Assembly: GCA_028280945.1 (NCBI GenBank)
Contig: JANQKV010000037.1
Span: forward strand, 1 to 64,000
Direction: 5' to 3'
DNA from: Opitutaceae bacterium
Lineage (GTDB): Bacteria; Verrucomicrobiota; Verrucomicrobiia; Opitutales; Opitutaceae
DNA: 64,000 nt
Within the stretch, counting starts at the first letter, position 1; each line of letters opens with the position of its first letter. Positions 1 through 64,000 of this stretch are shown piece after piece. A program made the translations under genes and the position numbers. The notes below the pieces were generated by a model. That model was not told the DNA's origin, searched no databases, and was given only the letters and a program-made list of their open reading frames with translations.

Positions 1-3000
1 AAACGCTGCTTGATCCGGCCGTCGTCATCGATGTCGGTGAATTTGGAGAAGGCGATGTTGAGTCCATTGGAACCGCGTTCTATCACGGTCTCAAGCCGGT
101 TGTCGGTGCGGTAGCCCAGCAGGCGCTTCGTCCCGTTGGGCCGGTCGATCTGGGTAAGCCGGCTGGCGTTGTCGTAATGATAGGTTGTCACGCGAAAGCC
201 GTCGGTAACGGTTCGTAGTCGGCCAAAATCATCGTAGCCGTAGGTCACCGTCTTCGCTCCGCCGGGATACACGATGGATTTAAGCCGGTCGTCCTCGTGG
301 TAAGTGTAATGGATCGTATTGCCTTCGCCGTCCTGATACTCTCGAAGTCGGTTCAATTGGTCGTAGGCACGGTAGGAGGTGCGGGTGGTGCCGGAGATGG
401 TCTCCGCTACGTTCTTGGGGAGTCCGTTGGCCCAGTAATCCCGAGTGACGCTGCCCACTCCATCGGAGATGGCCAGCGGACGGCCCTCGGCATCAAAGGA
501 GGTGATGTTGGTGATCTCGTTGGAGGCTTCGGTGATCTTGGCCACCAAGCCGCGCAAGTTTAGCTCGACGACATGGGATTTGCCAGTGGGGGTAGTGCGA
601 GTGACCTTGCGGTTGGCATCGTCATAAACGGTGGTGTAGTTCTTGCCCCGGCGGTTGTTGAGGTTGGTCTCTCGACCGTTTTTGTCGCGGGTGTAGGTGA
701 CGGTCTTGTTGAGGGCATCAGCCCATTCTTTCATCCGGCCGGCTTTATCGAACGTGGTGCTTGTGGTGTTCAGCAGGGGAGAGGTCACATCGGTCACGTT
801 GCCGTCGGCGTCGTAGGTAAAGTTGGTGGTCTTGCCCAAGGGATCCTTGGTCCAAATCCGCCGGAGGGCCTTGTCGTAGCCGTGCTCAACGACCGCTCCG
901 TTGGCATCGGTGGATTTCCAGAGCAGGTTTCGGTCGTCGTATTGGTTGGCCAGCACGGTGACTTGGGCAGAGCCACGCTTGATGGTGAGGAGGTGCCCAA
1001 GGGCATCGTAGGCGTAATCGGTCGTGCGGCCGGAAGCATCCACCGTATAGTCCACTGCCCCGGAGGCGTCATAGACGGTCTGGTCGACCGCCTGGGTGTT
1101 GTAGGTGGTCGAAGTAGGATCGGTGCTGTTATACCAGCGCTTGGTGTGGGTAAGCCGGCGCCGGTCGTTGTATTCAAACGTGGTCTTCTCCGAGCGCCGC
1201 CCGATGATTTCCTCCACGTCACCTCGGGAATTGTAGGTCATGGTCGTAGTGCCTCCGACCGGGTGGGTGATGGTCCGGGCGTTGCCATAGCTGTCGAAAT
1301 TACTGAAGGTGGTGGCGGAGGAGTCGGCGGGGGTCAGCAGGGAAGTTATGCGCCCGGTTCCGTCGTAGCCAAAATCCGTCACCAGGCCGCCGGGGGCAGT
1401 AATGGTATCGACGCTGTGCTGGGTGGTGTAGGTGATGACGGTTTCGTTGCCCTCGAAATCGTAGATCTTCCACGGTCTTTGCTCGCTGTCGGGCACGATG
1501 GAGCGGATATCGCCCAACGGATTCTTCTCCTGGGTGAGAACGTGGTGGGCGTTGTAGGTGTATTCCCAGAGACCCACCCGGGGGGTAATCATCCCCACTG
1601 TGCGGTCCCGGCCGTCGTAAAGCCATGAAGTGGTGTTGCCTTCCCCATCTATATGACGCACGCGGCGATATTTTTCGTCGAAGTGAGTCCACATCAGGTT
1701 GCCGTCGGCATCCGCCTCCCGCGCCATCCAGGGCGCGTAGCCGATCTCAGTCTCCTTGGACGCGACACCTTGGGGACGCTGGATATTAACCCGATCGAAG
1801 ACGTCGTAGTCGTTTTCGACCACCGTGCGATTGAGGGCATCCTTGACGCGAGTGACCCTGCCCAAAGTGTCAGCCTCAAAGGTCATGGCATAGGACTCGG
1901 GGCCGGTGATAGTGATATCGTTTACGCTGCGGCTGTAGGTAACGGTCCGCCCGGTGCTGTCGGTCACGGTCGACAAGGCGTCACCCGAGTAGGCAAAGGT
2001 CAGGGTGCGGTTGTAGCGATCCGTAACCGTCTGCAGTTTATTACCGGAATAACTAAGGGTCAGGGTATTGTTGTAAGGATCAGTGACCGTGGTCGCCTTG
2101 CCGTCGTTGGCCCGGAATGTAATTTCATTGCCGTGGCGAAACTCGAGGGTGTGAACTCCAGTGGTCTCGTTAAGCGAAAGAGTGATCGGCAGGCTGGAGG
2201 ACTGCATGAAGTCACCGTCGGGCAATCGGTCGAACTGAATGCGGCGTTCGCCGAGGGAAACGAGGCGTTTGGAGTCACGCAGGTGGCGGGCAGCAGCAGC
2301 GGTAGCGCAAGCGCGCAGAGCCACGTCTTTCGCGGTAGGACTGGCGGCGGCCGTATCAAGCAGGTATTGCAGCATCACGATCTGAGGGGCGAGCTCCGCT
2401 ACGGAGGCACGCCGCAGATCGGCTGCTGTGGACGGTAAGGTCGTGACAGATAGATCATAGCTGTGGGTCCACCCATCTCCGATCCCAGCTACATCCTTGC
2501 CGAGCCTCGCCGAAGAATAGTGGTTTGTAAATTCTATGCCATCCGGCCCGGAGTTTGAACCTAACGTCAGACCTGGCACATCATAGAGGAAGGATCCATT
2601 TGTTAAATCAACGGGATCTGCGGCAGTCGGGGGCTCGACCCCGTCCGGTGAATTGGTGTCCGTGTCATTAACGGATGTTTCGGTGACGTCCTCAGGGGTG
2701 GTTCCAGTATCTGGTGAGTTCCCTCCATTTAAACCTCCATCAATTAAATAAGCACCGCCCGCTCGCCATCCCGTGGAACTGAATTCAGGGACCACGTACG
2801 CGCCCCCTCCCGTGAGGCCGTTGCCATCATAAATAGCGTTTGAAAGCTCACTTGGAACGTAAGCCCACTTGTTGTTGTCCTGCACCGAGCTTTGCACCGA
2901 ACTAATCAAGCCATTAGCTTCACCAGAAACTCTCTTAATTTCAGTATCCCAGTTGCCAGCGGTAAGCCGGATAATCTTAGCCCCATTACGCAAGGCCGAC

Positions 3001-4826
3001 TCCAACACCGCCACTGTAGAGTAAGCAGTCACCCCAGTGGCCTGCTCCAAAACCAGGTGCTCCGTCGCAGATGCCCAATAATGAGCAGCATCCATGGCAG
3101 CAACCCTCTTTTCATCCCCAATAGTCTGCGAGAGGTTGCCCCTCATAAGTCGAGTTGTAACGAAGTTAGCCACTCCGTCGACGGTCCAAGCGCTTCCCGT
3201 ATATCTATACAGGGCGATGTTTGCATCCATAGCCAGATAAACATCGGACAGTGCTCCCGATATCTGCCTAACCATTTGATTATGTTGATAGCGCTCTAAA
3301 GATAATACGCTAAGTGTGCTATCGACTGATGCGGTGCTATCCGGATCAATCGCCGACTCCTTAGCTTGGAGCTTTCTGGCATATTCTATTCGACCTGAGG
3401 AATTAACAAAACTATTTGCGCCTATAACAATTCTACCGTTTCGATTAGAAATGGTCTTAGTTTTTACCGATTCGGATGAGGGTGCGGTCGGAAAAGTAAC
3501 TCCAATCTCCAAATTCAACTCGTTCTGATTTGATGTAAAACCACCTTCAGAAAGGATGCTACTGCCACCATTACGATAAAGATGTGCTTTTCCGTTTCCA
3601 TCAAATCCGATGGCCAAAATATCATCGGCGAGGTCACACCAGTTGATTGAAGTATCGCTAGTGCCCAACCGAATTCGTATCACCTGAGCTCGCGTAGCAG
3701 GAATTTCTGTTTGCGGGGTGTAACCAGAGTAACCCGTATTACTAATAACGGGCAAAGATCCTGCTCCGTCTTCATCCAGAACAGGGATTCCTAGGATTTC
3801 CCGAATGGACTTTTCGGTATGGTTTGCGGCAGCGTTTAACGAATAGTTTGCAATAATATTGCGCACATCATTCTGCATGCTGTCCACAAGAGCGGAGGTA
3901 GTGCTATAACTATCGCCCGATACGGTTCCTCCGGCAGCATTTGTGATGGATGTTGAACTGTATCCAGAAAACATACTGGCAACCTCAATTCGCGAAGAAC
4001 GCGAGGTTGCTTTATAAGCCGGATCCAAGTGATATGAATTGCCGTCAATGGTCAATTGAACCCATATCCGTTTTTTTCGAACTGAGTTTGCACCTACTGC
4101 CGTGCCCCACCGCAACCCGAGAGCAATCAAAGTATCCTCAGTATTATACACATCCCACCCGAGCCAATCTTCAAGTTGCTGATCCGTATACTCCTTGTAG
4201 CCCTCGTGATATTCAATATCACTTTCCGGCACACCCGATAATTTAAGCAATGAAACTAATAGAGCACATTGATCGTAGTCATTGCCTTGCATTTCGACTG
4301 CCGTAACATGCGCACCTTGGCGAAGTCCATAGTAAGGCACATATTCAACGTTGGTTTTTACCCAATTGAAGATTTGCAATGGATCATAGTTTAAACCCCA
4401 GGCGATTTCCGCCAAAAAGTCGGTTGATTGTTCACCCAAGCCCAAGGTCGGAGCACTTTGAGAGGTGGCTACGGTAACAGTTTCAGTTTCCGCCATGGCG
4501 TAAGCCACGGTCGGAACGCCTGTCATCTTGGCTGAGGTCTTGGGGGGCTTACGGACCCAGTCACGTTTCCGCATTGGCTTGAGTTGGTTTCGACCAAAGG
4601 CGGGCGGCGCAATGTTCTCGGTGGTGGGATTACGCAGACGGCCGCGTTGTTCCAGCTCGGTGCGCCACTTACTGCCCGGGGTCCAATCAACCTGAACCGT
4701 CTCGTTTAAGTCATTGCTCGCTGAACGCTCAGCTTGAGCTTGAAGGTCCAGCCCGGCCACCATCAAAGCAAAACCCAACCCCATAGCTTTAACCGATGAG
4801 TGAGAGAGGAAATCTAGATGCATCAT
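1..4826 (-). CDS. RHS/YD-repeat protein with transglutaminase-like region (3' end outside window)
   Basis: One frame stays open from the ATG at 4826 to the window edge (1608 codons visible); it has no stop here, so the ORF track omits it. Residues 1-33 look like a signal peptide (MGLGFALMVAGLDLQAQA). A transglutaminase-like core has Cys near residue 187 (DYDQCALLVSLLKLSGVP) and a later LDPAYK Asp motif, but the usual His before W-V is replaced (KRIWVQLTIDG), so catalysis is doubtful. The RHS shell starts near residue 735 (DPVDLTNGSFLYDVPGLTL) and YD repeats (TYDADGNV, GYDGTGRI) run to the edge. Known RHS proteins build hollow shells around a C-terminal effector; that variable tip lies outside the window, so toxin, adhesin or other roles cannot be separated. 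It begins 25 bp after the previous stop, with no Shine-Dalgarno. DNA from about 2450 to 4500 is visibly more AT-rich than the YD part. Confidence 0.9.
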   Translation of the reverse strand, partial: MMHLDFLSHSSVKAMGLGFALMVAGLDLQAQAERSASNDLNETVQVDWTPGSKWRTELEQRGRLRNPTTENIAPPAFGRNQLKPMRKRDWVRKPPKTSAKMTGVPTVAYAMAETETVTVATSQSAPTLGLGEQSTDFLAEIAWGLNYDPLQIFNWVKTNVEYVPYYGLRQGAHVTAVEMQGNDYDQCALLVSLLKLSGVPESDIEYHEGYKEYTDQQLEDWLGWDVYNTEDTLIALGLRWGTAVGANSVRKKRIWVQLTIDGNSYHLDPAYKATSRSSRIEVASMFSGYSSTSITNAAGGTVSGDSYSTTSALVDSMQNDVRNIIANYSLNAAANHTEKSIREILGIPVLDEDGAGSLPVISNTGYSGYTPQTEIPATRAQVIRIRLGTSDTSINWCDLADDILAIGFDGNGKAHLYRNGGSSILSEGGFTSNQNELNLEIGVTFPTAPSSESVKTKTISNRNGRIVIGANSFVNSSGRIEYARKLQAKESAIDPDSTASVDSTLSVLSLERYQHNQMVRQISGALSDVYLAMDANIALYRYTGSAWTVDGVANFVTTRLMRGNLSQTIGDEKRVAAMDAAHYWASATEHLVLEQATGVTAYSTVAVLESALRNGAKIIRLTAGNWDTEIKRVSGEANGLISSVQSSVQDNNKWAYVPSELSNAIYDGNGLTGGGAYVVPEFSSTGWRAGGAYLIDGGLNGGNSPDTGTTPEDVTETSVNDTDTNSPDGVEPPTAADPVDLTNGSFLYDVPGLTLGSNSGPDGIEFTNHYSSARLGKDVAGIGDGWTHSYDLSVTTLPSTAADLRRASVAELAPQIVMLQYLLDTAAASPTAKDVALRACATAAAARHLRDSKRLVSLGERRIQFDRLPDGDFMQSSSLPITLSLNETTGVHTLEFRHGNEITFRANDGKATTVTDPYNNTLTLSYSGNKLQTVTDRYNRTLTFAYSGDALSTVTDSTGRTVTYSRSVNDITITGPESYAMTFEADTLGRVTRVKDALNRTVVENDYDVFDRVNIQRPQGVASKETEIGYAPWMAREADADGNLMWTHFDEKYRRVRHIDGEGNTTSWLYDGRDRTVGMITPRVGLWEYTYNAHHVLTQEKNPLGDIRSIVPDSEQRPWKIYDFEGNETVITYTTQHSVDTITAPGGLVTDFGYDGTGRITSLLTPADSSATTFSNFDSYGNARTITHPVGGTTTMTYNSRGDVEEIIGRRSEKTTFEYNDRRRLTHTKRWYNSTDPTSTTYNTQAVDQTVYDASGAVDYTVDASGRTTDYAYDALGHLLTIKRGSAQVTVLANQYDDRNLLWKSTDANGAVVEHGYDKALRRIWTKDPLGKTTNFTYDADGNVTDVTSPLLNTTSTTFDKAGRMKEWADALNKTVTYTRDKNGRETNLNNRRGKNYTTVYDDANRKVTRTTPTGKSHVVELNLRGLVAKITEASNEITNITSFDAEGRPLAISDGVGSVTRDYWANGLPKNVAETISGTTRTSYRAYDQLNRLREYQDGEGNTIHYTYHEDDRLKSIVYPGGAKTVTYGYDDFGRLRTVTDGFRVTTYHYDNASRLTQIDRPNGTKRLLGYRTDNRLETVIERGSNGLNIAFSKFTDIDDDGRIKQR

Positions 4827-4851
4827 TTAGAGAAATATTTTGAGGGTTCCG

Positions 4852-7800
4852 TTATTTCGCATTGCCAGCATCATCATAGCTGTAGCCCCGCTCCGGACTG
4901 CTTTTAAGCTGCCCGTTCTTGTCGTAATCGTAGTTTTGCGTATTTCCCGAAGACACATCCGTATCATCATTCGGATCCAATCCAGCCTCATACTCGAGTA
5001 GGTTGGATGCGCCGTCGCCGTCAGGGTCTCCCTCGGCTCCGTTGACACCATTCGGATCATTGGGGTCCAAACCGTGTTGGATTTCCCATGAATCCGGCAG
5101 TCCGTCCGAGTCTGAATCCCCATCCGGGATTTCAGTCGTAAAATCCCATACCGAACTGGCAGTGGATCCGTAGGCATTTACGGCGACCACTTTCCAATAA
5201 TACGTGGTGTTCATCACCAGTTCGCCCGGTGGGTCATAGCTGGTTCCTGACGGAACCGAAACGGCTGAATTGTTGTCCGGATTTGGATCGGTGCCAAAAT
5301 AGACATTATAAGACGTGGCGCCCGGGGCTGGACTCCATGAAACGGCACTGCTCAAGGAGACACTGAGACTACCATCGGAAGGACTGGGACCACTTGGTGC
5401 CGAAGGAGGCACCCCTATTGTGGTAAAGCTCCAGACCGGACCGGACGTGGAACCGTAAGCGTTTTTGGCCACCACCTGCCAATAATAGACGGTTTCCGGC
5501 TGCAGGTCCCCAGCTGGGTCGTAAGTGGTCCCCGAGGGAACTGAAACCGCCGGGTTGGTTCCCGGATCCGAATGGGTTCCAAAGTAAACGTCATATGACG
5601 TGGCGCCGGTGGCTGCACTCCACGAAACGGCACTGCTCAACGCCACATCAAGGCTGCCGGCGGCAGGACTGGGGCCACTTGGTGCTGATGGAGGAGCCCC
5701 CGTCGTAAAGCTCCAGACCGGGCCAGACGTGGAACCGTAAGTGTTCTTGGCCACCACCTGCCAATAATAGACGGTGCCCGGCTGCAGGTTCCCCGGCGGG
5801 TCGTAAGTGGTCGTGGTTTGGTTGCCTATGAGCTCGCTGGAGTCCGGGGTGGCATCCGTGCCAAAATACACATCATAGGATGAAGCCCCACTGGCTGCAC
5901 TCCATGAAAGCACGGCATCCAACAAAACATCGGAGCTGCCGCTGGATGGGCTCGGTCCACTTGGTGCTGACGGGGGCAGGCCGGTGGTAGTGAAGCTCCA
6001 GACCGGTCCCGGGTTGGAACCAAAGGCATTTTTGGCCACCACCTGCCAATAATAAACGGTTTCCGGCAGCAGGTCCCCTGTAGGATCGAAGCTGGTCGTC
6101 GACTGGTTGCCTACAAATTCGCCGGCATCCGGGGTCGAATCCGTGCCAAAATACACATCATAAGACGTGGCGCCAACGGCTACATTCCACGATACGGCAC
6201 TGCTCAATGCCACATCGATGCTGCCATTGGTTGGATTGGGGGCGCTTGGCACCGAGGAGGGAGGCACTCCGGTTGTGGTAAAGCTCCAGACCGGCCCTGA
6301 GGTGGAGCCGTAGGCATTCTTGGCCACCACCTGCCAATAATAGACGGTTTCCGGCAGCAAGTCCCCTGCTGGGTCGTAGCTGGTCGTCGCCTGGTTGCCT
6401 GCAAATTCGCCAGCATCCGGGGTGGCATCCGTGCCAAAATACACATCATAAGACGTGGCACCATTGGCAGCGCTCCATGAAACGGCACTGCTCAACGCCA
6501 CATCAAGACCACCGGAGGCAGGACTGGGCGCACCCGGGGCTGAAGTAGGAGGCACCCCGGTCGTGGTAAAGCTCCAAACCGGACTCGAAACTGGAGTTGT
6601 CGAGGTGTTCTTCGCAACGATCTGCCAATAGTAAGTCGTCAGGGGAGCGAGATCTCCGGGAGGGTCGTAGCTGGTGCCGGTCTGACTGCCGATAAATTCA
6701 CTGCTATCCGGGGTCGAATCAGTCCCAAAATAAACGTCGTAGGAATCCGCTCCGGCTGCGGCGGCCCACGAAATCGCCTGGGTAAACGGCCGGCCCGTGC
6801 TTCCGCTGGCGGGGTTGGGTGAACCCGGCGCATTGGGAGGCGTCTCTTCCATCCAGAGGCTCACGGTTTTGTTATGGCTCAATGGCGGACTTCCATCGTC
6901 CGTCACGGTCAGCTTGATCGGGTAGGTGCCCGTTACTGCATACGTATGATTAACGCTTACACCGCTCCCGGTGTTTCCATCACCAAACGTCCAGGCATAA
7001 GTCAGGTTGTCCCCATCGGGATCAGACGACGAAGAGGCATTGAGTGAAACTTGAAGATAATTCCGAGAGTAGGTAAACGCTGCGGTCGGCGCTTGGTTGG
7101 GTACATCCTGGATAGTAACAACATGGTTTTGGTTAGCCAATGTAGAATTTCCAGTGGAATTTCGAGAGACATCGCTATAACTCGCACTGAAGGTGACAGT
7201 GGCCGGTCCATTGTCAGATGTATTAACCTGAGTGCTAAACCAACCTGCAGACATAAAGGCCCCGTTTTTGTAAAGCGTAACGCGGGGAAGATGCGCGGAG
7301 TCCACGGCTACAGCTATATTGTACGTTGTGGCATGCGGAGCAGAAGTGGTGCCGGTCCACAGGTAGGAAACTGAGCGATAGGAAGCGCTGGCTGTTCCAT
7401 TGCCACTTCCCATCGTGAAAGTCGAATTTGGTTCGTGCAGATTGTTGATCGAACCCGAGCCTCCAACACTCCACGCATTAAAAACTTGGTTCTGCGCCGG
7501 GTTGTTCGCGGAAATCGAAACATTCGAACCGGCAGGATAATTGCCGCTGCCACTCCCGGAATAGACCGTCAGCTTGGGTTGAACCGTAACTTGGTATGAA
7601 GTATTAAAGTTAACTCTCAATTCGCCCACTCCGGGGTCTGTATGGTTACCCGCGTGGGAACTGTCAGCCAGTTGGCCCACGTAGAATGTGTAACTGTCGG
7701 GAGCATTTGGGGTCCATGGGGCGGACCCCCAGTTGGTTTGACCTACCACCGCAAATACCTTGGTGCCGCTGCCGTTGGTGGGAGGCGCGGATATGGAAGG

Positions 7801-8217
7801 AGCCCACGCCACCCCTTGGGAAATATTGAAATAATTTGAACTGGTGGGATCTGTCATCGGTGCTTTTACCACCGTGATCGTATAGGGAGAGCCGTTTACT
7901 TGGAGATTGCCGACGATGGGATCAGTCACGTTCCCGTGGTGGGAAGAGTCCGCCAACTGCCCAACATACATTGTGTAAGCGCCCGGGGCTGTGGGAGTCC
8001 AAGGTGCTGAACCCCAGTTGGTATAACCGGCAATGGCAAAAACCTTTGCTCCGGTCCCATTGCTGGGCGGAGCTGAAATCACAGGGCTGAAACTACTCCA
8101 TGCGGTAACTGTTGCATTGGAACTGGTCGGATTGACCATCGGGAGGGTCGCACCGAGTGTTTGCATCAACCCAAACACCGGGACCAAATACTTGGTAAAA
8201 CGAAGGGCTCTTTTCAT
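4852..8217 (-). CDS. Secreted multi-FnIII/PKD protein with Ca-binding repeats and a terminal YD repeat
   Basis: This 1121-residue exported protein starts MKRALRFTKYLVPVFGLMQTLGA, a signal peptide. Order of parts: two tandem copies of a roughly 95-residue module (both contain TNWGSAPWTP and GQLADSS), a linker, a PKD domain (DPDGDNLTYAWTFGDG), six FnIII-like repeats (each with SYDVYFGT, VYYWQVVAKN and VWSFTT), then thrombospondin-type-3-like acidic repeats (DGDSDSDGLPDSW, DPDGDGASNLLEYEAGLDPNDD), which in known families bind calcium. It ends NYDYDKNGQLKS...YSYDDAGNAK, one YD repeat like those of the adjacent RHS gene. No enzyme domain is visible; an extracellular structural or adhesive role is inferred. 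It lies between a redoxin-like gene (15 bp upstream) and the RHS gene (25 bp downstream), all on one strand, so cotranscription is likely. Confidence 0.85.
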   Translation of the reverse strand: MKRALRFTKYLVPVFGLMQTLGATLPMVNPTSSNATVTAWSSFSPVISAPPSNGTGAKVFAIAGYTNWGSAPWTPTAPGAYTMYVGQLADSSHHGNVTDPIVGNLQVNGSPYTITVVKAPMTDPTSSNYFNISQGVAWAPSISAPPTNGSGTKVFAVVGQTNWGSAPWTPNAPDSYTFYVGQLADSSHAGNHTDPGVGELRVNFNTSYQVTVQPKLTVYSGSGSGNYPAGSNVSISANNPAQNQVFNAWSVGGSGSINNLHEPNSTFTMGSGNGTASASYRSVSYLWTGTTSAPHATTYNIAVAVDSAHLPRVTLYKNGAFMSAGWFSTQVNTSDNGPATVTFSASYSDVSRNSTGNSTLANQNHVVTIQDVPNQAPTAAFTYSRNYLQVSLNASSSSDPDGDNLTYAWTFGDGNTGSGVSVNHTYAVTGTYPIKLTVTDDGSPPLSHNKTVSLWMEETPPNAPGSPNPASGSTGRPFTQAISWAAAAGADSYDVYFGTDSTPDSSEFIGSQTGTSYDPPGDLAPLTTYYWQIVAKNTSTTPVSSPVWSFTTTGVPPTSAPGAPSPASGGLDVALSSAVSWSAANGATSYDVYFGTDATPDAGEFAGNQATTSYDPAGDLLPETVYYWQVVAKNAYGSTSGPVWSFTTTGVPPSSVPSAPNPTNGSIDVALSSAVSWNVAVGATSYDVYFGTDSTPDAGEFVGNQSTTSFDPTGDLLPETVYYWQVVAKNAFGSNPGPVWSFTTTGLPPSAPSGPSPSSGSSDVLLDAVLSWSAASGASSYDVYFGTDATPDSSELIGNQTTTTYDPPGNLQPGTVYYWQVVAKNTYGSTSGPVWSFTTGAPPSAPSGPSPAAGSLDVALSSAVSWSAATGATSYDVYFGTHSDPGTNPAVSVPSGTTYDPAGDLQPETVYYWQVVAKNAYGSTSGPVWSFTTIGVPPSAPSGPSPSDGSLSVSLSSAVSWSPAPGATSYNVYFGTDPNPDNNSAVSVPSGTSYDPPGELVMNTTYYWKVVAVNAYGSTASSVWDFTTEIPDGDSDSDGLPDSWEIQHGLDPNDPNGVNGAEGDPDGDGASNLLEYEAGLDPNDDTDVSSGNTQNYDYDKNGQLKSSPERGYSYDDAGNAK
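5127..6845 (-). repeat. Six tandem ~285-bp FnIII-coding repeats
   Basis: Six consecutive units of about 95 codons each encode SAPSGPSP..GS.DVALSSAVSW...GATSYDVYFGT...YYWQVVAKN..GSTSGPVWSFTT. The inner units are close to identical in DNA over long stretches, for example the segment around ccaccacctgccaataatag, which recurs once per unit with few changes. The outermost units are more diverged. This pattern indicates recent duplication or gene conversion and predicts copy-number variation between strains. Confidence 0.85.
7590..8145 (-). repeat. Tandem duplication encoding two N-terminal modules
   Basis: Two adjacent units of about 95 codons encode the same pattern, PTSSN....WSSFSPVISAPPSNGTGAKVFA..G.TNWGSAPWTP.AP..Y..YVGQLADSSH.GN.TDP.VG.L.VN. 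I do not recognise the module as a named domain. Boundaries are approximate. Confidence 0.7.
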
Positions 8218-8232
8218 CAGTATAGTCGGGGC

Positions 8233-9267
8233 TCAGGGTTGTGATCCAAATAACCGGTAGTCCTCCACTGCCTTTGGGGTAAGCGCTACCGCCACGATGA
8301 CTCCTGCGCTGTCCACCAAATAGGTCATTCCGGGCTGATTGAGATGGAGGGCGCTGCTTAACCGCATTTGCGGATCATCCTGGAGCAACAGCCCGGGCAG
8401 GTCATAATAGTTTGGTTTCCCTCGACCTCCTCCCCCTTGATCGCCATTTTCCAAGTTGATCCCTATCTGCTGCACTTGGGGATCCAGGCGCTCGGCCAGC
8501 GACTTTGCCATGAACTGGGACGAGGGGTCTTCACTCGACCAGGTGTAGACCACAACGGGAACGTTCGGCGTGAGCTGCCGAAGGGCAGCCTGGTCCTGTG
8601 GCCTCAAGAGTTGAGCCAGATTTTGGCCGATCAGCCCCAATCTGGCCTGCTCCGCCATCGCGGCTGTTTTGAGGTGTTGGGGGGTGTTTGCATTCGAGAT
8701 TACCTTCGACAGGATGGCTGACGCATCGACCGGCTCGCTGACGCGCGCGATGCCAATCAGGGATTCGAAGCCTGTCTCCCAGCTGGGAAACTCTTTGGAT
8801 ATACGCTCCGCTCCCTCTGCAAAAGCCTTGATGCGTTCTCCGTGCCCTCGGAACGGTCGTTGTTCGATGGCGGTGTTCTCGGCCGTCGCAACCACCTCTG
8901 CTCTGAGTTCAACCGGAACCGTGGTATCTGCCCTGACGCTCGCTACTGCGGCCTCCCGCCGACTCTGCTGCGACCGGTCCCCCGCCTTCCATGCTTTTAC
9001 CAGACTCAAAGCCTCGTAGGCGCGGGCCTTCGAAGCAGCGGAGTGTCCGGGGTTTTCCGAATAAAATCCCCGGAAATCATCAGCCAATGCGATTTCTCCC
9101 TCGGCCCCGCGCGGGGAATTATCCCTGGATCTCGGCTCAAGTTCTCCCCACCGCTGGTCAGGGGTCTTGGCGAGGTCGGACTGGGCCAAGAGAGCTGCCC
9201 CGGTTACAAAAAAGGCAAGCACCGCACCTTGAGTGCGGAAGAGTTTAAGAAATTGCTGAATTTTCAT
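8233..9267 (-). CDS. Exported thioredoxin-fold (redoxin-like) protein lacking CXXC
   Basis: I place the start at the ATG at 9267 (MKIQQFLKLFRTQGAVLAFFVTGAALLAQS), a clear signal peptide, rather than the longer ORF start at 9417, whose first 50 residues look non-coding. The mature protein has about 200 residues of charged, helical sequence, then a thioredoxin-like domain in the last 130 residues: a beta strand VPVVVYTWSS, a helix, a central region ending PGLLLQDD, and GMTYLVDSAGVIVAVALTP, which matches the strand-turn-strand after the cis-Pro of TlpA-like proteins. The redox site is absent: WSSEDPSS stands where W-C-x-x-C would be, so thiol-disulfide chemistry is unlikely. It is first in the three-gene exported-protein cluster, 15 bp before the FnIII gene. 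The function is unknown. Confidence 0.7.
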   Translation of the reverse strand: MKIQQFLKLFRTQGAVLAFFVTGAALLAQSDLAKTPDQRWGELEPRSRDNSPRGAEGEIALADDFRGFYSENPGHSAASKARAYEALSLVKAWKAGDRSQQSRREAAVASVRADTTVPVELRAEVVATAENTAIEQRPFRGHGERIKAFAEGAERISKEFPSWETGFESLIGIARVSEPVDASAILSKVISNANTPQHLKTAAMAEQARLGLIGQNLAQLLRPQDQAALRQLTPNVPVVVYTWSSEDPSSQFMAKSLAERLDPQVQQIGINLENGDQGGGGRGKPNYYDLPGLLLQDDPQMRLSSALHLNQPGMTYLVDSAGVIVAVALTPKAVEDYRLFGSQP

Positions 9268-9786
9268 GATCGGGGGAATAGGGGGTACGCTGAAAAATGC
9301 TTCTTTTGTGCTAGGCCGCTTAGCTATCAGGGGAACTCCGGGATCGCTTCGACATTCGATGCCGCTTCGGTCGCTTTCCGGTTGGCCAGACCCACGGCCA
9401 TACGATCGCCCAGTCATTAAGCGTTTCTTATCCTAAGTCTCAAACAATCCTGTCGAAGAATCTTATTCTGCTTCTACTCCCGATCGTGTGAAGACATGAA
9501 CCAGCGTTGCGAATGCAATCCAGTGGTTCACTGGCAAAAGGGCTTTAGGCTTAAGTCAGTCTGACTTTTATCTCTTTTATGAATAGCGTTTTATGATTCG
9601 ATTATCGGATTTCTTGTTCGATAACGTCGAGATTCAAACAAGGTAAGAGAGCCAGTTGACCCGAGAACGTTAGCAAAACTGCTCGGCGAATTCCATAGGG
9701 ATCTCACCTTATTTTGATTAGGAGTCTTAATCTTTAGTTTTTTAGTATATACAATTATAATTCAAACATCCGCTTTGCATGACGCA

Positions 9787-9903
9787 TAAGGAGGCAACAA
9801 GAATTCCCTTATCCACGCAGTGGGTGCACCTCCTTAAACTCGGGTTTGGACCCTCAGTGCTTCCGTGGTCGTCCCTCAAAATCCAAACCCAAAAAATAAG
9901 GAG
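9787..9903. repeat. Mutually exclusive stem-loops
   Basis: Segment A (taaggagg, 9787-9794) can pair with B (cctcctta, 9829-9836). B can instead pair with C (taaggag, 9897-9903), and this second stem is reinforced by gggtttgga (9842-9850) pairing with tccaaaccc (9882-9890). The geometry is like an attenuator or a transposon-end hairpin. No peptide leader or terminator U-tract is obvious. Confidence 0.5.
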
Positions 9904-10027
9904 TCCGAGGGGATTGGCTCTCCCGCTGCGCGGATGTCCGATGTCGTGCGTCAGGCTCGAAATTCGCCCTTGGCTGCATCCCTTCTTCAATTCGGATGAA
10001 ATCATCGTGAATCCCCCGTCGCTGAAG

Positions 10028-10053
10028 CTCTGGCGGACTACCGTCCACCGAAG
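10028..10053. repeat. REP-like hairpin
   Basis: ctctggcggac and gtccaccgaag form an 11-position stem (eight Watson-Crick pairs, one G-T wobble, two mismatches) around the loop tacc. It is intergenic and GC-rich, typical of REP-like palindromes. Repetition elsewhere in the genome cannot be tested here. Confidence 0.45.
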
Positions 10054-10262
10054 CCTTTGGCGAAGGGCGATGAGCCAGGCATTGGGGGATTGAGTCGGGC
10101 GTAAGCGATCTTCGCTCCCGAAACAACGGAGGACTCACAGCCGAAATTCTCGCCTCTCCGTGAAATCGAAATCTGTTAGTTCAAGTAAGCCAAGGACATG
10201 ATCGATCCACTATTTCCGAAGGATCATTGCCTGTGGAACCGTCCCTATCACGCTTCCCCTTA

Positions 10263-10988
10263 ATGCCTTCCTCTCAAAGTGTAGACAACCCACTCGTGGT
10301 CGCTCGTGACTTGGCCAAGATTTATGGTTCGGGTCACGCGGCGGTGCATGCGTTGCGGGGCGTGGATCTGGATCTGCCGCGCGGGGAATTGATTGTGCTC
10401 CTAGGTGCATCGGGCTCGGGAAAGTCCACCTTGCTCAACCTGATCGGAGGTTTGGACAACCCGACGCGGGGCCGGCTCGAATACCGGGGTTGGGACGTGG
10501 CCAAGGCCGATGAGGAAGGACTGACCGCTTATCGCCGCGATGTGGTGGGTTTCGTGTTTCAATTCTACAACCTGATCGCGAGCCTGACCGCCCGCGAAAA
10601 CATCGCTCTCATCACCGAGGTTTCGCGGGATCCCATGTCGCCCGATGAAGCGCTTAAACTGGTCGACCTGACGGATCGGGCGCACCACTTCCCGGCACAG
10701 TTGTCGGGGGGCGAGCAGCAGCGGGTCGCCATTGCCCGCGCCATCGCCAAGCGACCGGAACTGTTGTTGTGCGACGAACCCACCGGCGCCCTCGATGTGA
10801 AAACCGGCATGCTTGTGCTGGAGGCGATTCAGCGGATCAACCGCGAGATCGGCACCCTCACCCTCGTGATCACCCACAACGCCGTGCTGGCCGAAATGGC
10901 GGACCGTGTCTTCACCATGTCCGACGGCCAGCTTGAACTGGCGCGGGTCAACACCAGCCCCCGCCCCGTTCGGGAACTTTCGTGGTAA
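10263..10988 (+). CDS. ABC transporter ATP-binding protein (MacB/LolD type)
   Basis: This 241-residue ATPase is the energy subunit of an FtsX/MacB-class ABC system. Walker A is GASGSGKST, the Q-loop is FVFQFYN, the signature is [14 protein letters not shown], Walker B is [12 protein letters not shown], and the switch His is in VITHN. I start at the ATG at 10263 ([19 protein letters not shown]); the ORF track starts 12 codons earlier at a TTG. It is followed after 18 bp by the permease gene and then an adaptor gene, so the three form one operon. MacB-class systems use ATP to drive conformational change across the periplasm (efflux of peptides or drugs, or lipoprotein release). The substrate is not evident. 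Confidence 0.9.
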
Positions 10989-11006
10989 CCAACAATCGGA
11001 TACGAA

Positions 11007-13370
11007 ATGGATCTGCTGGACCTTAAACTGCTGCGCGACCTGCGCGCGTTGAAGTCGCAGGCCTTGGCGGTGTCGCTGGTCATGGCCTGCGGTCTGGCCA
11101 TGATGATCATGACCCGCAGCCTGATCCAGTCGCTCAACGAGGCGCGCGAGGGTTATTATGAGAAACACCGCTTCGCCAAGGTCTTTGCCGAGTTGAAGCG
11201 AGCTCCCGCAAGTCTGCGTGAACAAATCGCGGCCATACCCGGGGTTGCCGCCGTGGAAACCGGCATCGAGGTGAGTGTAACGCTCGATCTGCCCGACTTG
11301 ATCGAGCCTGCTTCGGGACTGATCAACGCGGTGCCGGAACGCCGGCCGGTGCTGCTCAATCAGCTCTACCTGCGCCGGGGCAAACTGCTCGAAGGGACGG
11401 GCACCGGCGAAGTGCTCGTAAGCGAAGCATTCGCCGAAGCAAACCGACTGGAACCCGGCGATGAAATTGCGGCGATTTTGAACGGCCGGCGGCAGGAACT
11501 GCGCGTCGCCGGGATCGTGCTCGCTCCGCAATACGTGTTTGAGGCCCGGCCCGGATCGGCGCTGCCCGACAACCGGACTTTTGGCATATTTTGGATGCGC
11601 GAACAGGAACTGGCCGAAGCGTTCAACCTCGAGGGCGCGTTCAACGACGTTGCCCTTTCGCTGGCGCCGGGAGCTTCGGAGCCGGAGGTCATCGCGGCAT
11701 TGGACCGCCTGCTCAAACCCTACGGAGGACTGGGCGCCTACGGTCGCTCGGAACATCCTTCGGACATCCGGGTTGACGATGAAATTCGGGTGCTGGAAGG
11801 CCTGTCGTTCGGCTTTCCGCTGGTGTTTTTGAGTGTGGCGGCGTTCATGACCCACTCGGTGATGAGTCGGCAGATTGCGTTGCAACGCGAACAGATCGCC
11901 ATCCTCAAGGCCTTTGGTTTCGCGAACCGCACCATTGCCTGGCACTTCATCAAGTTTGCCCTTGTCATCGTGGTCGTGGGCACCGGCCTGGGCACCCTCG
12001 GCGGGTTCGCCCTTGGACTGCAGCTGGTCGACATGTATCACCTGTTCTTCCGGTTTCCCGCGTTGGAGTTTGTGCCGGCAACGGGAGCGATTGCCGGCGC
12101 CCTGGTCGCGAGTTCGGCAGCCGCCCTGATCGGTGTTGCCAGTGCGGTGCGCAAAGTCGTGCGGCTGTCGCCGGCCCAGGCCATGCGGCCGGAGCCACCG
12201 GCGAGTTTTCGTCCCGCCATCGCCGAACGTATGGGATTGGCGCGCTACCTGACGGTTTCGGTGCGCATGGCGCTGCGCAATATCGAACGGAAACCCTGGC
12301 AGGCCGTCTTCACGTGCGCGGCGCTCGCCATGGCCACGGGTATCCTCATTATCCCCAACGCCTTCCGGGATGGCGTGAGGCACATCCTGGATTTCCAGTG
12401 GGACATCGTGCAGCGCCAGACCGTCACGGTTTCCCTGGTCGAACCGGGTCCGCTGCGGGCGGCTCATGACTTCGCCCAATTGCCCGGGGTCATCCACACG
12501 GAGCCCTTTCGCACTGTGTCGATCGAGATGTCCGCCGGCCATCAGTCCCGGCGGCTCGCGCTGCACGGGGTGATCGATCGGGGCGACCTCAATCGAGTGA
12601 TCGGGCGGGACGGGCGCCCGTTCTCCGTGAAGGGACAGGGGCTCATCATTTCCGAAGCCCTCGGTGAAACCCTTGGTATCCAACCTGGCGATACGGTATC
12701 CATTCAGGTATTACAGGGCCGGCGGCGCGAGGTGGCGCTGCCGGTGGGGGGATTTTCGCAGGACTTCGCCGGCATAGCCGCGTTCATGGAACTGGACGCC
12801 CTCAACCGCCTGCTGGGTGAAGGCGACCGGATCACGGGCGCGTTCATGAGCGTCGCCGGCGGGCAGTGGGACACGTTTTTGCACAGTCTCAAGGAGACGC
12901 CGCAGGCCGCGGGGGTCGTGATCAAAAACGCGATGCGGCAGAGCTTCCGCAAAACGACCGCCGAAAGCATCGGCCTGATCCAGGTCATCTACTCGACCTT
13001 CGCCACGGTGGTGGCGTTTGGCATCGTCTACAACAGTGCACGCATCGCGCTTTCGGAACGCGCCCGCGAACTGGCCACACTGCGGGTGCTGGGTTTCAGT
13101 CAGGGCGACGTTGGCAGCGTATTGGTCGGCGAACTGGTGCTGCTGGCCGCCATCGCCCTCCCCCTCGGCCTGTGGGTCGGCTCCGGCATGGCCGCGCTGT
13201 TGATCGAAAGCATCAATACCGAAACCGTGCGTCTTCCGCTGGTGCTGTCTTCGTCCAACTACGCCTATGCCACCCTGGTGATTGTGGTCGCGACCACCTT
13301 CTCGGCGCTGGTCGCCTGCCGAAAACTCAACCAACTCGATTTGGTCGGAGCCTTGAAAGCGGCCGAGTGA
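11007..13370 (+). CDS. FtsX-family ABC transporter permease, two FtsX domains
   Basis: The 787-residue inner-membrane protein starts MDLLDLKLLRDLRALKSQALAVSLVMACGLAMMIM, an N-terminal transmembrane helix. A large extracytoplasmic domain follows (about residues 50-250), then three helices of a first FtsX domain (FGFPLVFLSVAAFMTHSVM and after). A second copy has its own N-terminal helix (AVFTCAALAMATGILIIPN), periplasmic domain, and C-terminal helices (IQVIYSTFATVVAFGIVYNSARIALSERARELATLRVLGFS, a diagnostic FtsX stretch). This double-FtsX layout matches permeases found with HlyD-type adaptors. It is partnered by the ATPase upstream and the adaptor 33 bp downstream. Confidence 0.9.
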   Translation: MDLLDLKLLRDLRALKSQALAVSLVMACGLAMMIMTRSLIQSLNEAREGYYEKHRFAKVFAELKRAPASLREQIAAIPGVAAVETGIEVSVTLDLPDLIEPASGLINAVPERRPVLLNQLYLRRGKLLEGTGTGEVLVSEAFAEANRLEPGDEIAAILNGRRQELRVAGIVLAPQYVFEARPGSALPDNRTFGIFWMREQELAEAFNLEGAFNDVALSLAPGASEPEVIAALDRLLKPYGGLGAYGRSEHPSDIRVDDEIRVLEGLSFGFPLVFLSVAAFMTHSVMSRQIALQREQIAILKAFGFANRTIAWHFIKFALVIVVVGTGLGTLGGFALGLQLVDMYHLFFRFPALEFVPATGAIAGALVASSAAALIGVASAVRKVVRLSPAQAMRPEPPASFRPAIAERMGLARYLTVSVRMALRNIERKPWQAVFTCAALAMATGILIIPNAFRDGVRHILDFQWDIVQRQTVTVSLVEPGPLRAAHDFAQLPGVIHTEPFRTVSIEMSAGHQSRRLALHGVIDRGDLNRVIGRDGRPFSVKGQGLIISEALGETLGIQPGDTVSIQVLQGRRREVALPVGGFSQDFAGIAAFMELDALNRLLGEGDRITGAFMSVAGGQWDTFLHSLKETPQAAGVVIKNAMRQSFRKTTAESIGLIQVIYSTFATVVAFGIVYNSARIALSERARELATLRVLGFSQGDVGSVLVGELVLLAAIALPLGLWVGSGMAALLIESINTETVRLPLVLSSSNYAYATLVIVVATTFSALVACRKLNQLDLVGALKAAE

Positions 13371-13403
13371 TGCGCTGAGTAATCCCCTGCCACACCTCCT
13401 GCC

Positions 13404-14648
13404 ATGGCCGAAGCCGACAATACTCCCTTTGATCCCACCATGGGCGACCAGCATCAGCGTCGCCGCAAATGGTGGCGTTACGTGGCCGGCACCGTACTGG
13501 TCGCGTTGATTGTGGCAGGCATGTGGCCTTCCGCGATTCCCGTGGAAACGGATTTGGTGCGGCGCGGGGATTTGGTCGTCACCGTCAATGAAGAGGGCAT
13601 GACCCAGGTGCGCCATCGGTATGTGGTTTCAGCGCCGGCTGCCGGCCAACTCCGCCGGGTCGACCTCAAGCCCGGAGCCACGGTGATCGCGGGCGAAACG
13701 GTATTGGCTGTGCTCGAACCCGCAGGAGGCGACATCCTGGACCGCCGCAGCCGGGCGCAAGCTGAGGCCCGCGTGCGGGCGGCCGAAAGCCAGGTCGCCC
13801 AGGCCGAGGCTCAGCGGGAACGCGCGGCGGCCGCCCTCGACTTGGCCCGCGCAGAGGCGAAACGGCAAGGCGCCCTCGCCAACCAAAATCTCATTTCCCA
13901 ACAACAGCTGGATGTGACACTCAACCAGGAACGCACAGCCGCCCAGGACGACCGCGCGTCGGCTTTTGCCCTGCAAATCGCCCAACATGAACTGGAACAG
14001 GCGCAGGCGGTCTTGGACCGGGGGAGCAGCTCCGCCGCCGACCCGAGAGCGTTGATCACCCTCACCTCCCCCGTGAATGGCCGGGTGCTGCGGGTCATGC
14101 AGGAAAGTTCCCGCGTCGTCACCAGTGGCATGCCGATTCTGGAGGTGGGCGACTCCACCGACCTGGAAGTCCGGGTCGAGGTGCTTTCGCGCGACGGCGT
14201 TGCCATCGAGTCGGGCGCCCGGATGTGGCTGGAACAATGGGGCGGCGACGATGAATTGGAGGCGCGCGTGCGTTGGGTGGAACCGGCTGCCTTCACGAAG
14301 GTTTCGGCCCTCGGTGTAGAAGAGCAGCGGGTGAATGTGCTGGGCGACCTTGTTTCACCAGTCGAGGAACGCACCGCTCTGGGCGATGGGTTCAGGGTGG
14401 AAGCCAGAATTGAAAAAGCGCGCCTCGAGGATGTGGTCATCGCACCGGCGGGAGCCCTCTTCCAAAATGGCGAAGCATGGTCCACGTTTGTGGTCGCAGG
14501 AGGTGTGGTTGAACGGCGGCCGGTAGAGGTCGGCCTCACCAACGGGCTCGAGACTCAGATAACCTCCGGTTTGGAAACGGGCGAGGAGCTGGTGCTCTAC
14601 CCGGGGGACCGGATTATCGACGGTGCCCGGGTCGCCCCATTGGACTGA
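13404..14648 (+). CDS. HlyD/MacA-type periplasmic adaptor subunit
   Basis: 414 residues: a cytoplasmic N-terminus, one transmembrane helix (YVAGTVLVALIVAGMWPS, residues about 28-45), a lipoyl-like half (VSAPAAGQLRRVDLKPGATVIAGETVLAVLEP), a long Ala/Arg/Gln-rich coiled-coil hairpin (about 110-215, QAEARVRAAESQVAQAEAQR), the second lipoyl half (LTSPVNGRVLRVMQESSRVV), then beta-barrel and membrane-proximal domains. It would bridge the ABC permease to an outer-membrane channel. No TolC-like gene is adjacent, so the channel must be encoded elsewhere. It is last in the ABC operon; a hairpin at 14686-14703 follows. Confidence 0.88.
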   Translation: MAEADNTPFDPTMGDQHQRRRKWWRYVAGTVLVALIVAGMWPSAIPVETDLVRRGDLVVTVNEEGMTQVRHRYVVSAPAAGQLRRVDLKPGATVIAGETVLAVLEPAGGDILDRRSRAQAEARVRAAESQVAQAEAQRERAAAALDLARAEAKRQGALANQNLISQQQLDVTLNQERTAAQDDRASAFALQIAQHELEQAQAVLDRGSSSAADPRALITLTSPVNGRVLRVMQESSRVVTSGMPILEVGDSTDLEVRVEVLSRDGVAIESGARMWLEQWGGDDELEARVRWVEPAAFTKVSALGVEEQRVNVLGDLVSPVEERTALGDGFRVEARIEKARLEDVVIAPAGALFQNGEAWSTFVVAGGVVERRPVEVGLTNGLETQITSGLETGEELVLYPGDRIIDGARVAPLD

Positions 14649-14685
14649 CCCTTAACCATCTGCCCTCCAACACTAAACGACGGCA

Positions 14686-14703
14686 TGTCACCATAATGGT
14701 GAC
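14686..14703. terminator. Palindrome after the ABC operon, possible terminator or REP element
   Basis: tgtcaccataatggtgac: gtcacc and ggtgac can form a stem with loop ataat, followed by tttta. It lies 38 bp after the adaptor stop. The U-run is short, so termination would be weak. The same TGTCAC-N7-GTGAC core recurs inside oleD, which favours a dispersed repeat. Confidence 0.4.
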
Positions 14704-14817
14704 TTTTAATCCGTGAACGGGAAAGGGTTGGAGACAGAGGTCGAGAGTGTGCGGAGCTGATGCCTGCGCGAAATGGCTTTGCTTTGCAGGGGCAAGCGCG
14801 TTCGGTCTGACAATTCG

Positions 14818-16176
14818 ATGCCCTCGCCTACCGACACAATCGCAGCTCCCGCCACCCCGACCGGCACATCCGCCGTGGCGCTCGTGCGGGTGAGCGGACC
14901 TGCCTGTCTTGAGCTGGGACCCGCGATCTTCCGTGAGACCCTGGAGCCGCGCGAGGCCACCCACCTGCCCTACCATGATCAGGCGGGTGAGATTGTGGAC
15001 GATGTCCTGGTGACCTACTTTGCCGAACCCCGCTCCTACACCGGCGAACACGTCTTGGAGATTTCGACCCACGGCAACCCAGCGATCATTCAACTTGTTC
15101 TGGATGATCTATTTAAGCGAGGTTGCCGAGCGGCGGATCCCGGTGAATTCACCCGGCGGGCTTTCCTCAATGGCAACCTTGACCTGAGCCAAGCCGAGGC
15201 GGTGATGGACCTGATCCATGCGCGCAGTGCACGGGCAATCGCAGCAGCGAACCAGCAGCTTCGAGGCAGCTTGGGGCAACACATGGCCAAGATCACGGAC
15301 GAGTTGCTGCTCGGTTTGGCTCGAGTGGAAGCCTACATCGACTTCCCCGAGGAAGATCTGCCGACGGAAGATCGGCGGATTGTGGCCGAGCTTTTGGACT
15401 CTGTTCTACGTGGAACAAAACGCCTCCTGGCGACCCACCGCTATGGTGACATGCTACGCGACGGGATCAAAACCGTGATACTGGGCGAACCCAACGCCGG
15501 CAAAAGCTCATTGATGAATGCGCTGCTGGGCCGGGATCGAGCGTTGGTCAGTGACCAACCCGGCACCACCCGTGATTATTTGGAGGAAGCCGTCATGGTC
15601 GGCCCGCACTGGCTGCGGCTGATCGACACAGCCGGGCTCAATCCGGATCCGGGCGAGATCGAACGCCAGGGCATCGCCAAAACCTTTGAGCGGGTGGCGG
15701 AGGCGGATTTGGTTCTACTCGTCTTTGACGTGACTCGCCCCACTCCACCGTTGCCGGGCGAACTCAGGGGCCGGCTGAATCCGGAACATACGCGAATTCT
15801 GCTCAACAAGGTCGACCTCTTGGAACGTTCGGCGGCGAAGGCGGTCGCGCCGGAAGGCTTCAAGAGCCTGGAGATTTCGGCGTTAACAGAGACTGGATTG
15901 ACCGATCTCGAAGCGGAAATCGTGGCTTGGGCGGATGCCTTGGGACCGACCAATCAGAACGATCAGATCGCGGTGAATGCCCGCCATGCCGACGCCCTGC
16001 GCCGGGCGATTGAAGGGCTGGAATCCGCCCTCACCCACTTGGGTGCAAACGGTCCCACCGAGCTGATGGCAAGTGATCTGCGCAGCACTTTGGAGGCATT
16101 GGGAGAAATCTCCGGGCGCATCGACAACGAAGAGGTGTTGGATCGCCTTTTTTCCACCTTTTGTATTGGTAAATAA
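14818..16176 (+). CDS. mnmE: tRNA modification GTPase MnmE
   Basis: With MnmG, MnmE installs the (carboxymethyl)aminomethyl group on U34 of certain tRNAs. I start at the ATG at 14818 (MPSPTDTIAAPATPTGTSAVALVRVSG), matching the family N-terminus; the track's start adds 15 non-homologous residues. Visible parts: the N-terminal folate-binding domain with GEFTRRAFLNGNLDLSQAEAV, a helical domain, and a G domain with G1 GEPNAGKSS, G2 region GTTRDYLEE, G3 DTAG and G4 NKVD. The C-terminus ends in the family's FCxGK signature (FCIGK), whose Cys is functionally important. Its stop TAA directly abuts the mnmG ATG, so the two are translationally coupled. A one-mismatch parS-like site lies inside the gene at 15402. 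Confidence 0.97.
   Translation: MPSPTDTIAAPATPTGTSAVALVRVSGPACLELGPAIFRETLEPREATHLPYHDQAGEIVDDVLVTYFAEPRSYTGEHVLEISTHGNPAIIQLVLDDLFKRGCRAADPGEFTRRAFLNGNLDLSQAEAVMDLIHARSARAIAAANQQLRGSLGQHMAKITDELLLGLARVEAYIDFPEEDLPTEDRRIVAELLDSVLRGTKRLLATHRYGDMLRDGIKTVILGEPNAGKSSLMNALLGRDRALVSDQPGTTRDYLEEAVMVGPHWLRLIDTAGLNPDPGEIERQGIAKTFERVAEADLVLLVFDVTRPTPPLPGELRGRLNPEHTRILLNKVDLLERSAAKAVAPEGFKSLEISALTETGLTDLEAEIVAWADALGPTNQNDQIAVNARHADALRRAIEGLESALTHLGANGPTELMASDLRSTLEALGEISGRIDNEEVLDRLFSTFCIGK
15402..15417. promoter_or_regulatory. Degenerate parS-like site inside mnmE
   Basis: tgttctacgtggaaca differs at one base from the bacterial parS consensus TGTTNCACGTGNAACA (CACGTG core changed to TACGTG). It is read in frame as SVLRGTK. 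It lies 1.5 kb from the perfect site in mnmG, which raises the chance that it is a real secondary ParB site. Confidence 0.4.
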
Positions 16177-16200
16177 ATGATATACAATAATTTACCATAC
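16163..16200 (+). promoter_or_regulatory. Hairpin enclosing the mnmG start codon
   Basis: gtattggtaaat and atttaccatac pair with one bulge, leaving the mnmE stop and the mnmG ATG (16177) in the loop. The segment is AT-rich in a GC-rich region and has no Shine-Dalgarno. A role in translational coupling or start-site accessibility is inferred. Confidence 0.4.
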
Positions 16201-18069
16201 GATGTGATTGTTTGTGGCGCCGGCCACGCCGGTTGCGAGGCTGCCTTGGCGGCGGCTCGAATGGGTGCCTCCACCCTGCTCCTCACCGGTAACATCGACA
16301 CCGTTGCCGCCATGAGTTGCAACCCCGCGATCGGAGGCCAGGCCAAGGGGCATATGGTTCGCGAGATTGATGCTCTCGGCGGCGAGATGGCCATCAACAC
16401 GGATGTCACGGCAATCCAGTTTCGACTGCTCAATGAGTCGAAGGGGTTGGCGGTCCAGGCACCACGAGCTCAGGCCGACAAAAAGGCTTACCAGTTCCGG
16501 ATGAAACACACGCTGGAATGGCAGCCCCATCTACAGCTCTTTCAGGCTACGGTCACCGGATTGGTCTTCAAACACGGCAAGGTCACCGGTGTGCGAACCA
16601 ATCTCGATATCGAATTTACCGGAACCACGGTGATCGTGACCACGGGCACATTTTTGCGCGCCCTCATGCACGTCGGCCAAAACAAAACGGAAGGAGGCCG
16701 CATGGGCGATTTTACCGCCAAGACCCTGTCCGGCAGTTTTGAGGAAGCCGGGATAGAGTTGGAGCGGCTGAAAACGGGCACCCCACCCCGTTTGCTGGGC
16801 CGGAGTCTGGACTTCAGTAAAATGAAGGAACAGCTCGGAGACGAGCGCCCCACCCGCTTTGCCTTTCACGACACCCGCCAGGATGAACAATTGTTCCACG
16901 TGGAACAATCCGGCGAAGAGCGCTTGGGTTGGAACCCGGGTACCAACCAAGTTTCATGCTGGATGACCTACACGACCGCCGAAACGGCGGAGATCGTGAA
17001 CCGCAACCTGACCAAGTCGCCCATGTATTCGGGCGAAATCCAAAGCACGGGCCCACGGTATTGTCCAAGCATCGAGGACAAGTTTGTACGGTTCGCCGAC
17101 AAACCGCGCCATCTACTGTTTTTGGAACCAGAGGGTCGTTCGACCAACGAATACTATATCAACGGTCTTTCCACGTCGCTACCGTTTGATGTCCAGATGC
17201 AGATGGTCCGATCGGTTCCCGGTTTGGAAAATGCGGAACTGCTGCGTCCGGCCTATGCGGTCGAATACGATTTCGCGCCGCCTACGCAGCTGCTGGCCTC
17301 GCTGGAGTCCAAAAAGGTCGAGAACCTGTTTTTCGCCGGCCAAATCAATGGAACCTCCGGATACGAGGAGGCAGCCGCGCAGGGACTGGTCGCAGGCGTG
17401 AATGCCGTCAACAAGGTGCGTGAGCGTGAACCTATGATCATTGGGCGGCATGAAGCCTACATCGGTGTGCTCATCGATGATCTGGTCACCAAGGGCACCA
17501 GGGAGCCGTATCGGATGTTTACCAGTAGGGCAGAGCACCGACTGCTGTTTAACCACGGGAGCGCCGAACACCGATTGATCAAACACGCCAGCGAGCATGG
17601 ACTGATAACCGCGGATCGATTTGAACGCATGAACGCAAAAGTTGAAGCCACGGCGCATTGGATCGACTGGGTGGAACAGAACCGGCCCGGAGGAGAGCAG
17701 GGGACTTACGGCGATCATTGGCGCCGGGCAACGATGGGGAAGGGGGCTTTTCCCGAAATGCCCGCCGACTACCATTTGTTGGATTACAATGTCCGCCAGG
17801 AAATCGAATATCGTGTCGCCTATCGCGGATATCTGGAACGCGAGCAAAAGCAGATCGCGAAGCTCTCGCACATCGAAAACGTGCGTATCCCCGGTAAAAT
17901 CAACTACCTGGAAATTCGTGGTTTGCGCAAGGAGAGCGCCCAAAAGCTTGCTGATGTCCAACCCGCCACCTTGGGGCAGGCGGGTCGCATCAGTGGAGTT
18001 AACCCTTCTGATATCAGCATCTTACTGATTTTCATCGAAACTCAACGGCGTGCAAAAACCACAGACTAA
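16177..18069 (+). CDS. mnmG: tRNA uridine 5-carboxymethylaminomethyl modification enzyme MnmG (GidA)
   Basis: The 630-residue FAD-dependent partner of MnmE. N-terminal FAD-binding motif [15 protein letters not shown]; then [44 protein letters not shown] (conserved Cys) and [16 protein letters not shown], all family hallmarks; the C-terminal helical domain ends [15 protein letters not shown]. Length is normal. Near residue 240 there is a short extra segment, [21 protein letters not shown], where many MnmG proteins go directly to the PC(W/Y)xTHT region. This segment is encoded by a perfect parS-like palindrome (16892-16907). The start ATG directly follows the mnmE stop and lies in a hairpin loop. 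Confidence 0.97.
16892..16907. promoter_or_regulatory. parS chromosome-segregation site (ParB-binding) within mnmG
   Basis: tgttccacgtggaaca matches the bacterial parS consensus TGTTNCACGTGNAACA exactly and is embedded in a 20-bp perfect palindrome (16890-16909). It is known that parS sites cluster near the origin and that mnmG commonly neighbours parA-parB; both support the call. ParB binding itself is inferred. Confidence 0.8.
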
Positions 18070-18165
18070 AACGTTTTCGCAATCGTTTTGCGGACGCTGT
18101 AACAATTGTGAAACGGATCTGGTTTCGACTGTTACGAACGTTGAGTGCTTGTTACTTTCTTAAGA

Positions 18166-18885
18166 ATGGCAGAGAGCGCCCGCAAAAAAATCCTCGTGGT
18201 AGATGACGAGTCTGATGTCGCAGACTTGGTGGCCTATCATCTCAAAGCGAAGGGCTTCGACGTTGAAACGGTCAATGATCCGACGCACAGCATCGGCACT
18301 GCTCGGTCTTTCATGCCCGACTTGGTAATCCTCGATGTGATGATGCCGGAAATCAACGGCATTCAAATTTGCCGGATGCTGCGGGCTGATCCCAAGCTGA
18401 AACAGGTGCCTGTCATCTTCCTCACCGCCAAGGTGGAGGAGAACGACCGCGTCCAGGGCCTGGAAAGCGGTGCGGACGACTACGTCTGCAAACCTTTTAG
18501 CACCAAGGAGTTGGTCCTGCGCGTGCAGAACATACTGCGACGCAGCGGAGGCAAGGAAGCGGAAGAACCGGTCAAACTGATCGCCGGATCGATCGAGTTG
18601 GATGTGGACCGGCATGAAGTGAAAATCAACGGCAGCACCGTCGATCTGACCGCCACCGAGTTTAAACTGCTGCATCTTTTGATGGAGCGGCGGGGCCGGG
18701 TGCAGACCCGGGAGCATCTCCTGCTCAACGTGTGGAATTACGAAACGGAAATCGAAACCCGCACGGTTGATACCCATGTGCGTCGCCTGCGCGAGAAGCT
18801 CGGCACCGAAGCCGAGTGGATTGAAACGATTCGTGGGGTAGGGTATCGGATGGCCGAACGCCGCGTCCAAGAGTCGTCCGCTTGA
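18166..18885 (+). CDS. phoB: OmpR/PhoB-family response regulator
   Basis: 239 residues from the ATG at 18166 (MAESARKKILVVDDESDVADL); the ORF track starts seven codons earlier at a GTG. The receiver domain has the acidic pair VVDDE, phospho-acceptor Asp in LVILDVMMPEING, conserved Thr in VIFLTAK and Lys in DDYVCKPFS. The winged-helix output domain has the recognition stretch ETRTVDTHVRRLREKLG and ends IETIRGVGYRM. The adjacent PAS-type kinase follows after 39 bp, the usual phoB-phoR arrangement. Phosphate as the signal is inferred from the pair's layout; no pst genes are in the window. Confidence 0.85.
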   Translation: MAESARKKILVVDDESDVADLVAYHLKAKGFDVETVNDPTHSIGTARSFMPDLVILDVMMPEINGIQICRMLRADPKLKQVPVIFLTAKVEENDRVQGLESGADDYVCKPFSTKELVLRVQNILRRSGGKEAEEPVKLIAGSIELDVDRHEVKINGSTVDLTATEFKLLHLLMERRGRVQTREHLLLNVWNYETEIETRTVDTHVRRLREKLGTEAEWIETIRGVGYRMAERRVQESSA

Positions 18886-18924
18886 CCGATGGCGACCGCG
18901 ATGGCGGACTGAGCGTTACCGTTC

Positions 18925-20196
18925 ATGCTCGAAACTCTGGTTGTCGTATTGCTCGTGGCCTTGATCGTCACGGGAGCCAAGCTCGCTGGTCATCACCGCG
19001 CGCTTCGATCGGTTCGCGAGGCCATTGATCATCGCCAACCGTTTCTGCGGAAGGATGCCCCTGGTGCCAGCGGACGGGAGTGGGACAGATTTTGCGTTAC
19101 GGCCAATGAGTTGATCGAGCAAATTTCAGCGCTCGAGAAAACTCAAACCTCCCAACTGACCCAGCTCAATGTAACGCTGGGCAGCCTGAAGGAGGCGGTG
19201 CTGGTAGTGGATCATCACAACCATATCATGTTGGCTAACAACTCGTTGCAGGATATTTTTCCCGCGGCGACCCAAGCGATAGATGAGCGCTTGGAGGTGG
19301 TGCTGCACAGCGTGGAGTTTCTCAACTACGTCGAGGCGGTGCGCAACGGCGAGGCCCAGCCGCACCAGGAGATCGAGTTTGCCGAACTCAACGAAACCCG
19401 ATGGGTCGAGGTCACGGGAACCACGATTCCGGCCTTGGACAGTTCCAACGGCCAGTGGGTGCTGTTTGTGCTCCACGACGTCACCCGGCAGAAAGCGCTG
19501 GAGCGGGTGCGCAAGGAGTTCGTGGCCAACGTCTCGCACGAGCTGCGCACGCCCCTGGCGGTGATCAAGGGCTACATCGAGACCCTGGTGGAGGGGCACC
19601 AGGAAATGGACCCGATCGATCGCCAGCGATTTCTGGGCACGATTCAACGCCACACCGATCGGCTCAACTCGCTGCTGGAGGATCTGCTCACACTCTCCCG
19701 TCTGGAGTCGGTGAATCCCGGGCTCGAACGGGAGTCGATCGAACTGCGCCCCCACATTGCCGGCATTCTGGAAGACTACCGCAGTCGACCGCACGCCGAG
19801 GATCACGTGATTGTCGACGACCTTGATCCTGCCATCGACCGCCTGCTGGTGGATCCGCTCAAGCTGAACCAGGTGCTCAGCAACCTGCTGGACAACGCGC
19901 TCAAATACACGCCACCAGGCACGTGCATTAAAGTCATCGGGCATCTCCGGGCCGGAGAGGTGGAAATTCGCGTCAGCGACAACGGGCCCGGCATCCCGTC
20001 GGGGGACCTGCCCCACATTTTTGAACGTTTTTACCGCGTGGAAAAGGGTCGCTCGCGGGAGAAAGGCGGAACCGGCCTCGGCCTGAGCATCGTCAAACAC
20101 ATCGTGCAACTCCACGGCGGCCAGGTGCTGGCGAAAAGCAAGCCCGGGGAAGGCGTCACCTTCGTCCTTTCGTTTCCCCTGAGTCCGCCCCACTGA
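18925..20196 (+). CDS. phoR: PhoR-type sensor histidine kinase
   Basis: 423 residues: an N-terminal transmembrane helix (LETLVVVLLVALIVTGAKLAG) with almost no periplasmic loop, a PAS-like domain (VLVVDHHNHIMLANNSLQDIFP ... VTGTTIPALDSSNGQWVLFVLHDVT), HisKA with H-box NVSHELRTPLAVIKG, and HATPase with N-box VLSNLLDNALKYTPPG, G1 DNGPGIP, F-box FERFYRVEKGRS and G2 GGTGLGLSIVKHIV. Lack of a sensory loop fits PhoR, which senses transporter state rather than an external ligand; this is inference. It is downstream of the response regulator gene on the same strand. Confidence 0.85.
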   Translation: MLETLVVVLLVALIVTGAKLAGHHRALRSVREAIDHRQPFLRKDAPGASGREWDRFCVTANELIEQISALEKTQTSQLTQLNVTLGSLKEAVLVVDHHNHIMLANNSLQDIFPAATQAIDERLEVVLHSVEFLNYVEAVRNGEAQPHQEIEFAELNETRWVEVTGTTIPALDSSNGQWVLFVLHDVTRQKALERVRKEFVANVSHELRTPLAVIKGYIETLVEGHQEMDPIDRQRFLGTIQRHTDRLNSLLEDLLTLSRLESVNPGLERESIELRPHIAGILEDYRSRPHAEDHVIVDDLDPAIDRLLVDPLKLNQVLSNLLDNALKYTPPGTCIKVIGHLRAGEVEIRVSDNGPGIPSGDLPHIFERFYRVEKGRSREKGGTGLGLSIVKHIVQLHGGQVLAKSKPGEGVTFVLSFPLSPPH

Positions 20197-20296
20197 CTTG
20201 TTGCCCGGCCTTACGACCTTGCTCCAGCGAATATGGCGAACGGTTCGGCCATGATGGAGCTTGCCACTGCAGCAGCCCCGACGTTTTACCCGCGCC

Positions 20297-20890
20297 ATGC
20301 CACCCATCGAAGAGGCCATCGCCATTCGCCAGCAACGACTGGCCGGCATTCGGCGCACCCTGGCGGAGGTCCCGTTGGACCATCCGCGGCTGACGTTGGA
20401 GATCGGCTGCGGCCACGGGCACTTCCTGACGGCCTACGCCGCGGCCCACCCGCAGGAGCATTGCGTGGCCATTGACATCATCGAGGAGCGGCTGCGGAAG
20501 GCCCAACGGAAGTCGGATCGGGCCGGCTTGACGAACAGCACCTGGCTGCGGGCGGCGGCTGACGTGTTTTTGGACGCGCTGCCGGTGGCAACGCGATTCA
20601 CCGGCCGCATCCTGGTGCTATTCCCGGATCCGTGGCCCAAGAAGAAGCACTGGAAAAACCGACTGATCCAACCGGCATTCCTCTCCCGGCTGGCGGAGTT
20701 CACCGCCCCAACCACACCGCTGTGCTTCCGAACCGACCACCAGCCTTACTTCGAAACTGCGCTTGAAGTCGTTTCCGACCACCCTGATTGGGCGCTCGAT
20801 CCGGCCGGCGAGTGGCCGTTTGAGCATGAGTCGGTCTTCGAGTCGAAGGCCGAGAGTTTCGCCTCCTGGATTGCCCGGCGGAAAACATGA
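20297..20890 (+). CDS. trmB: tRNA (guanine-N7-)-methyltransferase TrmB
   Basis: TrmB uses S-adenosylmethionine to methylate G46 of tRNAs. The ATG at 20297 (MPPIEEAIAIRQQRL) is preferred over the track's TTG start 12 codons upstream. The SAM-binding motif is LEIGCGHGHFL, with AIDIIEERL next. The family signature VLFPDPWPKKKHWKNRL, which carries catalytic and tRNA-binding residues, is complete, as is the C-terminal FRTDHQPYFETALE. At 197 residues it is of normal size. It lies between phoR and atpB on the same strand. Confidence 0.95.
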   Translation: MPPIEEAIAIRQQRLAGIRRTLAEVPLDHPRLTLEIGCGHGHFLTAYAAAHPQEHCVAIDIIEERLRKAQRKSDRAGLTNSTWLRAAADVFLDALPVATRFTGRILVLFPDPWPKKKHWKNRLIQPAFLSRLAEFTAPTTPLCFRTDHQPYFETALEVVSDHPDWALDPAGEWPFEHESVFESKAESFASWIARRKT

Positions 20891-21035
20891 CATGATTAGC
20901 GTCAATGAGGGTGGGGGAGCGTTTGCGCTAATGATTGCCATCAGTGGGTGCTGAGGAGGTTTCAAAGGTTGACGGGGGAGAGCGCGCGCCCCTACGGATT
21001 TTCGTTCCAGTCCTCAAAAGCATCTCCTGGCTTCC

Positions 21036-21878
21036 ATGTCCCGAGTTACAAAACTCCTCACAACTCTTCCCTTTCTTCTCGGTGCCTCCGTGGCGTCCGC
21101 CGAGGTATCGCCCCGAGCGGAACCGCTTGTTGAGTCCGGACTGTTCACCAACTCCATTCTGACCGGCTGGATTTATTCGGGCATTATTTTGGCACTCCTC
21201 ATCTGGGCGGTCGGCAAGCCGTCCATTCGCCCGACCAAAGGCCAGGCGCTGATGGAAGCGCTGCTTACGGGCCTGCGTGATCTCTTTGAGCCGATTGTCG
21301 GCAAAAAGGCTTTTCCCGCCGCCTTCCCGTTGTTGGCGACACTCTTCCTCTTCATCTTGGTCAACAATTGGTCGGGGCTGATCCCCGGCGTGGGCACCAT
21401 CGGCTGGCATGGTGCGGACGGACACTTCACCCCGCTGGTGCGTCCGTTCACAGCCGACTTCAACGGCACGATCGCCCTGGCACTGCTGTCGTTCGGCGCG
21501 TGGCTGATCATCGTCTTTAAGTATGCCGGACCGAAGGTGCTGTTTGTCGATCTGTTCGGCAACAAAGCCGACAAGTCCGAGACCCCCGGCTGGCTCTACC
21601 CGATTCTCACCCTCGTGTTCTTTGTGGTCGGTTTCATCGAAGTGTTCTCGATCATCATCCGCCCCTTCACCCTTTCCGTTCGCCTCTTCGGCAATGTTTA
21701 CGGCGGTGAAAACCTGCTCCACGGCACCAGCTTCTTTTTCATTTTCTACTTCCTCGAGCTCTTTGTCGGCCTGATTCAGGCCACGGTCTTCACGCTGCTG
21801 AGCGCCGTTTATATCGGTCTCATTTGCAACCACGGCGACGATCACGACCACGAGGAGGGTCACGCCGAGGCCCACTGA
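21036..21878 (+). CDS. atpB: F1Fo ATP synthase subunit a
   Basis: 280 residues with an N-terminal signal-like segment (TKLLTTLPFLLGASVASAEV) ahead of the family core. Multiple membrane helices are visible. The essential Arg lies in IIIRPFTLSVRLFGN, and the C-terminal helix is FVGLIQATVFTLLSAVYIGL. The tail is His/Asp/Glu-rich (HGDDHDHEEGHAEAH), a local peculiarity. Subunit a forms the two ion half-channels beside the c-ring. It is the first gene of an atpBEFHAGDC operon; no atpI lies upstream, where trmB ends 145 bp before. No Shine-Dalgarno precedes the ATG. Confidence 0.96.
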   Translation: MSRVTKLLTTLPFLLGASVASAEVSPRAEPLVESGLFTNSILTGWIYSGIILALLIWAVGKPSIRPTKGQALMEALLTGLRDLFEPIVGKKAFPAAFPLLATLFLFILVNNWSGLIPGVGTIGWHGADGHFTPLVRPFTADFNGTIALALLSFGAWLIIVFKYAGPKVLFVDLFGNKADKSETPGWLYPILTLVFFVVGFIEVFSIIIRPFTLSVRLFGNVYGGENLLHGTSFFFIFYFLELFVGLIQATVFTLLSAVYIGLICNHGDDHDHEEGHAEAH

Positions 21879-21936
21879 TCCTTTCCCGTCGGGAGCATGC
21901 CAAGCGCGTGCACGGCGGAAACCGCAACCACCCTAA

Positions 21937-22155
<219 letters not shown>

Positions 22156-22172
22156 GCGAGTTTTGTAATCCC

Positions 22173-22207
22173 CCGCGCCGTTGATTGATCCACTCAGTCC
22201 GGCGCGG
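22173..22207 (+). promoter_or_regulatory. GC-rich intercistronic hairpin between atpE and atpF
   Basis: ccgcgccg (22173-22180) pairs perfectly with cggcgcgg (22200-22207) around a 19-nt loop. No U-run follows, so full termination is unlikely. A stem just downstream of atpE could stabilise upstream mRNA or help raise c-subunit output relative to later subunits; this is inference. Confidence 0.45.
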
Positions 22208-22245
22208 ACTTCACTTTTCCAACCACCCTCCAACCTCCTCGCGAT

Positions 22246-22809
22246 ATGATGGCCAACTTGATCCTCGCAGCAGCAGACGCCTCGGCGGCATCCGGCGGCG
22301 TGCTCGAGCAATTCGGACTCGGCTCCTTCGGCATCGAAGGCAAATACATCGTGCTGCAGTTGATCGGCTTCTCGATCTTCTTTGCAGTCGTCTACTTCAA
22401 GCTGATCAAACCGATCACCTCCGCCATGGAGGAACGCCAGGCCAAGATCGACGCCGGCATCAAGCACACCGAGGAGATGAAGCAGAAGCTCGACGCTGCC
22501 GCCGAAGAGAGCGCTGCCATCATCAAAAACGCCCAAGGGGAGGCCACCAAGATCATCGAGGAAGCCCGCGTCTCCGCCAAAGCTTTCCTGGAGAAGCAAA
22601 CCCAGGAAGCCACCACCAAGGCGCAGGACATCGTGGCAAAAGCCCAGCACGCCACCGAGCTGGAACATCGCAAGATGATCGCCGAAGCCCGCACCGAAAT
22701 TGCCCGCCTCGTCGTCGCCACCACCCAGCAGGTTTTGGCCAAGGAACTCACCGAGGAGGACCGCAAGCGTTACAACGACGCAGCCGCCAAAGAGCTGACC
22801 CTCGCCTGA
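22246..22809 (+). CDS. atpF: F1Fo ATP synthase subunit b
   Basis: 187 residues: a short extracytoplasmic N-terminus, one membrane helix (YIVLQLIGFSIFFAVVYFKLI, residues about 32-52), then a long charged helix (MEERQAKIDAGIKHTEEMKQKLDAAAEE onward) that forms the peripheral stalk dimer. Length is slightly above average. It lies 90 bp after atpE and 7 bp before atpH. Confidence 0.93.
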   Translation: MMANLILAAADASAASGGVLEQFGLGSFGIEGKYIVLQLIGFSIFFAVVYFKLIKPITSAMEERQAKIDAGIKHTEEMKQKLDAAAEESAAIIKNAQGEATKIIEEARVSAKAFLEKQTQEATTKAQDIVAKAQHATELEHRKMIAEARTEIARLVVATTQQVLAKELTEEDRKRYNDAAAKELTLA

Positions 22810-22816
22810 CCGAACC

Positions 22817-23212
22817 GTGGCCACCGCGAAAAAAGCGCAAGAACTCGCCAAGCAACTCACGGCGTTGAGCCTGGGTTCCGACGGCGCCGTGGATCCCGAA
22901 CGTGTTGCCGGCGTACTGGCCTACCTCGACAAGCACCAGCCCGCCCAGCTTGTCACCGTGCTCAAGGCCTACCACCGCCGCATCGAACGCGAGCTGCAGA
23001 AAACCAACGCCGTGGTTGAGCATGCCGGGGAGGTTTCATCCGAAGTCCTTGCCGCCATCGGCGGAGCCCTCACCCAAAAATACAAGCGCTCCATCGCGAC
23101 CTCGGCAGCGCGCAACGATGACCTCATCGCCGGCCTGCGCGTCCGTATCGCCGATGACGTTTATGAGTCCACCGTCGCCGGCCAACTCGATGACCTCGCC
23201 GCCTCGGTCTGA
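22817..23212 (+). CDS. atpH: F1Fo ATP synthase subunit delta, short form
   Basis: 131 residues from a GTG start, against about 175-180 in typical delta subunits. The C-terminal part is recognisable (ALTQKYKRSIATSAARNDDLIAGLRVRIADDVYESTVAGQLDDLA matches the DxxLIGGxxIRVGDxVxDxSVxGxLxxL region). The N-terminal helical bundle that binds the alpha subunit is shortened or highly diverged. Position between atpF and atpA fixes the identity. No frameshift is visible: the frame upstream is occupied by atpF, which ends only 7 bp earlier. Confidence 0.85.
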   Translation: MATAKKAQELAKQLTALSLGSDGAVDPERVAGVLAYLDKHQPAQLVTVLKAYHRRIERELQKTNAVVEHAGEVSSEVLAAIGGALTQKYKRSIATSAARNDDLIAGLRVRIADDVYESTVAGQLDDLAASV

Positions 23213-23266
23213 ACCTTTCCTTCCACTTTCAATTAAACAAATCCCCTCAACTTCGTCCGCGTCGAC

Positions 23267-24790
<1,524 letters not shown>

Positions 24791-24803
24791 GCCAATTTTC
24801 GAA

Positions 24804-24875
24804 TTACGAGTTACGAAGGACGAATTGATCCGAACCCGCGAAAACCAATCTGAATTCGTAATTCTGAAATCGTAA
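24804..24875. repeat. AT-rich imperfect hairpin between atpA and atpG
   Basis: ttacgagttacgaaggacgaatt (23 nt) is complementary at 18 of 23 positions to aattcgtaattctgaaatcgtaa. Its composition differs sharply from the GC-rich flanks. It resembles a small non-coding repeat inserted between two cotranscribed genes and ends just before the atpG ATG. Confidence 0.6.
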
Positions 24876-24881
24876 ATCTAC

Positions 24882-25763
24882 ATGCCTTCTACACGAGATA
24901 TCCGGCGGCGAATTAAGTCCGTAAAGAACACTCGCCAGATTACCAAGGCGATGGAGTTGGTCGCTGCGTCGAAAATGAAGAAGGCCCAGGCCGCCGCCCT
25001 CGCCGGTCGCCCCTACGCTCTCCTCATGGCCGACATGCTGGCCGCCTTGGCTCCCAAGGTTGACGCCAACCAACATCCGTTTTTGCAGCCCCGCGAGGTC
25101 AAAACCCGCGGCATCCTGCTGATCACGACCGACAAGGGCCTCTGCGGACCGCTCAACGCCAACCTCTTTAAACTGGTCAGCGAGATAGAGGGCCCGGCCA
25201 AGTTTGTCGTTTCGGGCCGCAAGGGCGCCCAGTTCCTCGCTCGCACCAAGCGCGACGTGGTGGCTGATTTTGGCATCACCGACAAGGTGCCGTTCCACGA
25301 GATCAAAGTCATCGGCGACTTCATGATCGACCTCTTCCTCCAAGGCCAGATCGACACCATCGAGGTCATCTACCCGCGGTTTAAGAACACCCTGGTCCAG
25401 GAGCCGGTGCATCGACCCGTTATTCTGCCACTCGACAGCCTCAACGACTTTGTCGCCAACCTCGCCGAGGACGGCGGCGGTGATGCCAAGGCCAAGGCGG
25501 ACGACCGCCTGATGATCTTCGAGCCCAACGCCCAGACCGTGCTCGAAGCCCTGCTGCCATTCTACGTCAAACGCTTCCTCTATCAACTCGCGCTGTCCAC
25601 CAAGGCCTCGGAGCACTCCGCCCGCATGGTCGCCATGAAGACCGCCAAGGACAACGCCACCAACCTGCTCGACGACCTGACCCTCGAATACAACAAGGCG
25701 CGCCAGGCTGCCATCACCCAGGAAATTCTCGAAATCGCCGCCGCCCAGTTCACGGCAGCGTAG
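24882..25763 (+). CDS. atpG: F1Fo ATP synthase subunit gamma
   Basis: 293 residues. It starts MPSTRDIRRRIKSVKNTRQITKAMELVAASKMKKAQ, the conserved N-terminal helix of the central rotor. The Rossmann-like middle has GILLITTDKGLCGPLNANLF. The C-terminal helix has ASEHSARMVAMKTAKDNATNLLDDLTLEYNKARQAAITQEILEI, the conserved partner of the N-terminal coiled coil. Gamma transmits torque from the c-ring to the alpha3beta3 head. Confidence 0.97.
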   Translation: MPSTRDIRRRIKSVKNTRQITKAMELVAASKMKKAQAAALAGRPYALLMADMLAALAPKVDANQHPFLQPREVKTRGILLITTDKGLCGPLNANLFKLVSEIEGPAKFVVSGRKGAQFLARTKRDVVADFGITDKVPFHEIKVIGDFMIDLFLQGQIDTIEVIYPRFKNTLVQEPVHRPVILPLDSLNDFVANLAEDGGGDAKAKADDRLMIFEPNAQTVLEALLPFYVKRFLYQLALSTKASEHSARMVAMKTAKDNATNLLDDLTLEYNKARQAAITQEILEIAAAQFTAA

Positions 25764-25795
25764 ACCATCACCCACCTCCCGCTTCTCCTTTTTAG

Positions 25796-27214
<1,419 letters not shown>

Positions 27215-27221
27215 TTTTGGC

Positions 27222-27306
27222 CTAAGTCAGAATGAGGAAATCCGAATGCAGAATACTGGTCACCCGCAGTCTAAATCTGCATTCATCATTCAAACTTAGA
27301 ACTTAG
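27222..27306. repeat. AT-rich imperfect hairpin between atpD and atpC
   Basis: Outer arms ctaagt (27222-27227) and acttag (27301-27306) and an inner perfect 9-bp stem gaatgcaga (27244-27252)/tctgcattc (27276-27284) form a long interrupted hairpin. Like the atpA-atpG element it is AT-rich and fills an intercistronic gap of the same operon. It ends about 5 bp before the atpC start. Confidence 0.55.
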
Positions 27307-27310
27307 AAAG

Positions 27311-27727
27311 ATGTCTCTTTCGTTAGAAATCGTCACCCCTGAGGCCAAGGTTTACTCGGACACGGTCGACCACGTTGTTGTCCCTACCGTCGAAGGCGAA
27401 ATCGGTGTGCTTCCAGGCCACTTGCCCTTGCTGTCCCAAGTGGCTGATGGCGAACTCCGGGTCACCAAGGGCAACAATTCGGAGACACTGGTGGTGGGCG
27501 ATGGCTTTGTGGAAGTGCAGGGCGACAAGGTTTCGATCCTCGCCGAACACGCCATCGAAGAGAACCAGATCGACGAAGACGCCGTCGAAAAGGCCATGCA
27601 GCGAGCCCAGGCCGCTTTGGAGGAGGCCAAGAAGGACAACCTCGATCCGGCTGAAGTGGAACGCCTTGAAAGTGTCGTCCGCTTCGCTGTCGCCCAACTC
27701 GGCATCAAAAAACGCCGCCGGGGTTGA
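27311..27727 (+). CDS. atpC: F1Fo ATP synthase subunit epsilon
   Basis: 138 residues. The N-terminal beta-sandwich (SLEIVTPEAKVYSDTVDHVVVPTVEGEIGVLPGHLPLLSQV) and the C-terminal two-helix part (QIDEDAVEKAMQRAQAALEEAKKDN...VRFAVAQLGIKKRRRG) are both present. Epsilon couples gamma to the c-ring and in many bacteria inhibits ATP hydrolysis through its C-terminal helices. It is the last gene of the operon. An 8-bp stem at 27745-27763 follows (ccagcgcc/ggcgttgg) but lacks a U-run. Confidence 0.95.
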   Translation: MSLSLEIVTPEAKVYSDTVDHVVVPTVEGEIGVLPGHLPLLSQVADGELRVTKGNNSETLVVGDGFVEVQGDKVSILAEHAIEENQIDEDAVEKAMQRAQAALEEAKKDNLDPAEVERLESVVRFAVAQLGIKKRRRG

Positions 27728-27908
27728 CCCGATCACGCTCGAACCCAGCGCCAGGGGCGTTGGCTGGATTTATGCTGCTTTCGGAAGTCGGTGCGCTTCC
27801 ACGCGAACTTCTGATTGCAAATAATTAACTAAAGCCGAATCTTGCGTCGAAGCTACTATCCGCACAGCTTCTTTCTCCCATCACTTTTCCAACCCTGCCC
27901 GTATTACC

Positions 27909-28943
27909 ATGACACTCCTCCGCAAACTTTTAGCTGCCCTGCTCGTCAGTCTTGTCGCGGCAGGTTCAGTCGTCGCCCAAAACATCCCAGCAATCCAGGC
28001 CCGGATCGCAGCTCTGGGGGCGAACCCAACTCAGGCCCAGATCCAACAAGCCCTTCAGGCCGCAATCGCTGCTGGTGAGGTTGATATTACCGATGCGGAT
28101 CAGGTCACGGCGGCTGTTTCCGCCATTGTAGCTGCCGTTCCCACTGCGGATGTCGCGGTTGTTGCCGAAGCCGTTACTCAAGCCGTGGTCGCCGAGGTCG
28201 CCGCCAGCCCGAATGCTACCACTTCGGACGTGCAAGCGGTGACTCAAGCCGCCGCGGAAGGTGCCGCGGAAGGTGCTGTCGCTGGCGCGGCGGCCCAAGG
28301 CGCCGATGTCCAAGTCGCCGCTCAAGCGGCGGCCGGTGGAGCATCCGCCGGAGCAGTCACCGCAGTGGTCTCTTCGGCCAACCCAGCAATTTCAACTGCA
28401 TCCGCCGTTGTCGCTCAGGCCGCATCCGCCGGTGCTTCCACCGGTGCATCCAATGCAGCGGCAGCGGCAAACGTTACCGTGGACACCACGGCTGTCGTAA
28501 CTGCGTCCAACACTGCTGCTTCCGAGGCTATTACAGAGTCGACCACCACAGAGACTATTACGGTCGTCGAAACGCCAACGGATCCGGGCGATGCCCCGGG
28601 CGAGATTGACCCGGGTGAAATTGAGCAGATCACCACAACCACGTTCACAATCCAGCTCTCCTACGGCACCCTCACTGTTTCTATTGTGAGCAATGTTACC
28701 GGCGGAGAAAGCGTGAGCATCGTGCCCAATGGCACGACCGCCGAAACCGTGGTTTCAAGTAACGGAGGTGATCTCAATGATTTGCTGCTTCCCGGCGTAC
28801 AGCAACCGGACGGCTCGGTGGTGCCACTCAACACCGCTCAGCTTAATGTCATTGGCGAAGCGATCAGGACTCTTCCCGGTGCTCCGACAAACGTGGTGGT
28901 GGACGTTCCCAACAATCCCATCTTTGTCAGCCCCTCGAGCTGA
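27909..28943 (+). CDS. Ala/Val-rich low-complexity secreted protein
   Basis: 344 residues. The signal peptide is MTLLRKLLAALLVSLVAAGSVVAQ. Residues about 25-215 are extremely rich in Ala, Val, Ser, Thr and Gln with short quasi-repeats (VAQAASAGASTGASNAAAA). This is followed by a Pro/Asp/Glu linker (TPTDPGDAPGEIDPGEIEQ) and a C-terminal segment with beta-strand-like sequence (TFTIQLSYGTLTVSIVSNVTGGESVSIV). I recognise no named domain. Envelope or extracellular location is inferred from the signal peptide. It is monocistronic: atpC ends 181 bp upstream and a strong intrinsic terminator lies 22 bp downstream. Confidence 0.75.
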   Translation: MTLLRKLLAALLVSLVAAGSVVAQNIPAIQARIAALGANPTQAQIQQALQAAIAAGEVDITDADQVTAAVSAIVAAVPTADVAVVAEAVTQAVVAEVAASPNATTSDVQAVTQAAAEGAAEGAVAGAAAQGADVQVAAQAAAGGASAGAVTAVVSSANPAISTASAVVAQAASAGASTGASNAAAAANVTVDTTAVVTASNTAASEAITESTTTETITVVETPTDPGDAPGEIDPGEIEQITTTTFTIQLSYGTLTVSIVSNVTGGESVSIVPNGTTAETVVSSNGGDLNDLLLPGVQQPDGSVVPLNTAQLNVIGEAIRTLPGAPTNVVVDVPNNPIFVSPSS

Positions 28944-28965
28944 TCCGAACATCTTCTCCCTTTTT

Positions 28966-28996
28966 AAAAGCGCACCTTAGGAAGGTGCGCTTTTTT
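28966..28996 (+). terminator. Rho-independent terminator
   Basis: aaaagcgcacctt and aaggtgcgctttt form a perfect 13-bp stem around a 3-nt loop, followed by a run of T. It ends the transcript of the Ala-rich protein and insulates the downstream feo operon. Confidence 0.93.
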
Positions 28997-29061
28997 GTGC
29001 CTCTCTGAGGACAGTGGCGATTGACATTGAAAATGAGTCTCAATCGAATTCCGTCCTCCTT

Positions 29062-29310
29062 ATGCCCGACGCTTCATCTGTCAGCCTGTTGCCCCTGTGC
29101 CAGCTCCCCGCCGGAGCCTTGGGCGTCGTGACAGAATTGCAGGGTGAGGGGACGTTTCGCCAGCGGGTGCGCGAGCTCGGTTTTGGCGAATCCGCCGAGG
29201 TCATGAAGGTCTCGGGCCGCGCGACCATCATTTGCCAAGTGAACGGCTGTCGCATCGCCCTGAGCCACGATGCCGCCCGGCAGATCATGGTGGCTCCGCA
29301 GGCGGGCTGA
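29062..29310 (+). CDS. feoA: FeoA-family protein (first of two)
   Basis: 82 residues from the ATG at 29062 (MPDASSVSLLPLCQLPAGALGVV); the track's GTG start at 29014 would add 16 residues without family character. The SH3-like FeoA fold is recognisable in LCQLPAGALGVVTELQG...FRQRVRELGFGESAEVMKVSGRATIICQVNGCRIALSHDAARQIMV. FeoA proteins are small cytoplasmic partners of the ferrous iron transporter FeoB. A second, different FeoA follows after 37 bp, then FeoB. Confidence 0.88.
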   Translation: MPDASSVSLLPLCQLPAGALGVVTELQGEGTFRQRVRELGFGESAEVMKVSGRATIICQVNGCRIALSHDAARQIMVAPQAG

Positions 29311-29347
29311 AGCGCCGCGTCTCGACTGCTCCCTTGGTTTAACCCGC

Positions 29348-29587
29348 ATGGCTGACCCAATCGCTTTATCCCACCTCCCCGTTGGCTCACAGGCCAACGT
29401 GGTTGACTATCCGCTTTCCGGCACGGCGTTTCTTCGCCTGCGGGAAATGGGGCTGCTGCCCGGAACCACCGTCACGTTGATGCGCAAGGCTCCCCTGGGG
29501 GACCCCTTGGAGATCAAGGTCCGCGGCTACAACCTGACCTTGCGCAAGACCGAGGCCGACCACATCACCGTCGAGCCTGTCGCCTGA
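29348..29587 (+). CDS. feoA: FeoA-family protein (second of two)
   Basis: 79 residues from the ATG at 29348 (MADPIALSHLPVGSQANVVDY); the longer track ORF overlaps the first feoA and is not supported. It shows the canonical FeoA pattern: LREMGLLPGTTVTLMRKAPLGDPLEIKVRGYNLTLRKTEADHITV. It stops one base before the feoB ATG, so coupled translation is likely. Two FeoA paralogues with one FeoB is a known variant arrangement. Confidence 0.92.
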   Translation: MADPIALSHLPVGSQANVVDYPLSGTAFLRLREMGLLPGTTVTLMRKAPLGDPLEIKVRGYNLTLRKTEADHITVEPVA

Positions 29588-29588
29588 A

Positions 29589-31706
29589 ATGAGTGTTCCC
29601 GAACACGTCAAAACACCGTCGCGCCAGCCGGTCTACGCCTTCGTCGGCAATCCCAATTGCGGCAAGTCCACACTCTTCAACGCCCTGACCGGCCTCAAAC
29701 AGAAGGTCGGCAACTACCCCGGCGTCACCGTCGAGCGCAAAATCGGCACCGCCTACTCCCAGCACGGTCATCCCATGACCGTGATCGACCTGCCGGGCGC
29801 GTATTCGCTCGCCGCCCGCTCACCCGACGAGGCTGTCACCCGTGACGTGCTGCTCGGTCATCGCAGCGAGGATACCCAGATGCCGGACCGCATCGTGTGT
29901 ATCGTTGATGGGTCCAATCTGGAACGAAACCTTTACCTCGTTCACCAGATTCTCGATCTGGGCCGCCCCGTGATTGTGGTCGTCAACATGATGGATGTAG
30001 CGGAAAACGCCGGTCTGCGCATCCGCATCGACCACCTCGAGCAGGAACTCGGCGTGCCGGTCATCGCCACGCAGGCGTCGAAGGGCAGGGGCCTCATTGA
30101 GCTTAAGCTCGCGATGAGTCGCAGCGATTTGCCGCTGCCCAAGCATCGTTGGGACGTGCCGGCAAAAGTCGCTCCGGCGGTGGCCGAACTCCAGGCCTCC
30201 CTGCAGGACAACGACCAAAAGCCACCACTCATCGCGCGGGCCGAGGCCCTGCTCCTGCTGACTGATCAAAATCCACTCCGGGTGACCGGGTCCGCTCCGC
30301 TGAGCCCCCCGACCACCGCCCTGCTAGAGCAGTGGAAGACCCGTTGGCAGGAGGACAAAACCGACTGGGCGGGATCACTTGTAGCTGCCCGTTATGAGGC
30401 AATTGGCAAACTCGTCGAAAGCTCGGTCACCGAGTCGACCCCGCAAGCCGTCGACCAGAACACAACCGACAGGATCGACGCCATCGTGACCCACAGTGTC
30501 TGGGGCTGGGCGGTGTTTGGTGGTATCATGACCGCGCTGTTCCTCAGTATTTTCACATTGGCCGAGCATCCGATGAACTGGATCGATGCGGGCACCGTGG
30601 CGCTGGCCGATGGCGTGAAGAACCTGATGGTACCGGGCGACCTGCGTGACCTGATCACCGATGGTATCATCGCCGGGGTGGGGGGCATTGTGATTTTCCT
30701 GCCGCAGATTCTGATTCTGTTTTTCTTCATCGGATTGCTGGAAAGCACGGGTTACATGGCCCGGGCGGCCTTCATCATGGATCGCCTCATGGGCAAGGTC
30801 GGGCTCAACGGCAAATCGTTCATTCCTCTGCTGAGTTCTTATGCCTGCGCGATTCCCGGCATCATGGCCACGCGCACCATTGAAGACCCCAAGGACCGGC
30901 TGGTCACAATTCTCGTCGCGCCGTTCATGAGTTGCTCGGCCCGCCTGCCGGTCTACCTGCTCATGATCGCGGCGCTCCTGCCCCCCGGCGAAGTGCCCGT
31001 GATGACCAAGGTAGGATTGATGATCCTGATGTATGCCCTGGGCACGGTCGGGGCCTTCGGTTTCGCGTGGCTGTTCAAACGCACCCTGCTCAAGGGCGAG
31101 CCGCCGCTCATGATCATGGAACTGCCGCCCTATCGCCTGCCCAAGTTCAGGGACGTGCTGCTGCAGATGGCGGAACGGGCCGGCATTTTCCTGCGCCGCG
31201 CCGGCACCATCATTCTGGCCATCTCCATCGTGCTGTGGGGGCTGACAACGTATCCAAAATCCAGTGACGATGCTCCCCCGGCTGAACAGGTTGCCCAGAG
31301 TTACGCCGGCCAGGCGGGCAAAATGATCGAGCCGATCATCAAGCCGCTGGGCTTCGATTGGCAGATCGGGATCGGTCTCATCAGCTCCTTTGCCGCTCGC
31401 GAGGTGTTTGTAAGCGCGACCAGCATCGTCTTTAACGTGGAGGAGGACGAAGAGGATACCGCCCCGCTGTTGGAAGCGCTGCGGGCAGCCACTTGGCCCG
31501 ACGGTCGGCCGCTGTTCACCCCCTTGGCCTGCCTGTCGCTCATGGTCTTTTACGTGTTCGCCATGCAGTGCATGAGCACGGTCGCCGTGGTGAGACGCGA
31601 AACCAACAGCTGGAAATGGCCTCTCTTTCAGGTCGGCTACCAAACTGGCTTCGCGTGGCTCATCTGCCTCGTCATTTTCCAAACCGGCACCGCGTTGGGA
31701 TTCTGA
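29589..31706 (+). CDS. feoB: Ferrous iron transporter FeoB
   Basis: 705 residues. The N-terminal G domain has G1 GNPNCGKST, the switch region GNYPGVTVE, G3 DLPGAYSL and G4 VNMMD. A linker/GDI-like region follows, then the membrane part with two Gate motifs (VGGIVIFLPQILILFFFIGLLESTGYMARAAFIMDRLMGKVGLNGKSFIPLLSSYACAIPGIM, and a second around IGIGLISSFAAREVFVSATSIVF). FeoB takes up Fe(II) across the inner membrane in anoxic or reducing conditions. It is third in the operon, after two feoA genes and before a small Cys-rich membrane protein. Confidence 0.97.
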   Translation: MSVPEHVKTPSRQPVYAFVGNPNCGKSTLFNALTGLKQKVGNYPGVTVERKIGTAYSQHGHPMTVIDLPGAYSLAARSPDEAVTRDVLLGHRSEDTQMPDRIVCIVDGSNLERNLYLVHQILDLGRPVIVVVNMMDVAENAGLRIRIDHLEQELGVPVIATQASKGRGLIELKLAMSRSDLPLPKHRWDVPAKVAPAVAELQASLQDNDQKPPLIARAEALLLLTDQNPLRVTGSAPLSPPTTALLEQWKTRWQEDKTDWAGSLVAARYEAIGKLVESSVTESTPQAVDQNTTDRIDAIVTHSVWGWAVFGGIMTALFLSIFTLAEHPMNWIDAGTVALADGVKNLMVPGDLRDLITDGIIAGVGGIVIFLPQILILFFFIGLLESTGYMARAAFIMDRLMGKVGLNGKSFIPLLSSYACAIPGIMATRTIEDPKDRLVTILVAPFMSCSARLPVYLLMIAALLPPGEVPVMTKVGLMILMYALGTVGAFGFAWLFKRTLLKGEPPLMIMELPPYRLPKFRDVLLQMAERAGIFLRRAGTIILAISIVLWGLTTYPKSSDDAPPAEQVAQSYAGQAGKMIEPIIKPLGFDWQIGIGLISSFAAREVFVSATSIVFNVEEDEEDTAPLLEALRAATWPDGRPLFTPLACLSLMVFYVFAMQCMSTVAVVRRETNSWKWPLFQVGYQTGFAWLICLVIFQTGTALGF

Positions 31707-31723
31707 CGCGGCCACCTTTGCCC

Positions 31724-31891
31724 ATGAGTCCCGAATTCCAATCCTACGCCGCGATCACCCTCTTTGTCTTGGCCACGGGTTATTTGGTCGGACGGTGGTG
31801 GCGGCGGCGGCGGAGTGCTCAAACCGGCTGCGCCAGTGGCGGCGAATGCGCCTGCCCGACCCCCAAACTGAAGAAACGAACCGAGGCCTGA
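31724..31891 (+). CDS. FeoB-associated Cys-rich membrane protein
   Basis: 55 residues: MSPEFQSYAAITLFVLATGYLVGRWWRRRR is one N-terminal transmembrane helix with a basic stop-transfer, followed by a short Cys-rich tail (TGCASGGECACP). This layout matches the small FeoB-associated Cys-rich membrane proteins that close feo operons in several phyla. I chose the ATG at 31724, 18 bp after feoB; the track ORF runs much further into feoB in another frame. Confidence 0.85.
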   Translation: MSPEFQSYAAITLFVLATGYLVGRWWRRRRSAQTGCASGGECACPTPKLKKRTEA

Positions 31892-31903
31892 TAAGAAACG
31901 GGA

Positions 31904-32401
31904 TCAGTTTCGCTCCAATTTGATCTCAAAAAGCAGGCCGGAGTCGGGCGGGATGGTGCCATACTCCTGGCTGCCATAGCCAAGGCGGGGAGGGATGAAG
32001 AGCAGGGCGCGCCCCCCGGGCTTGATCTTTTGCAAGCCTGCGGAGACCCCGGGGATCATCTGCCCGATGCGGGCTTCAATGGGCTCGGTCGTTTTATCAA
32101 CCTGCGTGCCGTCCTTGAGGGTAACCGTGTAGTTGAAATTGACCTCTGCGCCCGGAACCGGATGCGCCCCGGAACCCTCCTCGTAAACGAGGTAGCCCAG
32201 ACCCGTCTCCGTCCACGTGATGGCCGGATCGAGTCCGGCCTCGCCAAACAACTCCAGGCGCTCATTGCGCTCAGCCTGCGCACGTTCCTGGCGAATGGCT
32301 TCATTTTTCGCCAAGACCTCGGCCCGTCGGTCGGAGGAAACCTTCCACAGCCCAAACCCGATACCGCCAATGATGAGAAGGGTGATGAGGACAGCTTTCA
32401 T
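31904..32401 (-). CDS. FKBP-type peptidyl-prolyl cis-trans isomerase, membrane-anchored
   Basis: 165 residues from the ATG at 32401; the track's upstream start reads into the neighbouring VOC gene. The N-terminus MKAVLITLLIIGGIGFGLWKVSSDRR is a signal anchor, then a charged helix. The FKBP domain carries GLGYLVYEEGSGAHPVPGAEVNFNYTVTLKDGTQVD, IGQMIPGVSAGLQKIKPGGRALLFIPPRLGYG, and the ending PPDSGLLFEIKLERN. The domain is normal apart from a short 80s loop. Likely periplasmic folding of proline-containing proteins. It runs convergent to the feo operon. Confidence 0.9.
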   Translation of the reverse strand: MKAVLITLLIIGGIGFGLWKVSSDRRAEVLAKNEAIRQERAQAERNERLELFGEAGLDPAITWTETGLGYLVYEEGSGAHPVPGAEVNFNYTVTLKDGTQVDKTTEPIEARIGQMIPGVSAGLQKIKPGGRALLFIPPRLGYGSQEYGTIPPDSGLLFEIKLERN

Positions 32402-32415
32402 GGTAGTCGGTTCAA

Positions 32416-32811
32416 TCAACGGGGCGCCGGTGGGCGCACTTCTTCCATGAGGCCAACGAGGTTGTTCTCTGGATCCCGCACAAACCCCATCCACAAGTCG
32501 TGGTCAGGCATCGGGGCAACCAGCGCGGGTGCACGCTCCTCCGTGGCCCCTTTGGCGACCACGGCGGCATGAGCTGCCTCGATATCGGTTACCTTAAAAT
32601 ACAGGACGGAGTTTTTGCCGGGTTCACCATGACCTTGGGGAGTGGTCAGCATCAGGCGCACTTCACCGGCTTGGAGAAACGCCAGGTTTTCGTTGGGTGA
32701 AAACAAAAACGTCAACCCAATGACGTCACGGTAGAATGCCGATGCGATGGATACATCCGCAACGGTAAGGGCAACTTGGCCAAGAGAGGGATTCCGAGAC
32801 GAGTTATTCAT
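32416..32811 (-). CDS. VOC-family (glyoxalase-like) protein
   Basis: 131 residues with the beta-alpha-beta-beta-beta pattern duplicated: VALTVADVSIASAFYRDVIGLTFLF...LMLTTP and SVLYFKVTDIEAAHAAVVAKGA...MGFVRDPENNLVGLMEEV. The terminal DPxxNxxGLxE motif is typical. Members are dioxygenases, isomerases, resistance proteins or of unknown role; the substrate is not evident. It lies 14 bp upstream of the FKBP gene on the same strand. Confidence 0.88.
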   Translation of the reverse strand: MNNSSRNPSLGQVALTVADVSIASAFYRDVIGLTFLFSPNENLAFLQAGEVRLMLTTPQGHGEPGKNSVLYFKVTDIEAAHAAVVAKGATEERAPALVAPMPDHDLWMGFVRDPENNLVGLMEEVRPPAPR

Positions 32812-32842
32812 GGCAAAAATCGGACACGAGCGGCGAATATGA

Positions 32843-33919
32843 TCAGTCGGATTTCGCCGGCTGAAACACTATGGGCACAACCGCTCTCGCATCGACAACC
32901 TCACCATCTATCATCGGTGGAATGAACTGCCACGATGAAACTGCTTGGGTTGCGGCAAACGCCAAAAGGGGATCGATCTCACCACGGGCCACCGGCAATT
33001 CGGCGGCACCTCTTCGATTGATGATGAAGTCGACTTTGACTGTTACGGCTTCGTCCAACTCCATCAAAGGAGGTTGCACCGGGGCTCGGCGGTAAAGGGG
33101 CTGAGGCATCTGATCAAGTTGATCAAGCGGATGGAAACATTCGGGATCATTTTCCAACGCATCCAGCAGGCGACTCATTTCCGGCGTGTAAAGCGCGTCG
33201 CCCGACGAAGACATTTTGAAGTCGAACGTCATGTTCAAAAGGGCACCGCACGGTTGTCCCTCGCGTAGAGAAGGATCAAAGAGAAACGTATACACTGCCG
33301 CGATCGAGGCTCCCACCAAATCTTCGTGCTTCCCCTCGATCGGTTCGGCTTTGAGCACGGTGCCGTTTGGTCCGACCAAGAAGCCAACTTCAACCCGGCC
33401 TTCACGTCCGTCCATCAACGCTTGGCGCGGATAAATCGGAGGATTGAAACTGCGGAGCTCGGGCGGTGTATCCCAACGCATTTCGGGCGGAATCGAGTCG
33501 GGAAACTTCTTGGGACGCTTAATCTGCCACCCCCAGTTCGTCGGCTGACCTTTAATGCTAAACATAATCGGTACCTGCATCCGGGTATTGACGCGCTCAC
33601 CATTTCTTTTTCCGGGTCGGAATTTCCACTTTCTCACCGCTTCGATGGCTGCATCCCGAAATCCAGGATGCGTAGATTCGGTGACATAGGGAATCCGCAC
33701 TCGTCCTTTGGAATCCACCACGAATTGAACGAGAACCCTGCCTTGAATTCCGGCCCGCCGCATCGCAAAAGGATAGTCAGGTTTAACCGTGGAGATGATT
33801 TTAGGCTGCTGCTCCGATGCTTCTCCGGCGGGTTCTTTTCCAACCGCCGCCCCGGCCAAAACCACCAAAGTCACGACGCCTACCAACGCATCCCAACGCA
33901 CGATTTTCATATCCTTCAT
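32843..33919 (-). CDS. Exported protein with three TonB-C-like modules
   Basis: I prefer the ATG at 33919 (MKDMKIVRWDALVGVVTLVVLAGAAVG), which opens with a signal peptide or anchor; the track ORF starts 19 codons earlier. Module 1: PDYPFAMRRAGIQGRVLVQFVVDSKGRVR...FRDAAIEAVRKWKFRPGKRNG. Module 2: PPIYPRQALMDGREGRVEVGFLVGPNGTV with FLFDPSLREG. Module 3: VKVDFIINRRGAAELP...FAATQAVSSWQFIPPMIDG. These match the C-terminal domain of TonB, repeated without the Pro-rich spacer of real TonB. No ExbB/ExbD genes are adjacent. The role is unknown; it may act in the envelope. Confidence 0.75.
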   Translation of the reverse strand: MKDMKIVRWDALVGVVTLVVLAGAAVGKEPAGEASEQQPKIISTVKPDYPFAMRRAGIQGRVLVQFVVDSKGRVRIPYVTESTHPGFRDAAIEAVRKWKFRPGKRNGERVNTRMQVPIMFSIKGQPTNWGWQIKRPKKFPDSIPPEMRWDTPPELRSFNPPIYPRQALMDGREGRVEVGFLVGPNGTVLKAEPIEGKHEDLVGASIAAVYTFLFDPSLREGQPCGALLNMTFDFKMSSSGDALYTPEMSRLLDALENDPECFHPLDQLDQMPQPLYRRAPVQPPLMELDEAVTVKVDFIINRRGAAELPVARGEIDPLLAFAATQAVSSWQFIPPMIDGEVVDARAVVPIVFQPAKSD

Positions 33920-33980
33920 CACCACTAAAACGAATCGAGTCTTCGATATCTTTCGGTCATCCGCAGTAAAGTTCATTTGT

Positions 33981-34014
33981 TTGACGGTCCGTGTCGATTG
34001 ACGTGGACCGACAA
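33981..34014. promoter_or_regulatory. Inverted repeat in the TonB-C-like/SulP divergent region
   Basis: ttgacggtcc (33981-33990) and ggaccgacaa (34005-34014) form 10-position arms with one mismatch and a 14-bp spacer. Located between divergent starts (33919 and 34040), it could be an operator or a leader hairpin of the SulP gene. Confidence 0.35.
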
Positions 34015-34039
34015 TTCATCACACGGTCATGACCAGCTT

Positions 34040-35902
34040 GTGAGTTCAGCTCCAACCGAAAAAGACAGCGCCGAGTCATCCGACCCGGTTGAACCACCCA
34101 AACGCAAACGCCGTTGGGGAGTCATCTTTCGTTGGTGGAGTCGCAACCTGCTCAAAGCCGTCTCACTTGACTGGTTCCCCGGCCGCCGATTCCTGCGCAA
34201 GCCGCCCAAGGCCACTCTCGCCGCCGACGCCAAGGCCGGCGTGAATGTCGCCCTGTTGGCTTTCCCGCAGTCGATTGCGTATTCCGTTATTGCCGGGCTG
34301 CCACCTCAATTCGGCCTGATGAGCAGCGCCGTGGGTTCGGCCACCGGGCCTTTCTTCAGTGGCTCCCGCTTCATCGTCCTGGGCCCCACCAATGCCACGT
34401 CGATTCTGATGCTCACCGGCCTCGTTGCCACCGGCCTGCCCGCCGAACAACGCCTCGCCGCCGTACCCCTCTTTGTGCTCTTGGTGGGTTTCTTCATGCT
34501 GCTGGGTGCCTTTCTGCGAGCGTCGTTGTTGATCAACTACATCTCGCGCACCGTGGTCACCGGCTACATCACCGCGGCGGCCGCCCTTATTTTCGTCAAC
34601 CAAGTCCAGAATGCGCTCGGTTTTGATATCGGCGACGCGTCCACCTTCCTCGGGATCGTGTCCAGCACATTGCTGGCCCTGCCGCAGACTCATCTCCCGG
34701 AGCTCGGCATGGCCGCCGCCACCCTGGCAACCAACTGGGCTTTGCTGAAATGGTTTCCCAAGCTGCCCAACGTTGCCGTGACCATCGTGATCATGGCCGC
34801 ATTGGGCTTTGGGTTCGAATACTTGGGTTGGCACCTGAGCTACCTCAGCGGTTTCACCTTGGGTGATCTCGGTTTCCTGCAGGGCGAGTTCGATTTTGAC
34901 CTTATTGGTTCGTTGGCCGGACCGGCTTTGGCGTTGGCGTTTGTGTCCGTGCTGGAAGGCACGTCCATCGGCAAAACCCTTGCCTCCAAGTCCGGCCGTC
35001 GCATCGACGTGAACCAGGAGATGTATGCGATGGGCATCTCCAACGCCATGAGCGCGGTTTGCGGCGGCATGAATTCCTCGGGTTCACTCACCCGGTCGGT
35101 CCTGAGCGATTCCTCCGGCGCCAAGTCACCGCTCGCCAGTGTATTTGCGGGACTGTTCGTGCTGGGGCTCATGTTCACCATCGGTTTCGGCATCCAATAC
35201 ATCCCCACCGCCGCGCTTGCGATCGTGGTCATGGGGATCGCTTGGTCGCTGTTCAACCCGCACAATATTAAGATGGCGCTGCGCACGACGCGCTCCGATA
35301 CGATTGTGTTTCTGGTCACCTGCGGTTCGGCGCTGCTGCTCCAAATCGACTTGGCCATCTACCTTGGTGCATTCACCTCCATCATCCTGTTCCTGCGCAA
35401 GGCGGGGACCCCCGAGCTGGTGGAATACAACTTCACCGATGACGGGCAACTCGCGGAACGCGGCCGCACCCGGCGCTCCGTGCCCGGCATATCCATCATG
35501 CATGCCGAAGGCGATCTGTTCTTCGGGTCGACCGATATCTTTGATCAGCAAATCCGGCAAATCATCCGCGACCCCAGCCTGCGTGTAATCATCCTGCGCC
35601 TGAAAAATGCCCGCAATCTGGACGCGACCGCGGCAGCGGCGATCAGTGAACTGCACGGCTTCCTGAGCAACTCCGATCGGCATCTGGTTATCTCAGGAGC
35701 CAGCCGTGAAGTTGCTCGTGTACTGCGCAATGCCGGGACCATAGAGCTTGTCGGCGAGGAGAACTTCTTCCGCGAGGTGCCGACCAATCCCACTCTTTCG
35801 ACCCGCGATGCATTGAAGCGGGCCACGGAGCTTCTTGGCCGCCGCGATGCCGAGGTGCGCATCTTCGTCGATCAAAACAAGCAGAAGGATAAGTCAGAAT
35901 AG
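34040..35902 (+). CDS. SulP-family anion transporter with STAS domain
   Basis: I start at the GTG at 34040 (VSSAPTEKDSAESSDP); the ORF track uses a TTG at 33977, which would overlap the inverted repeat. After a basic N-terminus, 10-14 membrane segments follow, with the SulP signature region LLAFPQSIAYSVIAGLPPQFGLMSSAVGSATGPFFSGSRFIVLGPTNATSI. A C-terminal STAS domain (about residues 480-590, GDLFFGSTDIFDQQ...LKNARNLDATAAAAISELHGFL) carries the anti-sigma-antagonist-like fold. Family members move sulfate, bicarbonate or other anions; the substrate cannot be read from the sequence. Monocistronic. Confidence 0.9.
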   Translation: MSSAPTEKDSAESSDPVEPPKRKRRWGVIFRWWSRNLLKAVSLDWFPGRRFLRKPPKATLAADAKAGVNVALLAFPQSIAYSVIAGLPPQFGLMSSAVGSATGPFFSGSRFIVLGPTNATSILMLTGLVATGLPAEQRLAAVPLFVLLVGFFMLLGAFLRASLLINYISRTVVTGYITAAAALIFVNQVQNALGFDIGDASTFLGIVSSTLLALPQTHLPELGMAAATLATNWALLKWFPKLPNVAVTIVIMAALGFGFEYLGWHLSYLSGFTLGDLGFLQGEFDFDLIGSLAGPALALAFVSVLEGTSIGKTLASKSGRRIDVNQEMYAMGISNAMSAVCGGMNSSGSLTRSVLSDSSGAKSPLASVFAGLFVLGLMFTIGFGIQYIPTAALAIVVMGIAWSLFNPHNIKMALRTTRSDTIVFLVTCGSALLLQIDLAIYLGAFTSIILFLRKAGTPELVEYNFTDDGQLAERGRTRRSVPGISIMHAEGDLFFGSTDIFDQQIRQIIRDPSLRVIILRLKNARNLDATAAAAISELHGFLSNSDRHLVISGASREVARVLRNAGTIELVGEENFFREVPTNPTLSTRDALKRATELLGRRDAEVRIFVDQNKQKDKSE

Positions 35903-35969
35903 CCGACCCCAACCGAGCGGGATCGCCCGGCCTGGGACCGACTCCAAGCAGCTTGCCGGCGATTCCGAC

Positions 35970-38900
35970 TTAAACCGGCTCGCGGCCCAACGTGCCAACG
36001 AGCGAGGCGAGATAATCCTCGCTGGAGACCCGGGCAAGCTCGTCCTTGGCGTGGGCGATGCGGTCTTTGATCTGCAGGCGCTCGACGGTGTCCTTCATCG
36101 ACTCGTTATCCAGCACCAGCTCCAACGATTGAATATTACGTTCCCAGATCTGCTTGTCCCAGTCCTGCTTGGCCACGAGGCGCGCCTTATACCAATCGCT
36201 CTCGAGCAAGGCCTCACGGGTGAACATGTCACGCACCTCCGGCGCGTCCAGGCCATGACCATTCCAGTCGCCCTTCGCCATGATGTGCAGCAAGGCCTGC
36301 AGGGGAGGGCAGGCGAGGTCGATGGTGCTGTCGTCGAAGTAGGCCTGGGCCACCCGTTCGTGGGTCGCGATGATGTTGTCCACGCCTTCCACGAAGATTT
36401 CCATGCTCTGTTTCTCGGGACTGAGCATTTCATCGGTGAAGACCACGTGCGGATGATTGAAGACCCGGCCAAAATACGTCGCCGCGAATCGACGGGTGAT
36501 GCGGTAGCCCAGGCGGCTGGCGAAGATCGTGCGGCCCTCGTATTCGAAGTCCCGGCACTTTTCGAGATACCCACGCTCGAGCATGTGAGCGGGTTCACGC
36601 TCTTCCGGTTTCATGCGGCACCAGACTTCTGGAATCAGCAGGCTGACGTCGTGGTCGACGCGTACCTTCGGCCCCACGTATCCTGCCGCCGAAATGAAGG
36701 CCGGGTGGCCGGTCAACAGCATCGAGACCAGCGCGGAGTTAAGGTCATACACCGCCGGCAGGCAGTTGAATGGCCCCTTGGTCAAGGCGCCCTCTGAGCC
36801 CGCTCCCGTGGTCGACGGTGACTTGCCGGTCATGGAGCTGATGTATTCCACGAACAGCTCGGGCAGTTCGAAGTAGTGGATGGGATTGAACACCGCCAAC
36901 GAGCGGATGCCGGCTTCAGGATCCGGCGGGTTGTTGCGGCGGCCGGGAACGACCGCGTCAACCGGAGTCAGCACCGGGGCATCGGCATCCAGCTTGCGGT
37001 GCAGGCGCGTGGCCATTTCCGCGAGGTGCACCCCCTTGGGATCTTCCAGGTCGGGCCGCATTTGCAGGTAACGCGGGTTCTTGGTGGGCTTGCCATCCAC
37101 GATGCGCGGATGCGCCGGGGAAACGAAGTAGGAAGGGCCGTCCGGGTTCGTGGCAGCCTCCTTGATGAGCGCTTTGACCGGCTCGGTCCACTGGTCAAAA
37201 CCGACCGCGTCGGCGACCAGCTCTTTGGCAACATCGACCTCCAGGGGTTCGAAGTTGGAGATAAAGTTGCGTGGTCCGGCGAGATCGCGTTCGGCCTGCT
37301 TGTCGTAGCCGCGATGGATGGCGTCGTCGGGGCGTTGGAACAACCGGGTTTCGCAATTTTTGATGAACTTCTGCGACGGACGCTCCCGGCCTTCGGCGAC
37401 TTGGTTGAGTTGCCCGGCCGGCACGACCACCGAAGCGGTGATATCGTCCTCCATCTGGATTTTCGCCGCCGGATGATAGTCCTCGCGCAGACCGAAGACG
37501 CGCCACGAGCCGTCGTCACGGAAACCGACGCGCAGATAGCTGGAAGCCATCTTGCGGTTGTCGCATTTCAACTCGTTGCCCGGGGTGCCGTTGATGATGT
37601 CGACGGAGAAATGGCTGCGCCAATCTTCGCCCCATTCCGGGCGGTAATGGCGTTTTATCACGAAGACGAGCTCCTTGAGATACTGGGGAATCACCCGCAG
37701 CCAGTCGTTGAATTCGTCGGAATACTCCGCGGAAGGAGTGAGCAGTTTGATGACCGAGCCGAGCGACCGTTCCGCGCTTAATATGGGACGCTTGTCGCTG
37801 CCGCGCAGCTCCGGGTCGGCAAACCGATTCTCGTAGGGGTAATCCAGCAACTCCTGCGCACGGTTCATGTCGCGATCGAAATCAGCCACGAAGACCGGAC
37901 CGGGCAGAATCGCATCAGAGATGGCCTTTGAGATCTCCGACTTGCCACCACCGGAGACGGTGCAGGGTTTGTGGCAGACGGTGCCTTCAGCCACCGTGCC
38001 GACGAGGTTCCAACTGCTGTGTCCGGGCGGACGATCCAGGCGCACCTTGTAGCCGGAAGGGCGCACATAATCGATACCGGCCCGCATGGGCAGGACCTGC
38101 TCCTTGCCATCGTTTTTCCACGTCACCGTCTGAGCCGTGAGGTCAAACTTCACGTCCTGGGGGACGTAGTAAATGGTGTCGAATTTGCGGTCGATGGCGT
38201 AGCCTTCCGGCTGCACGTCGATAAGATCGGCGTAGCGCTCCTTCACCTCGGAGAACGTATGACCGCGCCACTGCACGTGCACGTTGCCGACAAACTCCTC
38301 ACCCAAATCGTAGGACGGATAAACCCGCGCACCACCAGCGTGCTCTTCCTCGGCCAGACCAAACAAATTCGCCGCATAACCGATCTGGGTCTTCACCTCC
38401 TTCTTGCAGTAGCCGAAGTAGTTGTCCGCGATGAGCGTCACCACCACGCCGCGAGCGTCCCGGGCGCAGAGCTTGAACGCGCCACCGTCATTGTAGAGCT
38501 CGTCCTCTTCCTTCCAGCACATGCCGTCGCGGCGTTGACGTGGGGTCGCCAAATCCCAATGCGGCATGCCGAGGGTGATCTTTGGCACCGAGACCAAATG
38601 CGGCGCCAGGATCACGCAGCCGGTGTGGCCGGTCCAACCATCGATATCGAGGGCGGAGTCATTTTCCGGCAGGTAGGGATCACCCGCGTTGCCAAAGATC
38701 GATTCGACGAAATCCAAGTTGGAAACCAACGAGCCCGGCGCAAAGAACCGCGTCTCGAGCGACTTCTTTGAATTCACCCCAGGCACCTCCGGCACCACCA
38801 TGGGGCGCAGCATCAGTGAAACCAGGCACTCCGCGGGTTGATCCCACTCGGAAGTGTAGGGCAGGCGCGCCAACTCGGGCGGGGGCTTAAGCGCAATTTC

Positions 38901-39386
38901 CAGCAGCTTCGAGAACGCCTCCAAAGGAGCGGCTTTTTTGTCGTCGGGCACCGGCAGGCCTCCCTCCACGATATGGAATACGCCCTTGGTCGTGCGGCGG
39001 TCGCTGCGGGGGTTGTGCAGGACGCCATTGCGCAGCCGGTAGCTCTTCAGGAGTGGGGAGTCGGCGACATCACCATGAGACGGCAGGGTCAACTCCCGGG
39101 CCATGCCCGGCTGGTCCAGCACAAAGGTCCGCAGAGGCAGGGAAGGCGCGGGGCCGAGGCTGGAGAGATATTGATTGAGGAAGTGCTGAATCCGACCGTC
39201 GACGGGCGAATAACGCTCGACCAGCTGCCGGGTCATCTCGCGATGCCGCGCAAAAATCGGCTCGGTGAGGTGGGTGAGGTCTCCGCTATCTCCGGAAGGA
39301 CTTGATGGGCAACCGAGTAATTCGAGCCGCAAGGCGATGGCTTGGTGTAATTCCTCGGGAGACAGCGGGCGGTTGGCGGACGTCAT
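35970..39386 (-). CDS. Large protein, probable PPi-dependent phosphoenolpyruvate carboxykinase
   Basis: 1138 residues, no signal peptide or membrane segment, so cytosolic. A glycine-rich nucleotide/phosphate-loop-like motif with preceding Cys, CHKPCTVSGGGKSEISK, lies near residue 475. Other conserved-looking blocks are WTGHTGCVILAPHLVSVPKITLGMPHWDLA, ELKCDNRKMASSYLRVGFRDDGSWRVF, and STTGAGSEGALTKGPFN. The size (about 128 kDa) and P-loop-like motif fit the pyrophosphate-type PEP carboxykinase of Propionibacterium and Entamoeba (oxaloacetate + PPi <-> PEP + CO2 + Pi), which has little overall similarity to ATP/GTP enzymes. This identification is from memory of the family and needs a search. The gene stands alone, convergent with sulP and divergent from nothing obvious; it starts MTSANRPLSPEELHQAI. 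Confidence 0.5.
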   Translation of the reverse strand: MTSANRPLSPEELHQAIALRLELLGCPSSPSGDSGDLTHLTEPIFARHREMTRQLVERYSPVDGRIQHFLNQYLSSLGPAPSLPLRTFVLDQPGMARELTLPSHGDVADSPLLKSYRLRNGVLHNPRSDRRTTKGVFHIVEGGLPVPDDKKAAPLEAFSKLLEIALKPPPELARLPYTSEWDQPAECLVSLMLRPMVVPEVPGVNSKKSLETRFFAPGSLVSNLDFVESIFGNAGDPYLPENDSALDIDGWTGHTGCVILAPHLVSVPKITLGMPHWDLATPRQRRDGMCWKEEDELYNDGGAFKLCARDARGVVVTLIADNYFGYCKKEVKTQIGYAANLFGLAEEEHAGGARVYPSYDLGEEFVGNVHVQWRGHTFSEVKERYADLIDVQPEGYAIDRKFDTIYYVPQDVKFDLTAQTVTWKNDGKEQVLPMRAGIDYVRPSGYKVRLDRPPGHSSWNLVGTVAEGTVCHKPCTVSGGGKSEISKAISDAILPGPVFVADFDRDMNRAQELLDYPYENRFADPELRGSDKRPILSAERSLGSVIKLLTPSAEYSDEFNDWLRVIPQYLKELVFVIKRHYRPEWGEDWRSHFSVDIINGTPGNELKCDNRKMASSYLRVGFRDDGSWRVFGLREDYHPAAKIQMEDDITASVVVPAGQLNQVAEGRERPSQKFIKNCETRLFQRPDDAIHRGYDKQAERDLAGPRNFISNFEPLEVDVAKELVADAVGFDQWTEPVKALIKEAATNPDGPSYFVSPAHPRIVDGKPTKNPRYLQMRPDLEDPKGVHLAEMATRLHRKLDADAPVLTPVDAVVPGRRNNPPDPEAGIRSLAVFNPIHYFELPELFVEYISSMTGKSPSTTGAGSEGALTKGPFNCLPAVYDLNSALVSMLLTGHPAFISAAGYVGPKVRVDHDVSLLIPEVWCRMKPEEREPAHMLERGYLEKCRDFEYEGRTIFASRLGYRITRRFAATYFGRVFNHPHVVFTDEMLSPEKQSMEIFVEGVDNIIATHERVAQAYFDDSTIDLACPPLQALLHIMAKGDWNGHGLDAPEVRDMFTREALLESDWYKARLVAKQDWDKQIWERNIQSLELVLDNESMKDTVERLQIKDRIAHAKDELARVSSEDYLASLVGTLGREPV

Positions 39387-39441
39387 AAGCTGCCGAGGTT
39401 GGATTAATCGATCCGTCCGGACAATGCATCGATTGCAAAAA

Positions 39442-39879
39442 TTAAATCACAATCGTGCCTGCCAACAACAGACCGCGGGCCGTCCAGGCTACCGTGCGAA
39501 TCCAGTTGGTCCGGATGAGTTTCTTCAGGGCCAGTGACTCGAAATTCCGACCTAATTGCTGATGCAAAGGAACTTGTAGAACTCCCGTCGACAACCAGTT
39601 CACGGCCACCAATACTCCGGCGGCCCACGCCAGGGCACTGCTGGGCGCCACCACCAGCCACCACAACGCGCCGGCCAGCTCGACCAGCATGAGCGGCCCC
39701 ACCACGGAGCCGACCCTGCGGGTGTAATCCGCGTGGATTTGCGTGAATCGGTCGAGGGGCCAGACGGCCATCATGGGGTAAATCACCCGTTGCACGACCC
39801 AGATCAACCCCACCAAGGCCCAAGTCGCTCCCGCATGGAGCCACCACCACCATGTGCCGATAACTGACTCGATGGGCAT
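39442..39879 (-). CDS. Small integral membrane protein, uncharacterised
   Basis: 145 residues from the ATG at 39879 (MPIESVIGTWWWWLHAGATWALVG), preceded by a GGTGG-like sequence; the track ORF starts 33 codons earlier inside the divergent gene's leader. Four hydrophobic segments are visible: WWWWLHAGATWALVGLIWVVQ, VGPLMLVELAGALWWLVVAP, ALAWAAGVLVAVNWLSTGV, and TVAWTARGLLLAGTIVI. A polar stretch, LHQQLGRNFESLALKKLIRTNWIRT, precedes the last helix. No family name can be given with confidence. Divergent from the deacetylase gene, with start codons 98 bp apart. Confidence 0.75.
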   Translation of the reverse strand: MPIESVIGTWWWWLHAGATWALVGLIWVVQRVIYPMMAVWPLDRFTQIHADYTRRVGSVVGPLMLVELAGALWWLVVAPSSALAWAAGVLVAVNWLSTGVLQVPLHQQLGRNFESLALKKLIRTNWIRTVAWTARGLLLAGTIVI

Positions 39880-39976
39880 CCACCAAATTAACCGGCCGCC
39901 ACCCAACCGCCACTGCCATTGTGAATTTTCAGGCTCACCATTGCCGGAACCCGGCCAGTCGCCCAACGTCGCCCCC

Positions 39977-40852
39977 ATGCAAGTTTTTCACGATGGGAGA
40001 TGTGTCGACTACGGCTCGGCAGTCCGGCCCGAGCAGCCGGCCCGAGTCGCCCGGACGGCACCGTTTCTCCGGTCACGGCATCCAGACTGGACGTGGCATT
40101 GTCCTGCTCCGGCAACCCGCAACCAGGCAACGCGGGCCCACGCGGCGGTGCTTCTCGATCGACTGGGCGAGGCGCAGGATTTTGACGCCGACACCCCGTG
40201 GTTCGCGGAGATCGATACCCATGCCTATCGGGCCTCGGGTTGTGCGGTTGCCGCAGTCGGGGCGGCCGTCACGGGCCAAGGACCAGCGATTTCGCTCATG
40301 CGCCCGCCGGGACACCATGCCACCCGCGAGCAAGCCATGGGCTTTTGTTATCTCAACCATATCGCCATCGCCGCCTTGCACGCCCAGGTTGAACTTGGAG
40401 CTCAGCGCGTGGCGGTTTGGGATTTCGACGCCCACCACGGCAATGGCACCGAGGCAATTCTGGCCGGAAGGCCCCGCACTCTTTTTGCGTCGGTGCATCA
40501 ATCTCCCTGCTACCCCGGCACCGGGCTCACGTCGTTCGAAAACTGCCACAATTGGCTGGTGCCACCACTGGCATCGCGAGAACGGCATTTCGAGGCCTTG
40601 CAAGCGTCCTGGGATCGTGTGATTGCCTTCGACCCCGATCTTGTGCTCGTGTCCGCGGGATTCGATGCCTACGTCGGCGACCCTATTACGGAAATGACTT
40701 TGGAAGAACAGGATTTTGCGACCCTTGGCTCGTGGCTGCACGACGCCCGTGTGCCCGTGGCCGCAGTCCTCGAAGGTGGCTACAGCCCGGATTTGCCCGG
40801 TTTGGTGGAAGCGTTTTTGGCCGCATGGAACGGGATGGCGGCAAGCGCATGA
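39977..40852 (+). CDS. Histone deacetylase-family (acetoin utilisation/polyamine deacetylase-like) hydrolase
   Basis: 291 residues from the ATG at 39977 (MQVFHDGRCVDYGSAVRPEQPARV). Family residues are intact: the catalytic His pair in MRPPGHHAT, the FCYLNHIAIAA segment, the zinc-binding WDFDAHHGNGTEAI, the glycine-rich loop, and SAGFDAYVGDPITEM with the second zinc Asp, ending VLEGGYSPDLP. Such bacterial enzymes deacetylate small amides or acetyl-lysine. The stop overlaps the RNase D start (ATGA), indicating translational coupling, though no functional link between the two is evident. Confidence 0.9.
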   Translation: MQVFHDGRCVDYGSAVRPEQPARVARTAPFLRSRHPDWTWHCPAPATRNQATRAHAAVLLDRLGEAQDFDADTPWFAEIDTHAYRASGCAVAAVGAAVTGQGPAISLMRPPGHHATREQAMGFCYLNHIAIAALHAQVELGAQRVAVWDFDAHHGNGTEAILAGRPRTLFASVHQSPCYPGTGLTSFENCHNWLVPPLASRERHFEALQASWDRVIAFDPDLVLVSAGFDAYVGDPITEMTLEEQDFATLGSWLHDARVPVAAVLEGGYSPDLPGLVEAFLAAWNGMAASA

Positions 40853-42027
40853 TTAAACGCTTTCTTCCAACCACGGCCCGGCGTTTTCTGGGGGTAAAAG
40901 TGAAACCCGAACCGCCGACCTATGAGCTCTACGACCAACCCGGCCAGCTCAAGCCCCTGCTTGATGCCTTGGATCGTGTGGACGAGGTCGCGCTCGATAC
41001 CGAGGCGGACAACATGAACTGCTACCGGACGAAAATCTGCCTGCTGCAGTTCCTCGTGGAGGGCAAGGTCTACCTGGTCGACGCCCTCGCCCCACTCAAC
41101 TTCGATGCTCTCTACGAGCGTCTGGCCGACAAACACCTCCTGATGCACGGGAGCGACTACGACCTTCGCCTCCTGCACGACCTCAACGGCTTCACGGCCA
41201 AGAGCATGTTCGACACCATGCTCGCTGCCCAGCTGCTCAACCGTCAGCGGGTGGGTCTAGCCGGATTACTCGAGGACTACTTTGGACTCGTGATGTCCAA
41301 AGAATCCCAGAAAGCCAATTGGTCGAAGCGCCCGTTGACCAAGAAGCTGCTCGACTACGCTTCCCTCGATGTCTGGCACCTGCCGGAACTGCGCGAAAAC
41401 CTGTCCAAGGAACTGACCAAACTCGGTCGCATGGAGTGGCTCGAGCAACAATGTCTGCGCCAGATCGAAGCGGGGCAGGCGGGTTTTCCAACCGGCGACG
41501 AAAACGCGTGGCGTATCGGCAAATCCGAACGTTTGCGTGGAACCAGCCTCGGGGTCCTGCATGCCGTCTGGCACTGGCGGGAGGCTCAGGCAGAGCGGTT
41601 GGACACCCCGCCGTTTAAAATCTGCAACAACAGCCTGCTCCTCAAAATGGCGGAAGCGGCCAAGGATCACGATCAGGCCGATGCCATTGTCGGCGCAATT
41701 CATCTGGGTCGGCGTCATCCCCGGCTCATTCGTTCGCTGACCACCGCGGTGAAAAAGGGCCTTGAAACCGACCCGGACTCCTTGCCGCGTCGCAAGCGCA
41801 ACCGTGATCACCGGCCACTCACGCCCAAGGAACTGGCCTTCCAAGATCGTCTCAAGGCCGATCGCGACGTTCTGGCGGAAAAGCTCCAACTCGACGCCAC
41901 GCTCATCGCCAACCGTTCCCAGCTGGCGCAAATCGCCCGGGATCCCGCCAGGATGGGCGAGCTACTGCTGCCCTGGCAGTGCGATCTCATCACGTCATTG
42001 CCGTCATTCGTCCAAAACGACCCCTGA
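40849..42027 (+). CDS. rnd: Ribonuclease D
   Basis: 392 residues from the ATG at 40849, which overlaps the previous stop by four bases; the longer track ORF is the deacetylase gene in another frame. The DEDD exonuclease residues are visible: DTEAD (ExoI), LLMHGSDYDLRLLH and FDTMLAAQLL (ExoII), and the Tyr/Asp of YASLDVWHLPEL (ExoIII, DEDDy type). An HRDC-like domain follows (LRGTSLGVLHAVWHWREAQAERLDTPPFKICNN). RNase D trims tRNA 3' ends. Its length agrees with the E. coli enzyme. Confidence 0.92.
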   Translation: MIKRFLPTTARRFLGVKVKPEPPTYELYDQPGQLKPLLDALDRVDEVALDTEADNMNCYRTKICLLQFLVEGKVYLVDALAPLNFDALYERLADKHLLMHGSDYDLRLLHDLNGFTAKSMFDTMLAAQLLNRQRVGLAGLLEDYFGLVMSKESQKANWSKRPLTKKLLDYASLDVWHLPELRENLSKELTKLGRMEWLEQQCLRQIEAGQAGFPTGDENAWRIGKSERLRGTSLGVLHAVWHWREAQAERLDTPPFKICNNSLLLKMAEAAKDHDQADAIVGAIHLGRRHPRLIRSLTTAVKKGLETDPDSLPRRKRNRDHRPLTPKELAFQDRLKADRDVLAEKLQLDATLIANRSQLAQIARDPARMGELLLPWQCDLITSLPSFVQNDP

Positions 42028-42100
42028 GCCCTAACTATTTGTGGGTCGGGCTTTACGCATAACTGCTCTGAACCTTTGGTGAGGGCGCTCTCTCTATCCG

Positions 42101-43786
42101 GTGCCCGATCCGACCTCCAGTGCCTCTGCCAACATCGCCCGCCATCTGCCGTTGATGGCGGACGCACAACCTGGTGTTGCGGCCCTCAAGATACCCCGCG
42201 GCCGTACTTCCCACGGCGACATTGATTATCTGACTCTGAGCTTTGCCGAACTCGAGACCGAGGCCGCTGCGTGGCAGCACCGACTTGTCTCAGCCGGAGT
42301 CGGGCGCGGCGATCGTGTGCTTGTCATGGTGCGCCAGGGCCTGCCGCTCATCGCCAGCGTGTTTGCCCTTTTCGCCACCGGGGCCGTGCCGGTGGTCATC
42401 GACCCGGGCATGGGGCGAAAGTCTTTTTTGCGCTGCGTGGAGCGATCCCGTCCCAAGGCCCTCCTGGGGATTCCACTTGCCCGGATCCTGAGCCACGTCT
42501 TTCGCGGAGCGTTCAAGTCGGTCTCGATCCGAGTGAGTGCCAGCGGCACCACCACCGCCCGGTGTAAGCGAGGAATGGATACGCCAACACGACTTGCCGT
42601 GGCCGACTCCGCGCCAGATGAGCTGGCCGCGATTTTGTTCACCTCGGGCTCAACCGGGGCGCCCAAGGGCGTTTGCTACGAACACGGCATGTTTGCCGGA
42701 CAAGTGGAGCTCATTCGCCGCACGTTTGATATCCAACCCGGTGAAATCGACCTGCCGATGTTGCCGATTTTCGCTCTCTTCAACCCCGCCCTCGGCATGA
42801 CCACCGTCGTGCCGGAGATCGATCCCAGCAAACCCGCCACGGTCGACCCGGCGAAGGTGGTGCAGGCGATCACGCAGGAAGGCATCACCAATTCATTCGG
42901 TTCGCCCACCCTGTGGTTGAAGATTGCCCGGCATTGCCAACGCCAGGGTTTGGTTCTCGGTTCGATGAAACGAGTGCTCTCGGCCGGGGCGCCGGTTTCT
43001 CCGGAGCTCTGGGAACTGATGCAGTCTGTCCTCGCCCACGGCACCCTGCACAGCCCCTACGGTGCCACCGAAGTGTTGCCCGTCAGCTCAATCGATGCCT
43101 CCACTGTCCTGGGCGAAACCGCCGCCCTGACCCTCGCAGGCAAAGGGACGTGTGTCGGCAAAATCGTGTCCGAAAACAAAGTGCGCATCATCGCGCTTCA
43201 AGAGGATCCCATCGCCACCTTGGCCGAAACAACACCACTTCCCGCCGGCAAAATCGGCGAAATCATCGTGCGCGGCCCTACCGTGACCAAAACCTACGAC
43301 GCGCTGCCCGAAGCCACTGCCCGGGCCAAGATTCGGGATGCCGACGGCACGATTTGGCACCGCATCGGCGATTGCGGTTACCTCGATGACGCCGATCGGC
43401 TGTGGTTTTGCGGTCGCGCTGCCGAGCGCGTGCGGACGGCCCACGGTCCACTTTACAGCGAACAGGTTGAGCCTGCTTTCAACAACCATGCAGGCGTGCG
43501 CCGCAGCGCCTTGATCGGGGTGGGTCCCTCCGATCGCCAACGCGCCGCCATAGTGATCGAACCTCGCGACCCGGCTGTGCTGAAAGCCAGCGCCAAAGGC
43601 CGTGAATTGGGCCGCCAACTCCGTGATGCGACACGCGAGCATCCCCATGCCGGACGCATTACGCTCTTCTTTTTTCACCCGAGTTTTCCCGTGGATGTCC
43701 GCCACAACGCCAAGATCCACCGGCTCACGTTGGCAAACTGGGCCGAGACTGAAGGCGTCGGCCTCGAAATCGATCCGAAGAAATGA
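42101..43786 (+). CDS. oleC: OleC, beta-lactone synthetase of olefin biosynthesis (AMP-binding family)
   Basis: 561 residues from a GTG start. ANL-superfamily motifs: P-loop-like ILFTSGSTGAPKGVCYEHGMF, the aromatic/ATP motif HSPYGATEVLP, and the C-terminal hinge region WHRIGDCGYLDDADRLWFCGRAAERV with HGPLYSEQVEP. OleC converts a beta-hydroxy acid to a beta-lactone using ATP. Features favouring OleC over acyl-CoA synthetases are the PxxxLFNPALG region, YGATEVLPVSSID, the short C-terminus and the overlap (4 bp) with the oleD reductase gene. oleA and oleB are not in this window, so the pathway is split or carried by unlinked genes. Confidence 0.88.
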   Translation: MPDPTSSASANIARHLPLMADAQPGVAALKIPRGRTSHGDIDYLTLSFAELETEAAAWQHRLVSAGVGRGDRVLVMVRQGLPLIASVFALFATGAVPVVIDPGMGRKSFLRCVERSRPKALLGIPLARILSHVFRGAFKSVSIRVSASGTTTARCKRGMDTPTRLAVADSAPDELAAILFTSGSTGAPKGVCYEHGMFAGQVELIRRTFDIQPGEIDLPMLPIFALFNPALGMTTVVPEIDPSKPATVDPAKVVQAITQEGITNSFGSPTLWLKIARHCQRQGLVLGSMKRVLSAGAPVSPELWELMQSVLAHGTLHSPYGATEVLPVSSIDASTVLGETAALTLAGKGTCVGKIVSENKVRIIALQEDPIATLAETTPLPAGKIGEIIVRGPTVTKTYDALPEATARAKIRDADGTIWHRIGDCGYLDDADRLWFCGRAAERVRTAHGPLYSEQVEPAFNNHAGVRRSALIGVGPSDRQRAAIVIEPRDPAVLKASAKGRELGRQLRDATREHPHAGRITLFFFHPSFPVDVRHNAKIHRLTLANWAETEGVGLEIDPKK

Positions 43787-44799
43787 GCGCACTTCCCTCC
43801 AGCCCCGTTTTGGTCACCGGCGGCACCGGTTTTCTTGGTTCACACTTGGTTGATCAACTGCTGGCTGCCGGACGTTCCGTGACGGTGGTATCCCGGCAAC
43901 CTCGGCCGGAGTTGGCCGCGCGGGGGATTCGCGTAGTAACAGGATCACTACACGACTCCACCGTCAGCGCCGAAGCCGTGCGCGACGTGGAGACCGTTTA
44001 CCACGTGGCGGCCCGGGTGGGGGTCTGGGGTAAGCGTGACGACTTTCACCGCGACAACGTGGTTGCCACGGAAACGCTTCTGGCCGCGGCACAGGCGGCG
44101 GAAGTAAGGCGCTTCATTTACACCAGCACGCCGAGTGTCGTCTACAATGGCCAGGACCTCTCCGGGGCCGACGAATCGCTTCCGCTTACGACCGATTGCC
44201 CCAGCCCCTATCCGCTTACCAAAGCCCAAGCCGAAGCCAAGGTGATTGCCGCCAACCGCAAAGGGTTTCTCACGACCGCCCTGCGACCTCACTTGATCTG
44301 GGGCATCGGTGATCCCCACCTGGTGCCGCGGATATTGGCGCGGGCTCGTGCGGGCCACCTGCGCATCGTCGGTCACGGACGAAACCGCGTCGACATGGTC
44401 CACATCACCAACGCCACCCAGGCCCACCTCGATGCAGAGTGTCACTTAATAAGTGACACTTCCCAAGACCCGGGGCCGGCGGGGAGGGCGTATTTTATCA
44501 CCAATGATGAGCCGGTGAATTTGTGGGAGTGGATCAACGGACTTTTGCGTGCATTGGGAGAGCCGCCGCTCACAAAGCGTATCTCGCTCGCTGCAGCGTC
44601 ACGCATCGGAGCCGTCTGCGAGGGCCTTTGGGGCGTGTTGCCATTAAAAGGCGAGCCGCCCATGACTCGCTTCATCGCCGCGGAATTGGCCAAGGACCAT
44701 TGGTTCGACATCAGTGCCGCCCGCCGCGACCTCGGCTACCGACCCACCGTCTCCATGGCCGACGGCACCGCCGAGCTGGTCGCCCACTTGCTCGGTTAA
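43783..44799 (+). CDS. oleD: OleD, 2-alkyl-3-oxoalkanoate reductase (3-beta-HSD/SDR family)
   Basis: 338 residues, extended SDR. The NAD(P)-binding motif is VTGGTGFLGSHLVDQL; the catalytic Tyr-Lys pair is YPLTKAQAE; the typical LRPHLIWGIGDPHLVPRIL block of OleD-type reductases follows. OleD reduces the OleA product to the beta-hydroxy acid used by OleC. The start overlaps the oleC stop by 4 bp. At residues about 218-226 the sequence ECHLISDTS is encoded by a perfect palindrome (44438-44460) in a loop region that often varies between homologues; the gene stays in frame. Confidence 0.88.
   Translation: MSALPSSPVLVTGGTGFLGSHLVDQLLAAGRSVTVVSRQPRPELAARGIRVVTGSLHDSTVSAEAVRDVETVYHVAARVGVWGKRDDFHRDNVVATETLLAAAQAAEVRRFIYTSTPSVVYNGQDLSGADESLPLTTDCPSPYPLTKAQAEAKVIAANRKGFLTTALRPHLIWGIGDPHLVPRILARARAGHLRIVGHGRNRVDMVHITNATQAHLDAECHLISDTSQDPGPAGRAYFITNDEPVNLWEWINGLLRALGEPPLTKRISLAAASRIGAVCEGLWGVLPLKGEPPMTRFIAAELAKDHWFDISAARRDLGYRPTVSMADGTAELVAHLLG
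44438..44460. repeat. In-frame palindrome within oleD
   Basis: agtgtcactta-a-taagtgacact: perfect 11-bp arms and one central base. It shares TGTCAC-N7-GTGAC with the element at 14686-14703. It is translated as part of OleD, consistent with an insertion tolerated in a surface loop. Confidence 0.7.
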
Positions 44800-45602
44800 C
44801 CGCGCTGGCGGACGGCTTCGAAGAGGGTGATGATCGTGGCCATGGCCACGTTGAGAGAGTCGGCCTGGCCCGCCATCGGGATGCGCACGGTGTCGTCCGC
44901 TTCCGCCAGCCACTCGTCACTCAGTCCGTATTGTTCGCTGCCCATCACGATGGCCAAAGGCCCGGTTAGGGCGGCGGCGGTATGCAACTGAGTCGCGGCC
45001 GGGGTGGTGGCAACCGACCGAATGCCTTTGGCCTGCAACCAGTCCCGCACATCGCCGCTGTCGGCAATCACCACCGGCACCGAAAAAAGCACGCCGGTCG
45101 ATGCCCGCACCACGTTGGGGTTAAACAAATCGGTAACCGGATCGCAGACGATCAGTCCATCCACTCCCGCGGCATCCGCGCTGCGCAGGATCGTGCCCAG
45201 ATTACCGGGTTTTTCAATTGCCTCCACCACCAGTAAAAACGGGGACACGGAGAGAGCCAGGTCGTCGAGATCGTTGCGCCACTGGGGCAGGACGGCCAAC
45301 AGCCCGTCAGGACGCTCGCGGTATGCGACCTTGGCAAACGCGGGCTTGTTGAGTTGGAAAACCCGGGCTCCCGCCGCCTCCGCATCGGCAATCAATCGGG
45401 CCTCATTGCCCTGCGCGCCGGGATACCACTCGGGGCACACAAAGAGTTCAACCGGAGGATGGCCTTTGTCGATCGCCCGCCGGATCTGCCGATAACCCTC
45501 CACCAGAAACTGCTGGGCCGCATCGCGCGGCCGCCGATCGCGCAACTTGACGAGCTGTTTTACCCGGGGGTTCTGCAGGCTGGTGATGACCTCGGCATCC
45601 AT
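44796..45602 (-). CDS. SpoU/TrmH-family RNA 2'-O-methyltransferase
   Basis: 268 residues from the ATG at 45602 (MDAEVITSLQNPRVKQLVKLRDRRPR); the track start at 45617 uses a GTG inside an inverted repeat. N-terminal substrate-binding domain: QQFLVEGYRQIRRAID. The SPOUT catalytic domain has the three motifs: VVEAIEKPGNLGTILRSADAAG (motif 1), IVMGSEQYGLSDEW (motif 2) and RIPMAGQADSLNVAMATIITLFEA (motif 3), which form the trefoil knot binding SAM. The exact rRNA or tRNA target is not assignable. Its stop overlaps the end of oleD on the opposite strand. Confidence 0.92.
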   Translation of the reverse strand: MDAEVITSLQNPRVKQLVKLRDRRPRDAAQQFLVEGYRQIRRAIDKGHPPVELFVCPEWYPGAQGNEARLIADAEAAGARVFQLNKPAFAKVAYRERPDGLLAVLPQWRNDLDDLALSVSPFLLVVEAIEKPGNLGTILRSADAAGVDGLIVCDPVTDLFNPNVVRASTGVLFSVPVVIADSGDVRDWLQAKGIRSVATTPAATQLHTAAALTGPLAIVMGSEQYGLSDEWLAEADDTVRIPMAGQADSLNVAMATIITLFEAVRQRG

Positions 45603-45603
45603 A

Positions 45604-45681
45604 CCCACGAAACACACGAAATCGCTCGAAAAGAAAACACTGCATTCCGCCCCTATCGTGTCTTTTCGTGTGTTTCGTGGG
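45604..45681. repeat. 18-bp perfect inverted repeat between two methyltransferase genes
   Basis: cccacgaaacacacgaaa (45604-45621) and tttcgtgtgtttcgtggg (45664-45681) are exact reverse complements separated by 42 bp. The spacer itself contains a second partial pairing (cgaaaagaaaacac / gtgtcttttcg). It lies between the divergent starts of the SpoU-family gene and rlmD, and both ORFs would begin with the same peptide (M-C-F-V-G) if read from its GTG codons. Confidence 0.8.
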
Positions 45682-46963
45682 CAGAAAGCAAAACCAACGC
45701 CGCCGGGACTTTCCGTTTCCCTACCATACTGAGATCGAGCTCGAAATCACGACGCTCACCAATCGCGGCGTAGGTCTCGGTCGGGTGAAAGTCGCCGTTG
45801 ATCCGGCAAATCAACCATCCGAAATCGACAATTCCGATTCAAGCTGGGTGGTCATGGTGCCCTTTGCGTTGCCCGGCGAGCGCGTGCGGGCGCGGGTGTT
45901 TCGCAACCAAAAGAATTTTTCCGAAGCCGATCTGGTGGAGGTTCTGCAGGCTTCGCCCGACCGCATCGAACCGCGCTGTCCGGTGTTTGGGGCCTGCGGT
46001 GGCTGTCAGTATCAACATTTTAACTACGATGGGCAGCTGGCTTGGAAACGCCGGCAGGTTACCGAGCTCCTCCGCCACATGGCGGGCATCGAGCACGCCG
46101 TGAATCCGGTGATCGGTTCGCCGGAGCAATTCGGCTACCGTTCCAAGATCACGCCTCACTTCCAACTGCCGCGAGAGGGCGATGATCCCGCAGCGCAGCC
46201 CATCGGTTTCCTCCGTCAGGGCACCCGCAACCAGATCGTGGACGTGCCGGCATGTCTGATCGCCACCGCCGTCATCAATGCCACGCTCGGGGACGTGCGC
46301 GCCGCCGTGCGCCAAAAACTCGGTCAGGGAGGCTACAAAAAGGGCGCCACGTTGCTTCTGCGAGATGCCTCGGGCGAGGTTACCACCGACTACGATCAAA
46401 TCGTCACGGAGACTGTGGGCGACCTGCAGCTGCGATTCCTGGCCCGCGATTTTTTCCAAAACAACCCCTCCATCCTCCCGGCATTTACGGACTATGCCCG
46501 TGAGCAGGCGGCGGGGAGCGGGGCCAAATTCATGGTCGATGCCTACTGCGGCAGTGGACTTTTTGCGCTCACCGCGGCCCCCGCCTTCGAACTGGTGCGG
46601 GGCATTGAGATCAGCAAGACCTCAGTGGAATTTGCGACCGCCAACGCCAAGCGGAACGACATTACCAACGCCACTTTTCAAGCTGGCGACGCTTCGGCCA
46701 TCTTCGCGGATCTGGACTTTCCGCCAGCCGATACGGTTGTGTTGATCGATCCCCCGCGAAAGGGCTGTGATGAGAGTTTCCTGAACCAGCTCTTCGCCTA
46801 CGGACCGCGGGCGGTGGTCTACGTGAGTTGCGACCCCGCCACTCAGATGCGGGACCTCGTGCATTTCCGCGAAGCTGACTACAAGATCACTGCCGTGCAG
46901 CCCTTCGACCTTTTCCCCCAAACCCGCCACCTCGAGTGCGTGGTGACTTTGGTGAAGACCTGA
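45668..46963 (+). CDS. rlmD: RlmD/RumA-type RNA (uracil-5-)-methyltransferase
   Basis: Up to 431 residues. The start is uncertain: no ATG lies in frame near the family N-terminus, and the only candidates are GTG codons at 45668 or 45677 inside the inverted repeat. A TRAM-like N-terminal domain (LEITTLTNRGVGLGRVKV ... VPFALPGERVRARVF) is followed by the iron-sulfur cluster motif CPVFGACGGCQYQHFNYD. SAM motifs are DAYCGSGLFALT, GIEISKTSVEFA and LIDPPRKGCDESF; the catalytic Cys is in YVSCDPATQMRDL. This layout fits 23S rRNA m5U methyltransferase RlmD, but RlmC/TrmA-like specificity is not excluded. Confidence 0.88.
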   Translation: MCFVGRKQNQRRRDFPFPYHTEIELEITTLTNRGVGLGRVKVAVDPANQPSEIDNSDSSWVVMVPFALPGERVRARVFRNQKNFSEADLVEVLQASPDRIEPRCPVFGACGGCQYQHFNYDGQLAWKRRQVTELLRHMAGIEHAVNPVIGSPEQFGYRSKITPHFQLPREGDDPAAQPIGFLRQGTRNQIVDVPACLIATAVINATLGDVRAAVRQKLGQGGYKKGATLLLRDASGEVTTDYDQIVTETVGDLQLRFLARDFFQNNPSILPAFTDYAREQAAGSGAKFMVDAYCGSGLFALTAAPAFELVRGIEISKTSVEFATANAKRNDITNATFQAGDASAIFADLDFPPADTVVLIDPPRKGCDESFLNQLFAYGPRAVVYVSCDPATQMRDLVHFREADYKITAVQPFDLFPQTRHLECVVTLVKT

Positions 46964-47012
46964 GCGAAATGAATCCCTATGAGAAATTCGCCGTGACCTG
47001 AGGATCGCGACA

Positions 47013-50000
47013 GTGTTCGACTCAAAAAATAGGAAAGTGAAGATTCACGCGGAAGATTCTACCTGTTCGATCCACGATGTCTTGAGAAGCATCATCTTGA
47101 TCGGATTGTTTGGCTGGGGGCTGCTCCCGAGCTTGTCAGCATGGGATTCGGACGACTTGGGGCTATGGGCCAACGGGAACGTTGAAATCCACCTTCACCT
47201 CGGCCTGGCGCCCACTTACCCTGATGGACTCAACCCGAGCAGTGCGGCACAGCAAGCCACCGCCGCTTGGAACGAAGTCATGCAGAATGTGACCCTGGTG
47301 CCGATCGTGGAGTCGAACGTGAGTCGGATCACCGACAACGGCCTGAACAACGTAACCTTCGGCACGCAGGTGTTTGGCGAGGAGTTGGGCGAAGGCGTGC
47401 TGGCTGTCACCCTCATCAAGTCGGAGAACCGGGTGCGACTGGAAACCGACGTAGTGGTAAACTCAACCCAGACTTGGAGCAGCTACCGCGGTCCACTGCG
47501 GGAGGGGTCCGATGACATTTTGCGCGTTCTGATTCACGAGTTCGGCCATGTCATGGGGTTGGACCACCCGGACGAGGCTCAACAAACAGTCGAGGCACTG
47601 ATGAACTCATACGTCAGCAACATCGATTCACTCATGACCGACGACCGTGATGGGATTGGAGCTCTGTATGGTTTTACCGCCCTAAACCCCGGTCGGCCGC
47701 CCATCTTGATCAGCGGCGTGTTTGATCGGTCGATCGAACTCGGCCAACCCCTCCACGTCCTGCCCAATGTGGACGGCGCCAGACCCATGGCGTTTCAGTG
47801 GTTTAGGAACGACCAGCCCCTGATTGATCAAACGAGCATTGCCTTGGATATTCCCCAACTCACCCGGAATGACGAGGGGCGTTATTCGGTGGAGATCACA
47901 AACGCAGCCGGCATGACATCGGGTTCATTCGAGCTGTCGGTAACGGACCCAGTGGCACCTATCGTCGTCGGACAGCCGCGACGAACTGAGGGCATATTGG
48001 ATGAGCGCCTTGTCCTCCAATTCACGGTGTATGGCTCGGACCCCAAAACCTACCAATGGTATCTCAACGGTTCTCCCATCGAAGGCGCTTCATCACCTTT
48101 CTATGTGATTTCCGATTTGGATGATTCCGACGCCGGATTTTACCATGTTGAGGTATCCAACATCGCGGGGATGGCTTCGAGTTCGACTCATGAAGTCATC
48201 ATAAAACCATTGCCTGAGCCTCAGTTCTCCGAATGGCCTTTAACGCCACCGGCAATCGTCGCCCTGAATCCCGGAGAAACCTTCGAACTCGGCAGTGGGG
48301 GCGGAGTGGGGAGCACTATTTTCCATCAATGGTATCGCAACGGGGTGCCAGTGGCAGGGGCCAATACCCCATGGTTGCGCATAACCCACTCGGCGGAGTC
48401 TCCCGGTGAATACGTTCTTGTCACCACCAACCCGACGGGCTCCGCAAACAGCCAAGTCTATCGGGTGCAGAACGTCGATGAAGGTGCGCCCGACAATCCT
48501 GTTTTTCCGACCATAGATCCCACCACTCAAAACATTCTGGTGGATGATATCTTCAGGGATGTGCGTGGTGACGTGATTCTGCACAGCCAGCTTTCCAACA
48601 ACATCTGGCTCTGGAACACTCAAGAGGGGCGGTTTACCCGCACCATCCCACTGCCCATGGGGGTTCATCGCGTCAGCTACTTGCACGACTGGGATTGCCT
48701 GTTGTTTCTGCATGACGACGCGCGTATTTCCAAGCTGCCGCTAAATGGGTCCGGCAACGAACTGTCGGAGTTCATCGATGCGCCTTCGTCTGCGGTTGAG
48801 TTTGGCGCAGCCGGCGAGTTTTTGATCGTTCAAAAGTCCACTGGCAGCCATTCTGCCTACTACAGCTATGACTCCATCGGAAATCTGCGGGATTCCGTTT
48901 CATTCATCGAGAGCTCGACCGACATGGTGTGGAACTCAGCCTTCAAACGGCTTCAGTTTTTTGCCGCGGGTTCCAACGCAATCTACACGTTGCCGATTTC
49001 AAATTCGGGTGAAATCGGCACCCAAAACGGGAGGCGTTTTCCGGGATCCGGTCTGGGGATTTCACCATTGGTTCTTTCTCCCGATCAGAGCCTATTGCTC
49101 ACGGGAGGGGGAATCGTTTTGGAGGCTCTCACACTTCGACTAATCCGTAACTTGGGATTTCGGTTTGAATCCGCGATCTGGACTCAGTCCGGGCCGATCA
49201 CCGCCACGACCACGACCCAAGGTGTAGCGATCTCGCTACTGAACCCATCCTCATTTGCAGAAACCAAACGCTTCACCGCCCCGGGACATAGTCCTACTCT
49301 TTTCGGTATTCCTGATGGCCGCATCATGGCAATCACGACCGTGAAGGATCGGCTGGTTTTTTCACTGCTGAGGGAGAATTTGGAACCGGTCTATCAGCTA
49401 AGCCACCGGGGCGTTGATCAGATGGCTACTGAAACAAGCCTAACCAACCTCTCCACCCGAGTATGGATTGATGAGCATCCCAGCCCTCCATTGGTTGCAG
49501 GGTTTGTAGTCGATGGCACCGAACCCATCACTGTGCTGCTTCGAGCAATTGGGCCTGGCCTCGAACCTTTCGGGGTGAACGACGTTCTAAGAGACCCCAC
49601 CATAACCATCTATGATGCTGAAGGATCGGAGGTCGCATACAACGACGATTGGTCAAGCAACGGCTTGACCGACATGGCCCGGTTGTTTGCCCGTCTTGGC
49701 GCCTTTACCTTGGCAGACTTCAGCCGTGATTCGGCTCTGCAGACAACCTTGAAACCTGGCCCCTACACCGCTCATGTGGCTGGAAGATACGGCGGAGCCG
49801 GGAATGCTCTCTTGGAGGTTTATGAAGCCACACCGCTCAAGGTGGACGCGCGTCTCTCAAATCTCTCCACGCGGATGCCAACCGGATCGGGAGAACGAGC
49901 CATGATCTCCGGCTTCGTCATCACTGGAAACCAATCAAGGTCGATCCTGGTTCGGGGGGTAGGGCCCAGTTTGGGCAGTTACGGCGTAGATGATTTCTTG

Positions 50001-50246
50001 GCAAATCCCGCTCTCGAGCTATTCCAATCAGGCAACCTGCTGGGCAGCAATGACAACTGGGCGGGAGCGCAGGAGACGAAGGATGCCGCCAGGCTGGTGG
50101 GAGCGTTTCCCTTGGATTCCGACAATAGCCTCGATGCAGCGATGCTCATAACCCTGACCGCTGGGGTCTACACCACTCAAATTTCGAATGCCGACGGCAA
50201 TGATCTCGGAAGCGCTTTGATGGAAGTCTACCTTATGGAAGACTGA
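47013..50246 (+). CDS. Secreted matrixin-like metalloprotease with Ig-like domains and duplicated C-terminal module
   Basis: 1077 residues from a GTG. A hydrophobic stretch (SIILIGLFGWGLLPSLSAW, residues about 27-45) acts as signal peptide after a longer N-region. The protease domain contains the zinc motif HEFGHVMGLDH (near 175-185), the HExxHxxGxxH of metzincins, with a downstream LMTDDRDGIGALYGF like the Met-turn region. Three Ig-like domains follow (FQWFRNDQPLIDQTS..., YQWYLNGSPIEGASS..., HQWYRNGVPVAGAN...), then a region that may form a propeller. Two tandem C-terminal modules share LSNLSTR...GFV...ILVRGVGPSLGSYGV...NDNWA. Likely an extracellular protein-degrading enzyme; substrate unknown. 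Confidence 0.85.
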   Translation: MFDSKNRKVKIHAEDSTCSIHDVLRSIILIGLFGWGLLPSLSAWDSDDLGLWANGNVEIHLHLGLAPTYPDGLNPSSAAQQATAAWNEVMQNVTLVPIVESNVSRITDNGLNNVTFGTQVFGEELGEGVLAVTLIKSENRVRLETDVVVNSTQTWSSYRGPLREGSDDILRVLIHEFGHVMGLDHPDEAQQTVEALMNSYVSNIDSLMTDDRDGIGALYGFTALNPGRPPILISGVFDRSIELGQPLHVLPNVDGARPMAFQWFRNDQPLIDQTSIALDIPQLTRNDEGRYSVEITNAAGMTSGSFELSVTDPVAPIVVGQPRRTEGILDERLVLQFTVYGSDPKTYQWYLNGSPIEGASSPFYVISDLDDSDAGFYHVEVSNIAGMASSSTHEVIIKPLPEPQFSEWPLTPPAIVALNPGETFELGSGGGVGSTIFHQWYRNGVPVAGANTPWLRITHSAESPGEYVLVTTNPTGSANSQVYRVQNVDEGAPDNPVFPTIDPTTQNILVDDIFRDVRGDVILHSQLSNNIWLWNTQEGRFTRTIPLPMGVHRVSYLHDWDCLLFLHDDARISKLPLNGSGNELSEFIDAPSSAVEFGAAGEFLIVQKSTGSHSAYYSYDSIGNLRDSVSFIESSTDMVWNSAFKRLQFFAAGSNAIYTLPISNSGEIGTQNGRRFPGSGLGISPLVLSPDQSLLLTGGGIVLEALTLRLIRNLGFRFESAIWTQSGPITATTTTQGVAISLLNPSSFAETKRFTAPGHSPTLFGIPDGRIMAITTVKDRLVFSLLRENLEPVYQLSHRGVDQMATETSLTNLSTRVWIDEHPSPPLVAGFVVDGTEPITVLLRAIGPGLEPFGVNDVLRDPTITIYDAEGSEVAYNDDWSSNGLTDMARLFARLGAFTLADFSRDSALQTTLKPGPYTAHVAGRYGGAGNALLEVYEATPLKVDARLSNLSTRMPTGSGERAMISGFVITGNQSRSILVRGVGPSLGSYGVDDFLANPALELFQSGNLLGSNDNWAGAQETKDAARLVGAFPLDSDNSLDAAMLITLTAGVYTTQISNADGNDLGSALMEVYLMED

Positions 50247-50252
50247 TTCATG

Positions 50253-51026
50253 TTACCCGCGCTGAGCAATGGCGGCGACGATTTCCTGGCTGGAGACGAC
50301 CACGCCACCAGGTTTTTCCACGGTAATCACAAAGGCCACGGGTTCACTGACGGCGAGGGCCGCGCGAATGGGCACCACCACTTCACCTTCGCCGGCCGGA
50401 ATATCGAACACCCCGCCGTCCACCGGACGTTCGTCGCGTTCAGGATCGACGATCCAAAGTTGGTATTGCGCAACCGTCGGATCGTTGGCCGGCAGACCTT
50501 CGAAACGCATGTAGCCGGATTGCGAATCATCAGCCCAGACCACATCGCCGGATAGTCCTTCGTAATCGGCAAGCCCGGCGAAGGGAAGTTGGACTGATGA
50601 TGCGGAGGCCAACAGAGCGTTGCGCGCCTGGGCGGGGTCAACCTCGTCGGGAGCACTCGGTTCGCTGGTGTAGAGTAGAATTCCAAAACAGGCCGCCGCG
50701 GCCCACCCCAACGCGGGATGTTTCCAGAACGAAATGATGTCGGCATTAGATTCAACCGACTCGGCTGGTGGAACCGTCTCCGACGCAGGCATGAAGGCCT
50801 TGGTTTCCTGCTCAAGTTTTGCGACCAGCCGGGCCGGGGGCCGGGCGGTAGCTTCCGGCAAGGTGGACTCCAGCCCGGCCACGAGCAAGTCGAGCCCGGT
50901 GTCGGGTTGGAACCCATGGTCGTCCACGAGCTGCTGCCATTCAGCCCGCTCTTCGGGCGACAGGTCACCCAGGGCGCGCGCAGCGTCCAACTCGTCAAAG
51001 CGGGAGGCAAGGTCCGAGGGTTTCAT
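50253..51026 (-). CDS. Anti-sigma factor, RskA type
   Basis: 257 residues. The N-terminal anti-sigma region reads DELDAARALGDLSPEERAEWQQLV, like RskA/RsiX proteins but without a zinc HxxxCxxC motif. There is one transmembrane segment (HPALGWAAAACFGILLYTS, about residues 103-121). The extracytoplasmic domain ends YQLWIVDPERDERPVDGGVFDIPAGEGEVVV...VAFVITVEKPGGVVVSSQEIVAAI, the anti-sigma-K C-terminal fold. The ATG overlaps the sigma gene stop by 4 bp, the standard coupling. It should hold the sigma factor inactive at the membrane until proteolysis. Confidence 0.9.
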   Translation of the reverse strand: MKPSDLASRFDELDAARALGDLSPEERAEWQQLVDDHGFQPDTGLDLLVAGLESTLPEATARPPARLVAKLEQETKAFMPASETVPPAESVESNADIISFWKHPALGWAAAACFGILLYTSEPSAPDEVDPAQARNALLASASSVQLPFAGLADYEGLSGDVVWADDSQSGYMRFEGLPANDPTVAQYQLWIVDPERDERPVDGGVFDIPAGEGEVVVPIRAALAVSEPVAFVITVEKPGGVVVSSQEIVAAIAQRG

Positions 51027-51595
51027 GGTGAGGCGGGGGTGGGTTGGTCAGCGCGCATGAGGGCACGCATTTCGATGAGACCACGGCGCAGGCGCGTTTT
51101 CACGGTGCCCAGCGGCAAGCCGGTGCGGTCGGCTATTTCGTGGTGAGTGAGTCCATCGGCAAAGTGCAGATTAAAGAGGTCGCGGATCTCGGTGGGAAGC
51201 TGCTTGAGCGCAGCGTGAAGGTTTTCGCTGTCAACACTGCGGCGGTGCGGGTCGGCCGCAGTGAGTTTTTGATCAAAATCTTCCGGCAGGGGTTCGGCTT
51301 GGGGACGACGGCCTTTGCGGCGCAACCAGTCGATGCTGCGACGGCGGGCAATGAGTCCGATGAACGTCGCCGCCGAGGCACGTGAACGATCGAAGCGGTC
51401 GGCTTTTTGCCAAAGTTCGGTAAAGGCTTCCTGCACGACGTCTTCGGCTTCTGAATCGGGCTGCACGTAGCGGCGCGTGATGTTCCAGACTAAGTTTCCA
51501 AATAGAGCGATGCAGTCATTCATCGCCCGCGGTTCGCGACGAGCGACTCGCGGAAGAATATCATCAGCGGCAGGATCTGGTCCCGATTGGGCCAT
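51023..51595 (-). CDS. ECF RNA polymerase sigma factor (SigK-like)
   Basis: 190 residues. Region 2: MNDCIALFGNLVWNITRRYVQPDSEAEDVVQEAFTELWQKADRFD, with RSRASAATFIGLIARRRSIDWLRRKGRR (region 2.3-2.4, -10 recognition). Region 4: LPTEIRDLFNLHFADGLTHHEIADRTGLPLGTVKTRLRRGLIEMRALM (helix-turn-helix, -35 recognition). It is translated together with the anti-sigma gene and lies next to a fasciclin gene on the same strand, an arrangement like mycobacterial sigK-rskA with mpt70/83. Confidence 0.93.
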   Translation of the reverse strand: MAQSGPDPAADDILPRVARREPRAMNDCIALFGNLVWNITRRYVQPDSEAEDVVQEAFTELWQKADRFDRSRASAATFIGLIARRRSIDWLRRKGRRPQAEPLPEDFDQKLTAADPHRRSVDSENLHAALKQLPTEIRDLFNLHFADGLTHHEIADRTGLPLGTVKTRLRRGLIEMRALMRADQPTPASP

Positions 51596-51636
51596 CTCTC
51601 AGGGGAAATGACTTTTCTTCCGCGAGACAACTCAGG

Positions 51637-52410
51637 TCAGCTGTTTTCCATCATGGAGTCGAAGGCGCGGCGCAGGGTCCAAGCGTTGTCGGTCGAGCTG
51701 CTGCTATGGCGCACGTCATTGAGGGCCGTCTTCAGCATGCGGACCTGGCCTTCGCTGACGGTGCCTTCGGGCATGAGGAGCAGGGCTTCAGCCGCGAGCT
51801 CATAGACCGCCGCGCAGGCGGCATGGTTGCCGTGGTTGTAGAGCGGAGCGCCCTTGTCGATGGCCATGCTCAACAAGGTGGAGGCCTCCTTCGACAGGGA
51901 GTGGCTCGCGGTCACGCTGGGCGGCAACAAAACCGCGTCGATGACATGGATGATACCGTTGGATGTTTTGATGTCGGTCTTGATGACCTTCGAGTCGTTG
52001 AGAAAGAGATCACCACCGCGGAGGTTGAGATCGATGGTTTTGCCGTTGAGGGCTTCGGCTTCGTCGAGCGTGACGGCTGTTTCGGCCGGAACCTCTGCGG
52101 CAACCACGTGGTAGGTAAGAATATCGACGAGTTGGTCGCGATTTTCCGGCTTCAGCAGCGACTCGACCGTGCCGGCCGGAAGCTTGGCAAACGCCTCGTC
52201 GGTGGGGGCAAAGACGGTGAAGGGACCGTCGCCTTTGAGGGCGCCGACCAAGTCGGCGGCACCGAGGGCGGCAGCCAGGGTTTGGAACTGACCGGCGGCA
52301 ACGGCGGTGTCGACGATGTCTTTCTTGGCTTTGGCGCCATGATGGCCGGCAACCGCGAGGGAAAGGGAAGCCAGCATGGCACCGGCGAGGAGAACGGGTT
52401 TCAGTTTCAT
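51637..52410 (-). CDS. Secreted fasciclin-domain protein
   Basis: 257 residues. Signal peptide MKLKPVLLAGAMLASLSLAVAGHH. The fasciclin (FAS1) domain spans about residues 30-165: DIVDTAVAAGQFQTLAAALGAADLVGALKGDGPFTVFAPTDEAFAKLPAGTVESLLKPENRDQLVDILTYHVV (H1 region) and NGIIHVIDAVLLPP (H2 region). The last 90 residues are helical and unassigned (SKEASTLLSMAIDKGAPLYNHGNHAAC). Location upstream of the sigma/anti-sigma pair on the same strand suggests it is a target of that sigma factor, by analogy with Mpt70; this is inference. Confidence 0.92.
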   Translation of the reverse strand: MKLKPVLLAGAMLASLSLAVAGHHGAKAKKDIVDTAVAAGQFQTLAAALGAADLVGALKGDGPFTVFAPTDEAFAKLPAGTVESLLKPENRDQLVDILTYHVVAAEVPAETAVTLDEAEALNGKTIDLNLRGGDLFLNDSKVIKTDIKTSNGIIHVIDAVLLPPSVTASHSLSKEASTLLSMAIDKGAPLYNHGNHAACAAVYELAAEALLLMPEGTVSEGQVRMLKTALNDVRHSSSSTDNAWTLRRAFDSMMENS

Positions 52411-52521
52411 GATGAAAGGATGACGAAGGGAGTGAAGTCGGCTTGGTGGCAGGTCACCACAAGTTCCAACAACCCGGTTTTCGCCCGCGCCGCGTTTTTG
52501 GATTCAACAACCCAAAAAATC

Positions 52522-55500
52522 TCAGCCGAGTCGGGATTTCAGCCTTTCGCCCGCCAGAGCTCGGCGGGCCCGATTCATCGCCGCCTTCACTTGTTCCACC
52601 TTCAGGGGCTTGGAAATGTAGTCGTTCATGCCGGCGACAAGGCACCGCTGCCGGTCGCCTTCCATGGCATTGGCCGTCACCGCGATGATCCATGGGGCAT
52701 CCTTGACCGGATAATTGCGCCGCACTTCACGGGCGGCTTCAAGGCCATCCATGACCGGCATCTGCACGTCCATCAATATGACATCGGGCAGTTCCTCCCG
52801 CAGCGCCGGCAGGACCTGGGAACCATCCGAAACCATGCGGAAGTCCTGTTTGAGCACCCCGAGCATCTGCGAAAAGATGCGTTGGTTCACACGATTGTCC
52901 TCCGCCACCAAGACCTTCAGAGGGCGATCAATGGAGGCCGGAAAGGGTGAGGTGGTGGTAATTCCTCCACCGGCTCGCTCGGCATCTCCCGCTGACAAAC
53001 GCAACACCGATTCAAGGACGTTGCGCAACGCGAAGGACCGGACCGGTTTGCGCAGGGTTGCCGCGATGCGTGGGTCGCTGCCCTTGCGTGGAGCCTGGTT
53101 GGCTGGATTCAGGAGAATGAGTTTCGCGGCCCGGGTGGCAGCGACATCTTGTAGTTGTTTTGTAACTACAGGTGTGGGCCGGTCCGTCCAGCGGTGGTCG
53201 AGCAACACCGCCGTGAATCCTTCCGGCTGACCCGAGATCCGCCGCCAGGCGTCCTGCTCATGAATCGTGGTGGGCTCATATCCCAACAATGCCACCTGCT
53301 TGGAAAGCACCTCCCCCAGCGTGCGATTACGAGCAAGGATAAGGATGCGGCTATTCGCGGCAGGGGAGGTCGCCTCCGGCAGTTCCGAGGCGGCGACTTC
53401 AAACCGGATGCTGAACCGAAACGTGGTGCCCCGACCCACTTCGCTGGTGCATTCCATTTCTCCGCCCATCATCTCCACCAACCGCTTGGTGATGGCCAAT
53501 CCCAGGCCGGTGCCGCCAAAGCGCCGGGTAATGGAGGCGTCCGCCTGGGTGAACGAATCGAACAACCGATCAATATCTCCCGGAGCAATACCGATGCCGG
53601 TATCGGTGACCTCGAACCGAACAACCAGGGATCCTTCCTTCAACGAACCACCCGCGAGCTCGGCTCGCAGGATGACTTCGCCCTGCTCAGTAAACTTCAC
53701 TCCGTTGGAGAGCAGGTTGATCAGCACTTGCCGAAGCCGGGTTGAGTCACCCATCACAAACGACGGCACCTGCGGGTCATAATCCAGCAGCAGCTCCAGG
53801 TCCTTTTCCGCCGCCCGCATCGTGTTGAGTTCCAAGGCACTTTCGAGGCAGTCAGTCAGTCTGAATGGGGCATGCTCGAGGTCGAGCTGACCCGCCTCCA
53901 CCTTGCTGAAATCGAGGATATCATTGATGATCGCCACCAAGTCCCCCCCGCTGCGGGCGATGGTTTCGGCGCAATCCTTTTGTTCTTCCGTGAGCTCGGT
54001 CTCCAGCAGCAGGGAGGCCATGCCGATGACACCATTCATCGGGGTGCGGATTTCATGGCTCATCATCGCGAGAAATTGGCTCTTCGCCAAACTCGCCTGC
54101 TCGGCCTGCTCCTTTGATAGCAGCAAGTCGTGGGCTTGTTGCTTGAGGGTCGAAATGTCGACCATGGCGATTACATCCTGGCGAGCTCCAGTGGCCGGAT
54201 TATCAAAACGGCGCAAAAGATATTCCACCCAAACCGTGCGCCCGTCCGGATGCACAAAACGCAACTCGTCTTTGGCGATGGTGGCTTCTCCACTATTGAT
54301 CGAGACCACCATCGCCTCCCAGTTGGGAACGTCGTCGGGATGAATCGCTGTCCGAAAACGGGTTGGGTTGTTGCCATGTTCAGCCGGAATGCTGGTCAAC
54401 CGCGTGTAAGCCGGGTTCACCAATACTTCCGCCTCCTCGTCATACTCCTGCAACCGAAGACCCACGGGTGAAGCCTCGAACACCGATCGAATTCGAGCCT
54501 CCTGCACCGCAAGGTCATCCACCGCGCGCTGGGCCGCCCGCCAGGCCCGCAGCCGACTATCGGTGAGACGAAGCGTTAAAAGCACTGCGCCCAAGGAACC
54601 CAGCACTCCCCCGCCCAAGGTGAACCAGGCAAAACGATGCGCCGGATCCCGCACAAGCTCCGGCCGGGGGAACGTGCGCACAGTCCAGGTCTGGCCAAAT
54701 ACACCCACCTCCTCGGAACCAATGAATTTCCGGTCCGGATCATGCCCTTCGCTGTTCCACAGCAGCCTGCCGTCATCGGCGGCGGCGCCTTCGTGCACCG
54801 TGAAACTGATTTCCCTCAGGTATTGCTCCTCGATCGGCGCAACCAGTGCGTCGACGCGCACGGCTGCGTAGACCCAACCCAGCAAGTTGGCTTCCCGCTC
54901 CGCCGGAGTGGAGATCGGCGCCCCCTTGGTGAACGTGGGGTAAAAGAGCAGGAATCCGGGAGTTACTGTTTCGCCAACGATGACCCGGATTCGACGCGAC
55001 ATCGAAACTCGGTGTTCGCGCATCGCGATCTCCGCGGCCGTGCGCCGGGTCACGCCATTGGCAATGTCGATGCCCAGCGCACCCGCGTTATCGGCAAAAG
55101 GTTCGATGAACGCGACCAGGTAGAGCGGGTCGTGTTCACCCGCCCGTTCTGCGACATATTCAGGCAAACCATTCGCCCGCACGCGGGCTTCAAATGCACC
55201 CACATCCGCGCGACGAACCCGCTCGATGTAACCCAAGCCAACCGTGCCACTGTCCGAGGAAAGCCCTGCGGCAGCGAGGAAGTCCACCCACATCCCCCGG
55301 TCCATGCCGCGAGCCTCCGATACCATGATCGCGCCGGTTTGAAGCGCACGGGCCGTGCTGCGCAACCGCTCGTCAAACCCCGTGCTCAACTGATCGGTCA
55401 GATTCTGAAACCGGGCCTGGTCAGCCGCCTGGGCCGCCCGCTTGGTCGAGACAAACGAGACACCGGTTAAGGTGAGTGCGACCACCCCCACGACCAATGC

Positions 55501-55557
55501 CAACCAAGACAGCCCTCTGCGGGGGCGACCTTCGTTGAATATCGGATCAGAAACCAT
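52522..55557 (-). CDS. CHASE-domain hybrid sensor histidine kinase with two receiver-like domains
   Basis: 1011 residues from the ATG at 55557 (MVSDPIFNEGRPRRGLSWLALVVG); the track ORF starts 19 codons earlier. Order: TM1 (WLALVVGVVALTLTGVSFV), a periplasmic CHASE domain (LGYIERVRRADVGAFEARVRANG), TM2 (FAWFTLGGGVLGSLGAVLLTL), a PAS domain (VFEASPVGLRLQEYD...), HisKA with MMSHEIRTPMNGVIGMASLL, HATPase with NLLSNGVKFTEQGE, DTGIGIAPGD and GGTGLGLAITKRLVEMMGG, a first receiver-like domain that appears degenerate (ILILARNRTLG...VLLDHRW), and a canonical receiver (VLVAEDNRVNQRI, ILMDVQMPVMDGLEAA, ITANAMEG-type VTANAMEG, ISKPLK). The signal is unknown. A palindrome (53150-53170) is translated within the first receiver-like domain. 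Confidence 0.92.
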   Translation of the reverse strand: MVSDPIFNEGRPRRGLSWLALVVGVVALTLTGVSFVSTKRAAQAADQARFQNLTDQLSTGFDERLRSTARALQTGAIMVSEARGMDRGMWVDFLAAAGLSSDSGTVGLGYIERVRRADVGAFEARVRANGLPEYVAERAGEHDPLYLVAFIEPFADNAGALGIDIANGVTRRTAAEIAMREHRVSMSRRIRVIVGETVTPGFLLFYPTFTKGAPISTPAEREANLLGWVYAAVRVDALVAPIEEQYLREISFTVHEGAAADDGRLLWNSEGHDPDRKFIGSEEVGVFGQTWTVRTFPRPELVRDPAHRFAWFTLGGGVLGSLGAVLLTLRLTDSRLRAWRAAQRAVDDLAVQEARIRSVFEASPVGLRLQEYDEEAEVLVNPAYTRLTSIPAEHGNNPTRFRTAIHPDDVPNWEAMVVSINSGEATIAKDELRFVHPDGRTVWVEYLLRRFDNPATGARQDVIAMVDISTLKQQAHDLLLSKEQAEQASLAKSQFLAMMSHEIRTPMNGVIGMASLLLETELTEEQKDCAETIARSGGDLVAIINDILDFSKVEAGQLDLEHAPFRLTDCLESALELNTMRAAEKDLELLLDYDPQVPSFVMGDSTRLRQVLINLLSNGVKFTEQGEVILRAELAGGSLKEGSLVVRFEVTDTGIGIAPGDIDRLFDSFTQADASITRRFGGTGLGLAITKRLVEMMGGEMECTSEVGRGTTFRFSIRFEVAASELPEATSPAANSRILILARNRTLGEVLSKQVALLGYEPTTIHEQDAWRRISGQPEGFTAVLLDHRWTDRPTPVVTKQLQDVAATRAAKLILLNPANQAPRKGSDPRIAATLRKPVRSFALRNVLESVLRLSAGDAERAGGGITTTSPFPASIDRPLKVLVAEDNRVNQRIFSQMLGVLKQDFRMVSDGSQVLPALREELPDVILMDVQMPVMDGLEAAREVRRNYPVKDAPWIIAVTANAMEGDRQRCLVAGMNDYISKPLKVEQVKAAMNRARRALAGERLKSRLG
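53150..53170. repeat. In-frame palindrome within the histidine kinase gene
   Basis: tgtagtt-gttttgt-aactaca: 7-bp perfect arms and a 7-nt spacer, AT-rich in a GC-rich gene. It is translated on the minus strand as part of PVVTKQLQDV, in the degenerate receiver-like domain. Confidence 0.5.
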
Positions 55558-55672
55558 GGGGGGAAACTTTGGAGGCAATGCCCACCAAGCTGGGAACATC
55601 AGGTTCCAAGGCAATTCTCATGAAATGGAATTGCATTTGAATGCACCGCAGAAACCGGGATCCAGCCAACGC

Positions 55673-56551
55673 CTAAAAATACCGCGCACTGCGTCCGAAG
55701 TAGTTCAGCGACCAAGCCTCTTTCCACACCCGGTAGCGACCCTCGGAGGTCATTTTGCCATACTCTTCCCGCTCATGATGCGGAAACAAGAAGCCCAACT
55801 CGGTGTTTACCTGCTCGAGGGCGTGTTGCTGGGCGTTGAGATCGGCAAGCGGCTCAATTTCCCAAGTTCTGAGGGCCTCCGACTCAAGCGCGAGGCGCGC
55901 CTCGTGCCGCCGCAGCAAGGAGCTTAGGGACCGACGCCACGGGTTCCGATCCACCAGCCAATTTTCGGGGTAGAACCCCGCGAAGGGCAGGTAGAGATTG
56001 TCAGTCACGTAACGAGTGCCGTCTTCGGTCTGCGACAGGAAACTCGCACACATCACGATGTTTCCCCCTGGTTGCGGCAGGAAAAGGATCTGCACCCGCA
56101 CATTGCCTTCCAATCTTTCGTAGACCGACATGCGCAAATAGATGCTGGGAGCGATCTCAGCGCGAAGTGACTGCACGGACTTGAAGCCGGTTTGGCGCAG
56201 CCAATCACGCTCCTTGAGCAGGCGGGGTTGGGTGGGCCACTCGTCGCCGCTGGAATTCACCGCAAATCGCGGAAAGAGCGGGATTGGGCTCAGGCTCACC
56301 GCCTTGATCTCCAGCCAGCGGTAAACGGTTTCGATCAGCGAGTATCCCAAAAGAAACACTGCTGAAAGCACCCAGTAAGGTCGATCGCTCCAGCCAAAAT
56401 CCAAAGTGATTTTGGCGAGCCCGAAGCCAAAGATAAGCCATCGCAGCCATCGATTGAAGATCGCCAAAACCGGCGATGCCCGGCGCTGATTGACCTGATA
56501 AAGGATCAACGAGACGACCATGGCGGCAACAAGTGGATAAATGGGATCCAT
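55673..56551 (-). CDS. Membrane protein, uncharacterised
   Basis: 292 residues. Three hydrophobic segments occur in the first third (YPLVAAMVVSLILYQV, WLIFGFGLAKITLDFGW, YWVLSAVFLLGYSLIETVYRWLEI). The remaining two thirds are soluble: ERDWLRQTGFKSVQSLRAEIAPSIYLRMSVYERLEGNVRVQILFLPQPGGNIVMCASFLSQTEDGTRYVTDN and a charged helical end. The pattern is reminiscent of proteins with a membrane anchor and a cytoplasmic sensor-like half, but I know no family. It is 82 bp upstream of dnaN's end and on the same strand, so it may be cotranscribed downstream of dnaN. Confidence 0.75.
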   Translation of the reverse strand: MDPIYPLVAAMVVSLILYQVNQRRASPVLAIFNRWLRWLIFGFGLAKITLDFGWSDRPYWVLSAVFLLGYSLIETVYRWLEIKAVSLSPIPLFPRFAVNSSGDEWPTQPRLLKERDWLRQTGFKSVQSLRAEIAPSIYLRMSVYERLEGNVRVQILFLPQPGGNIVMCASFLSQTEDGTRYVTDNLYLPFAGFYPENWLVDRNPWRRSLSSLLRRHEARLALESEALRTWEIEPLADLNAQQHALEQVNTELGFLFPHHEREEYGKMTSEGRYRVWKEAWSLNYFGRSARYF

Positions 56552-56633
56552 CAGTGAATAACTTGAGCAGATCTCCAGATTTGCCAGCCACCAACCAATA
56601 TCCAGTCAGCTGCCATCAACCGACGTTGCGCGG

Positions 56634-57758
<1,125 letters not shown>

Positions 57759-58006
57759 GACGAGGGGGGGGCCCGGAATCGGGTGGGGAGGGCGGAAGTT
57801 AACAAAGCCTAAAAGATACCTGATTCAATAAGTAATTAGAGCAGTAGTATTATGTGCGTTAAAAACACCAACAATCACTCTCAAACCGTGGATTTTCAGA
57901 GGTAATCTTTCTTCAGCGGTGGCTGCGATTAACTTCCGAGAAACTGCGAACAACTTGGGGGGTTATTCACGGACCAAAATCTGTTGGGAGCAAACCCCCA
58001 GCTTGT
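57759..58006. other. Intergenic region upstream of dnaN
   Basis: 248 bp, AT-richer than the surroundings, between the pssA stop and the dnaN start on the minus strand. It must contain the dnaN promoter. It has one 9-mer ttattcacg (57963-57971), one mismatch from a DnaA box TTATNCACA. A weak stem after pssA (ctgttgggagcaaacccccag) might terminate its transcript. There are no gene-like ORFs. Confidence 0.5.
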
Positions 58007-58879
58007 TCACACGCTTTTCGACTGGGCCCGGCCTTTTCGCCAAGCCCGAAAGATTCCATAAAAAATGTAGCTGAGCATGACGATCAGCATACCGATTTCC
58101 TTAAACGCGATCACTGCCACGAAGGCGATCAACAGCAGCACAAACGAAGGCAGCGGAGTCTTGGTCTGCAGGTCGATTTGCTTGCCGGAGGGGTAGCGGA
58201 TCTTGCTCACCATCATCAGTGCAATAAGCAGCAGCAACGGCGGCAGCACCAAGGCCCACCGCTGAAGGTCGCGGTCGTTTTCGGCAAGATTGAGGAGAAA
58301 CAAAACCAGCGCCGCCACCGTTCCCGCAGCAGCAGGCACGGGCAGACCCACAAAATCCTTATCCGGCAAAGGCTCGTTTTTATGAATCAGGGGGTGGGTG
58401 ATCACGTTGAACCGGGCGAGCCTGACTCCCGCGCAAAGCAGGTAGATGAAACCGAAGAACCAACCGATGTTTTGGAAAATGGGATAACCCTGAGTGGGCG
58501 ACAGGATGAGGAAGAACATCATCAGGGCCGGGGCCACGCCAAACGAAACCATGTCGGTCAAGGAATCGAATTCGCCGCCAAACAGTGATTCCCGGCCTCC
58601 CATGCGGGCCAGCCGCCCGTCGAGCGAATCGAAGGCCATGGCCCCAAAAATGAACCACACGGCTTCTTTGAAGAGCACGATTGATTCCGGTGTGATCACA
58701 TCCGAGCCCCGCATGAAGTAATGCGCTTGGATGCACTTGATGACAGCCACAAATCCGCAGAACAGGTTGCCCGCGGTCATGAGGTTGGGGAGCAAGTAGA
58801 TCCGACTCGCGTTCTCCATCGAAAACGGATTGTGGGAGTCGATCGTTTTCGGCTCTTCTTCCCTAGGAGCGGAGTTCAT
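58007..58879 (-). CDS. pssA: CDP-diacylglycerol-serine O-phosphatidyltransferase
   Basis: 290 residues. The CDP-alcohol phosphotransferase motif is present: FDSLDGRLARMGGRESLFGGEFDSLTDMVSFGVAPAL, with all Asp residues of the metal site. Several membrane helices follow (IGWFFGFIYLLCAGVRLARFNV, and two C-terminal pairs). The N-terminal MNSAPREEEPKTIDSHNPFSMENASRIYLLPNLMTAGNLFCGF is typical of PssA-type enzymes. It makes phosphatidylserine from CDP-DAG and L-serine, leading to phosphatidylethanolamine. The psd partner is not in the window. Confidence 0.92.
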   Translation of the reverse strand: MNSAPREEEPKTIDSHNPFSMENASRIYLLPNLMTAGNLFCGFVAVIKCIQAHYFMRGSDVITPESIVLFKEAVWFIFGAMAFDSLDGRLARMGGRESLFGGEFDSLTDMVSFGVAPALMMFFLILSPTQGYPIFQNIGWFFGFIYLLCAGVRLARFNVITHPLIHKNEPLPDKDFVGLPVPAAAGTVAALVLFLLNLAENDRDLQRWALVLPPLLLLIALMMVSKIRYPSGKQIDLQTKTPLPSFVLLLIAFVAVIAFKEIGMLIVMLSYIFYGIFRAWRKGRAQSKSV

Positions 58880-58928
58880 GGTCGAAGACGGGTCAGGTTT
58901 GCACTCGGCAGCAGCGAAGACCCGCCAT

Positions 58929-59285
58929 CTATCGTTTGGTCAGCCCTTCCAGATACTTCCAAAACTTCGAGTGCTGCTCGACCAGTTGTTCATCCGAAAC
59001 CGGCAGACGATTGCGCAACAGGAAGTCCTCCAGCGAGTGCTCATGCAAAATGTAGAGCACGTGCAGGGTGTCGTTACCCTTGACCTCGAAATAAAAACGA
59101 AGGTCACCACTACGCAGCCGAAAGAGGTCCTGGCCCGCGCGCACAAATTTGCCCAACGGCTCCCGCGGGTGCTCCAAGTCGGTCTGGCGTAGACTGCTGA
59201 CCGGATCCAACGCAGTGAGCTGGGTCAGCTTGTCGAGCTTGTTGAGCTCGGTCATGGCTTGGGAGGCGAAGGTAACCTGAAACAT
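58929..59285 (-). CDS. RelE/ParE-like protein without a neighbouring antitoxin
   Basis: 118 residues from the ATG at 59285 (MFQVTFASQAMTELNKLDKLTQLTAL); the track start at 59516 lies in the divergent EF-hand gene. The pattern V.F...A...L..L......L (N-terminal helices), then GKFVRAGQDLFRLRSGDLRFYFEVKGNDTLHVLYILHEHSLEDFLLR, matches the beta-sheet core of RelE-type ribonucleases and ParE toxins. The C-terminus (RLPVSDEQLVEQHSKFWKYLEGLTKR) is longer than in RelE. No antitoxin-like ORF lies within 300 bp: pssA is downstream and the divergent EF-hand gene upstream. A housekeeping use of the fold is possible. Confidence 0.6.
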   Translation of the reverse strand: MFQVTFASQAMTELNKLDKLTQLTALDPVSSLRQTDLEHPREPLGKFVRAGQDLFRLRSGDLRFYFEVKGNDTLHVLYILHEHSLEDFLLRNRLPVSDEQLVEQHSKFWKYLEGLTKR

Positions 59286-59376
59286 GGAAAAAATGATTTT
59301 GCCCCAAAATGTAACCGGAGCGTCTGGTTCACGTCTTTGCCTGAGTAAGTCACGAATCTCAACTCCCGAAAACGAA

Positions 59377-59868
59377 ATGAAAAACGCCCTCTTCAAAGCC
59401 ACTCTCGCTCTCACGACACTCTCCGTTGCCAGTGCGGTCACACTCTCCGCCCAAGACGAAGACACCCAACCCCCGCGGCCCGACCGCCAGGCTCTCCTCG
59501 AGCGCTTTGATACCAATGGCGATGGCCAGCTTGATCAAGCCGAGCGCCAAACTGCCCGCGAAGCGATGAAAGCACGAGCTGAGCAGCGAGGCGAACGCCG
59601 GGGACCTGGCAACCGCCGCGGTGGGCCCGGCCAGTTTGATACCGATGGCGATGGTGTGCTCAGCGACGCCGAACGCAATGCCGCCGCCGCTCAAATGCGC
59701 GAGCGGGCCAGCTCCAACCCGCGTGCCATGCAACGCCTCGACACGGACGGCGATGGTGTGCTCAGCGACGCGGAGTGGGAAACCGCCCGCAGCGAGTGGC
59801 AAAAGCGCATGGACCAGCGCCCCCTGCGGGGTGGCAAGGGCAAAGGCAAGCCCGAAGCCAGTGAATAG
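59377..59868 (+). CDS. Secreted EF-hand Ca-binding protein
   Basis: 163 residues from the ATG at 59377. Signal peptide MKNALFKATLALTTLSVASAVTLSAQ. Three EF-hand-type loops: DTNGDGQLDQAE (about residue 45), DTDGDGVLSDAE (about 87) and DTDGDGVLSDAE again (about 122), with the calcium ligands at D-x-D/N-x-D-G pattern positions intact. The two later loops are identical in protein, with matching DNA, indicating recent duplication. The linker (RAEQRGERRGPGNRRGGPG) is Arg/Gly-rich. The role is unknown; a periplasmic calcium sensor is one possibility. A strong terminator follows at 59902. Confidence 0.88.
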   Translation: MKNALFKATLALTTLSVASAVTLSAQDEDTQPPRPDRQALLERFDTNGDGQLDQAERQTAREAMKARAEQRGERRGPGNRRGGPGQFDTDGDGVLSDAERNAAAAQMRERASSNPRAMQRLDTDGDGVLSDAEWETARSEWQKRMDQRPLRGGKGKGKPEASE

Positions 59869-59901
59869 TTTATGATCTTGTTAGGAAGGTAAGGTCATGT
59901 G

Positions 59902-59939
59902 GAGGCGGCCCCTTTGGGGTGGGGCCGCCTCTTTCTTTT
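59902..59939 (+). terminator. Rho-independent terminator
   Basis: gaggcggcccc and ggggccgcctc form a perfect 11-bp stem around an 8-nt loop (tttggggt), followed by tttcttttg. It ends the EF-hand gene and lies before the threonine ammonia-lyase start at 59971. Confidence 0.9.
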
Positions 59940-59970
59940 GCATCGCCGGGTGGGAACGTTTGAGTGAGGC

Positions 59971-61182
59971 ATGCCCGTTACCCTGTCGTCCATCCGCGCC
60001 GCGGCTCGCCGCATTGCCGATGGCGTTTTGCTTTCGCCCTGCCCCGAATCAGTCGCCCTGTCCGAGCTCACCGGCGCGCGTGTTTTCTGCAAACTCGACA
60101 ACTTGCAGTGCACCGGTTCGTTCAAGGAGCGGGGTGCCCGTAACGCATTGCTGCAGCTCACCGCGGCCCAACGACGTCGCGGCGTGATTGCGGCGTCGGC
60201 CGGTAATCATGCGCTGGGCCTGGCTTACCACGGCTCCCTGCTGAAAATTCCCGTGACCGTGGTCATGCCGGACTACGCGCCGTTGATTAAAGTCACCACC
60301 TGCCGGGGACTGGGAGCCAAAGTGCTGGTCAAAGGGGCGGATTTTGCCGCAGCGCGGGCACATGCCGATGCACTCACGGAAAAGAAAGACCTCACCTACG
60401 TGCACGGATTCGACGATCCCGCCATCATTGCCGGCCAAGGCACCATGGCACTCGAGATCCTCAAACAGGTGCCGCGGGTGGATGCCATCGTCGCCCCCAT
60501 CGGCGGCGCGGGTTTGATTGCGGGTCTCGCGGTTGCGGTCAAGGCCCTGCGGCCGGAAGTCCAGGTGATTGGGGTGGAGTCGAGTGCCACGGCGAGTTTT
60601 TCGGCGGCGATGAAAAAGGATCGACCGGTCACCATCCCGCGCAAATCCACCCTGGCCGACGGCTTGGCGGTCCTGCGGGTGGGCGACAACGCGTTCCCGT
60701 TGGCTCGCGACCACGTTGACCGCGTTGTCAAGGTCAGCGAAAATTGGATCGCGCTGGCCATTCTGCGTTACGCCGAACGGGAAAAGACCGTGGTCGAAGG
60801 CGCGGCGGCGGCCCCGTTGGGCGCTATGCTTGCCGGCAAATTGCCCGAGCTAAAAGGCAAGCGTGTTGTGCTGGCAGTTTGCGGGGGCAACATCGATCCG
60901 GCTGTATTGAGCCGGGTCATACAACGGGGCCTGGTTGCCGACGGCCGGCTTTGTCGGTTCCGCGCCACGATCAGTGACCAGCCGGGGGGTCTCGCCGCGC
61001 TCAGCAAGACGATCGCCGATTTAGGCGCGAGCATTCGCGACATCGCCCATGACCGGATGTTCAGTGGATCGGACGTGAGTGCAGTGCACGCGATCTGCAC
61101 CGTCGACACTCGCGACCACGCCCACATCCGCGCCCTCCACCGCGGCCTGGCCAAGGCGGGATTTCCGGTGGTGAAAGGCTAA
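59971..61182 (+). CDS. ilvA: Threonine ammonia-lyase (threonine dehydratase)
   Basis: 403 residues. The PLP-binding Lys is in CTGSFKERGARNAL. Other family stretches are ASAGNHALGLAYHG, IVAPIGGAGLIAGLAVAVK (phosphate-binding glycine loop) and VVEGAAAAPLGAML. The C-terminal about 75 residues are an ACT-like domain (RFRATISDQPGGLAALSKTIADLGASIRDIAHDRMF), as in the allosteric form with a single ACT domain. It converts threonine to 2-oxobutanoate for isoleucine synthesis; serine as substrate is not excluded. Monocistronic, start at the first ATG after the terminator. Confidence 0.9.
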   Translation: MPVTLSSIRAAARRIADGVLLSPCPESVALSELTGARVFCKLDNLQCTGSFKERGARNALLQLTAAQRRRGVIAASAGNHALGLAYHGSLLKIPVTVVMPDYAPLIKVTTCRGLGAKVLVKGADFAAARAHADALTEKKDLTYVHGFDDPAIIAGQGTMALEILKQVPRVDAIVAPIGGAGLIAGLAVAVKALRPEVQVIGVESSATASFSAAMKKDRPVTIPRKSTLADGLAVLRVGDNAFPLARDHVDRVVKVSENWIALAILRYAEREKTVVEGAAAAPLGAMLAGKLPELKGKRVVLAVCGGNIDPAVLSRVIQRGLVADGRLCRFRATISDQPGGLAALSKTIADLGASIRDIAHDRMFSGSDVSAVHAICTVDTRDHAHIRALHRGLAKAGFPVVKG

Positions 61183-61188
61183 GGGTTT

Positions 61189-61662
61189 TTAGTTTTGGGG
61201 AGTTAAGTTTTCGAGTTTTTGACCTTGTCGATGTCGCCGGGTGAGCAATCGGAAGTAGCTGCCAGCAACGGTTCCGATCAAAGCAGGTATCCAGGAAATT
61301 ATGACAATTCCCCAGTTGGGTTCGAAGGGCTGAAACATGACGTTGAAACTCAAAACTCCCAGTCCGGCCCAAACCAATTCTGTGCCATAGCGGTGAGTCA
61401 ACCACCCCCGGGTGCACTTGAAAAATGTCAGCGGTAGAACGACCAACAGCCATCCCACGATCGCAAATGCGGATACGACGGCACCCAGAAATAATGCTCC
61501 ACCTAGATTTCGAGGCTTTAGCCAGTTGGCCGGGTCAACGGCTGCGTCGTAAAGATAGACGACGACCCCTAGGACAATGAGCAACGATCCCAAAGCCATA
61601 AACATCGCCAGCAATGATCGCCACCACAGCCCCCTTGGGTATTCGCGTGGTGTTGGCTTCAT
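61189..61662 (-). CDS. Membrane protein, uncharacterised
   Basis: 157 residues with four hydrophobic segments: LLAMFMALGSLLIVLGVVVYLYDAA, LGGALFLGAVVSAFAIVGWLLVVLPLTFF, LVWAGLGVLSFNVMF and WGIVIISWIPALIGTVAGSYF, then a basic tail. The start ATG overlaps the stop of the upstream epimerase gene by 4 bp, so the two are coupled. No family is recognised. Confidence 0.75.
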   Translation of the reverse strand: MKPTPREYPRGLWWRSLLAMFMALGSLLIVLGVVVYLYDAAVDPANWLKPRNLGGALFLGAVVSAFAIVGWLLVVLPLTFFKCTRGWLTHRYGTELVWAGLGVLSFNVMFQPFEPNWGIVIISWIPALIGTVAGSYFRLLTRRHRQGQKLENLTPQN

Positions 61663-62618
61663 TTGAAGCCTTCCCTACGCCGGTTGGCGAGATCAGCTGC
61701 TGCGTCATCCCATCGTGGATACGCAAAGGTGAAGCCCGATTCGACGAGCCGCCTGGGCACAACCCGTCGGCTTTTCAGCACGAGCTCACTTTCGGTTCGG
61801 AGCAGCCAGCATCCGATTTCGAGCAGCGGTGTGGGCGTCGGGAGACCGAGCGAACGACCCCAGGCAGTCCGCAAACCGGCCATGAATTCACGGTTGGGAA
61901 TAGGGAGGGGTGAGCAAAGGTTCACCGGTCCGCTGATTTCATCCCGTTCGATCAACCACTCCAAGGCGCGAACAAAATCCTCTTCGTGAATCCATGAGAC
62001 AAACTGGCGGCCGCTACCGACGGTGCCCCCGGCCCCCAACCGCACTATTCGGGACAACACATCGAAGACACTGCCACGGTCGGGACTCATGGTCATCGCA
62101 CTGCGCAGGATAACCTTTCGGGTGTCCGGTGTGGGAACCCTGTTGACCGCCTCTTCCCAGGCTCGGGCGATGGCGATGCTGGCCTTCCATTTCGCCGGCG
62201 CATCGACTTCTTCTCCCCCAAGGCTGCCGTCGACCTCATCATTGGGAGCGTCAAAGCGGTGCGCGTAGAGAGTGGCGGTGCCTGCCTGAAGCCATAACGT
62301 GGGAGGAGACTTGGCCATGCTGATCGCACGGCCGATTGCGGTGGTAGAAAGCAGCCGCGACTCCATCATTTCAGCGAGGTTTCGCGCATGGTAGCGGCAG
62401 TCCACCGAGCGTCCGGCCAGGTTGATTACGACATCGGCGCCTTCGAGTTCTTGGGTCCAATCAGCGAGTGTTTTACCATCCCACCGAACTACTCGGGTTG
62501 CTCCAAGCAAAGGCTTGGTATCCCGGCTTAGCACTACGATCACTCGGTTGGGTTGGGCCAAGCCCCGACGAAGCACTGCCCCGACGTGGCCTGACCCTCC
62601 GGCAATTACGATTTTCAC
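61659..62618 (-). CDS. YfcH-type NAD-dependent epimerase/dehydratase (TIGR01777-like)
   Basis: 319 residues. The nucleotide-binding motif is MKIVIAGGSGHVGAVLRRGL. The VINLAGRSVDCRYHARN stretch, ...SRLLSTTAIGRAI, TLWLQAGTATLYAHRFD, FVSWIHEEDFVRALEWLIE and GPVNLCSPLPIPNREFMAGLR are characteristic of the YfcH/SulA-family proteins, whose activity is unknown. The classic YxxxK catalytic pair is not apparent. The gene is translationally coupled to a small membrane protein gene downstream. Confidence 0.88.
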   Translation of the reverse strand: MKIVIAGGSGHVGAVLRRGLAQPNRVIVVLSRDTKPLLGATRVVRWDGKTLADWTQELEGADVVINLAGRSVDCRYHARNLAEMMESRLLSTTAIGRAISMAKSPPTLWLQAGTATLYAHRFDAPNDEVDGSLGGEEVDAPAKWKASIAIARAWEEAVNRVPTPDTRKVILRSAMTMSPDRGSVFDVLSRIVRLGAGGTVGSGRQFVSWIHEEDFVRALEWLIERDEISGPVNLCSPLPIPNREFMAGLRTAWGRSLGLPTPTPLLEIGCWLLRTESELVLKSRRVVPRRLVESGFTFAYPRWDDAAADLANRRREGFK

Positions 62619-62648
62619 ATTTGGTTCCTCCAGATGGTTATTCTTCGC

Positions 62649-63038
62649 TCACGCGTTGGGAACTGCCGTGTTCGGCGGCTCCGCCGCGGCGTTGCGTTTC
62701 GCTTTGCGGCGCATTTTGTCGAAGTTGAACAGGTTGAAGAAGTGCATCGCGCCAAGCACCAGCATCGCCAGCCCGACCTTGGTGCTCACGTAAACGAAGA
62801 CCGTCTCGAGATCGGTGGGCGGCTTTCCGTAGCGCAGGGCCAAAGTTACGAAGCCCAGATTAATCAGATAGAATCCCACCACCAGGAGGTGGTTGACCGA
62901 ATCCGCCATCTCAATGCGACCGCGGAAGGCGTCGATGAGGAAGACGCGTCCATTGCGATGGAGCGTGCGCGCAACCCAGATGGTCAACGCGATGCTGATG
63001 CTGAGATAGAGGCCGTAACCGAGGAGGGTGTAGCTCAT
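62649..63038 (-). CDS. Small membrane protein, probable target of the adjacent regulator
   Basis: 129 residues, four hydrophobic segments (YTLLGYGLYLSISIALTIWVA, SVNHLLVVGFYLINLGFVTLAL, LETVFVYVSTKVGLAMLVLGAMHFF) and a basic C-terminus (DKMRRKAKRN). The family is unknown to me. Its start is 22 bp from an 18-bp inverted repeat (63060-63077) that is nearly identical to the one before the regulator gene. Probably repressed or activated together with that regulator. Confidence 0.8.
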   Translation of the reverse strand: MSYTLLGYGLYLSISIALTIWVARTLHRNGRVFLIDAFRGRIEMADSVNHLLVVGFYLINLGFVTLALRYGKPPTDLETVFVYVSTKVGLAMLVLGAMHFFNLFNFDKMRRKAKRNAAAEPPNTAVPNA

Positions 63039-63059
63039 GGTATTTCTTTGTTTTTGTAA

Positions 63060-63077
63060 TTTCAGTATATATTGAAA
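63060..63077. promoter_or_regulatory. Operator before the membrane protein gene
   Basis: tttcagtatatattgaaa, within the 22-bp near-palindrome aatttcagtatatattgaaatt (one mispaired position). It has the same length and outer sequence as the site at 63624-63641. Confidence 0.65.
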
Positions 63078-63096
63078 TTTTGAGTTAAAATTGAGA

Positions 63097-63621
63097 TCAG
63101 TCGATCAGGCGAAAAATGGTGTCTCCCAATTGGGCGAGTTTCCTCATCTTGGGGGCGCTGAGAGAAGTGGTGCGCCGTCCCCAGGACGCGGACAGTTGGA
63201 TAAACTCGTGCATGGCGACCAGACGGGCATGCCGGTCCGGATCATCCGCGGCTTCGTTGGCGGCACTTTCGTCCACGCACTCCTCAAGGAGGCGGGCCGT
63301 GGGGTCTATCTCCCGCTTTTGGCGCTCGATGATAATGATTCTAAAGAGTTCCCAAACATCATATTGGGTCTCGAAATGGTCTTTGCGGTCCCCTCTCAGG
63401 TGTACGGTGCGGATGAGGCCCCAGCCCTTCAGCTCTTTCAGACTCATGCTCACATTGGAGCGGGCGATATCCAGATGCTCCACCAACTCGTCGGCGGTAA
63501 GGGGTTCACCTGCCAGATAAAGCAGCGCGTGGATCTGTGCCACCGATCGGTTGATCCCCCATTGGGTGCCCATTTCTCCCCAGTGAAGAATGAACTTTCG
63601 CATAACGGGGGTTGTTTCCAT
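63097..63621 (-). CDS. GbsR/MarR-family transcriptional regulator
   Basis: 174 residues from the ATG at 63621 (METTPVMRKFILHWGEMGTQWGINRSVAQIHALL); a second possible start is at 63603 (MRKFIL). The winged helix-turn-helix is LTADELVEHLDIARSNVSMSLKELKGWGLIRTVHLRGDRKDHFETQYDVWELF, a pattern of the GbsR subgroup of MarR proteins. The C-terminal half is helical and charged. An inverted repeat sits 3 bp upstream of this start, which would give autoregulation. The gene precedes a small membrane protein gene with a second copy of the same operator. Confidence 0.88.
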   Translation of the reverse strand: METTPVMRKFILHWGEMGTQWGINRSVAQIHALLYLAGEPLTADELVEHLDIARSNVSMSLKELKGWGLIRTVHLRGDRKDHFETQYDVWELFRIIIIERQKREIDPTARLLEECVDESAANEAADDPDRHARLVAMHEFIQLSASWGRRTTSLSAPKMRKLAQLGDTIFRLID

Positions 63622-63623
63622 AG

Positions 63624-63641
63624 TTTCAGTAGAAACTGAAA
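63624..63641. promoter_or_regulatory. Operator before the regulator gene
   Basis: tttcagtagaaactgaaa: 7-bp perfect arms (tttcagt/actgaaa) and a 4-bp spacer. It matches the second site at 63060 in outer bases and total length. A ttgacg hexamer on the minus strand (63657-63652) may be the -35 of the same promoter. Confidence 0.65.
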
Positions 63642-63681
63642 ATATAGCCTTCGTCAACCGGAATTTCAATCATCTCTGAAA

Positions 63682-64000
63682 TCAGGGTGTATTTGCCGTG
63701 AACTCAGTCAGGTCGATGTATTCATCGGTCTCGCGAATGTGCACCGTCAGGATCTCATAGTCCCAGATCTCACCTTGATGGGTTGCCAGCACGTAGACGG
63801 TGGCTTTGCCACGCGGGCCTTGAACGGGTATGGCCAGATCGGCCTCTTTTCTGCCTCCGCTGGTACTAACCGTTCCAGTGACCATCCAGCTCGCTTCGAT
63901 CGGTTCCCCAATTTCCGCTATGACCCGTTCGTTGGCCTGGGTCCGAGCCAGCGCGTTCCGGTAGGCATCATTCGATTTCATCAAGGCCATGGTGGCGACA
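63682..64000 (-). CDS. Coa1-like (cytochrome oxidase assembly) domain protein, 5' end outside window
   Basis: The frame reads to the window edge without a stop; the track begins at an internal ATG (63990). Visible residues SNDAYRNALARTQANERVIAEIGEPIEASWMVTGTVSTSGGRKEADLAIPVQGPRGKATVYVLATHQGEIWDYEILTVHI match the Coa1/Tim21-type pattern (Y..A...A.....V...LG.PI...W...G...............G..G......A......W....L.V). Such proteins usually have one N-terminal membrane helix, here beyond the edge. Function in bacteria is unknown. Confidence 0.65.
   Translation of the reverse strand, partial: VATMALMKSNDAYRNALARTQANERVIAEIGEPIEASWMVTGTVSTSGGRKEADLAIPVQGPRGKATVYVLATHQGEIWDYEILTVHIRETDEYIDLTEFTANTP

What the first reader, a model, noticed from the sequence alone, without database searches (positions are those of the whole stretch)
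4852..9267. Three-gene exported cluster: CXXC-less redoxin, FnIII/PKD protein, RHS shell
Gaps of 15 and 25 bp, the same strand and signal peptides on all three suggest one secreted system. The redoxin-like protein has WSSEDPSS where the active CXXC should be, so it is more likely a structural or chaperone-like partner. I know no described system with this trio.
Basis: partly seen in the sequence, partly recalled or inferred. Interest (0 to 1): 0.6.

Follow-up and report, generated by a model that had tools for sequence, protein, structure and literature searches.

The report
Exported RHS toxin operon with pseudo-redoxin
Three neighbouring bacterial genes look like an exported toxin-delivery set (a giant RHS shell protein, a long stalk protein that pairs with it, and a thioredoxin look-alike that has lost its chemistry and probably helps assemble them), and the thioredoxin look-alike turns up with such sets again and again, but only within one bacterial family.

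Summary
The trio is real. g1 (8233-9267, minus) is a Sec-type exported, cysteine-free redoxin relative; g2 (4852-8217) is a PKD/Fn3/TSP3 stalk; g3 (<3-4826) is an RHS shell that runs off the contig. The suggested neighbourhood test is passed in one direction. In Opitutaceae, 52 full-length g1 relatives were examined: none has CXXC, 47 are followed at once by a large, usually exported ORF, and of 33 with at least 8 kb downstream 24 precede an RHS gene. The 29 lower-scoring TlpA-type relatives (18 with CXXC) never do (0 of 18; p = 1.7e-7). The reverse fails: 0 of 20 RHS genes sampled elsewhere in the family, and only 2 of 4 RHS loci in this genome, have g1. g2 and g3 are a matched pair: g2's C-terminal tail type tracks the shell class (16 of 16 and 6 of 6), and g2-g3 are fused in several relatives. 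g3 belongs to the known Sec-exported RHS polymorphic toxins with a degenerate transglutaminase domain. New here are g1 (helical solenoid plus redox-dead thioredoxin domain, most likely a dedicated periplasmic assembly chaperone) and the split stalk joined by a short tail. The mechanism is inferred, not shown.

The parts
8233..9267 (-). g1: exported, cysteine-free pseudo-redoxin; residues ~36-210 helical solenoid, ~217-340 TlpA/ResA-like thioredoxin domain with WSSEDPSS in place of WCxxC
   Evidence: ORF; profile hit to DsbE/TlpA/ResA; AF2 model and Foldseek matches to TlpA/ResA/CcmG domains and, more weakly, TPR solenoids; 52 relatives without CXXC
4852..8217 (-). g2: exported stalk of 1121 aa; N-terminal repeated beta domain, PKD (~374-442), array of Fn3-like domains, TSP3-type calcium motifs (~1034-1090)
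   Evidence: Pfam PKD_4 7e-19, fn3 3e-10, TSP3_bac 1e-3
4852..4938 (-). C-terminal YD-type tail of g2 (...NTQNYDYDKNGQLKSSPERGYSYDDAGNAK), proposed docking tail for the RHS shell
   Evidence: found in only 7 ORFs of >=200 aa in all loci examined; 6 lie directly upstream of the 6 transglutaminase-RHS genes
3..4826 (-). g3: exported RHS shell protein, at least 1608 aa, cut by the contig end; expected C-terminal toxin domain and any immunity gene are missing from the assembly
   Evidence: RHS_repeat 3e-40 with 11 stretches, YD_repeat_2x 8e-23, DUF6531 2.5e-5; contig starts at base 1
3930..4376 (-). degenerate transglutaminase-like domain of g3 (about residues 151-299; Cys and Asp kept, catalytic His lost)
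   Evidence: Transglut_core in 3 of 5 relatives, best 6e-5; alignments

Best explanation
The trio is a Sec-exported RHS polymorphic-toxin operon with two dedicated partners. g3 folds outside the cytoplasm into a closed RHS cocoon that would enclose a C-terminal toxin (missing here because the contig ends). g2 is the surface stalk or adhesin, in effect the N-terminal delivery part of the toxin encoded as a separate chain. It holds the cocoon through its C-terminal tail just after the calcium-binding TSP3 motifs, much as the cleaved N-terminal part of the T6SS effector RhsA stays attached by its seal peptide and anchor helix. g1 is a redox-dead, periplasmic chaperone-like protein (helical solenoid plus thioredoxin fold) descended from TlpA-type thioredoxins. 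It would bind g2 and/or the unfolded shell after Sec export and keep them competent until the stalk-cocoon complex is assembled and passed across the outer membrane (secretins are present; no T6SS Hcp was found). Shown here: gene order, loss of CXXC across the family, linkage, tail-shell matching, fusions. Inferred: export, cocoon, docking, chaperoning, antibacterial use.
For: Linkage: 24 of 33 g1 loci with >=8 kb downstream carry an RHS gene (11 of 18 in loci not used to build the profile) against 0 of 18 TlpA-type controls, p = 1.7e-7. g1 and the next ORF overlap by 4 bp in 17 loci. CXXC: 0 of 52 against 18 of 29. Fold. g2-g3 are fused into one ORF in several relatives, e.g. L009, L012, L013, L048, L049. 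g2 tail type follows shell class: short 'LKIHRP/LIAYSP' tail 16 of 16 with one class, YD tail 6 of 6 with the transglutaminase class, two of these (L145, L153) found only through g1. Relatives with complete shells end in the RHS-core signature (NRYSYV.NNPL...DP.G) followed by differing C-terminal domains (lipase-like, metallopeptidase-like by eye, DUF637-like and others), as expected of polymorphic toxins. g1 also accompanies SpvB/FG-GAP/TcdB-type shells in L009 and L055. No Hcp in this genome; three secretins. RhsA precedent: PMC8765631. Redox-dead thioredoxin+TPR chaperone precedent: CnoX, PMC6282202.
Against: Most RHS genes in the family lack g1, so g1 is not generally needed. Some g1 genes (L051, L125, L128, L129) sit with 1.6-1.7 kaa fn3/He_PIG-type proteins without RHS. 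The toxin end and any immunity gene of the window's own g3 are unseen. Linked genes inherited together could give the tail-shell match without any contact. The thioredoxin half of the AF2 model is of moderate confidence (pLDDT about 50-78). Nothing experimental supports binding or chaperoning.
Confidence: 0.5

Rival explanations
1. g1 is a permanent structural part (cap or linker) of the mature exported stalk-cocoon particle, not a transient chaperone.
For: g1 is exported, directly upstream and often translationally coupled to g2. Thioredoxin and TPR-like folds are common interaction modules.
Against: Related g2-g3 pairs exist without g1. g1 is never fused to g2 or g3 in the loci seen, whereas g2 and g3 do fuse.
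Confidence: 0.2
2. The RHS/stalk proteins are surface adhesins or matrix structures (attachment, gliding, substrate binding), not toxins; g1 helps them fold.
For: Large Fn3/PKD/TSP3 arrays are typical of adhesins; g1 also accompanies large Fn3/He_PIG proteins without RHS; the window's own toxin end is not visible.
Against: Relatives end in diverse C-terminal domains after a conserved shell end, some followed by short ORFs where an immunity gene would be; RHS plus degenerate transglutaminase is an established polymorphic-toxin layout (PMC3482391).
Confidence: 0.15
3. No functional link: g1 is a decaying TlpA paralogue that hitch-hikes with an exchangeable RHS locus.
For: RHS loci are mobile and often lack g1; in some loci a TrwC relaxase lies close to g1.
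Against: 0 of 52 CXXC with full-length frames and conserved positions over a group with about 15-30% identity to the window protein; 47 of 52 immediately upstream of a large or contig-cut ORF; among the loci examined, g1 stands apart from such a gene mainly where an IS or integrase gene follows (L046, L133) or the contig ends.
Confidence: 0.07
4. g1 acts as a self-protection or regulatory factor of the operon, for example a periplasmic immunity-like protein.
For: Constant position before a toxin-type gene.
Against: Immunity genes usually follow and vary with the toxin end; g1 precedes and is one family across different C-termini.
Confidence: 0.05

Closest known systems
Sec/T2SS-type RHS polymorphic toxins with inactive transglutaminase N-domain (Zhang et al. 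2012, PMC3482391)
   Same: Signal peptide, transglutaminase-like domain missing a triad residue, RHS array, Ig-type domains nearby, variable C-termini in relatives
   Different: Stalk is a separate upstream gene with a matching tail; a pseudo-redoxin gene precedes it
TlpA/ResA/DsbE (CcmG) thioredoxins
   Same: Thioredoxin fold, periplasmic type; profile and fold matches
   Different: No CXXC, no cysteine at all in the window's g1; N-terminal helical solenoid; tied to RHS/stalk genes
CnoX/YbbN chaperedoxin (PMC6282202)
   Same: Thioredoxin domain without a working CXXC combined with a TPR-like helical domain
   Different: CnoX is a stress holdase working with GroEL and DnaK, domain order is reversed, motif is SXXC; g1 has a signal peptide and sits in a toxin-type operon; homology beyond the fold not shown
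T6SS Rhs effectors such as RhsA (PMC8765631)
   Same: RHS cocoon; the N-terminal part can be a separate chain held by a seal peptide and anchor helix
   Different: No PAAR found in g3, no Hcp in the genome; Sec-type signals instead
TcB/TcC-type (SpvB, FG-GAP, TcdB, RHS) proteins
   Same: In relatives L009 and L055 the g1 module sits with such a shell
   Different: The window's g3 has no SpvB/TcdB domains; no TcA detected, but that search had no positive control

Membership tests
RHS polymorphic toxin (Sec type) | RHS/YD repeat shell | tested here: met
   RHS_repeat 11 stretches, E 3e-40
RHS polymorphic toxin (Sec type) | N-terminal signal peptide followed by transglutaminase-like domain lacking a catalytic residue | tested here: met
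   Transglut_core weak in the window (E 0.012-0.016), 6e-5 in a relative; His lost in the window, at least one triad residue lost in 4 of 5 relatives aligned, L153 keeps all three; signal peptide judged by eye
RHS polymorphic toxin (Sec type) | Variable C-terminal toxin domain after the shell | tested here: inconclusive
   Window g3 is cut at the contig end; present and diverse in relatives
RHS polymorphic toxin (Sec type) | Immunity gene downstream | not testable with these tools
   Sequence missing here; short ORFs follow in some relatives such as L009 and L123, without Pfam match where tested
TlpA/ResA/DsbE redoxin | Thioredoxin fold and family similarity | tested here: met
TlpA/ResA/DsbE redoxin | CXXC active site | tested here: not met
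   0 of 52 relatives; no Cys in window g1
CnoX/YbbN chaperedoxin | N-terminal thioredoxin plus C-terminal TPR domain | tested here: not met
   Both kinds of domain are predicted but in reverse order
CnoX/YbbN chaperedoxin | Holdase activity with GroEL | not testable with these tools
   needs purified protein
T6SS Rhs effector | T6SS present and PAAR/VgrG link | tested here: not met
   No Hcp in the genome while the E. coli control rings; no PAAR in g3
Tc toxin B/C component | SpvB, FG-GAP and TcdB domains before RHS | tested here: not met
   absent from window g3; present in L009, partly in L055

The most novel reading that the evidence does not exclude
g1 founds a new class of exported, redox-dead thioredoxin-plus-solenoid chaperone dedicated to assembling giant Sec-exported cocoon toxins (both transglutaminase-RHS and SpvB/TcdB-RHS types), with the delivery stalk supplied as a separate chain docked through a shell-specific C-terminal tail.
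Probability: 0.35. Interest if true: 0.68.

Novelty: new variant of a known kind. Interest (0 to 1): 0.52.

Why it matters
How RHS toxins without a T6SS or T7SS get folded, held and displayed after Sec export is poorly understood. If right, this names a candidate dedicated periplasmic folding factor and a two-chain stalk-cocoon design that can be tested by gene deletion and pull-down in cultured Opitutaceae, and gives another case of a thioredoxin fold losing its redox chemistry to serve a toxin system.

Tried and rejected
T6SS effector: rejected (no Hcp, no PAAR). Active redoxin: rejected (no cysteine). Obligatory trio across the phylum: rejected; g1 above 150 bits is found only in Opitutaceae (388-genome phylum sample), and distant hits are ordinary TlpA-type proteins not near RHS. 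Anti-phage defence: no PADLOC match. Plasmid or phage origin: no tblastn match for L050 g1 in plasmids or window g1 in phages. Dead ends: scan of genome contigs with single g1 and alignment A1; AF2 of the g3 transglutaminase region from one sequence gave pLDDT 30 and is not used; PDB searches with the g3 N-terminus; promoter/terminator scan no better than shuffles; TcA search without positive control. The tree of g1 and TlpA-type relatives separates the two groups, but the split has low support (0.58). The RHS call is a motif count, checked by Pfam on several loci only.

Full report
Observation. The three reading frames, their strand and their 15 and 25 bp gaps are as described. The stated interval holds g1 and g2; the RHS gene g3 lies to the left (<3-4826) and is cut off, because window base 1 is base 1 of its contig. 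g1 as a single sequence matches nothing in Pfam, NCBIfam or the PDB. With relatives it resolves: a 20-member profile hits DsbE, TlpA and ResA structures (best E = 2e-6), aligning the family's WSxxxP to their WCPxC, and members hit Redoxin, AhpC-TSA and Thioredoxin_8. The window's g1 contains no cysteine. An AF2 model from five sequences (mean pLDDT 76) shows a confident all-helical solenoid (residues ~36-210, pLDDT mostly 85-96) and a less confident thioredoxin domain; Foldseek finds thioredoxin-like, ResA and CcmG domains for the latter and TPR-type proteins more weakly for the former.

Neighbourhood test. Searches of the order (373 genomes), family (252) and phylum (388) were made with g1 profiles, and up to 20 kb was fetched around the hits. 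Scores fall into two groups. Above 150 bits: 52 loci, 0 with CXXC, 47 with a large (>=400 aa) or contig-cut ORF immediately downstream, 17 of these overlapping g1 by 4 bp; of 33 loci with at least 8 kb downstream, 24 have an RHS-type ORF on the same strand (11 of 18 in loci not used to build the profile). Below: 29 loci, 18 with CXXC, 0 of 18 near RHS. Fisher p = 1.7e-7 for RHS linkage, not corrected for relatedness. RHS was called by counting YD motifs; Pfam confirmed several cases. Above-threshold g1 genes were seen only in family f1, which is Opitutaceae judging by the record titles of loci found by a separate route. The exceptions are informative: L046 and L133 have integrase or transposase genes next to g1; L051, L125, L128 and L129 have a 1.6-1.7 kaa Fn3/He_PIG-type protein without RHS.

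The link is one-way. Of 20 RHS genes taken from other Opitutaceae genomes none has g1 upstream (several come from the same genomes), and in this genome RHS loci C56 and C59 have a g2-like gene but no g1, while C28 has g1 with a fused g2-g3. So the core is g2-g3, and g1 is an added module.

g2 and g3 belong together. In L009, L012, L013, L048, L049 and others g2 and g3 are one ORF. Where separate, g2 ends shortly after TSP3-type motifs in one of two tails. A short hydrophobic tail (LKIHRP, LKVNTP, LIAYSP) goes with one shell class in 16 of 16 pairs. A YD-like tail, as in the window, is found in all six g2 genes upstream of transglutaminase-RHS genes (window, L008, L010, L011, L145, L153) and once more before another RHS gene (L068), and in no other ORF of >=200 aa in the loci examined. 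Some pairs are near-duplicates (L010/L011, L050/L124), and joint inheritance could produce the match, so docking is a hypothesis.

What g3 is. RHS repeats, DUF6531 and a degenerate transglutaminase-like domain behind a signal peptide fit the Sec-exported polymorphic toxins with 'inactive transglutaminase' described by Zhang et al. (PMC3482391). In the window Cys and Asp are kept and His is lost; L153 keeps all three. Relatives with complete shells end in the RHS-core signature followed by differing C-terminal regions. L009 and L055 have SpvB/FG-GAP (and in L009 TcdB) shells instead, so g1 is not tied to one shell type.

Mechanism. In T6SS RhsA the N-terminal part is cleaved yet stays attached through a seal peptide and anchor helix (PMC8765631). 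I propose that the g2 tail does the same job between two separately exported chains. g1, with helical solenoid plus thioredoxin fold and no cysteines, is best read as a chaperone or assembly factor; E. coli CnoX shows that a thioredoxin domain without a working CXXC joined to TPRs can be a holdase (PMC6282202), but with the domain order reversed and another setting, so this is analogy, not membership. No T6SS Hcp was found and secretins are present. Steps shown: gene order, family-wide CXXC loss, linkage, tail-shell matching, fusions. Steps inferred: export, cocoon, docking, chaperoning, toxicity.

Verdict. The shell is a known kind; the split stalk with shell-specific tail and the dedicated pseudo-redoxin are, as far as the searched literature goes, undescribed. 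Novelty: new variant of a known kind; interest 0.52.

Noticed in passing
L047:2391-5291, L050:16244-19177; L053:3-2165 by similarity: TrwC/MobF relaxase genes lie close to g1 in some Opitutaceae, hinting that some of these loci ride on conjugative or integrative elements (Pfam tested on L047 only).
   Followed up: partly
L008, L009, L013, L045, L046 (and L122 by eye): LuxR-type regulators, mostly response regulators, sit near g1 or RHS genes; none was seen next to the window trio.
   Followed up: partly
L051, L125, L128, L129, L130, L060: A variant g1 locus without RHS: g1, then a 1.6-1.7 kaa Fn3/He_PIG-type exported protein with a conserved C-terminus (RWLHSDFR...), then further exported genes where sequence is available.
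   Followed up: partly
L102:13895-15058: Full-length g1-like protein with both the N-terminal region and an intact CXXC, not near RHS, in another part of the phylum: a possible picture of the ancestral redox-active form.
   Followed up: no
G002:C1 around 3304517-3304945: An RHS-containing open frame of 5605 aa.
   Followed up: no
L122:3407-6222 and L049:17640-18692: Tail-fibre-like exported proteins with a shared C-terminal coiled-coil (KIEELTL...) lie near RHS loci.
   Followed up: no
L012:3497-8275, L013:2707-7314: A ~1.5 kaa exported glycine-rich/TSP3 protein precedes g1 in two loci and may be a further member there.
   Followed up: no
window 10227-16176: Next to the trio on the other strand: an ABC-transporter cluster (MacAB-like by eye) and mnmE, so the trio sits in an ordinary chromosomal setting.
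   Followed up: no
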